Below, one piece after another: positions 1 through 64,000 of a stretch of DNA of 64,000 nt (position 1 is its first letter; each line of letters begins with the position of its first letter). This stretch comes from Anadara kagoshimensis (lineage: Eukaryota; Mollusca; Bivalvia; Arcoida; Arcidae): contig CM037864.1 of NCBI GenBank assembly GCA_021292105.1, forward strand, positions 44,809,109 to 44,873,108, in the 5' to 3' direction. Both the position numbers and the translations under genes were made by a program. The notes under the pieces were generated by a model. It was not told where the DNA came from and made no database searches. It saw only the letters and a list, made by a program, of their open reading frames with translations.

Positions 1-48
1 ATGCAAAATAATGAAAAAAGAAGACAAATAGATTTTATAATTACTCAG

Positions 49-190
49 GATGTTGTTTCAACTACTGAAATAGAGGGGACATCTGTTGTGGAAGTATCAG
101 GCACATGCAGCTGTCCTGAATGCCCTCATCTGAAAGAGTTAGAGAGGCTAAAACTACAGCTTTTTGTAATGAAAATGAAGATGTCCAGAG
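49..190 (+). pseudogene. exon-like fragment with Cys-rich motif
   Basis: An open stretch begins right after an acceptor-like TTACTCAG and ends at AGAG|GTAGTT, so it can be read as a 142-base exon. The product carries a CSCPEC motif followed by a short charged helix-like segment rich in Leu, Lys and Glu. The first half recurs at about 2,873 next to another acceptor-like site, so the exon or its surroundings were duplicated. Family not recognised. It could be a real exon of a gene extending left of the window, or debris. Confidence 0.3.
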
Positions 191-201
191 GTAGTTATTA
201 G

Positions 202-890
202 CCTTTATTAATCTTGCATTAATTAAGTAAATCATAATTGACTTAACAGTTAAGTAAAGATATCATGAGTGTCACAAGTTTACTTTCAATGCATTGCAGA
301 AATATCAGTTTATTCCCTTGGTGGGATATACACGCATCCTGATTAAAAGTTTCTGAGGTCGTCAAAAGGCGAGACATAGTTTTTACTTTCCCTCAGTGTT
401 GTTGGCATGCCGAAAAAATGTTAAATTTTTGGGTTTTTAAAAATAATTTGCCAAAAGAAATGCTACTGAACTGCTAAGATAACTGTGAACATATCTCAAT
501 CTATTAAAACAACTATGCAAATGGGATGAAAATAAGATGACGTACAGGTCACTTGATAGGTCAGTACCTAGAAGCTATGTGATAGTGCAACTTAATTTTT
601 TGCCTTTTTCTTTGTTTAAATTTCCTGAATTTACAACCACCTGTAACCACATCGTGATCGAGGTCTTAAGTTCTAAGACTTTTGGACTTAATTTTCTCCA
701 CGTATTTCACATAAGGAGAGTTGTCTCACACGTTTTGAAATTTGACAAAAATGCTAGTTGATAACGATACAATAAATATAACACAGGAATCATACAAAAT
801 ATAACGACTTAACAATTCGTGTCTCAATAACTACTTCAATGACAAATTACACATAATATTGGGTAAACAAGATCAATACCAAACAAGGCA
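202..890. other. AT-rich stretch, no gene seen
   Basis: No open frame with recognisable similarity, no clear repeat structure and no RNA gene is visible here. Confidence 0.5.
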
Positions 891-1374
891 CAGGGTTCGT
901 ACAGACAGTTGGAGTCCAAATTTAAGGGCTTTTAAGGGTCTTTTCATGGTCTTATTTGCAAATTGAAGGCCTAATCAGAGAGATAATTTTAGCAAAATAA
1001 TAGTAACGACACTTGAAATTGGAGGTTGAAGTTGGACGTTCAGAAGGGCCTGGTACATTTAAATGGCTCATTTCAAACCTCAGAAAACTTATTATTTACA
1101 TATTTATTTACATATTTATTTATTTATTTATTTATTTATTATTTTCATAAGTCTCTTCAAATCCAAATACAGACACCCAACTGGCCAAATAGGGCCTTCG
1201 TCATAAATCCAAGGGCTTTTCATAAGTCTCTTCAAATCCAAATACAGACACCCAACTGGCCAAATAGGGCCTTCGTCATAAATCCAAGGGCTTTTCAGGG
1301 TCAGATTTGTTTTTAGGGTCTTTTTAGGGCAAACCTCAAAATTGAAGGACTTTTCCGGGCCTGTACGAACCCTG
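891..1374. mobile_element. hAT-like MITE (CAGGGTTCGTACAG ends, 5-bp duplication)
   Basis: The left end reads CAGGGTTCGTACAG and the right end CTGTACGAACCCTG, a perfect 14-bp inverted repeat. The five bases before the left end and after the right end are both AGGCA. The CAGGG terminus is typical of hAT-superfamily elements; classic hAT duplications are 8 bp, but 5-bp groups exist. At 484 bp with no transposase it would be non-autonomous. A TATT microsatellite and a 75-bp tandem duplication lie inside. The same terminus recurs at 27,924 and a related CAGGG element with a 5-bp duplication lies at 35,887-36,847. Confidence 0.75.
1142..1291. repeat. 75-bp tandem duplication
   Basis: Two essentially identical 75-base units (1,142-1,216 and 1,217-1,291), each starting TTTTCATAAGTCTCTTC, lie side by side inside the hAT-like MITE and downstream of a TATT microsatellite. 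Near identity implies a recent duplication or replication slippage. Confidence 0.85.
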
Positions 1375-2440
1375 AGGCATCACAAGTGATACTAATCTCC
1401 TCACAATGTGTAGTGTGTAATACTTGTATACCAAGTGTGGGTAAAAAAAATGAACTAAAGTTGTTGCAGTGCTGACCGAATTATTTCACTCAAACAAAGG
1501 ACAATAACTTTCAAACTGGATTTGCCAGGCACAAAACATAAACTCTTCCAAGATATTACCATGATTAACCCTTGTATTAAGTTTTAATAAGTTCTGTTGA
1601 GAAATAAAGTTATCAAAGCACTGACAAAGAAATCGCAACATACGGAGTACTGGCCAATTAAATCCTATATCCTTTCATGGGAACAGTAAGTTACATTTTA
1701 AAGGGCACATTGTTTCATTTGAACTAATAATGTATTTCTATCAAGACTGATACTATACATGATTTCTAAACGACCAATGTAATAATCAACATCTACCCCA
1801 TAGTATATTATGGAATCATACATAGTCCATCTTTCACATGTGGGGAACATATCACTTGATTGCTTCATCACCCCAAGATACTTCCAAATGTGAACTCTGG
1901 CCTGTGTGCAATTCAGTGATATACTGTGAGTAAGTGTGGATTATTTCTTTCTAATATGACCTAAATTGAAAGCTGCAAACTTGTATCTTGGAAGTGCATT
2001 TACTGCTTATTCACAGAAAGGTTCATTGAAACAATCTGGTTGTTGAGATTTCCTCCATTGAAATAAATAATTTAATTGTAGGTCCCAACGATTGTTAGCA
2101 CCACATAGTATGACATCACAAGGTGAGCAAGGGAGTACATCAGTAAAACAGAACAGCCAAGGGTATATAATTTGTTTTATCATTGTTGGCTGTCTTCATG
2201 TTTCATATGAGGGAAAACAAAGGAACAATTAAACCATGATCAAATACATTTTTTACATAGTTTTCATCTTGTAAAAAGCTTGTTGATGCAAATTTCATAA
2301 TGGAATAAAGTCCAACTAAAGAAAGATTCATTTATTTTTTTTTTTTGGTATCTATGTATAGTTTCTGTATATCTTTCTAATCTAATATGAGTGGATCATT
2401 ATAAATGACAGCTATTATACTACGTTGTATTTTCTTTTTT
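1375..2440. other. non-coding stretch, no gene seen
   Basis: No convincing gene. A short acceptor-flanked piece near 2,093-2,170 could be a small exon but has nothing recognisable in it. Confidence 0.4.
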
Positions 2441-2444
2441 TCAG

Positions 2445-2640
2445 TCACTTGCAAAACCACTGGCTACCAAATCAAAAACCCAGCTGCATCAGTTGCAAGG
2501 GTATTGACTATCAAATCTAAACAGCCAGCTACATCAGAAGCAAGGGTATTGACTATCAAAACTAAAGAGCCATCTACATTAGTTGCAAAACCATTTGCAT
2601 CTGACTCTAAAGAACCAGCTGCATCAGTATGTCTATGGTA
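2445..2640 (+). pseudogene. exon-like fragment with 15-residue tandem repeats
   Basis: A polypyrimidine tract ending TTTTTTTCAG precedes an open stretch that runs to GTAGTAAGT, so it has the form of an internal exon. The product is built of about four degenerate 15-residue units around ARVLTIKSKQPATS, i.e. 45-base repeats, rich in Lys, Pro, Ala, Ser and Thr. Such low-complexity Lys/Pro/Ser arrays often occur as linkers in nuclear proteins, but no family is recognised. It may belong with the exon-like pieces at 49-190 and 2,873. Confidence 0.3.
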
Positions 2641-2814
2641 GTAAGTATTTCATGCATATATCATGTATATGTAAACACAACCATTTTTAAAGTATTTTTT
2701 CATAAAATTTAAACTTTTGATTAATTGGTTGGTATATTTATGTAAAACCACTAGTCTTAGAACATTGCAAAATATAAAATACATGTAATTCATTGCCAAG
2801 TTTTGATACAAGAG

Positions 2815-2960
2815 AAAGAAGACAAAACAGATTTTATACTATTTTATTACTATATTGTACTTAGGATGTTGTTTCAACTATTGAAATAGAGGGGACATCT
2901 GCTGTGGAAAAAATGGAAGAGTTACGGACAATTAGAACCGTCAATCAACAGTAGTTGAGG
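2815..2960 (+). pseudogene. partial second copy of the 49-190 exon
   Basis: From 2,815 the sequence parallels the start of the window: an AAGAAGACAAA stretch, then GATGTTGTTTCAACTA and GAAATAGAGGGGACATCTG. The Cys motif present in the first copy is lost after about 2,910. It is a truncated duplicate. Confidence 0.5.
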
Positions 2961-2979
2961 ATGTTGTGGTGACCTCTCG

Positions 2980-3730
2980 CACATCAAAGATGGCGACTGA
3001 TAAACAAACTTGAAAAACGAAAACAGAATTATCTGATTTTATCGATCAAATGAATGTACTTTTTCAGCAACAGTCCGATAGAATATCTCAAATTGAGAAA
3101 TCCAAGATAACAGGAGGCAAGGAATGAGGTCATTCCAAGACCCCCCATGTTTTCTTCAAACGTGCCGAGCACCCAGTCGATCGGATCAGACTCGGATTCT
3201 CCTGACTTGTCTGATCACGAGCGATATTGTTCCAAACACGACCTTTTACAATTTTTTACAGGACAATAGATCTCGGGACTTATGTGGTTCCCCCGATGAT
3301 TCTGAGCCTATCATAGATAATTCCAGTCCAAATATACTGACTTTAAATGCGGACAAACTTTTAGGACAGTTCAGTGGTTCAACAGGGAACCCTACAAAAT
3401 CCGCAAAACAATCAGATAAAGAGTTGCAAGAATGTTCAGATTCCATAAAGTTGTTTTATCAACATAGTGATAAAACATCCGCCAACATTGACAGCACTTA
3501 GGCTACATCAGTAAACAACTCCATCCATCAACATACTAAAGTATCGGGCAGAAAAGAGACTCTCAAAAAATACTACAGACCAGGCAATATTCCAAATTTA
3601 GTGATGCCCAAAATAAAATACCTGTGTAGTCAACATTACGTAGCACCACCAAAAGTGTTGATCTCAAGCACCAAAGTACTCAAAACTTATTGATTAAAGC
3701 CATCTGTCAAACTCAATAATTCACATGATC
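2980..3730 (+). pseudogene. DIRS-type retroelement gag-like fragment
   Basis: Pieces in shifting frames give an N-terminal helix (a DFIDQMNVLFQQQSDRI stretch near 3,035), an acidic Ser/Asp segment near 3,150-3,250 and, near 3,580-3,720, the RPGNIPNLVMPKI and LKHQSTQNLLIKAI motifs. That order matches the gag-like ORF of invertebrate DIRS elements, where a Pro-Glu/Gly-Asn core is followed by a Leu/Lys/Gln helix. Several stops and frameshifts make it a pseudogene, and it differs from the family at 7,620 and 34,395. Its right edge abuts the SAP-like gene copy. Confidence 0.45.
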
Positions 3731-3732
3731 AA

Positions 3733-5360
3733 GTATCAGGAAGCATACAATATCACCATATGACACACAAAATCCTAGCAATTGGACTAAGGAGAAATTG
3801 TTAAATGAGTTAAGAAAGTTAGGCATAAACAGCCATGGCTCATTTATTAAAGCTACATTAAAACAACTTTATCTGGCTAACTTGCAAACCAAAAGGATAA
3901 ATGTAAATTTAAAATAAAAGAAGCAAAGAAGCAAATGATTCTATGGAAACATGTATACAGGACCTACCATACAGAACATCATCAGGAATCAAGAGCCATC
4001 TGATTCATCCTCAAGGGAAGACACGTTTTACACCTTCAGAAGACACAACATCGACTTCTGTTTTACAAAGTATGTGCACTATGGTCAGTGAAACAATGTC
4101 CAGCTTCAAGATAAAAAAAAGAGACAATTTTTCACACCATCATTAGTAAAAACATGCAGAAAAAATTATTGGAAGCGGGATGTTGGTGAAAGAAGGAATT
4201 GGCTGTTTGATAAATTTAACAATTTTCAAACTCCTGACTCCAATAGAATTATCTTTTAATTAGCTGGCCACAAAGTATGTAGAAAGACTTGGATACAGGC
4301 ATATGGGATGGATCAAAGTGTTTTTTATAAAAAGAAACAAGAGGACAACTAAAAAGCTTTTTGTCAAAGAAAGAAAAGTGTATGTCCTCCAAGAGGTATC
4401 AAGCAGCAGCATGGTTCAGCCAATATGCTGCTTCATACGGGGAACTTTCATCATTTACCAAAGAAACATGGCTTCCAACTGGCACAAGGAAGAAAGATGT
4501 ATACCAAAAATATATTGAGGAAATGAAAAGAGAAAACCAGAAATATCTTTCACATCAGGCATTTTTCAATATGTGGAAAGAATGGTATACAAATGTAATT
4601 ATAAAACAGGTAAGTGATGACTTTTATGTTTTTTTTATTTACAGCAAAAGTGGCATTATAAGTAGTATAGTGTTATAACACATTGATACGTGTATTTTGT
4701 AATTGTCAACTAACAGTTAGCTAACCCCTCCTGTGTTAAATTCAAATAAATAAACATAGTATTATTTGCATACTGTATAGATATTGAAGTGAAAAAATCC
4801 CAAAGTACTGTCATATAAATTTTCAAATTTTCTGAATGAAATATTTAAAATATTGTCATATTATGAATTTTTTAATATTTCATTCAGAAAATTCAAACAT
4901 TTATAACATGACAATTCTGTTATAGTTTGAATCATATATTCAAAATAACAAATGTTTTTCAAAATTTCTCACAAAACCCAAACTAATTATGAACATTTTC
5001 TTTTTCAGGCTAATGACTTTGCAAGATGCACAATATGTGAAAGATCTGAATGTCAGTTGTATAAGACAATTGATCCTGAAAAGAAAAATTGCATTACTTT
5101 GTTCTTGTGTATTGAAGATCATCATCATGCCAGTGTGCGAGTGCACAAGATGTGTGAATGAGCCAATCAGAGGAACCATAAATCAAATAAAGACTCATAT
5201 CTACAAACATCAAACCCTTAGACGAAGCACCATTTTACTGTGCTCTGTGCTTGTTCAGATTACTACCGAAGGTCAGCTGAACAAACATACAAAGAAAAAA
5301 ACTATAATCCACATAAGGACCGGGTGGAAGATGCCTGTCAGAAGAATTCCACTTTAAAAT
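3733..5360 (+). pseudogene. uncharacterised SAP-like / Cys-containing gene, copy 1
   Basis: Near 3,778 a stretch beginning NWTKEKLLNELRKLGI resembles an SAP DNA-binding helix pair. After decayed sequence, a second block at 4,361-4,609 encodes KRYQAAAWFSQYAASYGE and ends at CAG|GTAAGT. A 399-base intron follows, then an exon at 5,009 with FARCTICERSECQ, a Cys-x2-Cys motif. A copy with the same exon order and intron position lies at 9,127-13,612. Frameshifts and stops between the blocks show it is inactive. The pattern resembles repeated, uncharacterised mollusc and cnidarian genes and may be mobile-element derived. Downstream, 5,130-5,250 holds a further short Cys-rich open stretch (CECTRC) of unclear relation. 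Confidence 0.5.
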
Positions 5361-5463
5361 TGAAGGATTCTCCAGACAGTTAAGTAAGCCCTATTTGATA
5401 AGCCAAAGGGATTACAAAATCATCCCAACATTAGAACTGGACCAGTTACCCATCTAGAGTGGG

Positions 5464-5904
5464 TTGGTGAGAACACAAGAGTGGGTAGAGTCCCAGCCTC
5501 TTGTATTAGAGGAAGCCAATGGAGATTTGGTGGAAGTGGAGGAGGTGTCCGTTCCTCCACACCAAGATGCCCCTCCTCTGCAGCTTCACCCAGGCCTGAA
5601 GCTACTCCTGGGGCACCTGAAGATTAGGGGCCTCATGAGGAGCATTTTCAGCTGGATCTGGAGGATCCGGAAATCAACCCACCTGCATCAGCTTCCAGCG
5701 AATCCAGCAGCACCACATCTAATACCAGCTCTTCCTTAAGTGATTCCAGTAGCTGTCAAATTCCCGTTGATAGTGACTAATGTCAATGAAGCAATGATGT
5801 GTCTTCAAGCACAGCATAACAGCCCAAGTACTAGGCAGTCCACACTGGATCGAATGGAGTACAGGCTGGAGCGTCTCGAGAGGTGCCAGAGAACCCCAGA
5901 GTAA
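5464..5904 (+). pseudogene. unrecognised acidic/Ser-rich coding remnant
   Basis: Base composition turns GC-richer and codon-like here. In one frame an acidic stretch (QLDLEDPEINPPASAS) is followed by a Ser/Thr-rich run near 5,700-5,760; further on, around 5,850, a short charged segment (LDRMEYRLERLERCQ) looks like coiled coil before a stop at about 5,902. Frame changes and stops intervene. I do not recognise the family. The jump in GC suggests an inserted coding remnant. Confidence 0.35.
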
Positions 5905-5905
5905 T

Positions 5906-7600
5906 TTGTAAAGTTAAATCAAAATAAAAATTGATTAGTTTCTAAAATTGGGACATTGTCGACAGAAAATAATAATTCCATAAATATATGAAAAAGACAC
6001 AAGATCAGTAACGAAAATTTAATAAAGTTTTATAAATGTGTACCTGATCGTTGTTTGTCATTTTGGAAAGAGAGAGAAAGTAGACCCGACCGTCGCTATG
6101 AGTGGGTTCATTCAAGCGTTCGTATGTAACTGGATCATTTGTTGTAAGTCTGGATTTTAATAAACTGCTGATTATCACTCACAATATTCCCGTTTCATGT
6201 TAATTTTACTTCCAAAGCGGTAAAGTATTTCAAATCCACATTTGTATTCCATGCGTGTCAGTTAGCTCACGACACTGTACGATTTATCTCCCTTTCACGG
6301 AAGTATAAACTAATCGATGAATCAGTTTTAAAATGTGATAGGATGCTTCAACACCAAAATATGTTATAATAACCTTCAAAATAAATTTAAATTACCGCCG
6401 ATTTTATAAAGAATTATGTAATCACCCGCCATTGTTGTTTATTTCATAAAAAGTTAAGGATTTTACATCGTAGGACACAAACTTCCCGGACTACTTTTTG
6501 TTGTATTTACGAGATCAGTTCGCCAGATTGCACAAATTTTTTGTTGCATCCCGTCACAATACGTTACACATAGAAAAGAGGCCCTATCTTGGAAGAAAGC
6601 GATAGCAAAGTACGCTTTCAATATCGTGAAACGCCATACAAAAATAATTAACAATTAACCACATTTCGGCTAGATGTATTGAGATTTTCTTTATTTTGGT
6701 ACCGATAGTTTTCAATGTTTACATCTCTTGTGCATACCCGCACCACTGGTAGTCGTGGCGACTATAAAACTTGTTACATGATGACCAACAGGGGGATTTG
6801 TATCATTCAGGAACCCAGACAGTGGTCACTACTGCAGCAGTTACCGTACAGAGTTAAAAACTTAACAGTTTATTAAATTTAAGTTTTGGACATCGTCAAT
6901 ATTCAGACTAAGGCAGAAATTTATGTTTTTTCGGCCTTATTATTTTTTAATTTATTAATTTTTTTTTTTACTTTCGGTTTCACTAAGATAGGGAACCAAG
7001 ACTACATTATATATTTTTTTTTTTTTTTGTTAAAAGGCCACGGTCTATACTGTACAGAAGCCCTAGAGGGACATTTCAGTTACTTCTTATTGATTATTTG
7101 TTATTCCTTAATAGTTAATTGTTATCTTTAATTAGTAATTTGTTATTTCTTAATCCTTATTTGTTCCGGTTAGATTGTTACACACGGTACTTATTACCAA
7201 TATGGATGCAGGAAAAATTCAGGGTGAAATAAGCTCGAGTGAAGATGAATCTGTATATAATTTATTTTAGAATTCATTACAAAGAAGCATTTGCCATGTA
7301 TAACTTTTCAATGCATCTATTTTTAAGATGTCAGATTTTATTAATTCAACACGTAATGAGGTATCCAATGAGATTGCATATCACTGGTCACGTGAAGGTC
7401 ACTGCGTATCCTGGTTTTGAAGACGAAGGTCATATTTCATATTGTTTTATTTCGTGTTTTTGCATTGTTATAAGGAACTTTTTGTAACCATCTCCAGCAT
7501 GGTGAATTTATTTACCATCTCGCTCAGGGAATGGTAATTTTTTGTACACCATAACTCCTCAGGAGGGTGTATAATAAAGTGACTTTACTACGGGTCAGTG
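5906..7600. other. non-coding, possible 5' region of the adjacent DIRS-like element
   Basis: No gene is supported. Poly-T runs occur near 6,960 and 7,015. The stretch 6,730-7,600 contains a 20-residue open start near 7,202 and leads directly into the gag-like remnant at 7,620, so it may be that element's leader, but no terminal repeat could be defined. Confidence 0.35.
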
Positions 7601-7619
7601 GTCCTAGATCAAGGCCATC

Positions 7620-9060
7620 ATGGCGGATCGGGAAAAGTTGAAGGACAATGTCAAGGGCAGCTCAGCTGAATTGACCATAAATGAAGTTTCATTGGCCTCA
7701 GGCAGCAAAAACTTCATTTGTTTGGACTCTGGATTGGATTTTAATCTATCCAACGGCGATATTTTTGAGGCCACAGTTACGAATCTAGAGTCATCTTTAG
7801 ATTGAGCATCTACAACACAGAGTCGCATAAATTATGCAAATGAGGCAGAAATCTCGCAGCGTTCGAGATATGAACCGGAAGTCTCGTCCTGTTCGATATT
7901 TTCAAACTCTACTTCCGGCGATGCGGTTGTCAACAAACTTTTGGCACAGAATCAACTTTTGATTTCAAAACTGAATTCTCATCACAAGGACAATTTCCTA
8001 GATGTCAAGATGAATCATTGGATTCCGATGGTTTTGAGGACGAGATAGTAGAGGTAGATCCTCCTGAGAACATACAAGATACATCGGAAGTGCTAGATTC
8101 TTTACTTACCGCTGGCGACGGTACTGATGATGACGATGATCTTTTGGCCTCTTTGGCAGAGTTTAATCGGTCGGCGTAATTATCCGGACCAAAAATCAAC
8201 AATAAATTTGCCAGTATAGTCAACAGTGATATTAGATCTAATATTCATGACTCTAAAATCAAGCCACTAACTGACAAGTACAACAAGCCAGAGAACTGTA
8301 CTAATTTAGTAGTTTCCAAAGTAAACTCTGGGATTTGGAATAAGTTAAACAATTCTTCTAGAGACACCAATGTTAAACTACAACCACAATTGCAGATGGG
8401 CATTTCCAAGTTATCCGGCAGACATGTAAATTCCAGAGGACACTATCAAGCATCCAGGAGAGATTCCACAAAGCTATTTCAAACAATGGTTGTTATTTTA
8501 TGGTAAAAGTAACATAAGTCCACTAATAACATCTGTACATATAATTTTTATATGAATTTTTAACTGAATTGTTCCAATCTGGTAGAAGTTACAGTGCTAT
8601 TAATACTGCCAGATCGGCCTTATCTTCCATGTTATCAGTTAATTCTAATGTTTTCAGTGGAAAGGTTGGAGATCATCCATGTATTGTGAGATTTATGTGA
8701 GGTGTGTACCTAAGTACACTACCTGGGATGTAAATATTGTATTGAAATACAGAAGTACTTTGGACCCTGTAAATACTCTTTGCCTTAAAACATTGACCTT
8801 AAGACTAGTGACTCTCTTAGCCATATTGACAGCTCAACACATACAATTGTTGGCCAAAATAAAAGTCAGTGATGTACATGTTTGTGCTTTGGAGATAAAC
8901 ATTTTATGTAGTGCTATATTAAAGACCTCTAAACCTGGGAAACATTTATCTAACACAGATTTCTATTTTGTCTTCTATGAGGTCCGCTTTAAACAGAGAG
9001 ATGGTCAGTCTGTCCATGTGGACAACAACATCTTCCATTCACACCATGTGTAATAAATTA
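7620..9060 (+). pseudogene. DIRS-type retroelement: gag-like plus tyrosine recombinase remnant
   Basis: The first part (7,620-8,470) encodes an acidic leader, a DDDD segment and the motif LTDKYNKPENCTNLVV followed by the IWNKLNNSSRD block typical of DIRS gag-like proteins. From about 8,430 the tyrosine-recombinase ORF begins. Its clearest part, 8,709-8,960, reads KYTTWDVNIVLKYRSTL and continues with Leu-rich recombinase helices and KTSKPGKHLS. Known role of the family: the recombinase integrates a circular DNA intermediate without a target duplication. Stops, frameshifts and an inserted AT-rich stretch near 8,530 inactivate it. A sister fragment lies at 34,395-35,080. Confidence 0.65.
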
Positions 9061-10842
9061 TACTTAAAGAATCTGTATAGTTGGAGTCTGTTTTCATAAC
9101 ATCATCAGAAAGTTCCCAATGAAAAAGTATCATGAAGCATACAAAAAAACCATATGACACACAAAATTCTAGCAACTGGACTAAGGAGAAATTGTTAAAT
9201 GAGTTAAGAAAGTTAGGCATAAAAAGCCATGTCTCATTTATTAAAGCTACATTAAAACAACTTTATCTAGCTAACTTGCAAACCAAAAGGATAACGATCC
9301 CAAATTATTCTATGGCAACAGATACAGGATCTACAATATAGGACATCATCAGGAATTAAGAGCCATCGGATTCAACAGTGAGGGAAAACACATGTTTTAC
9401 GCCTTCAGAAGACACAACATCAACTTCTGTTTTACAAAGTATGTGCACTATTGTCAGTGAAACAATGTCCAGCTTTAAGACAATGATGTCAACAGTATTG
9501 GCTAAACAAGGACACTAAGACTGTGTAAATGTATTAAAAACTGTACAAAAAGAGAATTTTTCACACCATCGTTAGTAAATTCATGCAGAAAAAATTATTG
9601 GAAGCGAAATGTTGGTGAAAGAAGGAATTGGCCGTTTGATAAATCAAACAACTCCTGATTCCAATAGAATTATCTTCTCATTAGCTGACCACAAAGTATG
9701 TAGAAAGGTTTGGACACAGGCACATGCGGTGGATAAAAGTGGTTTTTATAAAAAGAAATAAGAGTGGACAACTAAAAAGCTTATGTCAAAGAAAGAAAAG
9801 TGTATGTCTTTCAAGAGGTATCAAGCAGCAGCATGGTTCAGACAATATGCTGCTTCATACGGGGAACTTTCATCATTTACCGAAGAAACATGGCTTCCAA
9901 CTGGAACAAGGAAGAAAAATATATACCCCAAAATATATTGAGAAATGAAAAGGGAAAACCAGAAATATCTTTCACATCAAGCATTTTTCAATATGTGGAA
10001 AGAATATTATAAAACAGGTAAGTAATGACTTTTGTACATGTTTTTTTCCACAAATATAGAGAATTTACAGTAAAAGTGGCATTATAAGTAGTATAATGTT
10101 ATAACACATTGATACATTTATTTTCTAATCGTCAACTAACAGTTAGCTAACCCTTCCTGTGTTAAACTCAAATAAATAAACACATTATTATTTAAATATA
10201 TAAATTTTCCAATTTTCTGAATGAAATATTTAAAATATTGTCATATTATGAATTTTTGAATACAGTCAACTCTCTTTACAATGGCACCCTTTATAACAGC
10301 ATATTCGGTTAACGGCAAAAATTGCCGGGAACAAATCTGTCACAAAGTTATTATAACACTTTATAACGGCATATTCGGTTACTGGCTCCGGCAATGAAAT
10401 TCCGGGAATGAATGTACAAAATAAACACTAATTTTGTTCGATATACCGGCACTGCTAACCGGCAGAAGATCACACAATATCTAACACACCATGCCTTCAG
10501 GCATCGCTGCACATAACCCCTTGTGCCTGACCGATTGTTTATACAGGTAACCTGATTGTCCAGTTTATCACCTGTGCGCGTTTAGGTCATTAATTAATAG
10601 GTACACAAGATTACCTGTACCTGACGGTAATTAACGGTGTAATTATCACTCTTGTAAGAGATACCGGGTCGTGTGTGTGGTATTGTCCAAGCTGATGGTG
10701 TATACAGTTGATACACAAATAAACATGTCAAAATTATGACACATTGAGTTGAGTAAAATTAAGAAATATAATACATGAAACAAGTAGATTTTAGTCTCAT
10801 TCTTTAAATCGTATTATTGACGGGTGTACACAAGTGTGAAAA

Positions 10843-12407
10843 TTGGAATATGTCGGAACCCCGGCGAAACGTAGGCGAACTCAATTCACCGTTGCAGAAA
10901 AGAAGGAAATAATTGTTATAAAAATGATCACCCAAAATCTTCTCAAGATGAAATTGCATCATTTTTTACATGTGAATGGGGTAAAACTGTTGGACGATCA
11001 ACTGTTGGAGATATATTGCAGGATAAATCAAAATACACGAACATTTCAACTGACAGTGATAAATCCATACGCAATCGAGGTGGAAAATTTGAGGAATTAG
11101 ACCGTGCATTATTTATGTGGTTTAGTGACGTTAGATCCCAACATGTGTGTGGGACCGATGAAATGTTGATTGAAAAGGCCAAAAAATTTGGAGGTGAATT
11201 GAATGTAGATAATGACTTTCAGTATTCTGTTGGATGGTTACAAGAATTCAAAAAGAGACATAAAATCGCGCATCACGTTACACATGGTGAAGCTGATAGT
11301 GCCGACCCGGAAGTAGTTAATCAAGGTTGATTACAATTACAACAGGATCTTGCGCAGTATGAGCCGAAGGACATTTACTATCTTGATGAAACCGGCTTAT
11401 TTTATCGTCTTAGTCCAAATTCAACACTAGCGACTGGACCCGTTCGCGGACAAAAGAGACAGAAAGATAGGATCACCGTCGCTTTATGTGCAAATGCCAC
11501 CGGGACTGATAAACTTACACCTTAAGTGATAGGTCGATGTGCATGCCCCAGGTGTTTTGGAAAGACAATTGATCCTAACGTGTATGTCACATATCGTTTT
11601 AACAAGAAAGCCTGGATGACCGGATGTGTATTTCAAGAGTGGTTGGTACAATTTAATAGAAAGATGAGATTACAAAATAGACACGTATTACTGTTAGTTG
11701 ACAATGCGACTAGTCATTCTAGTGATGGGATAACACTTTCACATGTGATACTGAAATTTTTACCACCTAACACAACGTCTCATATCCAACCGATGGATGC
11801 TGGAATCATACGCAACTTTAAGGGACATTATAAGACACTGTTAGTTAATCATTTTCTACGTTGTATTGAGGATAAGAAAGACCAGATTGTGACAATCAAA
11901 TTAGCCATTTCATTTGTGAAGGAATCCTGGCTATCGGTTAAGCCATCAACCATTGTGAACTGTTGGCGCCATACAAACATTTTGCCACCAGCTGTAATAG
12001 ACCATGATGAATGTAGTGATGAGGACGATATGCCCCTTGCGGAGCTTAGACTTTTGCTACAGAGAATGCCCAATGAAAACTTAATGAATGCGCAGGAGTT
12101 TGTAGACATTGACAATGCAGTGGAAACAGGTGAATCCTTGACGGATGAGGCTATAATGGAAATTGTGTCCGACTCTCGCGAATGTGACATTGAAAGTGAT
12201 GATGATGATGATGGTGTTGATGACAAGCCATTTTCTAAGGTCGACGCAAGACATGGATACGAAAATGCTATTTCTTTCTTTGAAAACAATCCAGAGATTG
12301 GAAAAGAACATTTGCCGTCACTGTGGCGCACCCTGCGCAGTATTGACTGTTTTACTAGTGCGACTACTATTAAGAGATCAATTATGGATTTTATAAGAAA
12401 GAAGTGA
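10843..12407 (+). pseudogene. Tigger/jerky-type transposase, decayed
   Basis: The N-terminus has a basic KRRRTQFT stretch and a psq/CENP-B-type helix-turn-helix (near 10,880-11,050), broken by a frameshift near 10,920. A CENP-B-type second HTH follows near 11,090-11,260 (AKKFGGELN, SVGWLQEFKKRH). The DDE_1 catalytic core shows LDETG near 11,382, LLVDNATSH near 11,695 and PMDAGII near 11,793 as the three acidic positions. In-frame stops lie at 11,328 (TGA) and 11,523 (TAA). The C-terminus is acidic and ends at 12,407. Known role: cut-and-paste at TA. Identity is sure; inactivity follows from the three lesions. Confidence 0.92.
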
Positions 12408-12660
12408 CTATTGTGATCAACCATTTTGGAGAGTAATTATAGTGACTGTGTAATCTAGTGCTCGTTTTCTCTCATTTACTCATTATTGAAGTGAATTAAT
12501 AGTGACTGGTTATCTTTAGTGCTTTTAACTCGGTTCAATATTAAACTTTAAACATTATCATACTTGTCTTTAATTAATGCCTTGTTTTGATTTTTATTTA
12601 CTGTAATAAATTTACTCAACTTTATTTTGTTTTTTCTTTCAAATATTCTACTACTCAATA

Positions 12661-13039
12661 TTGGAGTTAAGTAAAGGTGTTATACACCCAAGTCAAGATT
12701 GGAGTTAAGTAGCGGTGTGATACACTCAAGTCAAGATTGGAGTTCAGTAGCGGTGTTATACACCCAAGTCAAGATTGGAGTTCAGTAGCGGTGTTATACA
12801 ACCAAGTCAAGATTGGAGTTCAGTAGCGGTGTTATACACCCAAGTCAAGATTGGAGTTCAGTAGCGGTGTTATACAACCAAGTCAAGATTGGAGTTCAGG
12901 GCTGAGTAACTCGAAGCTATCTTAGCAGTTACGAACACTTAACGCCTTAGTGTTATATAGGCATTAAGTGATCGTAACTGCTAAGACAGCTTCGAGTTAC
13001 CCAGCCCAGTAGCGGTGTTATACACCCAAGTCAAGATTG
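12661..13039. repeat. 38-bp minisatellite, about 7 units
   Basis: Units of 38 bases (core GTAGCGGTGTTATACACCC, then AAGTCAAGATTGGAGTTCA) repeat head to tail from 12,661. The seventh is split by a 107-bp MITE and resumes after it. Units differ at only a few positions. The array lies in the 3' part of the Tigger element, so it expanded inside the transposon. Confidence 0.9.
12900..13006. mobile_element. 107-bp hairpin MITE with CAG duplication
   Basis: The ends GGCTGAGTAACTCGAAGCT and AGCTTCGAGTTACCCAGCC are inverted repeats that continue inward for about 47 bases with few mismatches, leaving a short loop. The neighbouring minisatellite unit shows the uninterrupted sequence, proving insertion with a 3-bp CAG duplication (12,897-12,899 and 13,007-13,009). 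Superfamily is uncertain; a 3-bp duplication would allow a PIF/Harbinger relative. Confidence 0.85.
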
Positions 13040-13644
13040 AAGTCAAGATTCTTAATATTTATATCAAGGTGATAAGTGGAATGGTACAATACATTTGTAC
13101 ATAGTTATGTATTTACAAAATACAAAGACAATATTTTATTATTCAATATTTATTGTTGTCTTAAATATTAGATATTTTTAAAATTATTTGTATTTATACA
13201 AATAGTTAAAATATTCAATATATATGACAGCTATAACAAATATAAGTTACAATGACAATATCAGATGTAAAACCCTGGATGCCACACCTTGAATAAGGGG
13301 ACGTAACTCTGACAAAGTTATGTTAAATTCATTACAACAGCATATTCTTTACAACAGCAAAATTGGTGATCACGAAGATGGCCGTTATAAAGAGTGTTGA
13401 CTGTATTTCATTCAGAAAATTCAAACATTTATAATATGACAATACTGTTGGGAGTTTGAATCATATAATTATATAAATTATGATATGACAATTAATTATT
13501 GCATAAATATAATAACAAACACTTTTCAAAATTTCTCATAAAACTAATTTTGAAATTTTTCTTTTTCAGGCTAGAGACTTTGCAAGATGCACAATATGTA
13601 AAAGATTTGACCATTGGTTAATACGCCAATTAAACTTGGAGTCA

Positions 13645-13935
13645 CCCGTACGAAGTAAAGAGGCGTAATACGCCTGGTTTTGAGGCGTAAACCAGGCGAA
13701 ATGGGTAGTTACGTGACCAGAACCAGGCGTTAAGAAGCAGGACACGTAAATTTAATTTTTTTACAGGCGTAAATTTCAAGAAAACAAGGCGTAAACTGAA
13801 ATACTCCTGGCGTAATCTGTTCTTTAAGAGGCGTAACCTGGACTTAGAATTTTTGTTACTTAAGTGAGAGGCGTAAATTTGGACTTAGAATTTTTGTTAG
13901 CGAGAGGCGTAAATTTGGACTTAGAATTTTTTCAA
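13645..13935. repeat. left subterminal repeats of element 1 (GGCGTAA)
   Basis: At least eight GAGGCGTAA, AGGCGTAA or CCAGGCG(T)-type motifs lie in the first 290 bases, in mixed spacing. They are the reverse complement of the TTACGCCTGG motifs in the last 300 bases. Such subterminal arrays are a hallmark of CACTA elements, where they bind element proteins. Confidence 0.8.
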
Positions 13936-14371
13936 CTTCCAGTACAGGAATAAAGTGGACTTCAATTTTTTCTCATGGACAAGAGCAAATTGGTACTATC
14001 ACCTACACCATTCTTTGTTGATAAAACATTGAAACAACATTGTCATGGATGTTTATACATATATTTTATTACTAATAGAGCACTTTATCACAAAATGTAG
14101 GCTTAAGAAAACTTTTTAAATGCATGTATAAAAACAAAAAATAAAACCCTTGAACCTGCCCCAAAAATTTTGTCCAACCTGAATGAGAAGCTACTACATG
14201 TATATAAATTGAATTCTGGCCTTATTATTATTTTTTTAATCTAAATTATTGATTAAGTATGGCCTAACCAAATATCTAATCATCTTTTCCAATATCTATA
14301 TATATACACACAGTCACATGTATATTGCAGTGCAAAGTACCTTAATACATCTTTAAGACTTTCCTAGTTTC

Positions 14372-17300
14372 TTAATCCAACTCTAATCTGTTTGGAAAAA
14401 GACAAATGTGACCTGTTGCATCATTTTCATCAATATGAATAAACATACAACTGCATTTTATTTTGTTCACTGGTACAATGTCCAAATCTCTGGTTATTTG
14501 TACGGCTAAAATATTACTCTCAGTGTTATAATTAACACATTGTAGCAAACTGATTATTGCACAACAATCGGACTGAACATGCTCGTCCTCATTTAGAAAT
14601 AAAAATGAACTAACACAGCCATATTGTATTCCATCTCTTCCAGTGTAGCATATACATGAATTATCCCGTTTGAGCATTCTCTTGTAACAGTTTCCGTATA
14701 CCAACATATCTTTTATTTCTAATCGGTTGAAGGATGGAAATGTATCAGTTGTTGGGATTTCACCCAAAAAATCTATCAGTGTATGGAATTCCTGTTGGTT
14801 TAATTTCCTTTTCTTAATACCACCAAGAACAAACACTCCTTCTGCAATTTTGCGACCCCTTTTCAACAGATGCGGGCATTCTATCCCATTATATATTTTT
14901 TCTTCTTTTGAGCCTTTCACAATGCATTTTTGCTTTAGCTCAGGCAATTTCTGGACAAAGGCTATTCCAGTAGTAATCTGACTGTCAATACATTGTGTGC
15001 CTTTAATCATCTTCATAATGGCACCATTTTTGTCCTCAAAAGAAAAACAGCTGTGAGTATAGAGAGGTCCTAAATAGCGCACACTGTCTGCTAGGTGAAC
15101 CAACTGGTGTAAATTAAGTGTCATATAACATTTGTCATACAGTTTTGAAAAATGTTGACAGAAAGTTGTCAACATTTTCTCTGCTAAATCTACTTCAGCA
15201 TCAGTTGATCCACACTTCAGTAGTATATGCATAGCATTGACCAATAAAATAAAATGGGAAAATCTTTCATTATCTAAAATTCCAGGTAACACAGCAGCAC
15301 CATAGAAAAGTAAAAACGAGCGGTACTCTGAAGCTTTCCAATATTTTAAGTCATTTTGTATTGATTTAGGCAGTCTCGAAATATCTAATGTTGGTCGAAT
15401 TTGAGAAAGTCTGTTGTCAACTTTATTAACAGATTGATGAAAGCTAAAATGTTTTGTTGAAAACTCTTTGGCAAACCATAAACGTAAAAGTAATTTTTGG
15501 ACGCCAAGTAGGACTCCATGCATATAGTCAATTGCTATTCCATGGATGATGTGAAATTTTGGGATTAGCATCAGCCAAGATGGTCCCTTGATTCCATCAA
15601 TTGTGCTGTTTTTGTCTCCTGCCATTTTCCTTTGAACGCTTGTTTTTGCATCCTCAAGTGCAGATAGAAGAGTTCTTTCTGGTCCTTTGGGAGATTGCAG
15701 GTTGTATGGAAACACCATTGTATGTCCTTTTCCTACTTTTGCACTTTCACCCTTTTGTTTGCATTTCCAACAGCTGAATGCTCCATTGAACTGTACATTA
15801 TTACATAGAAGACACCTTGCTGGAAGATCTGCCGTTCCACATAGAAGATATCCTTTACAAGTAAATGTGTTTTTTTCGGGAGAGAAGCACTCAATACCTT
15901 CACTCATATCCATCATTGATGACAAAAATGGCTTCAGAAAAGTTCCCATTGAAGGTTTTTTGTTTCCAAACCAAAGAGCAGCCAAAATCATATTTTCTTT
16001 CTTCATTCGCAATTTGTATGGTAATTCATTAACAACTAAATAGATTGGCCATATCGAGACATTACTACTTTTGAAAACTGGTGCACCATCTGTATTAAAG
16101 GTAAATGATATGTTCTCTGAATTACTTAACACACCATTATTTTTGAAATATGATTTATACAATTGTCCATCGTAAATATCTTCATAAGTACCTTCAGGAA
16201 CGTTTCGAGTAAATCTGTGCTGGAGAGAAGTGAAGAATCCATCTTGTGCGATTAAATTTTTAATCTGATTTAGTACTGGTACTTCCAAAAAGTATGTTTT
16301 GTCTTTAACATGAAAGGGCTTTCCACAGTGTTGATATGGACAAAATGTCACTGTTTTGTCATCTATATATCCAAGACAATGTCTACAGTAATAATGATGA
16401 ACTAATGGATTCCTCAAATTTTTGAAAAACATCTTATAAGCATGGAGGCTTGTACAAAGTCTATGTCCTTGTGGAAGTACTAAAGCTATTATATTTAAAA
16501 GCTGTTGCACAGCCTCTCCAATCAAATTATGTTTGGTACAAAAAATTGCCAATAGTAACATAAACGCACCCAGTGTGACAGTACAGCCATCGTACAAGGG
16601 TTTTTTATCTTCATCTTTATCCTGTGTAACAGCATCTAAGATGTCATCAATGTAATCAAATTCATCATTCAAATCATAAGATATATCTACATCATCAACT
16701 GATTCAATTAAGGGGTCATTTACATCCTCTTCACTTGAATTGTCTAAAGCAGGATTTCTAGTTGTTTCAACAAGAAAATCAGTCAGTGTCTTGGCATCAT
16801 TTGAATCATCACCAATGTTCTAAAATAAATAAATGATGTATTTACAAAGAATTCTTATTATAAAAGTATACACTTAACAGACCATACATATTTACAAAAA
16901 ACATAATTGCTTTTTTTTTTTTTTATTTTAGAAAACATGCAAAGATTATTAAAGCATCTGCAGAGACTTATTGTAAAATGTATATCCACAAGCCACTGTT
17001 ATACCAGAATAATGTAAAACAAATCAAATTAAAACAAGAGTATCACTCAACTGGCAGTTTATAAATTTCATGAATGGAATCATGCATAATGGCTAAAATT
17101 AGCATTTCATTTGAAATCGTTAAAATGAGGTCAACAAAACATTTCTCAGAAAATCCAAGTTATATATGTGAAATAACCAATTCTCTTTTTTTTTTTTAAA
17201 TTAGAATAAAATCAGGCCAAGTATGTGTCCCAGTTAAGAATATTTCACTTATACATCAATAATTCACCAGTTAGAGGTGAAGGTACGAAAATGTTTACCT

Positions 17301-20078
17301 GTGGTATGCGCGAAAAGGCATAGTGCAATTAGGGTTCTTATCATGCCATGCCTACCTTGACATCAGCTTCTAAGGACTCTTTCAAAAGACCCACGATGGT
17401 CTTTTCTTAATGTCAAGTGCTAGATGAAAAAACAGTCACTACCTACTACAGCGGTGTTGGTTCAATCTTGAACAACCAAGTCAATCATACCTGCTCTCAT
17501 CTAAACCACAGTGATAGCAGTCTGCACATAAAGGTCATAACAGACTGATGATTTTGCTATCCCTTTGTTTAACTATCCCAAGTAGCACACCATATTAGTA
17601 TAAAGAATTACCTTTTCATTTGAGCTATTTAATCCAGCATATTCAATTTCTTCAAAGTTTTCAGCTTCGACTTCTACAACACCCATGTTGTGCTGCAAAT
17701 ATAAAGTGTACAATGTAATATCAAAAGTCAACCTTTCCAAACTGAACACATCCTGCTCGGGACCAATTTTTTCAGTTTAGAGAGACAAAATATTGAATTA
17801 AATGAAACGCCCTACTATCTGAAATTTAAAGACCAATCAATTAACACATTTTGACTTAAATTTAAAAAAATTAGTGTTTCTGTGCGTGTTATGTCGATTA
17901 AAATATTCAGTTATCTTTCATGCTTCTGATCAACAAATTCTGTTCCATAATACAATGTGTATTTTATTGTCTTTGCAACTACATTGAAAAAAAAATAATG
18001 AAACGTTTAAAACTTCTCATTGTGTTTCAATTTAACAGTCACCGATTTTTCCTGTTCGACATTGTTCAGGTTGAGCACATTTAGTGATTATATCCAATTT
18101 TTGTAATGTTTCTCGTTTCAAGTTGATTAAAAATATATCGAAATTGCATTAATTTACGTTAATATAAACAACTTTTGGTTTAGAAAAAAAACATTTTAAA
18201 TAATAAAGTACACTATAGCCTCGGAAGTTGTCAAAGTCCAAATTCTCGGAAGTACCCAAAATAAACTACTATCTGTTTTACTGGATTCAGAACACCGTTT
18301 TTTGGCTTATTTTCATTTAAAATTCTATAAACTTGATTGAAATTTTGCACAGTTCACTTACTTGAGGCTAGTCGTTCCTAAAAATACCTATGCGCATCCT
18401 CGTTTTGCTTAGAATAACTACATAGGGAGGAAAATGTATCCGGTATAGGAATTTTTACATGTTAAAATCCAACCATGTTTACGTCGGAAGTACATAGTTT
18501 GATGACGTCACGTGACGGTTTGGTCGTTTCACATTTGAACGCGGGGTTTGGGCCATATCGGTGTAAGGGATACAAGTCGTACATTTCTGTGTATACGTAA
18601 AATCAAATAGTTTTAACGAGTAGCTTCCCTTACATGAAAGATAGAAATTACAATAGCGGTTAGAAAATGTGTCAAAAAGGTTGGAGCAGTCATTTGAAAT
18701 AGAGATGCCATAAAGCATGACCTACCTGTGATAAAAATAGATTCGATTATTCCAGTTTCATTTCCGTTTTACTTCAACATGTGAAATTCCTATACAGGAT
18801 ACATTTTCCTCTCTACATTGTTATTTTAAGCAAAACGAGGATGCGCATAGGTATTTTCAGGAACGACTAAACTCAAGTAAGTGAACGGTACCAAATTTCA
18901 ATTAAGTTTATTGAATTTTAGGTGAAAATAAGCCAAAAAACGGTGTTCTGGATCCAATGAAACAGATAGTACAACTGGTTTTTTAACCATTGATTAGAAA
19001 ATTAATTTCAACTTTGCATTTTATTTCAGATTAAAAGTCTAAATTTATTTAATTTATAGTTTGAAAATACTTACCGATTTGTCAAAATATCTCTGAAACG
19101 GGAGATATTATCAAATCGGAGAATTGTGCCCAACCTGTTTTTTTTTTTTCTTCTTCTTCTTTTGAGGTGAAAACTCAAATGGCAGTTGTAGATCCAGTTT
19201 TTAGGAAACATATTTTACAAATATCCAGTTTTGTCACCAACAAGAAAGCTTTAAAACTGGAGATTTATATGTCGTAGGAGGATCATCAACGATCTCGGCA
19301 TGTATTTCCCTGACAATAGACAATATCCATGCCGGTTGCCATTTTTAAATTTGTCTTGATGCGGAATGAAACACATTCTGATTGGTTATATCGTAAAACT
19401 AAGACTGAGTAATGCTGTCAGAATTGACCAATCAGTGAGGTTGTTTTAAACACTTAGGTAATACAGGGATATTTGAAAAAATAAAACGGTAAAGAATCGA
19501 ACCGAAATCCGGTAACAATAATTCGAGAAAGATTATAATTGTTTCACACCTGGTAGATAGCTGATGCATTCCGAAAATACACATTGTTGATGTTGTAACA
19601 TCGATTAGCGGGCTTTTCAAAATATAATATGGAAAATTGAGGGCAATTTAACATCTCATTTTCGCTCAAAGTCGAGGCGACGATGCCCTCATCCTTCATG
19701 CCTGGTTGGATATATATTACGTAACATTCGTTATCTGACTTTTTTTAAAGCTTATAATAAAAAAAAATGTTCAACAACACAGTACTTAATATTAATTACC
19801 CACATTTGAAAAAAAGGAACAATATTTCAGTAAAATACGAAATAATAAACAGAAATTAAACTTACCAATATCGAACTACATAGTGAAGGTGTGTCATTGT
19901 CAATTATCGAGGATACATTTACAGCACTCACATCTTCGTCGGAGGCAATTTTCACCTGATCGACCGTATCAAAGTCAAAAATGTCAAGATTTCTGGAATC
20001 GTTTTCTACAGAATATTCTTTACCATATGGACCACGACGTTTTTTCTCAACAGGCTGATCATCGTTTCGTTTGGACAT
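14372..20078 (-). CDS. EnSpm/CACTA-type transposase, 3 exons, 913 aa
   Basis: Exons are 20,078-19,866 (ATG), 17,692-17,612 and 16,819-14,372 (stop), all with GT-AG borders and phase 0, giving one uninterrupted 913-residue frame. A basic KKRRGPYG start is followed by an acidic stretch, then a zinc ribbon (Cys 243, 246, 258, 263), a second Cys-x2-Cys pair set (434, 437, 448, 451) and a Tnp2-like core. Candidate catalytic acids are Asp342 in NTDGAP, Asp529 in IDYMHGVLLG and Glu693 in CFSFEDKNGA; the last lies in a DUF4218-like helical block (LHQLVHLADS). Known role: cut-and-paste of the element. Intron 1 holds another repeat element (18,266-18,971). The intact frame suggests recent activity. CACTA assignment is from motif order, not a search. 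Confidence 0.78.
18266..18971. mobile_element. non-autonomous element with ~205-bp inverted repeats
   Basis: The stretch 18,267-18,470 (TACTATCTGTTT ... CAAAACGAGGATGCGCATAGG on the reverse) is repeated inverted at 18,768-18,971 with roughly 90% identity by eye. The 300-base centre has no recognisable gene. It sits in intron 1 of the element 1 transposase. A target duplication is not clear, so the exact ends and superfamily are open. Confidence 0.7.
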
Positions 20079-20357
20079 TTCAACAGCGACTGGAAACTGA
20101 GTAAAGGGTCCATTTCATTCAATGATATGTGCGCGAATGTGTAAGGTTATGTTAAGGATAATAGAAAATAAAGATAATAAAAAACTATTTCAGACCAATT
20201 TTATAACGAAAACAATTTATTCAATTGTATGTGTTTCTTTTAAAACTAAATCAAATTTTACATATATGCTGAGTGGACTTTTTTTCTTTTTTTAAATAAT
20301 TTAGTCTTTCAATTGAAATATTCCTACACAACCATCATGCAAATGAGGGTCAATATA

Positions 20358-21270
20358 TAGCCCAAGAGCTAGTGGGTTTGAAATATGTGTCAATGGCCAA
20401 AAGCTTTGAAGGTTGTTTCTGATAGAAAAATGTCTGTAGTTTTCGAATTTGGGCGTCTTGTGAATGAACTCGTTTCCGATTTTTTTTCAGACGCGAGTTT
20501 TTACACTAGAATCGCATTTTTCAGCCGGTTTTTCGGTAATTTGATAATTCTGCATTATGGACGCGATATGGCCTTAAAATGTCTTATTACTGATGCGGTT
20601 ATCAAGAATTATGATCATTGTTGACATTTAAGTTAAAAACTTCTTGATACATTTCAGATTTTTTTTTAAAATAACTATTTTAGGAAAAAAATAGACCAAA
20701 AATTTTGCGTTTTTAATATTTTGCCCTCTTTTATGTCTTATAAAAAAATAATAAAAGCATTTAAGTGAAATGTTTTACCATATTGTCACAGCCTAATGTG
20801 TTTTGCATTCAATAAAAGTAGCTGCATATCATTTGGTAGGAAATTGCGGCACCCACAGTGGAAAAACTTTCCCCTACCCCAAAAATTGCAAATTTCTCAA
20901 AAATCGATCTTTACTACAAATTTTGCTATTAGTTGCCATACTGATTGTTATACCGTGTAAGCTTTAATACTTGGGTGACAACATTGAAGACCTCTAACTA
21001 AAAACTTCTTGTTAAGCATTCAATCTCAATTTTGTGGCCAATTTTAAACAACCGAGTTTTGCGTTTTTACTTAATCTTTATTCGTTAAAGTCTTGTAGCG
21101 CATTCAAAAAAAGCCTGATTATCAATATACTATTTTATTTAGAATCCCTGATGTGTGTGCTTTATTGTGCAAGTATAATGTGTAACAAAATCGTCACATT
21201 AACCCATTACCCACGATTTATTCTTCCCCTACCCCAATATGCTAACGATATGCGAATTCACGGGATATAC
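20358..21270 (+). repeat. left terminal inverted repeat of the 7-kb element
   Basis: Near identical to the reverse complement of 26,490-27,406 for about 830 bases, then increasingly divergent over the last 80. It contains an ATTTATTC stretch near 21,217 that reads AATAAA on the minus strand, a plausible polyadenylation signal for the internal gene. Confidence 0.88.
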
Positions 21271-21331
21271 TGTGTTAGTGCTCTTAGACAGGCTGGTTCA
21301 AAATAACTCGTATTCATTCAGAATTATAATT

Positions 21332-24300
21332 TCATTCATCATCAGTGTCTTCACTATCACTACTGTCGGATTCACATACATCCTCATCTTCTCCCATGTC
21401 ATCCTCTGTAAAAGTTGTACTGTCCATCTTCAGTCTTATATCTTTCGGAATCTGTTCACCTTCAAACCAGTGAATCGCATACTTGTTATTTTCTTTTTTC
21501 CATCCATTTTCTTGTGGAGTATTTAATGTAGGACAACTGCAATTGGCATGTTTCCAAAAATATGCAACATATTCTGTTCGGAGGATTTTCTGAACAAGAA
21601 CACTTTTACAAGGAGGTAGTGAACTCGGATCGGCTCCTTTGAGCTTTTCTAATGGGTCAGTTTGATTTGTTGGAGCGTATTTCTCTCTGAAAATGGCAAA
21701 TCGTGCCTCATTTACTGTTTTAATGTTTTTTTTGCCATACATTTCACAGACAAAAGATTCCATTACCTTCATATCTCTTTCATTAACTCTTTGATTTGTT
21801 CCAATATTTGAGAAAACGCTTCTGAAAGTTGCACTTTTTTCAACGATATTATAAGGCCTAATTTTACCTTTTCTAAGAAATGCTGCAGTATAATCACATC
21901 CAGTGAAAGCATGGATAGCTGGAAGAACTTGGCACATTTCGATCCCAATTTCATTGGACAGTTTTGTTAGATCAATAAATCGCCTAGTATTGGTGCCGTC
22001 AGTGCCTGAATCCATCCATATGTTTGCATGTATTTGGTGACAATGATACAATAAAATAACCATTACATCCGTGTCATTTGCTCTAACCACTACGTTAGGA
22101 GAATCGGACCTTGAGGCAATGTATTGCACATGTAAGGTGATCCTGGTATCTGCCTCCTCGTGGGTACAGGCAAGATTGGACACTTCACTGCACACTACTG
22201 TTGCATCATTTTCGCAATAGAATTGATGGCAGTGGTCCTCTGTTGCATAATATAATGTATGGCCTGCAAGAATGTCAGCATAGTTATCATTCTTCCATTC
22301 TTGTAGCAAAAACGATAGTAATGACCTCTTGAAATTAGCAGATTTCAAAGCTGAACGGAAATCATGAGGTCGCTTTTGTTTTGGGCCCATTACTACAATA
22401 TCTGGTCCACTGCTCTCTCCTCGCATATCTCTTTCAATATCTTTGATGGATGGATGGACATATGTGTCACAAACAAAGTGTATTTCTTTGCCAGTTTACA
22501 TAATAGCTTGAGAATGGTTTTGGCTACACCTTCAAAAGTATCTGGTAGGTTTGACAGCAACTGTATAAGGAACATGGCATCAACGACATAAGCATCAATT
22601 TGATTTGCAGCTGGAGGATCAGAATGAGCCTTGCTCTCTAACATTTTCATAAGTATTGATTTGTCGGTTTTATTCATATTCCCGTCAATTTGTGCAAGAG
22701 CTGGCGGCACGGGAGTGAGAGGATATTCAAAAACTTTCTGCAAGTTTATATCTGTTGTCGTTGCCAAAAACAAAAGCCTACCAAATAGATCACGTGAACA
22801 CTGTAGCTGTATGATTTTCTTTGCTTTCACCTCAACCCGAACCTTAAGTGCCAAAGATGCAAAGTGCGCAATTTGTTTCTTGTAATAGGTTTTTCAAATC
22901 TAGAGGGATCTGCAAAACAGCCATTTCTAAAGTCGTGAAAAGATTGCTCGCCATATTTTACACAACTAAGTATCTCATTTTTCACATCATCTTTGACTCT
23001 GTTACCAGTTGATATGCACAGGAGATCCTCATTTCTTATCTCTGTATCAAACGGATTCTTAGTTGCTTTAATACAGTCGATCAAACTACTTACATCTTTA
23101 TTATCTCTCTGAATTCGCGACGGCTTGAGCTCTTGATTCACATCCCCCTTTTTCCGGATTCCAGTTTTTGAGAGAAGAGCACCAACGATAGCACTGCGGA
23201 CACTTCGTGTAATCATCCATCTTCGCCTGGCCGTATATGACTGGCTGAATGCAGAAATGCCAGTTAGACGAGATGCAGCATCAGCATTGATTGTCTGCTC
23301 AAGTGTCATGTCCACTGGAATTCTGGAAAATGATTTATTCGAGCGTCTTATAGACAAACCACCATTCTCAAGCATTGCTCTTGCTTGTGGATGACTTATA
23401 TCAATGTTAAGTAAATTTAAGTGATAGCGTGTCATCCATCTTGCATAGTTTGGTCTATTAGCTGCAAAAAATACTGGACACATTTTTCCTAAGCAGTAAG
23501 TAAATAAAGGTAGATCGTTAGTTCGACAAGATCTACTGAAAAGTAACAGAAGTTCAACTAATTCAATATACATAAACCAATACTGTGCTGTTGATCCATG
23601 GTTTCCAGTTCTTGTGTCATTGGAAAAGGCTTCATACATATCAAAAATAGATTTTAAATTTTCTTGCTCTAGAACGTTTTGCATTTCTTCTGAAGAAGTA
23701 TTTGTAATGAATTGTTCTAACTGCTCGTATAAAGATTCAGATATCTGACCATGCTCTTCCAGAAAAGACCGAAAATGGAGAATACGGAAAGAAAGAGATA
23801 ATATAGTATGCATTCTCTGACATCTGTTATAATGCTTCCCTTTTATGAACCCATTTAGAGACCCTTCTGCCAGAACTTTGGTCTCGGTTAGCACATATGG
23901 TCCGCCAGAGCCCTCAATTAAGTGACCAAGAGCGCCAAAATATGCCAACATTATATGGAAAGGACCAAAACATATGAAAATATTGTCGTACTTTGGTGAT
24001 TCTTCCGATTGTATCTGCATCGCTGGTTTAGCTATGGCAAGATCATAGTGGACAATTGCTGTGTTATCAGAACATTCCCGTGCCACAATCTGCGATCGAC
24101 GTAATGTTTCCGACACCACATCTAATCGGGTCGGTGGCAAACTTATATGTCCATATAGCCTATCACTTGCTCTGGTAGATGATCTACTGTGATTAGAGAA
24201 TTCCATCCTGACCACATGGGTATATTAGAAAATAAATGGTGACAAATCACCCATGTTAAATCCCTTTTTCTGGTCTCATTTAAATTAGAGGGGTCCGAAA

Positions 24301-25964
24301 TTGCTTTTACGGGATATTGAAATTTTGTTATTTTTGGACGCTTTCTGTAAGATTCTAAAATAGGGTCCTCAATATCTAAAGAGCGTTTACGTTTCAATGA
24401 CTTTGTTTGTGTAGTGGATACTTGTGGAATTCCTAGAGAGTCCCCCATTGAATGTTGTTCGTCGGGAGTGTTCTGGTAACATATTCCAACTGTGTCGTGC
24501 AAAGTTCCGCTTCCAGACAAAGTCTCGGTGTTTTCATCATAATTATCCCAAGCCGTTCCGGTTGACAAGTTTGGAATTTTCAGTAATCCATCAGGAGTTA
24601 GCTGATTCCTGTCTGATATTGTCATTGCAAGTTCAGTTTCAAGTGTCTCCGCAACATGGTAACTTATTGAGTGCCCTAAATGATTTAGTACTTCAATAAT
24701 TTTCCTACTACCAGTCATACTTTTAAAACCCAGTCCAAGACATAAATGTTTTGATGGCTTTATTTCGCCATTGGTTACAGCAAACAAAGCATCATCTGCT
24801 GCTGAACTGATGCATCTATTCATTCTTTCAGAAGGTTCTTTTGTTGAAGACCCTGTATATAGAGTTTTAAAAAACTGCATAAGTATGTCTGGGGGTTAGC
24901 TTGGCCTTTCTGTATTTCATTTACAGTCAATGGGTTCTGTAATTGGGGACATGTCTTTGACATTTCTAATATTGTATTTCGCAACTGGTATGCAGCTTCA
25001 GTGACTTTGGAATTTAATAAAAACGTATTATGGAAACCTATAATCTGATCTGTATCTAGAAAGCTTGGATATAATATTTTGCCTTGTCGTTTACCTATTT
25101 TACTCATGCAAATATCATCTTTGAAGTGATTTAGAAGTTTTACTTCTAAAGTCTGGATGGTATATGAGGAGCAATCAAGACCAATGTCCATCAGCATTGT
25201 AGTGTAATATTCATACAAGGAGGCAATTGTTACAGCTTGACCTTGTGCTATAACGTTTTTATTATGTATTCGGTCAACCATTTAAATGCTTTTTCGTGTC
25301 CTAGCCTAATGTTGCCATATTCTGTCTTAGCAGACCCGGGTATACACCTCTCAGAAAGATTTAAGTAATGTTTTCGGCAGCTATGGTGATATTTAACCTC
25401 TTTAGCAACAAAATCTATATCACAAACTCTGGCAATCATATCTGTATCACCCAGAACCATTGCAGCATTTTTTATTTTTTCTCCCGCTTCCAAACTTTCA
25501 CAATTGCCTAACTGTTCCCTTTTCTTACCCTTCGTCAGGAGGCCACAAAACAAACATACGGGAAGAAAAATACCGGAGGAGGAAGTTTCGTCCGATAAAT
25601 GTTCAGTGTGGGATCTTAAAGTGTAAGAAACTTCTTCTACTTCTACAGTGGAAAAAGACTCTAGTTCTTTTTTTGAGACAGCAGTGAAGTTCTTGTAACA
25701 CATTCTGTGATAACCATTGGTTTTAGGATCAAAGTTTTGAGGAAGATCTTGACAAATTTGTTTATATTTGTGGGATTTTGTTTTCGAAAGACGATATTCA
25801 GCAACTTTTGCCACTTTACTCCATGTTGTTTCATCAAAAGGTTTAATTTCTATATCTTGGAAACGTTTATCGACATGAAGGCAACAAACAAGATTTGTTT
25901 CATCTGTGCTATCGCCCTGTAATATCTGTTTCCCCTTAGATGTATCCAGCCGTGTGCTGGCCAT
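21332..25964 (-). pseudogene. ~1,540-aa transposon protein with zinc fingers and FEN1/XPG-like C-terminus
   Basis: Reading from ATG at 25,964, six open pieces overlap end to end and need five single-base shifts (near 25,260, 24,890, 24,150, 22,855 and 22,430), with no other stop. The N-terminus has Cys/His clusters (YHRMCYKNF, CLFCG, YHHSCRKHYL). The middle has GLGFKSMTG and ARWMTRYHLNLL-type segments shared with uncharacterised invertebrate repeat proteins. The C-terminal third shows spaced acids as in FEN1/XPG nucleases: VVDAMFLIQLL (22,581), THEEADTRI (22,156), ANDTDVMVI (22,070) and FTGCDYTAAF (21,895), then an acidic tail. Nuclease assignment is by motif only. The shifts lie in or near short homopolymers, so they may be decay or assembly error. 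Confidence 0.72.
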
Positions 25965-26489
25965 TTTGCAACACTTCTAATTGAAATGACAATGAGTTAT
26001 CACAAACAAATCGCAAAATATTATTTACAGTGATTTTAATTCAGTCACGGAATCAAATAGAATTAACAAACAGATTACTTATCTGCGTCAAAACTTCATT
26101 GATTCTATTGTGAACACGGATTCTTTTTAAAAACAAATATTAAATAAAATCAACTTGTTCACACGAAATATAAACGGTAACAAAACAATAGAAAAAAGGG
26201 GTGAATAGTTTTTTCTTACTTATCATAAACAACAACCATATGAAAGTATCTATAATTGCAACCACGTGTGATTTGCAATGACAGAAAACGTAACACAAAC
26301 GCTTTGCGCAGCGCCATCTGCCGAGTCATACAAAAGGGCGTGGCACTATCATTGCTTAATAATACAAAAAATCAAAGCATTGAATAAACAAGCTAACAGC
26401 GTAATTTACTATATGTTTCAAGTACAAATTTACGTTATAACACTCTACCGTGTTTAAAATCTCACTGCCTGAGAACGCACAAGTGTAAA

Positions 26490-27406
26490 ATCAATATCTC
26501 GCGAACTCGCTTATTTATTGCATATGGGGTAGGGGGAAGAATAAATTGTGGTGAAAGGGTTTGTGTGACGATTGTGTTATACATTATACTTGCACAATAA
26601 AGCACAAACATCAGGGATTCTAAATAAAATAGTATATTGATAATCAGGCTTTTTTTGAATGCGCTACAAGACTTTAACGAATAAAGATTAAGTAAAAACG
26701 CAAAACTCGGTTGTTTAAAATTGGCCACAAAATTGAGATTGAATGCTTAACAAGAAGTTTTTAGTTAGAGGTCTTCAATGTTGTCACCCAAGTATTAAAG
26801 CTTACACGGTATAACAATCAGTATGGCAACTAATAGCAAAATTTGTAGTAAAGATCGATTTTTTGAGAAATTTGCAATTTTTGGGGTAGGGGAAAGTTTT
26901 TCCACTGTGGGTGCCGCAATTTCCTACCAAATGATATGCAGCTACTTTTATTGAATGCAAAACACATTAGGCTGTGACAATATGGTAAAACATTTCACTT
27001 AAATGCTTTTATTATTTTTTTATAAGACATAAAAGAGGGCAAAATATTAAAAACGCAAAATTTTTGGTCTATTTTTTTCCTAAAATAGTTATTTTAAAAA
27101 AAAATCTGAAATGTATCAAGAAGTTTTTAACTTAAATGTCAACAATGATCATAATTCTTGATAACCGCATCAGTAATAAGACATTTTAAGGCCATATCGC
27201 GTCCATAATGCAGAATTATCAAATTACCGAAAAACCGGCTGAAAAATGCGATTCTAGTGTAAAAACTCGCGTCTGAAAAAAAATCGGAAACGAGTTCATT
27301 CACAAGACGCCCAAATTCGAAAACTACAGACATTTTTCTATCAGAAACAACCTTCAAAGCTTTTGGCCATTGACACATATTTCAAACCCCACTAGCTCTT
27401 GGGCTA
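26490..27406 (-). repeat. right terminal inverted repeat of the 7-kb element
   Basis: Inverse copy of 20,358-21,270. The gene start at 25,964 lies about 525 bases inside its inner end, so the promoter is probably between 25,965 and 26,490. Confidence 0.88.
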
Positions 27407-27693
27407 ATAGGGTAGACACAATGAAATTTGGTATGAAAAATACCGTTCTCGTAAAATGAGACATAAAAATAACAGTAGTTGACATCATTTACATTTAAAA
27501 AGAAAAAGTTGAGTCAGAGAAAAATAATAATACGTTCAAATCATTCAGATAGCATGGAACTGACCCTTGGCCTTCCCCTCCTGCTTTGAAAGCGAGGCTG
27601 CACACGCTGTAGCTAGTTTGAATCATCCAGAGCGCCATTGTGTACAGATTCAGTTCAGTTTGAAAATTGTTTTAACAAGTAAAAAAAAATATC

Positions 27694-30631
27694 ATGTTTG
27701 CGTGCATTTATTTCAAAGAAGATTGTAGTTTGGGTGTGGTGGGAAAAAATGACAAAAACTTAAAAATTCTGGACAAATTTCAAAGCAGACAGAGTGTAGA
27801 GATGCACTGGAAAGTTGGCGGAAAATTGGAGCTATACCACGGAGACATTATCAAAGTTCATGGTAAGTAAATATCTATTAGATTTTTTCGATTTTTTTTT
27901 ATTTTTAAAGCATTTAGTGTTCGCAGGGTTCATACAGACCTGGAAAAGTCTTTAAATTCTGAGCCTTGGGATGTGCAAAACGAAAAACGAGTTGCAATTA
28001 AAAAAAAAAAGTTACGTAACTTATTATAAAACAACTCGGATTAAGTATTTTTAAAAGCCTTTGAATTTATTCCTGAATGTCCTAAAAGCGAATTGGTGTT
28101 GTATATCTCGATAATAAGTGATTTCAAATAAACTGATCAAAATAAATAGACTTTCCGAACAATATACTTTGAAAAAATAAAGTTACGCAATACGGATACG
28201 GGATCTGTGTCATGACCAATTTGGATTTTAGTATTTTGCCTGGTTACCTGTTTGCTCAATAACTATGGGCCATAACCGTGTGGTGTGATGTCATTTTTTA
28301 AAATGTGAACTGTTTAACCACAGGGAATGTCTTGAACAGGAACATTAGATATCAAAATTTAAAATGGCTAACAAAAGTGACAAAAGCAAAGCTTATTGTA
28401 CCACAGGGACCCAATACAATTGAAAAAAGTCACATCACTATGAAACAACACGGGGCAATCAAAATGCTACAATTTCATTAAGTTTGCCTTATAAAAAATG
28501 ATATTAAATGGTTCAAATAATCATTAATTTTGAAATCCAAATTTTTTTGTCGCTAGACTTGTCGCTCAAGGCAAAATATCTGGCTCCCAACAGTATTAAT
28601 TTTTAAATCGTGATAGTCAGTGTAATGACCTGAACATTTACTGGAAGGAAAGGCGGAATATTTTTGAATTCGCTTTATTAGTTATCTTCATGTAAAAGCT
28701 TAAGAACATCAATATTTTCCCCATAAGGCTTAAGTAAAAATATATGTGTGCCGGTAACGCTCTTAGAAAAATTAGGGTCGCTAGGTTGTCATTTTTTTCC
28801 ACATTGGCCATATTGGGGCATTAGGATGCCAACTTTAACAGTCTGCTTGACAAAATATTTTCAGAAAAACTTTAAGGTCAGTTGGGTTAAATTTTTGGAT
28901 AATTCTACATTTTATTTCATGGATTTTATTTACAGACAATGAAGACATTCTTACCCGATATGCCAAAAGAGCAGACAATATTGTCATCAAGAAAATAAAG
29001 AACTCTGGAGAAAACCCTACGAAAACACCAGAAAAACTGTTCGACCTACCCCTGATTGAAGAGTCGGGTGGAAAAAGAAAGTCTAAACCAACAGAAAAGA
29101 GCAAAGAAAGCCTGGAACAGGAAGAAACTTTCAGTCCGAAGAAAAAAAAAGTTGAGACTAATCACAAGCCTACAGAAGAAAATGAAGAGAGTCTGGCAAG
29201 AGAACAGACAAAAACTTCAAAGAAAAAACAGGTTAGACCAGAGTCAAGCAAAGAGAGCACTTCAAAGAACCTGCCAAAAAACCAAGAGAAAAAAACAGAC
29301 CAAAAGAAGATTGAGGGAGCCAGCAGCTTACTAGTAGAGTTAGAAATGTCAAAAATGTTAAATCAGCTGCTGCCAACTTCAACTGCTACATCAGCTGTCA
29401 GCAGTGGAACTGCAGAAGGACAGCATACAGAAACATCAACTGTCAGTAGTGTTGAAGGCCGGTATACCTCCATGAATGAGACATGGGATCTGTGTAATGC
29501 TACAGAACAGTCTAAAATTCCAGGTATCCATATATTGTATAAATAAATTTATTGTATAGCAATGTATTATATTCAATGTAAAACCTCTCCAATTTATTTG
29601 TGTGCAATATTCCACTAGGCCAAAAAAAAAAATGTGTGTTTCTGCTAATACTCTTAGAAAATTGGGTTGGTATGTTGGTTATTTTTAAATTTTTTAGAGA
29701 TTATTTCTCCCAATTGTGAATTTCATACAATTGTGGAAATTTTCTGATGACATGTAAAATATGTATCGGCTAATAATTCAGACATATTAGTTTTTAAAAT
29801 ATGAAAAATTTCCAGTTTAATTTGAAAAATTTGTCAAAAGTGTAGGATATGGAACATTTTAAGAACAAGAATACATGGAGTAAGTTTTAGACAGCAGTCC
29901 TCCAAGTTCAACTTCTTTTGTTGTTATTTTGTGAAGGCCCAAACGCAAATTGTTATGATAATAAAACAAAATAATGATAATTAAGGGGTTTTAAGTCGTG
30001 AGTTGTAATGTAAAACATTGTACCCTCCACTACTTTATAGCGTGAAGTATAATAACCTCTTTGACATATAGGTAATATCCTATATCATTTGTAATGCAAG
30101 AGACTCTATAAATAATATATTCACCATGATAGAAACACATCTAGATATATTATTTAGAAATTACAATATACTGCTAATAATGAACTTATGTTTCAAGTTC
30201 AGGATTGAAGGTTAGTGAAATTTTTATTCAAATTTTTAATGTTCTTTTTCAGTTCCAAGTGCTGAAGTCTTAGATTGTCTGAGAGCAATAATTAAACCAG
30301 AAGTTACTGGATTTATTAAAAAAATTTTAGATCATTTTGACACAACTAGCTGCACTCATGTAGATCAGGAATGTTTTGAGGTACACTATATAATATTACC
30401 ATATTTACTTTAGTATCCCTTTGATTTCACCATGTGGGAAAAGGAAACTTGGAGAATGGGCAACACAGAGTCTGATCCCAGTATTCTGTGAAAATAATTA
30501 TTAATCCTAGTTTCTCATAAAACTTAAAACTGAAAAATCCAGATCCCATTATTGGGTTAATTATGAGTTTCCCCTAAACAAATTACTTAGCTAAAGGCTA
30601 TTGCATTTATACTGTCTGGGGGTGGTACTCC

Positions 30632-30663
<32 letters not shown>

Positions 30664-32988
30664 GATTTTGTGGTTCCTTGATTGGTATTGTAACCACATT
30701 CGATCAGTGGTTTAAAATATAAGCTAATTAGAACCTTAGCTTGAATAACTGACATGAACCAGTAATTGAGAATCCTCACCGATATTCACAATAACAATAG
30801 TTCTTTGACAGATGTTGTAATATAATAAATGTAAAATTGATATCTATTTTGTTTTATTATAGACACCAAGGGAATGGTCAGTAAACCAGCCAAGTTACGT
30901 TCTGACAGATCTGAGCAATCAGACACAATCTGCTTCATTTTGTTATCCAAGAATAAATCTCGATCAACCAGAAGTCAGAAGTGATACTAGTAATACTTTT
31001 AGCCCATTTACTCAGGCAGTGAGTAGCAATAGCTATTCAGATAGAGCCAGTGTTGGACATTCCAGTACAAGCCTGTACATGTCTCCACAAAGTAACCAGT
31101 ATCAGTCCCAATCATGTGAGTCTCCGCAAAGTAACCAGTATCGGTCCCAATCATGTGAGTCTCCGCAAAGTAACCAGTATCAGTCCCAATCATGTGAGCA
31201 GACACCAAGAAGGTCGCCAAGAAAATCACCCAGGAAGCGGTTAGAACAGAGCACTGAAGATTCGGTAAGGCTAATAAATAACCTAAGGCCAGGTAAATAA
31301 TAAGTGTGGTTCTGGTTAGTCTTGAACAGCCTTATTTTTAAGCACTCGCCTTGATAAATGTAAAAGGAAGAATAAGTTGCAATGAGCAAGACTATTAAAA
31401 TCAGCCAACATGCAATTTATGGGAAGTTTATGTGCTTAACAATGTTTGCCAGTATTAGCAAAGCTGGGCTTTGTGATTTTGGATAATCTTTTAGATCTTG
31501 GACTGATCCAAAGTTTACAATTTTGGCTAATGTGTTCCAGGTGAGCGATACAGGATATAGGCCCTATTCGGCCTCTTGTTTTTTTTTCAGCGTGTAACTT
31601 GAACCACAGCTATTTTTACATTTAGCCTAATTAAAGCATGCTATATAAATATATATCTGGTCCATAGAGTCAAGAATATCTTATTTTTTTTTTTTTTTTT
31701 TAATTCAATGTCTGTAGAACAGATATGGTCTTCAATAATACTAGTAATATGTTGTACATGTAGTTCAAAAATGCCAATAAAACAAAAAAAAATTAGGGCT
31801 TTCATATTAGAAGAAAAAAATTTTCTATGCCTAACTAATTACATTTCTACGAAATCACACTTACTGATACAGTGCAAATTAAATTAATTACATTAAATTG
31901 TGGATTCTAGCATATCAAGAAGGCAGTGTTACAGAGCATTAATTGAATTGTTATATTTCTTTCAGGATGGCCAAGACTGTCTCTTAAAAATGTACCCTGA
32001 TGTCAAAATTCAGTCAAAAATATTAACATCTGCTGTAGCTTCTGCCAGGAAATCATCTCGACCAGGATATTCCCTGTCCTACGCTTTAATTCCTGGGGTT
32101 TTTACAGTGCAGGAACTAGCAAGCTCAAGAGGACAGGGACTTACTAAACCAAAAGAAGGAGACCTTCGTCCAGTCCTGGCCAAAGACAAATGTGATGCTG
32201 TGAAAGGTGATTTATCAGAATTTTCAACTGTTTAATGATATTGTCAATTCTGATATATTTATACATGTATGTCAAATCCATGTAGAGTCAGCAGAAAATT
32301 TAGTTCCTAGTTAGCCGACAATTTGGTTTATCAGGAGCAAATTTATAGTTATTACTGTTCATAGCCTAAACTTTTGAATTAATTTGAGTTGTCCAGAATT
32401 TTGACAGAAATGTGTTTCATATTACAAAAGGCAACTGTACTAAAAACTATTGAAGTCGCACCAAGAACAAAAATGTTTTAAAAGCAATCTATTATTGTCT
32501 GTGATGTAATATGTAAAGAAGAAAGATTTTTTATTTGCGGAATAGAATTTACAAACCAAATACTCTGAAAGTATCATTATTCGTGGGATACCAATTTTTG
32601 TAGATTTTTGGTTTAACAAACCCACAAAATACAAGCCAAAAAAAAAAAACAATTTCAGTAGAATTATAAAAAGGTCAACATGAAACCATGAAAAAAAAAA
32701 AACACGAAAATTTGCATCCACCAATAAAAGTACTTCCACAGTTCATGTACATTTTAAGGAAAAATTTTTGGATGCAATATATTAACAGGGTATTTATTAT
32801 CTCATAACAAATATTACAGAACAGAATTGATTAACAGTTTTAATTTTTCTTTATTTTCAGAATACACTGTCCGTTGGTGCAAAAAAAATGGGAAGCCTTT
32901 ACCAACAGATGCTGAAATGAACAATGCATTTACAGAACAAGTGTCACATAGCAGAAAAAAAATAAGAAAACAAAGTGCATGTAGCTGA
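27694..32988 (+). CDS. BEN-like accessory protein of element 1, 6 exons, 551 aa
   Basis: Exons: 27,694-27,862, 28,936-29,523, 30,253-30,380, 30,863-31,264, 31,966-32,206 and 32,861-32,988; all borders are GT-AG and phases agree, giving one open 551-residue frame. The N-terminal 60 residues (CIYFKEDCSLGVV, VEMHWKVGGKLELYHG) form a small strand-rich module like those before BEN domains in invertebrate proteins. Residues 95-185 are Lys/Glu-rich. Residues 369-407 are three copies of SPQSNQYQSQSCE or a variant. Residues about 430-535 resemble a BEN domain (DCLLKMYPDVKIQSKILTSA, RPVLAKDKCDAVK). BEN domains bind DNA. It lies divergent to the transposase and probably serves transposition; it could alternatively regulate expression. 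Confidence 0.75.
27924..27965. repeat. solo hAT-like terminus
   Basis: CAGGGTTCATACAGACCTGGAAAAGTC matches the inverse of the right end of the 891-1,374 MITE over about 40 bases. No matching opposite end is visible nearby, so this is a truncated copy in intron 1 of the BEN-like gene. Confidence 0.6.
30635..30663. repeat. poly-T tract (29)
   Basis: A pure run of 29 T in intron 3 of the BEN-like gene. Confidence 0.9.
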
Positions 32989-33194
32989 GTTGACAAATTA
33001 CCAAGTGATATTTTACCTATAATAGAACAATTTGTGGAATGATGTCCAGTGTTTAAATATTGTACATGTACTATTTTATGAACCTGGTCTATTGTACTTT
33101 TTTTGTGATTTTGAATTAATGAAGTATGTTAATGAAAATCAATGTTGTCTTTTTTTTTTTGGTTTTTTTTCAGCAAACAGGAGAATTAGGATTA

Positions 33195-33493
33195 TGCCTG
33201 GTCACATTTACGCCCGTAATATCTTATGCAGGGTCTGATTTACGCCCGTAACATGTTACGCCTGGTTCAGGGTATTTTAACGCCTGGTTCAGGGATACGA
33301 TTTACGCCTGATTTTTTTTTTACCTGGCGTACTCATTTGCATATTACGCCTCAATTTACGCCTGGTTTACGCTTGGTTTACGTCCTATTTACGCCTGGTT
33401 CCTTCATTCCTTTGATACTGAAGTTACGCCTGGTTTTTGTGCAAATTTACGCCTGGTTTCCATGTGTTGACCAGGCGTCGCAGTTCGTACGGG
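33195..33493. repeat. right subterminal repeats of element 1 (TTACGCCTGG)
   Basis: About a dozen copies of TTTACGCC(C/T)G or TTACGCCTGGTT with small variants lie in the final 300 bases, facing the inverse motifs at the left end. The last copy adjoins the terminal TTCGTACGGG. Confidence 0.85.
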
Positions 33494-34395
33494 CAGAAAC
33501 CTCACCTGATACCTCCTGTATATCTTTACCTGTCAAAGCTGCAGTCATACCTTCTTATCTGCAGAAGATTTATTATAAGGCCGCTGAAAATTGTGTGGAA
33601 ACAGAGAAACAATTAATTGCTGATACACTCTGTGAATTCCAGGATGTATTTTCTAAAGATGTCAATGATCTTGGTCGGACTCATTTAATGGAACATTCAA
33701 TTGACACGGGAAATGCTAGAGCCATCAAAAACCACTGCGACGAGTACCATTAGCTTTTGCCGATGAGTAGAAGCAGATAATTGAACAATTGGAACAGCAA
33801 AAAGTGATACAACAGAGCATGTCTCATTGGGCGTCTCCATTAGTGTAAGTTCGCAAACGTAACGGAAAATTTAGACCATGTTTTGATAATCACCTTGTTA
33901 ACAATGTAACAGTTAAAGATAGTTTTCCACAGCTGAGAATTCACGATGTCAAGATGCCGTCGCTGGTGCCACCTTCTTTTCGACCTTTGACCTTACATCT
34001 GGATATCATCAAATTCCTGTTGAAGAAGTTTTTGGTGCACATTGTGTCGGCAGATGTTAAACCCAATATAGACAATATCACCAAGCTACTACCAGCATCT
34101 AAAGCTGTCACCAAAGTGTGGCAAGTACTTGGAATTAGAAGTTACTACAGACGATTTGTGCCAAAGTTTGCTGATCTAGTTTGACCTATGGTTAAACTAA
34201 CACATAAAAATAAAGAATTTATCTGGACAAGTGAATGTGTCAAAATGCTTTTGACTCCCTCAAGCAGACACTAGCCACTCCAGGAGTAATGGCATATCTG
34301 CTAAGTGAAGGAGAGTTTATTTTGGATACAGGTGCTAGTGATATGGCTATTAGTGGAGTACTTGGCCAACATCAAAATGGACCGGATGTCTCGTA
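33494..34395 (+). pseudogene. Ty3/Gypsy pol fragment (reverse transcriptase to RNase H start)
   Basis: The frame from 33,494 contains the linker before the reverse transcriptase (an EFQDVFSKD stretch near 33,640), the first RT blocks (a YHQIP motif near 34,000), then after an internal deletion the RT C-terminal block (SYYRRFVPKFADL near 34,150) and the start of RNase H. Frameshifts, stops and the deletion of the catalytic Asp-Asp block make it inactive. Element 1 is inserted in it: its upstream continuation is 13,613-13,644. On the right it stops near 34,395 and DIRS sequence starts. Confidence 0.75.
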
Positions 34396-35080
34396 CCGTT
34401 CAAGATGTTTCAATTCTACTTCTGGCGATGCCATTGCCAATAAACATTTTGCCCAGAACCAACTTCTGATTACAAAACTGTGTAAATTTCCCTCATAAGG
34501 ACAAATTCCAAGATGTCAGGATGAAACCATAGATTCAGATAGTCTTGAGGACAAACGATTCTCCTTTGGACCTGAAAGATACCTTGGATGTGCTAGGTTT
34601 TTTGCTTACCGCTGGTGACGGTCCTGACGATGACGATGATCTAATGGCATCTCTGGCAGAATTTAATAGGTCAGAGGAATTACCTGGACCAAAAATCAAC
34701 AATAAATTTGCCAGTATAGTCAACAGTGGTATTAAATCTAAAATTCATGACTCTAAAATCAAGCCACTAACTGACAAGTACAACAAGCCAGAGGTCTACT
34801 AATTCAGTAGTTTCCAAAGTAAACTCTGGGATTTGGGATAAGTTAAACAATTCCACTAGAGACCCCAATGTTAAACTACAACCACAAATGCAGATGGGTG
34901 TTTTCAAGTTATCCGGACATGTCTCGGAAGTCAGCAATTCCAGAGGACACTATCAACATTATCCAAGCATCCTGGAGAGATTCCACAAATCAACAATATC
35001 AGAGTTATTTCAAACAAAGGTTGTTATTTTATGGTAAAAGGAAAATAATTTCACTAGGCCAAAATAAAAAACATGTTTGA
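34395..35080 (+). pseudogene. DIRS-type fragment: gag-like plus recombinase N-terminus
   Basis: Parallels 7,877-8,500 with the acidic DDDDDLMASLAEFNRS segment, the LTDKYNKPE motif and then the start of the tyrosine recombinase (IPEDTINIIQASWRDST near 34,940). The recombinase is cut off before its catalytic part. Frameshifts are present. Confidence 0.65.
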
Positions 35081-35081
35081 C

Positions 35082-35615
35082 CGGGTCAAAAATAAGCCCA
35101 TCAACGGTAATTAGACACCTGGACATGTTTATTAGAAGACAGGCGAGTGCCGCCGATGTTTCCATTCCGACATTGGTTTCGATATTACCGGAAGTCTTCC
35201 CGGAACTCTCTGGAGTTAGAGTCTATCAATTTGCGGTATCGAGGGTAAACTGTCTGCTTGAAAGATGGGAGACAAGATCGCATTGTCGTCTTCTGTACGA
35301 ATTAAGTACAAGGACAGGTCAAAAGTGTTACCCATCGTGGTAAATCGATTATACAGCTTTTCAAAAAGGTGCACATGGAACGACGTGTTGAACGATTTAA
35401 CTACAAATGATGGTCACAACATAGATAAATTAGATGAAGTGACAGTTTCTGTGTCTGATAAGATGGCTAACGGTGTGACTTTTGAGCCCGATTTTGATGA
35501 AGAAATAAGAGTTGTTCATGATTTTGACAAGAGACTAAAATACGTCCAATTTGACATTATGAGGGAAGCACCACCTTCAGAAGACAAAAACAATAATCAG
35601 ACTAATTACTAATAG
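35082..35615 (+). pseudogene. unrecognised coding remnant, one frameshift
   Basis: Two open stretches (to 35,343 and from 35,265 to 35,612) overlap. Their junction reads naturally as RVNCLLER then MGDKIALSSS if one base is gained or lost near 35,262. The product would have a helical N-terminal part and a mixed acidic C-terminal part (EPDFDEEIRVVHDFDKRL). I do not recognise it. It may be an extra ORF of the DIRS relative or an unrelated exon. Confidence 0.35.
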
Positions 35616-35886
35616 TAATGCACAAAATGCATCTGACGTCCTAATGAGAAAAGCTACTACTCGGGCAAACTCGAAAGTGCCTTCCAAACTTGATGAAACA
35701 GCACCAAGATTTACTGGTAAGTATGTTAAAATTATTTATGGTAAGAATTTTCTTTATTTTCTTGAAGGCTTGAGATGGTGTATGGTTCATGTCATTATAA
35801 ATGAACCTGCCCCACACCAACTCAATTTCTATCTACATACCAAACTTTTGGCCTGGAAAATGGTGTGGGAGGGGCTAAAATGGTAA

Positions 35887-36847
35887 CAGGGATTTTTCTG
35901 GGTATTTTGGGAAAAGGCCCCTGTGGGTTATTTGGGAAAAATGTATCGACAAAACCACAAAATTGGGAAAAATGACAAAGACTGTCGAATTAAGTCATTT
36001 TATTTTTACTTTCTATAGTAATACAGTTGTTACTAAGCAATCTGTCTTTGTTTCCTATTTTTGAAGTTATTAGAATCAGTAGAAGCGAAAAGTTCACAGT
36101 ATTTGCTAAGAAATCCTTCTTTACAATTTGAAAAATACAGCCATGGAAATACGTTTTCATAATTTGAAGCACGAAATTTACGCAGACATGCTAGAAGTCG
36201 AATCAGATTCTTCTGATGAACTTTCAGACAGTGGCTGACTGTCACCGGGTTCGACTTTTTCCCGAGTTTGACAAGGGCTTTCACTTACGATAGTTTCAGT
36301 CTCAGTTTCTGTCACGAGTATCAGAGTTTCGGACCTACATTCACCCATTTCCATTTCTTCCCCAGTTTGAGTAGGACTTTCATTTTCTGGTTCGCAGGTT
36401 GTAGAAGTACTGGCTTTACTGAAAATCCTGTAATTTTCGGCAACTTCTTCGTATCCTCCTTTTTCAACCGCTTCGTGTAATATTTGCTGTTGTGCGACAT
36501 TTTTTTCAATATAAATCAAATTCACTACGATGTTTGACAGCCATGCGTTTTTATCTTAACCCGAGTAATTGCCGCCCCTTGTTTTTAACATTATAATACT
36601 CAATGTCTTTTATCCTAACCCGAGTAACCGTTCAACTTGCATTACATCGGTGTCAATAAAATGCTTTATTTGTCAAACTTTTTCATTCAATTACGATAAA
36701 CGACAGTATTCAACATGGCAAAGATCCGGATACTTCTTGCCAAGACCGATTGGGAATTTTTTTAGTCAAATTGGGAAAAATGTAGGTTTTTTCCGATTGG
36801 GAATGGGGCCGAATATCGGCCCCTGACGAATGCTAGAAAAATCCCTG
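35887..36847 (-). mobile_element. hAT-type deletion derivative, 5-bp duplication
   Basis: The ends CAGGGATTTTTCT and AGAAAAATCCCTG are inverted repeats. GGTAA lies directly outside both ends as a 5-bp duplication. Internal GGGAAAAATG motifs repeat near both ends. The 961-bp body keeps only the first part of a transposase gene on the minus strand. Confidence 0.8.
36000..36525 (-). pseudogene. hAT transposase N-terminal fragment
   Basis: Reading minus, a KKLPKITGFS stretch near 36,450 is followed by an acidic Ser/Thr/Glu-rich linker. Near 36,130 comes WLYFSNCKEGFLSKYCELFA, which matches the start of the TTF-type zinc-binding module at the head of many hAT transposases. Frames shift at least twice, and everything downstream (ribonuclease-H core, dimerisation domain) is missing. 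Confidence 0.6.
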
Positions 36848-37230
36848 GGTAACTTCCTAGGCGAAATGCTGCCGAAATTTTTTACAGGTGTGGACTTTGT
36901 CATTTTTTATACCCTGCATACCCCGCCACACGTAGTGGCGTCGAGGTATTATGTGATGCCCTCGAAAAATTTGTAGGTGTAAAAGGGAAATATTATATAC
37001 CAAACATGATAGTGATTAATTTTTTAGCTCATCTATGTGGGCTTTTGCTATTCATTCTATGTCCGTCGTCGTTGTAAACTTTTCAAAGGTCTTCTCCTCT
37101 TGACACAAATGGGTGGATTTGAACCATATATGGTACGAATGCCTTTATGGCATCTTAAAAGAAACTGATGTTGGGATTCTCGATCGGTCAAAATCCTGGC
37201 CGCTGTTACTAAAAATTGACCACAGAGCTA
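36848..37230. other. flank of element 2, mollusc-type repeat, no gene
   Basis: Contains TTTAGCTCATCTATGTGGGC and a TCTTCTCCTC stretch that I associate with common bivalve interspersed repeats; a related AATCTTCTCCTGAGAAACTAC lies at about 58,398 on the other side of element 2. Confidence 0.45.
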
Positions 37231-37760
37231 CACTACTGCTAGCAATACCCATTAACAAACCATTAATATGCCATTAAACTCCCCTTAATATCAACACACC
37301 CATTACTTTTCCCCATTAATTTTGGAATCTAAAATGTTAATGGTTTAGCCTTACCCCATTAAATTTTTACCATTACCCATTAATGTTTGTAATTGATAAT
37401 GGGTTAACCCATTAATAACATTTTAACAATGACCATAAACTTTCACATGTATCCTTAATGGGTTGCAATACCCATTAGATTTAGAAATAAAGTAAATTAA
37501 TGGCCATTTTAATGGCCATTATTTTCATGATTAATGGCCAAGAACAAAAATTGCTAAAAAAAAAAGTTTTTAATGGGTACCCATTAAAAGTTGGTTTCTT
37601 CAGTATTCAAAGTTGTTTTTCGCTAGCTTTACCAATTAATTTTCCTGTTCATGGCAAATGCCCATTAATTTTCACATTCATGGGCATTAATTTCTTATAA
37701 ATCAGAGATTTTAATTTTCTATATAGTTCATTGGAAAATTAATGGCCATTACTTCAACTT
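37231..37760. repeat. left subterminal repeats of element 2
   Basis: Over twenty CCATTAA or TTAATGG motifs, several as the palindrome TTAATGGCCATTA, lie in 530 bases with irregular spacing. Confidence 0.88.
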
Positions 37761-39056
37761 ATGCTTTTAAGTAATATGCATATGTATTGGATTTAAATCT
37801 AGTGGACAATTTATATAACTTGTTACATGTTCATTAATCATTACAACTTAACAATTCAAATAAACTGACTGAGGAAACAGTGTTTTAAATAAAACCCCTT
37901 GCTCAAGGCTGGTAATAGTAACTTTGTCACTATTTCCTATTACATCATAATACAATATATTACAATATATTACAGATCAAGACTGGTTTAAATTGGAGTG
38001 TTTTGCACACTTGTGGCTTGTGGCATGGAAGAGAGATATTGTCTCTAGCATTTACAGATTAAGTCACAAATGTTTGGTTGCTCAAAATTACAGCTTTCAT
38101 TGGTGGATGTTTTGTTTATTTCCAATGACCACAAACAGAACTGATAATCAATACCTAGTTAGGAAAAACTATAAAAATAAAATTGAAAAACCTATTGTGA
38201 TGTTATCATACTCTAATTTTACTTATATCTTCTCACCATTTTAATGTTTAAATTGCGTGATTAAGCTTGTAATCATAGCAAAAATTACTTGCTGAATTTA
38301 GTTGTGCCATATATGCACATATTTCAGAAATTAATTCCTCCTCAGCGACACCAAGGGTAAAAAAGTTGAAAGAAATATTAAGCCTGTCTAAATTATGTAA
38401 TACAAGTAAACCTAAAGTTCTTAAATCATTTGATTATAATTCTAGCCAAGGAGTGCTTTGAATCATGAGGGAACAAATCTTAGTTACTGACGATTTTCAA
38501 ATTTTTAATGGATAATTTTGGTAAGTACAGTTTCTGTCAGCACATGTACAAAGTACTGACTACTTGTAACTTGGTTAAGGATACCCTCTGGGACTATCAG
38601 TCCACCAGCAAAGGCATCCGATATTTAATTTGATATTAAAATACATTCAAACACCAAAACAGATAGGAAACTAATACATGTATGATGTAGTTTAAATGAT
38701 TTGCTATTAATATTATACAGCAAAATTGCATATTAATCAGGATAAGATTCAAAGCATAATGTCATATTTTATTCTATAATACCATGTCAAACATATCAGT
38801 AAATTTGCATTTTCAGCAATTGATAAACTTTAAGGGAAAAAAAAAAAAAAAAAAAAAAAAAAAATTATCCTAACTTACTCTTTCTACATTATAAATGGTC
38901 TCTTTCCACTATTGATAAACCATAAGGTATTTTCAAATGCTGTAACCAGTGGAGGAGATAGCTTGCATACTGGCAAATAAATGTATTTATCAATAACTAC
39001 AGATTTTACAAACCACAGACCAGTTTCCTCATCATACTGAGCAGTATCAAAAACAC
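37761..39056. other. non-coding interior of element 2
   Basis: AT-rich sequence between the subterminal repeats and the transposase stop codon, with a poly-A tract of 27 near 38,838. No gene recognised. Confidence 0.5.
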
Positions 39057-41861
39057 CTATATTTGCAAATAAGTTTTGGATGTAGTGTTTGAATGAACAA
39101 TAAAATGCTGAATTTGACCAAAGTTTACAAATTTTCCTGACGTCACTTTGGTAGATTGTGGTCCTTTTGGTAATTCATATGACACATAAGATGACACTGA
39201 CTTATCTGAAACCTTTTGATTTTGAGAACACCCATAATTCACAACACGTTTGGTAACTTGGTGAATTTCTTGATGATAAAAGTACTTTTCTGTAACACAG
39301 TTTTGACATAAATCAACACAACAATGCTTATGAATACTGGCAACAGCTTTAGATCTTAAAGTAACAGGATAGGAATTACCAACAGGCTGACTTAACAGCA
39401 CTGGGGCACCTATTTCCATGTCATCCTCTATGAATGCTTGAGTTCCACTTGAAGGGATTAAATGTTGGTGTGGCATAAGTTTGCCCGACATTAACATGAA
39501 GTTACACCAGTCATATATGAGATACGTTTCTACAGCAGTCGATTCTGGATAACGCATGTTGAGTGAACGTTTGCAAAGCCAAGAATTAAACCTTTCAAAT
39601 ACAAACATCCAGGTACCATATACTGGGCCAAATCGCTTGATGCCATCAATTACATGATGCAAAATATGTGTTGTGATGTTCTGAATAGATAGAGGAAAGT
39701 CCCGTTCCAGGAGTGCTAAAGCATGGTCAAGTTTCTCTTCTAGTTTTTCCAGCTCATCTAAATTTTGATTTTCAGCACATAACAGCTCAAAGCAATCCAA
39801 CAAATTAAATAATGTTTTTCTTTGTTCCTGCCCAAGTGTTCCCCTTAAACAAAATTTTAAAATCCCCTGTGAAGCTAACTGCTTCCAATCATGTGATTTT
39901 AATGATCCTGTTTTACTAATAAATCTTGATGACTTCAAACCAAATCCGGCAGGTACTTTAATAAGCTCAGCTCTATCATCTGCTGTTTTAATTTCATCTT
40001 TTGACAGAAGAAATGGAGGTGTAGCCTCATAAATTTTACTTGTGTTTTCATTGTTTCTTTTCTTCGAACTTGTTTTTCGTTTCCTGTTTGTTTTTCAATA
40101 CCAACAGATGGAAAATCAGTCACGTCATATAACAACCTACCAAATGCTCTTTCAGCTGACACAATTTTGTTAACATCAATGTTTTTTGCAGTTATTAAAT
40201 GAATGATATTCTGCACAACATCTTTGAATGTATGACAAGCATCAGGTTGAGACTGGTCTAACCTATTATGTTCAGGTAAATGAAGGAGAGCATAACTTCC
40301 CTTACAACCAGTCGCAGTGGCTATGGTGGCAGCCTGGGTTTTGTTCTTTGCGCTCTGGAAAGCTTCACGATATTTTACCTCTGATGCTTTAGACCGCAAC
40401 TGAGGTCTTTTACCCGTTTCTTCCCATTTATGAATAAAGTTGGTTGTATCTTTCCGCAAGAGGTCATCAGATTTCAGATATGTGCGATTTGATAGATAAA
40501 TTACTTTGTCCAAATGTTTACAGTGTATCCCACGGATGTGACACCAATGACAACCTGCTAATGCACCACTCCCAAGCTGTCGGAATATTTTTGATAAAGC
40601 AGGATAATCTAAAACATACAACAAAAGCTTAATTTTGACCAGTACAGGTGCTTTTTCATATTCTCTGTAAGAAGTACATCCTGTCAGAAAAATTAATTCA
40701 TCCACCAGGATTTCAATATAAGGGTCAAGATTAGAAGCTTCAGATTGTTTACTTCCAGGAATAATTCCAACCAACATTATATTTCCAAATGCATTCCGAA
40801 CATGCCTTGGGAAATTGAGCAAAGTTAGCATAATTGGGGTCATTGAATACATAACACCTATATTATGGAATGGATTAACACCATCAAGTTCTAATGCAAA
40901 TGATAATCCCATTTTGTCACCTTGAAAATGACCTTCGTTTGAGTAAAGTTCTCTCCATGAAGGTGAGTCATGTATATCCCACATATCCATTCCTTTTTCA
41001 AGTATTTGACATTCAGAACCAGGATGAGACTGCACAATCTTTGCCAAATTTGTCTCACCAAAAATGCGAGCCAATCTGGGTCCAAGTGGTATGTATGAAA
41101 ATTTTTTTTTAGAAACGGGCCTTTTTGCATTGTTGTTGTAATATCTTTCTTCCTGACAGACTGGACATTTTGAAAGATCGTTGTAAGTATTGACTGAAGT
41201 ATTACGATATATTACACAATCATTTATACAAGCATCAAAAACAACCTTTTTAATTAAATATGGATTGATCATTTTCCTGGCTTCCTTATAATCAGAAGGG
41301 AGCAAGTCTCTATGATTATGCTGCAAAACCTTTTGCATTTTTAAATTTGCACTAAAGGCTGTCTTACTGGTTCCTGGATGACATGTAAATTGAAAGAAGT
41401 TCAGTGCCAACCACTGCAGAATGGTCATGTCTTGATCGGATCCACTTAATACATGAGTTGCTATTCCCGATGAGTATAACTTTTTGTCATAACTGAAACT
41501 CCAGAACTGACTGCTTTCTTCATCACCTGAATCACTGAGTGACTCTTCTTCATTATCATTTATATCCTCATCACATAAAAATGCTTCATCCTCACTTTCA
41601 CGTGCACTCCTACAAAAAATAACAATAATATAATTGTACTACTAGTAGGTGGCAAATGGCAATGTTGTTTTATGTTCACACTGTTGTGTCAACATTTAAA
41701 AAAAAAACTGTAGAATCATGTCTCGTCTGGTAAATTTTAACCCATATGCAACAATAAATATTCTATGGAAGTAAAAAAATTCAAGAAATCTTCATATGTA
41801 TCAATTCTTTTTAAAAAAGCAAAAAACCTTTTTTGTTGAGTGATCCTTAAAATTAAATAAA

Positions 41862-42180
41862 CAAGAGCACCGCTAAGCGGAGCATCCCCTCGCGACAGGA
41901 AATATTATGAACATATGCATGCATTATAAAGGCATAAATGAACATATGCATCCATTATTAAGGCATAAATGAGAAATGAGGCATATATATTTTTTACCTG
42001 CATGTAAATTGTTGCAATATTTAGTCTGATATTAGAGGTACTGTAATTTGGAGATATACAGCCAAGTGGTCCGAGTAGTATGTGTAAATGTTTCCTGAAG
42101 CCCTTCACCGGTAATGGCAATGTCTCAATACGAGAGAAAAATTCTCAAGAGGGACGTTAAACAAGATGCAATCATCTAGT
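41862..42180. repeat. mollusc interspersed repeat and SINE-tail-like segment
   Basis: AAGAGCACCGCTAAGCGGAGC at the left contains a short hairpin. GAGGGACGTTAAACAAGAT at 42,153 resembles the tail of tRNA-derived bivalve SINEs (compare GCGACATTAAACAGC near 47,040). It lies in the transposase intron. Confidence 0.4.
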
Positions 42181-42290
42181 AATTAAGGGCAACCAGTATT
42201 ACTATATAAAGTTTAAAATAAGGTAAAGAAATTAAAATGTTTTGCAACAATAATTGAATTTTTTAACAAAAATCTAGGTGGATATCATTT

Positions 42291-42314
42291 GGGGGGGGGG
42301 GGGGGGGGGGGGGG
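42291..42314. repeat. poly-G tract (24)
   Basis: A pure run of 24 G in the intron of the element 2 transposase. An AT dinucleotide array follows at about 42,608-42,644. Confidence 0.9.
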
Positions 42315-42479
42315 CTACCAACTCAAAACTGTCAAGCTTCATCCCTGTTAACATCTCAATATTCATGATCATATGGGTCAATTTTGTCAAGGGCCAAAAT
42401 GTCATAGGGGTTTGTTTGGTCGACTGTACAACATAAAATGGCATTAGGTCGATGGGCAGAGGATTTTCGGCCTAGGCTA

Positions 42480-42605
42480 GGGGGTTTGTAAAGAATTCTA
42501 GACATTTCGGCACATGGACAGTTCGGCACCAGTTTCAAGACATTTCGGCACCTTTGAGACAAATCGGCACTTGACCATTAGTTATCAAAAAGTAAGACAT
42601 TTCAG

Positions 42606-42648
<43 letters not shown>

Positions 42649-43440
42649 ACAATAAATTTGTATAAATGTCGATAATAAAACGTCAGGAATTCTGTCCAAA
42701 ATTGAAAATCTTCATGCCAGCGAATAATGCCCGTATATGCGCCCTGTTGAAAACAACGGTTTTGTTACCACGCGTGACTGTCTCCAATGCACAAAATATT
42801 CTGTATCTAGTCACGCATAAGAAGGTAACGGATTTTGTGAAGGGGACAAATACAAAATTTAATTGCGAACATATTCAAAATTTATTAGCCGATTGCATGT
42901 AAGCTTTTATTTTCTGAAGAAACTGCTAGTTTATACTGTACGCACTGAAAATAAAAGTTCAAAATACAGTAAAATATGGGCTCTGTTTTTAGTGGAACCT
43001 TAATCAATGTGGTAAATTCTCCCTCTTATCAAATGGCCAACCTTAATGTTCAACTACAAATTAAAAGTAGAAAATCTCAGAAGTTTATACATTTGGACCT
43101 CTAATTAATAAAATAACAAGACTCAAATATAATTTCCTCATCATTTATTCGCCTAGCGGGAGATAAAAGAAACATCGCCGATGTATACCTGTCTGGCCAG
43201 GCTTGGGTTTTTTAAAACACTATTTGATGGTACCCGAAAAATAACAACACAAGCGCGTAAGTTTCGGGGACATCAAAGTAGGCAATTATTAACAAAATTA
43301 TATGAATTAAAAAATATTATACCGGTGCCGAAATGTCTTGGTGCCGAATTGTCTTGGGACACGGGTGCCGAAATGTCTTGATTTTGGGGCCGAAATGTCT
43401 TAACGAATGGGTGCCGAAATGTCTTGTACCCGTTTGTAAA
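42480..43440. mobile_element. non-autonomous element with inverted ACATTTCGGCAC arrays
   Basis: Four ACATTTCGGCAC-like motifs in 42,497-42,575 face five GTGCCGAAATGTCTTG motifs in 43,325-43,428. The outer flanks GGGTTTGTAAA and GTTTGTAAACC also resemble each other inverted. Between them is a 78-codon open stretch (42,666-42,902) without a recognised domain. I read it as a MITE-like element inserted in the transposase intron; its exact ends and target duplication are not resolved. Confidence 0.55.
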
Positions 43441-43792
43441 CCAGTGTCTACTAGTTTAAACTTTTCTTACTTGTTTTGAATTTCTTCAGTGTTGTCAGAA
43501 AGTTCAATATCACTAGACTCCACATGCTCATGATCAGAGCCAGAATTGTCTTCCAGTTCGATTTCTTCATCACCGTCGCATGCGGTTATATCGTTCTTGC
43601 TCTCGAATTCTGTATGTGGTTTCTCGTGCGATTGTTGGTTTTCATAAAGAAAATCATCTGGCTCAGAAGATAAAATGTCTCTAAATTCACCATACATTTT
43701 TTGTGCTGTCGGATTGTTCTTCGATCGGCAAGCAGTCCCATTCCATAACAAATTTTACAGTCACACGTTCTAAATGCTGTCCTCTTCTTCAT

Positions 43793-44294
43793 CGTTTAAT
43801 AATTGTTTAAACCGCGGTTTGAGGCGGCAACAAAGTCAATTCGGCATTTTGTCATTTCGGCACTTTTGTAAGGTTGCCCTTTCGCATTTTAACTATTGAT
43901 TTGAAACCATCCATTTCGCCCATTGCGTCAGAAAAATAGTACCATTTATTCGTAAACAAACAAAAAAATGCATCGTTTCATTACGATTTTCCGAAATGAC
44001 TAAACGACCAAGTGCTGAATAACCTACTGCCGAAATGACTAGAATAGCATTCTGAACATCTTGACAGTCGTCGTTGAAGCTACTAATAAATAATACGGGT
44101 TAATTTGCTTCTGTAACAGCTACAGCGATTGGTTAAAAGTATTCAGAATCATTTCAAAATTCTTACGATTTGAACGGTATATTCAGAGAAGTACCGAACA
44201 AAAAGACAAAATCCAGTTTGCAATCCTTGTTACTATTGGACAATTTCATGTAACCAGTTAACCGCGAAAACTGAATACACCATCATTGGCAACA
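43793..44294. promoter_or_regulatory. divergent promoter between transposase and accessory gene of element 2
   Basis: The 502 bases separate start codons at 43,792 (minus) and 44,295 (plus). It contains TTTCGGCACTT, TCAATTCGGCAT and CTGCCGAAATGACTAG motifs, related to the arrays in the adjacent intron. No TATA box was assigned. Confidence 0.55.
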
Positions 44295-47200
44295 ATGGAG
44301 AAGAATTTCATGAGTTTGGACGATACGGGAATAAGCCGGGAAGGCTTGGATGCATTGAATGGTATACAATATATATAAAATACAATCTAGAAATTGTTAA
44401 TCACGTGAAAGTGAAAACGAATTAATGTTAACGAATTCTGAAATTTCCAGAACTAACCACCCTCCCCCCTCCCCCCAAGTTATTTTGCCCTCCTATGCAT
44501 ATATTATATATATGATGGTGTAATGTATTACCAGTGTACTTACGCAATATCAATTCGACGCAAATTTATCTGTCAGACTAACAGTCAGATTCTTATTTTT
44601 CTAGAGAATAAACGTTTCTTCTCGCTGTGATAGGCCTACTATTTTTTAAAAATTTAATTCCTGAAAATACCGAAAACATCTTCTAAACCATAAACCATAC
44701 CCCCCCCCCCCCCCCCCCCCCCCCCCATACTGTAGATGCACATCTGGATAATTCACTGAATCTACGACATCCATTTTACAGTTTCACACAATTAAAATGG
44801 TTATAGTAACAGTTATATTTAATAACAGGAAAAATAAAATCGGTAAATGTTCTAAATGAATGTAAAGTAAGCACAACATATTTACAAGTTAGTGTTACGT
44901 TATATATTGCTTTTATGTACAGTAGTGTGGACACCTGAATTCGTCTCCTCTACCGATGACTCTGTTGAGCAACAATAAATGAGATGAACCCAGTACTTAC
45001 AGATATCACATTGTGCCATTTTAAAAACACAAGTGAAGCACATTTGCGAAACTGTTTTGGTTGGAACAGGTGACAAACACAACACTTTTCAGATTCGTCA
45101 GTATCATCCTCATTTGAACTGGACGAATCACTGTCAATTAATAGGGCCACCAGATTTATTTATTCAGAGGTACCAGGGACAAGGTGATGATCCGACACAT
45201 TGTGGAATTTAATTGTTATTTTTAAATATTTAAATTGTCTTGAATTTTTTTTTCCATATTAAAAATTATTATTTAATATTAAAATTATTTTTTAATTATT
45301 TAATTAAATAATATTACTAAAAATTATTTATTTAAAAACCCAAATTTAATATTAAAAAATCACTGTTTTAAATTTAATAAATCACTTTCAAAATTTAAAA
45401 AATAACCCAATAATTAATTTAGAAAAGCGAAAAAATACCACCACCCTCTTGCATAAAATATTTAAAAAATTTATGCACATGGAATTTCAAAGCTAAAATT
45501 TAGACTATATTCAGTTTTTTTATATTAAGTTTTATCTATTTGTATATAAACAAAATATTAAATATATCTTCATATTTGAATCAATATTAAAATTGTATTC
45601 TTGTTAAATTTTTTTTAAAAATTTTATTTGAAATGTATTTGTAGATATAAACTCAAGTAATAAAATATACCTAGATCTATTGTGTACATAAAAATATATA
45701 TTTTTTGAAGTATTTTACATCCTAGAATTTTTTGTTTATATAATGAACTGTACGATTCTTTTTTATTTTTTATTTTTTAGATCCATTTTGAATTCATAAT
45801 AATTTATCCAAAATATTGTTAAAACATTAAAACAGCAGGTAAAATATTTATTTTTAAAAACTAGGAAATAAAATGTATATTGTTGTGAGTTTGGCTACAT
45901 GCCAAAAATCTGCAAGGTACCCTTAATGGAACCACGACTTTCACTATGCAAGAATACAATGCCAGGGTGATCATCAAAACCGGAAGTGACCTATTTCCAA
46001 AGGTAAATAAACAGCGTATGACAGTGGACAGTTCCTTATCTAGTTTATCTTTGAAATATTGAAAATAAAGGAATATAATGGGAAGCTGATTGGCTAATCA
46101 ACGCAGGGTCATTAAAACTAGCAGGTAGATGTAATTACCTCTGGAAATGCACGTTGGTCTTCCATATCGGGAAATTTTTTTCTTACTAAATTTAGCGTGA
46201 TGTCAACAAACACACGTTTGCCATGATTGATTACGTCAATGCACGTGCGCGCAAGAACGATGTTTTGGAAGTGCACCGGCAATATAATACACCGGTAATA
46301 CATTACAGTACCATAGTAGATTATCATTCACCCTTCAGTAACAAAAAAACAAAAATGGAAATGAAATAAAAACCGGAATTTCATTGGGCATTATTTTTTA
46401 TTTTATTATTTTTTTTTCCCCTGCCCATACCTGGAATTCCTATAATAATTTTTTTTTCTGGATCCTACATTGTTGCACAGGCTCTTCATAAGAAAAGATG
46501 ATTGATGAAAAACTTTTTGTAACCCCCTCCCCCCCTGCCCATGAAATTCTACGTAAAATTTCTAAAAAATTATTTTTTCACAAAAAATGTTTAAAATAGC
46601 TAGCTTTATTCCGTCATTTTTATGTTTTTTCATTCTAAACAAACTTGTTTCTGAAAAAATAGGACTACAGTCAGGAGAGCATCTGCTTTGAGTGCGGAGG
46701 TCGTGGGTTCAATTCCCGGCCGGGTCATACATAGGACTTTAAAATTTGAGATATTGCTTCCTCGCCTGATGCTCGGCATTTAGGGGATAGAGTATCAAAC
46801 TGGTTCACCAGTGTCAGTATAATGTGACGCGGGGGGGGGGGGGGGGGGGGGGGGGTTTACGTTTGTCTGCGGTGTACTGACTCGGTGAGCTAGCACCTGA
46901 AATGTCCTGAGTGCGCACTAGTACAAAGCAGACCATAAAATACACTCGCACATCTCACGCATACATGAAATTGTGTTCAAGTTAATCTTAGAGATTAATA
47001 AATTGTTCTCGTCGCGAATAGCTGAAAAAATGCTGATGCGACATTAAACAGCATTACCACCACCACCCCCCATTTTTTATCCTCTGGAACAGCTCTTGGG
47101 GGCCATGGTGGTTGTGTGGTTAAGATGTTTCACTAACAGTCACATGGTCTCTCAGCACTGAGGCCTCTGGTTTCGCCAGTTTAAACAGCAACTCTATGTT

Positions 47201-47714
47201 TTAATCAAAGTACTGAAGGTACTGAAGCATCAGCTAAACTGAGCAATTTGATAAAAAAAATGTGCACTTGAAACAGATTTGTCTAATGAATCAGTAACAA
47301 ATGAAAATCATGCAAATAATAGATACTGTGATTGGGAAGCTTCTAACAACAAGTCTGCTTTTTATGCAATTTGTTAGGTTCTAACATATAAATATGTTAC
47401 AATGGTCAAAACGGACATGCCACGCAATGTTTATCAATTGAGTTAACTAAGTAATTCGCATAAATATAAATTTTCAAATTTTCAAAAACCAAGAGAGGCT
47501 ACTAAAGACCCGACCCCAAATCTGAGTGAAATATCTCAAGCGTAACGGAAAAAAGTCCAGAGAAACCATCATTTTGATAAAATTCACAAAGTGAAAGGGG
47601 CATAACTCCACTAAAACGCAGTTGACTGAAAGAAAACCCAAACTGGATCTGTAATCACCACCATCATCATCATTATCACTCCTCATATCACATTTTGATC
47701 ATCAACATGAAGAT

Positions 47715-47747
<33 letters not shown>

Positions 47748-50700
47748 GTCGTCGTCGTCATTAGCAGCAGCAGTAGAACCCATGCCATGACAATCACCAC
47801 CACCATTATATTAATCATTTTCAGAAATCCTCATGTTACATCATTAATATGGTCACATCATCATCATAGCTCTTTGTGTCACATAATCATCATCATTATC
47901 AGCAGCAGCAGTACTGAATGTCATCATCATCATCATCATGTCACATCATCAGCATGAAGACATTGGCTTTGTCATCATCATCATCATCATCGTGAATTAT
48001 TATCATCATCGACAGCAGCAGAACTGAATGTCATCACCACCACCATCATCATCATCACCACCATCTTCATCATCATCATCATCATCATCATACTATCGGC
48101 ATTGCTCAGCAGTACTGAATGTCATCATTGCCACCATCATCATCATCGGTAGCAACAGAACTCATGTCACCATCATAATCGTCATCATAGTTCGTCAAGT
48201 CACATCGTCATCATCACCATCATCATTCATAGCAACAGAGCTTATTTTCATCACCAACATCACTATCATCTTCTTCATCACGATAATCATTATCATCATT
48301 GGCATCAACAGAACTCATGTAATCACCATCATCAACATCATTATCATATCTCCTCGTGTCACATCATCATCATGGTGACATCATTATCATATCTCCTCAT
48401 GTCACATCATCATCATCATCATCATCATTATATCTCCTCATGTCATATCATCATCATCATGGTGACATCATCATCATCATCATCGGCAGCAGCAGAACTG
48501 AAAGTCATCATCATCATTATTATTGTCATCATCTTCATCAGATCATCATGCCACATCATCATCGACATAGTGTCATCATCACAAAAAAAAAACTTTCACC
48601 ATGACAGCTATTCCCTTGACTTGCAATTGACAGATTAACCATTGTTGAAAGTCATTAATTTTATTCATTGAATTCACAATTAATTTGAAAAAAAAATAAA
48701 AATAAAAATAAAACCTTTGTTTTAGAAATAATTTAAATGTATTTAAAATTATTGTTGAATATATATAAATTGTCCAAGTGAGCTTCAAAAGCCTGAATGG
48801 TAAAACCATCCTGACACAATAAGCTAATAATCTGTACCTCCCAATTACAGAAGTTGTCCAGTCAACTGTTCTTTCAAAAAAAGTTTGTTGACAAGAATTG
48901 TGTACAAAAGGGGAAATATTTCTGAATACGATAATTGAAAATTAATTGATTATTATTTAGACAACTAAAATGTTACAATAAAATTACTTTGAATTAAGAG
49001 AAATTGTAAGAGGAGTTGAGTTCACAAAGTAGGTACCCCAATTCTAATACTTGCTAAAAAGTGACTAAGTTTCAAAGTCTGGAAAAATGGAGAAAAAATC
49101 TTGAAATATTTCCATAAAGTCAGGTGCACATCTTCAATACTGTGAAGTTTCAAGGCTTTTGGTTGAAAACTGTAAGAGGAGTTGAGTACCCCATTCAAAT
49201 ACTTGCTAAAAAGTGACTAAGTTTTAAAAGTCTGGAAAAATGGGGAAAAAATCTTGAAATATTTCCATAAAGTCAGGTCACACCTCAATATATATATTAA
49301 CATTCTGTGAAGTTTCAAGGTTTTTGGTTGAAATCTGTAAGAGGAGTTGAGTTCACAAAGTAGGTACCCCATTCAAATACTTGCTAAAAAGTGACTAAGT
49401 TTCAAAGTCTTGAAAAATGGGGGAAAAATCTTGAAATATTTCCATAAAGTCAGGTGCACATCCTCAATATATATAGAAACATCCTGTGAAGTTTCAAGGT
49501 TTTTGGTTGAAAACTGTAAGAGGAGTTTAGTTCACAAGATTGGTACCATATTTTCCCCGCCCTTAGTTTCTGTTCTACTTCACCAACGGTGCTCTAGAAA
49601 TCGGAAGAACTTAAGAAAGCACAATAACTGTTTTGTTTGTTTTCCTGCATATTATTAAAATAAAGTAATATGGCTTCATGAAAAGAAATTAAAGGTTGTA
49701 AAAACCATGGATTAAAGTACTGACAACAACTTTAATCGGATATCCACTGTAAAAACGATCTAATAAGGACTTGTAACAAGGTAAATAAATTTTATCTGAA
49801 AATTTTAAAACATCGTTTTTTTTCAGTTTTGTATAGATTTTGATTTCAAGTTGTTCTTTCTTGTCGATTTATTTTGTTTATTCAAAATAAACAACTGGAA
49901 AAGATATTTAAATGAACATTGATGATGAAATTGTCTGTCTTCGCAGACATATGGTGAGAAGTGGAGTGTGTGCGGAAGATCGGAAGTATGTAGCAGAGAA
50001 TTAAACTGATAACTGAAAAGGACAGGGTGTCATGATCATTTTAAAAGAGGCAAGGGTGTACTGGACTAAAAAGGTCAGTCACTACGCTATGTGAATACAT
50101 TTGAGCAGGGGCATCGGGTGTCAAATGCAGGCATGCCCACAAACACATGGCTAATTTGCATACGAACTACAGTATCGATATCCTACACAACTTCACGAGT
50201 CACAAACGATTTATCAACATAGCCAATAACTTGTAAATAAACTTCTTCTTTCAGTTTCGTATCACATTTTTGGGAATAATCTTTGATTTCTACTTTTTTG
50301 TTATGCATAATTTCGCTACCGGCAAACTGACAGGAATGAATTTTAATACCCAATGAAAGCGGGAAAATCCTCGTGACGTTATGATGAATATTAATGAACC
50401 AGGTCGGGATATCCATTATTGACAATCAATTTTTGAAAAAAATATATATAATTTATCATCAAATGTGATCCATGTTTAAAGTTATTTAACTTAAAAACTG
50501 TTTAATGAGCATACTTTGTGTTTATTTATCGATGTCACTTTGCGTAAATTAAAAAAAATCCAATATGGCGGCGACTGCAACAACCACATGTACAGCACTG
50601 TAGGTCAAAAAAGAAGAACGTCGGCGCGAACTGACAAGATCGTCATTTTTGTTGGGTTTTCCGAGGGGCGTATACTTAATGGATTTTTATGGTTTTTATC

Positions 50701-53056
50701 TTAAAATTATCATACAAAAGTGAAGAATTAAAATATATATCCAGCAAAAACAATTACGGACTAATACGCGCATGAATACATTTCAGATCGGCACATGTGT
50801 ACATGATGAAAACATTGCTTTCGTAATTTTCCGGGAGACCCAATCACTCAGATTAGAGTTTATACATACCTGGGATACCGTATATGGAAATTCCCGTAAT
50901 TTCAGTCGAAACGAAGGATTTGATTGGCTGTCAAGGTGAAATGAGAGCGGCGCTAAATACGAAAAAATCCAACGATCGCTATAACGCATTCAGCATGGCT
51001 GATGCTTTAAAAAAACCTTTTCCTGCTGTGTGAAATATTGCAGATATTAAAGCATGGCCAAACTCTTCCAAACTTCTAACTTCAAGGTACGTAGCCAGAG
51101 TTGAAATACCCATATCATATGTTTGACCGGGTTGGCCGCTGTTTTTAATCCCCTGCCGGTGAAACCGAAGGGGACTATAGTGTTTAGTTGTCTGTCTGTC
51201 TGTCGAACTTGTTGTATTGGGCAACTACTAAAATTCTGACTTGAAACAAATAGGACAGGGAAACCACCACATTTTTATTCCTACATGTATTAATTGCTAA
51301 ATATTGATACTGACGATATTGTATTGATGCATGTATCGAAATTTAGAAAATGGGAATTCATTGATATAACAATGAATTCCAACCCCTCATTAATATATAT
51401 ATATATAAACATTTATATATATTCATTGATAACCAGATCTAAATTTGTTATATTTATTTTTCAGAAAATGGAATAACATTGGAAATGTTGCAAGTTTTTA
51501 GTGAAAATGACATTACAGACATTTTTGAAAAATTCAAAGACAGATTTATAGCACGACAGATTTGCCAATGCTTCTCTAATACCAAAGTGAATGTTGAGTC
51601 TGAGAACAAAAATGCTGAAGTTGATATTAGCCTTATCTCATCTGACTTAAAATTTGGAATACAAAAAAACTGTAAGGTCACCGATTCTGATACAGGTAAC
51701 TCTACATCCAAAGGTGAAAAGTATACCATTGAGGAGCTATTAAAAAAAAAACCTAAGAGAGGGAAACCTACTCCAGCACAGGCATACTTTTCCAATGTCA
51801 TGAAAGATGCTGCAACGGCAGCACATATTTGGAAAAAATGTCCAAAATTGTGCGAAATTTCTGAACAAAAACGTGAAGCATTTTTCCGCAGTGTTAGCTC
51901 TGTATTACCAGATTTGGTAGTAAATAAAAAGGAGGAGTTGTGGAAACGTCTTGGGGAGAATTTGCAAAATCGTCGGAAATACTTGATGGACAAAATAACT
52001 GGGAAAAGGAGTCCAAAATCAAAAGGTGGTCACAAAAAACTGCCTCAGCCTTCCAGTACTGTGTCCCAAACAACTGAGAGAGGATTAGTAAAGGCATCAT
52101 CAGGCACATACACTGCTAAAAATAAAAACTTGAATTCAGTTGTTTCAACTACCAGTAGTTCAATTTCATCTAGTTCAGTTTCAACTTCAGTAACCAATAT
52201 CAAACTTCTAACACCAGGGGCCACAGTAGACATCTTTAACAGAAGAGAAGAGTTTTTGGGAGTCGGATTATATCTGAGAGAGAAAGATGAATTATATGTA
52301 GAACTGGCATTACACAGCATGTCAAAAAACATCACAGATGAACCTTATAATGAGCTTCCTATGGAAACTGAGGGTGTAACAAACTTTAAAGACTTAAATG
52401 TTAAATCAGTATTTCTATGGAAAAAAGAACTGGTTCAATTGAAACAGTCTGCAAAATCTACTGGTGAAAAGAGAAGAACATCAAGTAACAGTTCAGAGTG
52501 TATTTTAAAAAAGCCCAAGACAACAGCAATCAAACCAGTAACAGGAAAAAATCTGGAAACACAGTCAGAAATAAAAAAGTCTTCAAAAACTTCTTGTGAG
52601 AAGAGAAAATCATTAAATAGCAATTTGCCGCGTCCAGAGTGTACTTCAAAGAAGTCAAAGACAACAACAATAAAACCAGTATCGACAACAAAATCTGAAA
52701 TTGTTGTTATTGAATGGAGTGCAGGGGAACTTTATCTTGGTGTTCTTAAAACTTCGAATGCAGGAGTTTTTGTTCATAACTGTTCGCAACCTTTGGGTAG
52801 AATAATACCTGTGGATGGCACATGTACAGATGGCAAGAGATCAGACTTTTATGTTTTGGAACATGTCAAGGATAACATGTTAAAAATAAATAACAAGGAC
52901 ATTCAAAAGGAACCAGATATGGATTTTCTGGTTTGGAAAATTTGTGAAGCAAATAATCACTTGGCAAGATTTGATGAAAGCAAGAAAAAAATATTCTTGC
53001 CAGATGAAAATTTATTTTTGTCATCATTACGAACTCAGTTGGACAATTACCTGTAA
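44295..53056 (+). CDS. accessory protein of element 2, 2 exons, 552 aa
   Basis: Exon 1 is 44,295-44,361 (ATG), exon 2 is 51,465-53,056 (TAA); borders AATG|GTATAC and TTTTTCAG|AA agree in phase. Residues about 10-75 (ISREGLDALNENGITLEML, then FSENDITDIF) look like a SAM-type helical domain. Residues about 110-200 are a helical basic block with WKKCPKLCEI and LQNRRKYLMDK. A Ser/Thr run at about 243-262 and Lys/Ser-rich nuclear-localisation-like repeats (KKPKTT, KKSKTT) follow; the C-terminal 150 residues form a mixed strand region (VIEWSAGELYLGV). The frame is fully open. By position it parallels the BEN-like gene of element 1 and may bind the element ends; no enzyme motif seen. Confidence 0.75.
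44700..44726. repeat. poly-C tract (27)
   Basis: A pure run of 27 C in the intron of the accessory gene. Confidence 0.9.
44900..45170 (-). pseudogene. PHD-like zinc finger fragment
   Basis: Minus-strand pieces give an acidic Ser/Asp run (DSDSSSSNEDDTDESEK), then CCVC and, after a frameshift, MCFTCVFKMAQCDICKYWVHLIYC. The spacing of Cys pairs and Trp-x-His resembles the PHD finger often found at the C-terminus of invertebrate DDE transposases. Too short and broken to assign. Confidence 0.4.
46660..47062 (+). mobile_element. tRNA-derived SINE
   Basis: Near 46,666 an A-box-like ACTACAGTCAGGAGAGC is followed 35 bases later by the B box GGTTCAATTCCCG, the internal RNA polymerase III promoter of a tRNA-type SINE. 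The body runs through a 25-G tract (46,831-46,855) to a tail with GATGCGACATTAAACAGC. The A/B spacing is tRNA-like, but the 3' end does not close an acceptor stem, so this is not a tRNA gene. Confidence 0.7.
46831..46855. repeat. poly-G tract (25)
   Basis: A pure run of 25 G within the SINE body. Confidence 0.9.
47655..48575. repeat. compound CAT/ATC microsatellite, about 0.9 kb
   Basis: Runs of CAT are broken at intervals by CAGCAGCAGAACTGAATGT, GTCACATCAT and TCTCCTCATGTCACATC spacers that themselves recur, so it is a higher-order minisatellite grown from a CAT core. Long His/Ser-only open frames across it are a by-product of the triplet. It lies in the accessory gene intron. Confidence 0.9.
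48995..49530. repeat. ~167-bp tandem repeat, about 3.2 units
   Basis: TGTAAGAGGAGTTGAGTTCAC recurs near 49,006, 49,170, 49,337 and 49,516, with shared body text (AAAGTGACTAAGTTT, TTGAAATATTTCCATAAAGTCAGG) between. Units are about 85-95% alike by eye, with small indels. Confidence 0.85.
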
Positions 53057-53185
53057 TCACTAAGTACAGTAAATCATGTAATAATTATAACACTGGAATA
53101 ATTTGAACACTGATTTTGAAAATAATTATATTTTAAATTTTGATTTTAACAATCCCCTCCATTCCCAAGAATTCAAAATCTTTGC

Positions 53186-53225
<40 letters not shown>

Positions 53226-56200
53226 GGCATTCCCTTTAAATTTTACTTTATTTAATAAAAAACATTTCAATAAAAACAATAAAAAAATATGAAAATTCAG
53301 AGTCGGACCTGTGCATTGAATTCTAGGTTACTTCAACAGTTTAATCACATGCATAACAGGCTTACAGATGGTAGTAGATTTCTCAATAACCCCAACACTA
53401 AAGAGCTTTACAAAACTGGATTTCTTTATAAATTAAACAAACAAACAAACAAAAAAAAAAAAAAAAAAAGGTAATTCAAATATGTTTTGATTACAACATA
53501 ATTTACTACAAAAATGCTAATTGTTCATTTAATCAGTGCCATACATGATTTACTATGGAAATGCTTTTTGTTCATTTAACAGTGTCGTGCGTGCTTTTTG
53601 TTCATTTAATTATATAATCAGTGTCGTACACTTTTTACTATAAAAATGCTTTTTTGTTCATTTAATCAGTGTCATACACGATTTACTATGAAAATGATTA
53701 TTGTTCATTTATATCAGTGTCGTACATTCATACTCATAGAAACTGAGAAATCGACAATTATATGCATTTCCTTGGAACTGGAGATGTACTGTATGGATAT
53801 GAAGTTCGTTACTTGATTATTTGTTTCTGCAGGTTTGCATTGCTGCAGTAGAAAATATAAATTGTGTACTGTAATATATTATACAGTGTTGATTGTATTG
53901 TACAATTGTCACCTGTATGTGACAGTGATGTTGTTAGTCTATTTTTGTTTTAAATTCTTTTTAATTTTTTATACCCTAAATCGTTTTTATACCCCCTGCC
54001 AAAGAAATCCCTAAATTGTTTTTATGCCCCCGGCCAAAGAAATTGTTGGGGGTTTTCTGGTTTCACCCTGTCTGTTCATCCGTCCATAGACAAATTCTTG
54101 TCTGCAATAACCCACAAACTTTTTAACCCACAACAATAAAACTTTATAGGATCTTTCTATTACTAAAACAGAAACTCTCTTAATTTCCGCCATTATTTGT
54201 CTGCAATTTTATACACTTATTTACTGGTTACAAAAACAGTAGCAAGTTTGTTGTCTCCCAATTGTAAGAAAACCTACTATTTTTCTGATGCAAAGCGGAG
54301 GGAATTATCAGTATATAGGTTTCAAGGGGACAATAAACTTGCTATTGTCCTCATAGCCAGTAAATAAGTGGCCAAAAATTCAGTCTGATTTATTATCAGT
54401 TTAAGTGAAATCGACATATTGAAAACCTGCAGTGGAAACTGATTAAAGAGATGTTGACATTTGAACTTCTGGCAATAGTTTATGAAACTATTTTGACCAG
54501 TCAATAGTCCTGTTTCAGCAGGTTTAACAATATAGCATTTTTATGGCTTTTAAATTTGTGTAGAAAAAATCTAGTGAGGTATAATAACAAGCATTATTGC
54601 CCTTTACAGACAATTTTATTCCATCATAGTGCAACCTTGTTTTTGCTGCTTCTCTGCAAAATGTATGTGGGAGTTGGATATAAGTCAGCTTCACTGACAT
54701 CTGTTTTTTTTTTTTTTTTTTTTAATTAATATTCTCACACAGTAGTGATTTTGAATGATGACTTCTGGAGTTAAGCCCCTTATATAATTAGTTTGTGGGA
54801 GACTGAGTATTGTCCTTATATATACTCCTATACTATCTAGTCAGAAAATTGTTAAGTTTTAGTGGGCGACTCGAGTATTGTCCATTTTTCGTATATACTT
54901 CCAAGTCTCCTATATATACTATCTAGTCAGAAAATTGTTAAGTTTTAAGTTCACCTGATCTTAAAATGATTCATGAATGTCATGTTAAGATATTTTACTT
55001 TGCATCTGTAACTTTTGTTGCAATTTTAATATACTCATGTATATATTTTTTTAAAGTGCCATTAAATAGTCTTTTTTATGCTAGTCCTATTGATTTATAT
55101 ATATATTTTTTAAAGAATGTACTTTATGCTAGTCCCATATATTGATTTATATACTGGATATTTTATAATGAATCAAATTTACATCATTTCCATTTTTCAT
55201 AGGAGCCAGTTGCCGTATCTTGTGAAGATAGACAATTTTCATAAAAAATGTATTTAAAAATTAAAAAAATATTTAAAAATGCCAGGGGAGAAAATGTTTT
55301 AAGAACTGAAATTTTGTTTAAAAGTTAAAAGTGTCTTTGTCACTTTTTTTCCAACAGTACAGGGTACAGGTGATTTAATCATTTGGTCCATACAGTAGCA
55401 TAAGTATCTTTACATTCCCCCCCCCCCCCCCCAAAAAAAAAAAAGGAAAAAAAATAAAAATAATATGATTTGAATATCTTTTGTAAATACATTTATGTGA
55501 AGATCCAGGCAAGTTGATGATTAATTTTTCTTTTGATAACTGAATTTCAGCATCTATCACTAGACAACTTCTTGCCTTCTCGCATTAAATATTCAAAAAA
55601 ACAAAACCAAAAAAAAAAAAAAAAAAAAAAAAACCCCAAAAAAAAAACGAGTAACGTGTGTACAAATTAACCAGACACTTGTCCAAACCAGACTTCTTCA
55701 GTGGTCATGACCCCTTTCTGGGTTTTCACAAGTTTCACTTTAGTATCTTGTTCTGGGAATTTCAGGTTTTTGTAAAATAGACATTTGCAGTTTCTCATTG
55801 ACACACTTAACAGACGGTTTGTTTTTTTTTTTTTGTTTTAGAAAAAGAGAAATAGACAGTCTATCATTTGCAAGCATATGGTTACAATGTGTCACATAAT
55901 TTTTGTTTTTCTCATTGTGCTCTTGTGACAAGTGGGAAAGGCATGAAGAAAGGCCTACAGAAGCACAACACTTCATGTATAAGATAGCATTTACTCATGA
56001 AGGGTTAACAAATTTATGGTAATATTTTAACTTGTCAGACCATTGTTCAAGGTTACAATGACAAATCAAAACAGGAGCAATGAATAAACAAGTATTTTCT
56101 AACATAGTCAGGTGAACATTAAGGCCTACTGGGCCTCTTGTTTAATTAGCTCTTCAAATTTAATAGTTAGATTGTTCAAATTTAATAGTTAGATTATTTT

Positions 56201-57639
56201 ATTAGTTATTCAAATGTAATATTTTGCATGTTGATCATTATAGTTTATAAATGTTTTTCCTGAAAAATATTAAAGCTGAAATTGGTTGGTACTACCCTTG
56301 TAAGTTGTATATATGTTTCATTGCTAGTCAAATCAGAATCGGTTCCTTTTGTGGTATAATCCATTGCTTGTTCGTGTTTTTTCGCTTTTGTTTCTGGTTG
56401 AAAGTTATCATTTATATTTTTATTGTGTAAATGACCTAGCTACCTGTCCGAGGCAACCACATAAATTTGGGGTCATCTTTCATGTGGTCACTTAGTAATG
56501 TCCTTAACTCTTTTCCGCATGTAGCTTTCCTACACTTTTCACACAATGATTTTTGATACCATGACCATATCCATAATGACTACTTTTGTCGCCTCTAATG
56601 TACCAAGCTCTTTCCACCAAAAGTATCAAACAAAATAGTTTAAATTACAGTGTAATATATATGTAATTATATTAAAACATTTTTATCTGTTGATTAAGTT
56701 TCTCATTTGTAATATGCAAACATATATCTTAGAGATTTCATTATTCTATAAAAACTACATGTGGAAACCACAGAAAGCTTATATGAATACAGCAAATGCG
56801 TCAAAAAATATAATTATGGGGTAAAGAGTTACATGTAATAATGACAAGTTTCATGAAATTTATAACAAAATCTGTATACTGTGAAATTTTCACGGAAGTA
56901 AATTCCCAATTAAGACACGAAAATAAGGTAACGTAAATTAATCGTTTTAATATATAGAATACTGGTAGGGTTGCCAAATTCCGGAATAAATACTTGCAAA
57001 ACAAAAAAAGACTAATCTTGCAGGAAAATTGACGTGAATATTTCCAGATTTACAGTATACTTATAATTGTAAAGAATAAAATCACTAAATATCTCCTCTT
57101 TAAAAGTAAAATATGGGATGCAACAGTAATATAATTTGATAGTATAGTGATTATTTCATTTTCAAGGCTAGGATTAACACAATCTTTAATTTAGTATTAG
57201 AATTAAAGTATTTCCATATTATTTTTAAATTTTAAAGTTGGTCCGTGGTATTTTGTCACACTTTATAAACATGGGATGGTCTAAGTGATGTATATGGGTA
57301 AAACATAACCGTAAATACCAAATATGCAAGTAGAAATGTTTATTTTCGTATTTGGTTTTATTGAAGAATACATGTACCCAAAACCCGTGCTATTAATCCT
57401 TGAAATCGAACTTCTTTAATATAGTTCAATAGTTTGGGATCCCTATCATGTTAAATGAGACTGTTTACATGACAAAATACCGCGACCATATATGCATACT
57501 ATAGGAGTACTTATTTTATAGAAGTATATAATAAAGTAACAGTAAAGCATGTAGGTGTTGTTGTATATTATAATGTTCAAATGTAAATGTTATAATATAT
57601 AACCAAGTCCAAGGACCTTGCTATAATTTAGTTTAACTT
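53057..57639. other. non-coding interior of element 2 downstream of the accessory gene
   Basis: No gene recognised. It contains poly-T near 53,188-53,222, a partial tandem repeat at 53,500-53,730, a 40-base duplication (CTATCTAGTCAGAAAATTG near 54,833 and 54,919), a poly-C near 55,418 and a segment of about 1.2 kb bounded by TTCACCTGATC (54,952) and GTCAGGTGAACATT (56,108) that looks like an inserted repeat. Confidence 0.5.
53500..53730. repeat. degenerate ~60-bp tandem repeat
   Basis: TTGTTCATTTAATCAGTGTC with ATGATTTACTATGAAAATG recurs four to five times at 45-70-base spacing. Confidence 0.7.
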
Positions 57640-58201
57640 GTAATGGGTTTAAAAATTTTAATGGGCATAAAATTATGTTTACCATTAAAATTTCACAGGA
57701 AAAATTGTTAATGGCCATTAATCCAGAGCTGTTTGCTTAATATGATGCCCATTAATTAAAATGACAATTTAAATGAACCCTTAATTTGGTTCAGAATAAC
57801 AGGGTTTTAATGGCCATTAACATAAGCAATTTCATGGGTTGACTAATTAATGGGTTTGGTACCATTTTGTTAATGCCCATGAACTTTTTTAATAGGCATT
57901 AAAATTAAAAAAAAAAAAATAATGGGCATTAACATATACAGATTTAATGGGCATTAATCCACAACAAAGGTAATGGCCATTAATACTGGTCTGGGGGGGG
58001 GAGTTAATGGCCATTACAAGTACTTGATATTCATGGCCATTAATCTTTTAAAATTAATGGTTTTTTAATGGGAATCCAAAGTTCAGCCTCATATTTTGGG
58101 CATTAATTTCGTCCTGAATAAGGGGATTTTAATGGGAAAGTTTAAGGGTTTTTTAATGGCTCCATTTAATGGCATGTTAATGGCCAATGTAAGCAGTAGT
58201 G
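57640..58201. repeat. right subterminal repeats of element 2
   Basis: More than twenty TTAATGG or CCATTAA motifs lie in 560 bases, including AATGGCCATTAA palindromes, ending at the terminal GCAGTAGTG. The last 60 bases match the inverse of the first 60 of the element (CATTAACATGCCATTAAA and CATTAATATGCCATTAAA). Confidence 0.88.
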
Positions 58202-59992
58202 CTAAACAACAGTTTTTCGAAAACATCATGAAAACCGTTCAGTTTAGCCAAATTCTGAAAGAGGGTAAAAGTGTTCAGCATGATGAGATCTATCCTTGGC
58301 CAAATTTTCATGAAAATCTGTTTACCGGATGTAAGAGTTATTGCCCTTTTTTACGTTTTTTTGCTACTTTTATATTGTTACTGGTACTATTTTTAAAAAT
58401 CTTCTCCTGAGAAACTACAAGACAGAATGTTACCAAACTTGTTATTTATAAATATTCCTTAGGGTATCGTAGTATGCACCAAACTTATGTTTTTAATATT
58501 TATTTTTTTCAGCTAAACAAAAACTGTTCAATGGGATAGTTGACATGTTTTTGGAATTTGGAGATAAGTTTCCAGTTGTAATGGCAGACAAGGCCATTAG
58601 TGACCAGGTGATAATGCCGTTGACAAATGCTGTGTGGTATATTAGTGGAAATATGGGGACAATTTAGGAACGAGCCAAACATTTGTCTTATGTTCAGGGA
58701 ATTCCTGCAAGGTACTATATAGAAGCCATGAAATTTTAAATACAGTAATTTCGTCTGTCTGTCTTGCAAATGACATGTCCACTCAGGTCCATACTAATTA
58801 TACCCCCGCTTTAAAAAAAAGGGGGTATACTGTTGTACCTTTGTCTGTCCGTCAGTCCGTCCCATGAAATTTTCGTTGCATTTTCAGATGTAGATCTTTA
58901 ATACTAAGTTATACCTCTGACAGTGTCTGACATGTGAAATGACAAATTTCCACCACTTGATGAATATATCTCTTAATGGAATGAAATATTTACTCTTTTT
59001 CAGGGTTGTGAAAACAGGATACTTGTTGCCCAGAATGTTAGATCAACAGTAACATGTACTGAATGTGACAAACCCAGATGTGTGTATTCCAAGTTAAAGT
59101 TGACCCCCAGAGATCTAAGAGCATTAAAGCATATGATTGATAAATATGACTACACTTGTGGAGCAATTTTAGCACCTGAAGGTATATATATTTGTTATTC
59201 ATGTTCATTGATCTGACAGCGAAATAATTTTGAACATTGGACACTTGAACCAAAATAATGTGATCAGTACTAAAACACAATGAACACAGACTAAAACAGC
59301 AAACAGGGTACATCCACAGATCTGCTCAGGATGAGTGAGCCATATCTGCCACTTTAGCCATCCACTTTGATGAATGTGGTAAATGTTTGAATTACTAGCC
59401 AGACTCTGAAGACACACATGAGAGAATACATTCTGATGATAAACAAAAATAAATTTAATGAATATATGTCACACTATTGCCAGGATCATACACCTTTTTG
59501 AATAACTTATGAGGTCAACTTTTTATAAATCCCTAGGTACATGTACATTTTGTTTTATTTATTTATATGATGTCAGAATGTAGTTTTGTACAGTGTGAAC
59601 ATATGCCTGGATCAGATCCTTGTCTGACATTAACATATTTCTTTCACCCCTGACATGCCAGGAATGAAAGAAATATGTTATAAAGTGTAATAAACAAATT
59701 GCCTTGTCAGACAAGGATCTGATCCAGGAATATGTTCTGACACACTGTATAAAACTACATACAAACAGTGTCTTTGTTTCCATGTTCTTCATGGTAAAGC
59801 CTTTGTGAGACTCCAGATGTCCTGCACCACACACATTGAGTTCACATACTATGGTTCAAGTGTTGGGAGGTTGGATCTATGTGCACAATGTGTATCTCCT
59901 GATACCACCAAGGACCCAGAACTACCTAAAAAATTCAAAATAGTTCTACCAGTGTGCAAGGCCTGCGTTGACAGGAAAAAAAGATATCCCTA
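58202..59992 (+). pseudogene. uncharacterised cysteine-rich gene, exons partly broken
   Basis: Three exon-like pieces follow one another: 58,513-58,668 (LFNGIVDMFLEFGDKFP, ending in an in-frame TAG), 59,004-59,181 (TVTCTECDKPRCVYSKLKL and YDYTCGAIL, ending at a GTATAT donor) and about 59,790-59,992 (LQMSCTTHIEFTYYG, DLCAQC, LPVCKACVDRKKRYP, stop). Cys pairs suggest two zinc-binding sites. It resembles repeated uncharacterised bivalve genes of unknown function. A hairpin MITE (59,578-59,760) lies in the second intron, close to the third exon. The stop in the first piece suggests a pseudogene unless splicing avoids it. Confidence 0.5.
59578..59760. mobile_element. 183-bp hairpin MITE
   Basis: ATGTAGTTTTGTACAGTGTG and its inverse CACACTGTATAAAACTACAT bound arms of about 55 bases that continue with CTGGATCAGATCCTTGTCTGAC and GTCAGACAAGGATCTGATCC. 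The centre contains a second small hairpin (AACATATTTCTTTC / GAAAGAAATATGTT). Target duplication is unclear. Confidence 0.75.
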
Positions 59993-59996
59993 AAAG

Positions 59997-60275
59997 AAAT
60001 CCAAAGAAATAGACTTTTGTCAATTAATCTATGGGCTCTTTTGATTCTAGTCATTGTGTGTTCGATTGTTTTGTTCTAGTCAGACACTTTAAATGTATTT
60101 ATACTAAAGTGCATATGTAAAAACTTTTATTTCCAGTTCTATATTTTGGAAGAAATCCAAAGAAACAGACTCTTGTTAATTAATCTAGTACAGTTGATAT
60201 GAAAGTTTGTTCTGTGCCTCTTTTCATTCTAGTCATTGTGTGTTCTAGTCAGACACTTTAAATGTATTATTATAT
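59997..60275. repeat. ~150-bp tandem duplication
   Basis: AGAAATCCAAAGAAA with GACTCTTGTTAATTAATCTA, then TCTAGTCATTGTGTG and CAGACACTTTAAATGTATT occur twice in the same order (from about 59,997 and 60,149). The second copy is interrupted at its end by the pogo element. Confidence 0.8.
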
Positions 60276-60278
60276 ATA

Positions 60279-61638
60279 CAGTCGAACCCGGTTAATCGCA
60301 TAGGCTCCGTGATTCAAAATTCTATGCGATTAACCGATATATGCAATTAACCGATAAGCAAGAATATCCGATGTCAGGACTCGAGACGCATGCTGGGGGG
60401 GGGTCTACATCTACAGTTGTCATAAAGTACATTGTACTTGTAAATAATTTCAGAATAAGTAACATGTCTACACTTCTTGTTTTTAACAAAAAGAAAGATG
60501 ATAATCCCGAGAATAAAATAATTTAAAAAGTGTTTGTTGTTGTCGTTTTTTAGCCACGAGTTGAATAGAATACAAAAACTTGATAACTTCCGGTTTGATA
60601 GTATTACTAAGAAGTGTAACATGTGCTCGATAATGTGTAAATAAAACGGCATCTACATCAAGTTATTAAAACGATATTTTTTTTAATAATTTTATTAAGT
60701 TATAATAATTTTTAAGTTGTAAAATAAGAAACTTAGGAAAAATTCCATGAAAATAAATTCCGTCTATTGGTGAAGTAACTGAACTTTTTGTTAGTTTCTT
60801 CTTTTTCGGATCACCATCAAAGATCGTGATTAACAACATTAGAACTTTTTCTAATTTTAATTGCAGTTTTTATTCCAATCATTGTTATTTTAATAATCAA
60901 AGTGTTGTCTCCTGTGATCATAGAATAATCCCCGATGTTTACTTTACTATCATTGGTTTCAGTTTCTTAACCTACCACTGTGTTTTTTAACAATTAAAAT
61001 TATAACTGACATATGTCACTGAAGTTACTGTTTGTATCGGAATATTTACACAATTAAAACTTCAAACAGCTCTAAATGGCTAATCGGAATGACCCATTGT
61101 AAATAAGTTAAACACCTGTGAGTTCTGTTAGGTTTTGTGTCATCGGCGATACACATTTTAGTAAATTCCCGATAAGGGAGACAAACCAATAAAATATTCA
61201 AAATGGCGACTGCTTTACTGGATTACCGCGATATGTTCAGAAAGAAGGAAAAAATACAAAACACAAACAAGTAAACACAATTTATACAACATATTTTATT
61301 CATTAAATACAAATGTTCTTCTACGTCTGTATAATAAACATATTTGACACTTTCCCTTGATAACGGTGACGATCTTGGATTTGTCACAAAACCTGGAAAT
61401 GAAATCAAGTGCACATCGTATTTTGAAGAAAAATTATGATATTTTTTTTAAAATCCTAGGGTTTTGGGATCGGGTCGGGAAATTTTCTATGCGATTAACC
61501 GGAGTTGGGCATTTTTGGCTATGCAATTATGCGGGTAATTTTCAATAGAATAAATAAGAAATGGTTTTGGATTTCAAAATCCTATGCGATTAACCGATTT
61601 ATGCGATTATCCGATATGCAATTAAGTGGTTTCGACTG
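60279..61638. mobile_element. non-autonomous pogo-like element, 1,360 bp
   Basis: The ends CAGTCGAACCCGGTTAATCG and TTAAGTGGTTTCGACTG share CAGTCGAAxCC inverted and are flanked by TA on both sides, as in pogo/Tigger elements. CTATGCGATTAACCG repeats occur several times near both ends. No transposase is present inside. It is a different subfamily from the element at 10,263. Confidence 0.85.
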
Positions 61639-61640
61639 TA

Positions 61641-62930
61641 CATATATATAATACTACAAAGTTTGATTTTCTTAATGTTATTTCCAGTTTTATATTTTCG
61701 AGATTTTTGTGCCAGGGTAAATATCCTGGCATTGAATACAGTATACATGCATAACAAGCAACAAACTATGGCAATTTGGAATCTACACCTTGTCATACAT
61801 GTATTAATATGTTATTAATGAAAGCTTTAATAACTGTCAAATCAGAAAGTAGTAAATACACACTTTAATGCTACATTAGTTTTATGCACTAAATGTGCAT
61901 ATTTTGAATAGTGCTTGAAATCAAAAGGATTGATAATCTAAATAAATACACTCAAATTGAGCACAAACAACTGATAAGTGGCCTCCAGTGGACAAGTCAA
62001 ACCATCCATTACATCCAGTTGGAAAAAAAAAAGTACCTGCCTGCCTGGTCTGTTGACAAAGAGTAGACCCGGGGGAGGGGAAACAGACAGTCTTTTAAAT
62101 GTGGCCCAATACCTACAATATTTCAATACACATGCTAACTAGATCTGGTCATTCCATATTGGATATTATAGCTGGATCTTCCTGAGTAATTACCCTAACA
62201 ACCCTTCTGTTGTTATTCCTCAGAAGGACTGTATATATTAACCAGTTTAACCTTGTACCTATTTAACTCATAGTAGCTTGTTTAGTACAATCTACTAAAT
62301 TTAATGGAGTTTCGACACCAGTTCCTGGAGTAAGAAGAAAAGAAAAGATTGCAAGTTTCCTTTCATTGAATTTTATTCATATTCAATTTGCTAATCACAA
62401 TAATTATTTTATTATCATTTTCTTTGTAATTTAATTTTAAAGTGGTTTTATTTAATGAATGTAAGTAATGAGCCAATAGTTTGTGTACTCATGTAACGTG
62501 GTTAAATTATTTAACTAGTTCAGTTATATCATGTCTTTATATTGGACTTATTGTGATTTTAGTGGTTATTTGATACCAGTATTCACCTGGTGAAATAAAT
62601 GATTTTGAAGTGTTTGAAGTAGTTGTTGGTGATTCAAGTTTAGTTAGTTAAGTTGCCCTCGTTTCATTGGTCTGTAAGTAGCCATAGTTTTACAGCTCTG
62701 TAATTTTGCGCCAGTCTGCAGAGTGACCATGGTGTCAGTCACTGATATTTATAGTAACGATTTTTAAGTGCTGAGGTACCCCGCTTGACCATTTTGATAG
62801 TGGGACGAGATCAACCTGACCACTTGACCGTCACATATATTTGAATAATTAAGTTAAAGTTAAGTGTTAAATTTGAAAAATCAATAGTTGCATTCATAAT
62901 AATATTTTAATAGACAGGCACCAGAGGAAA
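61641..62930. other. no gene seen
   Basis: AT-rich sequence with no recognisable coding region or repeat array. Confidence 0.5.
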
Positions 62931-62934
62931 GTTA

Positions 62935-64000
62935 TCAATAGGTTCATTATTCATGGTACATTGTTCTATTTATTGTATTAGTTCATAGTACATATAGGAC
63001 ATGTTCATAGTTCATAATTCTGTTTATAGAACATGTTCATGGCAGATAGTTCTATTTATAATATAAATGTTCATTATTGAAAGTAAATTATTCTATTATT
63101 AGAACATGTTTATAGCAAATTGTTCTATTTATAGTACACGTTCATTATTCGAAGTAAATTATCTTTATAAACATGTTCACAGTAGATTGTTCTATTTATA
63201 GTATGCGTTCAATATACAAAGTGAATTATTCTATTTATAGAATATGTTCCTTATTCAAAGTAAATTATTCTATTTATAGAACATGTTCATAGTATATTGT
63301 TCTATTTATAGTAGGTGTTCATTATTCATAGTACACTGTTCTATTTATAGAACATGTTCATAGTAGGTTGTTCTATATATAGTATAAGTTCATTGTCCAA
63401 AGTAAATTATTCTATTTATAGAATATGTTCATAGTACATTGTTCTATTTATAGTAAGTGTTCATTATTCAAAGTAAATTATTCTATTTATAGAACATGTT
63501 CATAGTGCATTGTTCTATTTATAGTAGGTGTTCATTATTTATAGTACACTGTTCTATTTATAGAACATGTTCATAGTATATTGTTCTATCTATAGTAGGT
63601 GTTCATTATTCATAGTGCAGTACACTGTTCTATTTATAGAACATGTTCATAGTATATTGTTCTATTTATAGAAGGTGTTTATTATTCATAGTACTGTTCT
63701 ATTTATAGAACATGTTCATAGTATATTGTTCTATTTATAGGTGTTCATTATTAATGGTACACTGTTCTATTTATAGAACATGTTCATAGTATATTGTTCT
63801 ATTTAGTAGGTGTTTATTATTCATAGTACAGTTCTATTTATAGAACATGTGTATAGTATATTGTTCTATTTATAGTAGGTGTTCATTATTTATAGTACAC
63901 TGTTCTATTTATAGAACATGTTCATAGTATATTGTTCTATTTATAGTAGATGTTCATTATTCATAGTACACTGTTCTATTTATAGAACATGTTCATAGTA
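62935..64000. repeat. 71-bp satellite with embedded palindrome, runs off window
   Basis: About 14 units alternate GTTCATAGTATATTGTTCTATTTATAGTAGGT-type and CATTATTCATAGTACACTGTTCTATTTATAGAACAT-type halves. Each full unit contains the 18-base palindrome TGTTCTATTTATAGAACA. Units are more alike toward the window end and more degenerate at the left edge, the usual pattern of an array margin. Confidence 0.9.

Follow-up and report, generated by a model that had tools for sequence, protein, structure and literature searches.

Academ is a superfamily of DNA transposons, and the accessory nuclease of its AcademX lineage is of the XPG type. Superfamily and lineage reportedly go back to Kapitonov and Jurka 2010 and Kojima 2020. 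Two papers count Academ with the DDD/E transposase superfamilies (PMC9587614 and PMC10294476), and the latter reports it as abundant in bivalves, with a mean length of 5565 bp for curated bivalve elements. In PMC10045372, AcademX is distinguished by a target site duplication (TSD) of 3-4 bp together with a nuclease, and AcademH by one of 9-10 bp together with a helicase, the accessory enzyme being linked to duplication length.

The element considered here lies in a window of 64,000 nucleotides from the bivalve Anadara kagoshimensis, and very probably belongs to the AcademX lineage of Academ, as one copy of a DNA transposon family that is very young and of autonomous type; the assignment is made from architecture, TSD length and the literature. 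The earlier note on this DNA could match it to no named superfamily; AcademX fits through the 3-bp TSD, which is inside the range reported for that lineage, and the probable nuclease. Terminal inverted repeats are present in both, and in both the protein is long and appears to combine a transposase part with a nuclease, in place of a helicase, at its C-terminus. No helicase was among the Pfam matches of L104 and L017, which together cover the 1545-residue protein. AcademH, of the same superfamily by report, differs in its longer TSD. At 7.05 kb the element exceeds the curated bivalve mean, and the great youth of the family also sets it apart from Academ elements. A literature search yielded no paper with both 'Academ' and 'XPG'.

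Other comparisons are more distant. KolobokE, KolobokD and KolobokP are likewise DDD/E transposons with accessory nucleases, but of another transposase superfamily and with nucleases of other folds (PMC9587614). With FEN1, XPG and the bacterial 5'-nucleases of the PIN superfamily the likeness is in the order of acidic residues and a GCD followed by a GxGKK motif, whereas the domain here is fused to a transposase and is without a Pfam or PDB match.

Borders and target duplication

The unit occupies 20358-27406 of the window, with ends TAGCCC...GGGCTA and ATA on either side.

20355..20357, no strand: ATA, the 3-bp target duplication on the left side (flank sequence and same-genome insertions)
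20358..21268, plus strand: left terminal inverted repeat, 3' side of the gene, starting TAGCCCAAGAG
26494..27406, minus strand: right terminal inverted repeat, 5' side of the gene
27407..27409, no strand: ATA, the 3-bp target duplication on the right side

The nearly identical inverted repeats of about 0.9 kb and the TAGCCC ends described in the earlier note are as stated, the repeats having 97.7% identity over 914 alignment columns and perfect complementarity over 530 bp. Its choice of 'TA or ATA' for the duplication can be narrowed to ATA, and TA dropped, because in the host genome all of 24 distinct insertions (24 of 24) have a duplication of exactly 3 bp (none has 4 bp); when the left flank of one insertion was paired with the right flank of another, a 3-mer was in common in 80 of 600 pairings.

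Copies and age

In the 1.115 Gb host genome the exact 35-base terminus has 205 matches on each strand, and a search with 31 bases and up to 3 mismatches, whose scope is relics of no greater divergence, again gave 205 and 205, i.e. no terminus with 1-3 substitutions. Among 100 termini listed, 47 of 48 pairs span 7025-7071 bp, and 35 of 112 scored copies keep a reading frame open for 1549 aa or more. The family consists of about 200 nearly identical copies, mostly full-length and many with open genes. Fifteen C-side ends differ by 1.8e-4 substitutions per base, with indels about ten times as numerous. For the N-side ends the mean is 0.022 per base, raised by L074 and L094, the remaining 13 having 0-3 substitutions relative to the window. 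Empty sites also exist: when the two flanks of one filled site are joined, 40 scored places (from 83 candidates) match them with a single TSD copy, and 28 of these 40 do so along the full 190 bases. The full-length copies and empty sites that the earlier note had proposed looking for are present, and its description of the transposon as young is well borne out. The assembly shows a genome caught during, or just after, a transposition burst.

The gene and its interrupted frames

The 4.6 kb gene of the window copy is split over six overlapping frames; the frame shifts five times, always in the same direction.

21332..25964, minus strand: transposase gene, in six overlapping frames in the window copy
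25251..25964, minus strand: first frame, 238 aa, with N-terminal Cys/His clusters CCLH, YHRMC, CLFC and YHHSC
24823..25281, minus strand: second frame, 153 aa; weak Pfam matches (E 0.07 and 0.11)
24146..24880, minus strand: third frame, 245 aa, with WDNYD...TLH at 24497-24550
22830..24215, minus strand: fourth frame, 462 aa, with HYD in 24036-24056 and D...E in 23286-23315
22396..22881, minus strand: fifth frame, 162 aa, with VVDAMFLIQ at 22561-22587, the first FEN/XPG-like acid
21335..22495, minus strand: sixth frame, 387 aa, the remainder of the FEN/XPG-like nuclease region, with IHFVCDTY at 22460-22483, HEEADTR at 22142-22162, ANDTDVMVI at 22055-22081 and FTGCDYTAAFLRKGK at 21863-21907

The 'one gene of about 1,540 codons' of the earlier note is accordingly not found intact in the window copy, but another genomic copy does encode an uninterrupted protein of 1545 aa. 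Introns are ruled out, since neighbouring frames overlap and that other copy is open throughout. The breaks are probably assembly errors, because most differences between the compared copies are single-base gains or losses of length. That the window copy is dead, its gene truly broken by mutation, is improbable: it would account for the five frame changes and is in keeping with the 77 of 112 scored assembly copies that have no full-length frame, but seven copies, the window's included, have 0-2 substitutions relative to L017 over 3.57 kb, and one-base length differences are commoner among them than substitutions.

The Cys/His clusters noticed earlier at the N-terminus probably form a zinc-binding region, and the first frame is a probable DNA-binding region. 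CxxC and HxxxC pairs resembling these clusters can be discerned by eye in L105, L106 and L110.

A FEN/XPG-like C-terminal region

All four motifs on which the earlier note based its FEN1/XPG comparison, VVDAMFLIQ, HEEADTR, ANDTDVMVI and FTGCDYTAAF (the last from 21907 down), were located in the window in the order of the FEN1/XPG acids, and HEEADTR and the other nuclease motifs recur in the family alignment, related families included. A degenerate DNA pattern for HEEADTRI has one match in the window and none in 100 shuffles. A further acid, overlooked before, is in IHFVCDTY, within the stretch of the last piece's frame that precedes its ATG, and by order is presumably at the position of D86 of FEN1. 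With it, all seven acidic metal ligands of FEN/XPG can be placed in order by eye in the family alignment.

Profile comparison points the same way. With ten sequences against FEN1 plus Taq, hhalign gave in local mode a probability of 81%, E 1.3e-5 and a score of 48.3 (best of 99 column shuffles, 24.2), and in global mode a probability of 87%, E 4.7e-7 and a score of 37.7 (best of 100 shuffles, 11.4). No shuffle reached the real score in any set (0/200; 0/150 and 0/99 for each of three targets; 0/100 global). The global alignment pairs VVD, EAD and GCD with D27, E152/E154 and D236 of 1b43. The acid order and these probabilities of 81-87% suggest that the protein of this young transposon ends, as first proposed, in a FEN1/XPG-like region.

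It is very unlikely that the region has instead another PIN-like or an unrelated fold, perhaps inactive, though several results lean that way. The Pfam XPG models gave no match up to E 10, hmmsearch of the PDB with a seven-row profile gave no nuclease, and hhalign is weak against FEN1 or Taq singly (local probability 3-11%, global E 0.17-0.93). In the global alignment three acids, that of VCD and both of NDTD, are some nine columns out of register with the FEN acids, and one fragment, L029, has KDTN in place of NDTD. Against this stand the order of the acids, the excess over every shuffle and, in L047, GIGKKTAW after GCD, which resembles GIGEKTAR of Taq. AlphaFold models p3 and p1x, from single sequences with no alignment, were useless (mean pLDDT 38.5 and 32.8).

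A candidate transposase core

The earlier note found no DDE/D motif evident. Other families nevertheless share the middle region, which spans roughly residues 470-960 of the 1545 and retains a DNxD motif, another D further on and a D...E pair, the same three being visible in L005. WDNYD...TLH is a candidate for the first catalytic acid of the transposase and HYD for the second, with D...E following. The fourth frame resembles Pfam DUF6589 (E 3.1e-5; 23.3 bits, the cut-off being 27), as do, also below the curated cut-off, L017, L036, L106 and L005. A profile of this region had no match in the PDB, and a literature search gave no paper with both 'Academ' and 'DUF6589'. Judged by conservation of residues, the region is a candidate DDE/D core. 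Of an element 'mobilised by, or carrying' a flap-nuclease-like enzyme, as it was put, carrying is supported and mobilised by is not, because of this D/D/E region and the listing of Academ with the DDD/E superfamilies. It is highly improbable that the FEN/XPG-like domain is itself the transposase, cutting both ends and the target with no DDE/D core: its motifs are preserved across families and no match to an RNase H family passed a curated cut-off, but the middle region, DUF6589-like below the cut-off in L017, L036, L106 and L005, is shared by several families together with its spaced D, D and E residues, the superfamily listing argues otherwise, and FEN nucleases are not known to join strands.

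With a DDE/D core as the preferred transposase, the N-terminal clusters would bind the element ends, and the middle, RNase H-like core would excise the element and join it to an AT-rich target at points three bases apart on the two strands. The C-terminal nuclease would be an accessory strand-cutting enzyme; at the ends of donor or target it may trim 5' flaps or else the strand that is not transferred.

Relatives elsewhere

A full-length relative, L005 (E 5.8e-148), whose frame runs off its contig and which has no inverted repeat over 16 bp, is binned as a deep-sea member of the Planctomycetota, and L008 is a fragment of a relative in an assembly of a gill symbiont of the mussel Bathymodiolus. 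Both are probably misbinned animal DNA. They were the only relatives among 12 places from a pattern scan of prokaryote contigs, the other 10 being chance, and a protein scan of such contigs gave none. In IMG/VR, L001 (15 residues matching part of a phage gene) and L002 and L003 (the pattern inside other genes) are chance matches, and a further search there found no match. The window family is without the C-terminal Cys-rich (CXC-like) tail of L036, L040, L047, L108 and L005. The one PDB match of note was the Cys-rich domain of lin-54 (E 0.029), to the tail of related families.

Implications

The Academ type is already known, and the extreme youth of this family is the notable part, which makes it a promising place to look for a live copy. 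In several transposon lineages an accessory nuclease or helicase is fused to a DDE transposase, and some 200 nearly identical copies with many open genes are a natural test of the link between accessory enzyme and TSD length. A tentative and rather doubtful extension is that the family entered this genome only recently, perhaps through horizontal transfer, and is still transposing, with the FEN-like nuclease doing part of the strand cutting. If the invasion is indeed recent and ongoing, the many intact genes could reveal what the nuclease is for.

Element boundaries and copies

The transposon at issue, whose minus-strand gene lies in six overlapping frames separated by five frame changes, all in one direction, is laid out in the window as follows:

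20358-27406: complete element with inverted repeats, ends and duplication; gene on minus strand
25251-25964, minus: gene frame 1
24823-25281, minus: gene frame 2
24146-24880, minus: gene frame 3
22830-24215, minus: gene frame 4
22396-22881, minus: gene frame 5
21335-22495, minus: gene frame 6

Alignment of its two ends bears out the near-identical inverted repeats of about 0.9 kb described in the earlier note (about 0.91 kb each, 97.7% identity, with a perfectly complementary stretch of 530 bp). The termini, TAGCCC...GGGCTA as proposed, have ATA on either side; of the two duplications then entertained, TA falls away, since flank comparison gives 3 bp at 24 of 24 distinct insertions, the window's among them, and 4 bp at none. 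The duplicated 3-mers are mostly T/A-rich, e.g. TAA, TAT, ATA and TTA. One insertion sits inside a repeat, and its joined flanks with a single duplication copy match 40 scored places out of 83 candidates, in 28 cases along the full 190 bases. These places, paralogous empty sites of the kind that the earlier note had suggested seeking, fix the element's boundaries.

In the host genome (1,115,223,567 bases, 36 contigs), the C-terminal protein has 928 candidate matches, of which 112 were scored, all at 99-100% identity; 35 of these keep a frame open for 1549 aa or more, and diverged copies may exist among the other candidates. Exact matches to a 35-base terminus number 205 per strand; for one of 19 bases the two strands hold 207 and 208, and for one of 31 bases, at up to three mismatches, again 205 and 205. 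The 31-base search, which misses ends with a length change such as the window's left end, found no host-genome terminus with one to three substitutions. Among 100 termini listed for the 35-base search, 96 make 48 pairs, 47 spanning 7025-7071 bp. The sole short one among these pairs (L074/L075, host contig C1, 2637961-2643339), of 5379 bp with intact termini, is possibly a deletion derivative.

The family inserts precisely, with a 3-bp duplication, and has spread recently. Fifteen C-side ends (1.5 kb each) differ on average by 1.8e-4 substitutions per base and 2.9 indels per pair; 77 of the 105 pairs carry no substitution at all. The N-side mean, 0.022, is raised by the aberrant ends L074 and L094, the remaining 13 differing from the window's by 0-3 substitutions. 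Compared over 3.57 kb with L017, part of the contiguous copy L104+L017, seven copies including the window's show 0-2 substitutions. Animal substitution rates of between 1e-9 and 1e-8 per site per year would put the age at some 9,000 to 90,000 years or less. That length changes of one base are in excess suggests errors in the consensus, and the frame breaks seen in the window's copy are therefore not necessarily biological. The single gene of about 1,540 codons claimed earlier, though not one frame there, is contiguous in L104+L017 (1545 aa, the numbering used below).

Other transposon genes in the window are a 293-aa ORF with a DDE_1 domain (11526-12407, plus; Pfam 9.9e-34), which we take to be probably a pogo/Tigger-like remnant, and two tnp2-type genes, at 14372-16672 (minus; Transposase_21 1.8e-14) and 39057-41428 (minus; Transposase_21 4.6e-26; two ORFs, one with DUF4218). 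A 525-aa ORF (51479-53056, plus) had no Pfam match at E 0.01.

The encoded protein

Cys/His pairs in the N-terminus start at residues 27, 85, 137 and 192. The middle region, where the earlier note saw no DDE/D motif, holds WDNYD (473), IVHYD (638) and LEQTIN (889), and DNxD, then D, then a D...E pair recur in alignment with three other host-genome families (one of the four rows partial, one assembled from pieces), with two residues of the aligned piece, D426 and E430, invariant in all four rows. By eye, L005, a relative on a contig filed as bacterial, has the same three places (FDNID, LDEAIY, DMAIEQ). Pfam DUF6589 similarity stays below cut-off throughout (E 3.1e-5 for the window frame, 0.009 for L017, 0.039 and 0.042 for the related families L036 and L106, 0.003 for L005), and the PDB, queried with the alignment, gave no match. 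The conserved residues and the DUF6589 similarity point to a putative DDE/D core.

In the C-terminal region, HEEADTR is invariant across the element and six pattern-scan loci, three of them fragments (alternative codons gave 43 + 3 more host-genome places; L108, L109 and L005 were added to the alignment later). The acids run D (VVD), D (VCD), EAD, DTD, GCD, the order of FEN1 D34, D86, E158/E160, D179/D181 and D233. That the region is something other than a FEN/XPG nuclease would fit the absence of support from Pfam and PDB searches and AlphaFold models, the weak hhalign results against FEN1 alone or Taq alone (probability 3-11%, global alignment failing), local alignments that span mainly the GCD part, and a global alignment in which VVD, EAD and GCD fall on catalytic positions in the FEN structure 1b43, VCD and DTD lying some nine columns off. 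It is nonetheless very improbable, as hhalign scores exceed all column shuffles: 27.7 for seven rows against FEN1 sequences (top of 200, 21.9), 37.8 for nine rows against FEN1 plus Taq (top of 150, 25.1; the element's own middle region, 14.8), and 48.3 for ten rows including L005 (probability 81%; top of 99, 24.2); globally, 37.7 (87%; top of 100, 11.4).

Relatives and classification

Proteins of the related families L036, L040, L047 and L108, and of L005, end in a Cys-rich tail like the lin-54 CXC domain (PDB 5fd3, E 0.029; Pfam TCR, E 1.1 in L005), which the window's family lacks. A pattern scan of prokaryote contigs gave 12 places, two of them relatives and ten not: L005 (JAJRVU010000273.1, Planctomycetota MAG; 1466-aa frame, 27% identity across 1455 columns, E 5.8e-148) and L008 (NZ_CAHJWD020000426.1; E 2e-17), the latter likely from mussel DNA because the assembly is that of a Bathymodiolus gill symbiont. 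Both Academ-like genes are probably misbinned animal DNA.

The nuclease of Academ transposons is XPG-like. Set against published descriptions, architecture and duplication appear to match AcademX, for which PMC10045372 reports 3 or 4 bp, as against 9 or 10 for AcademH, the length seemingly tied to the encoded nuclease or helicase, respectively; the window's family has 3. PMC9587614 groups Academ with the superfamilies whose transposase is of the DDD/E type, and PMC10294476, whose domains come from Yuan and Wessler 2011, has it almost confined to bivalves among the molluscs studied there, with a curated mean length of 5565 bp. In such an element, a zinc-binding N-terminus would hold the ends, the DDE/D core would excise and then join at a 3-bp stagger, and the FEN-like domain may process flaps or the non-transferred strand.
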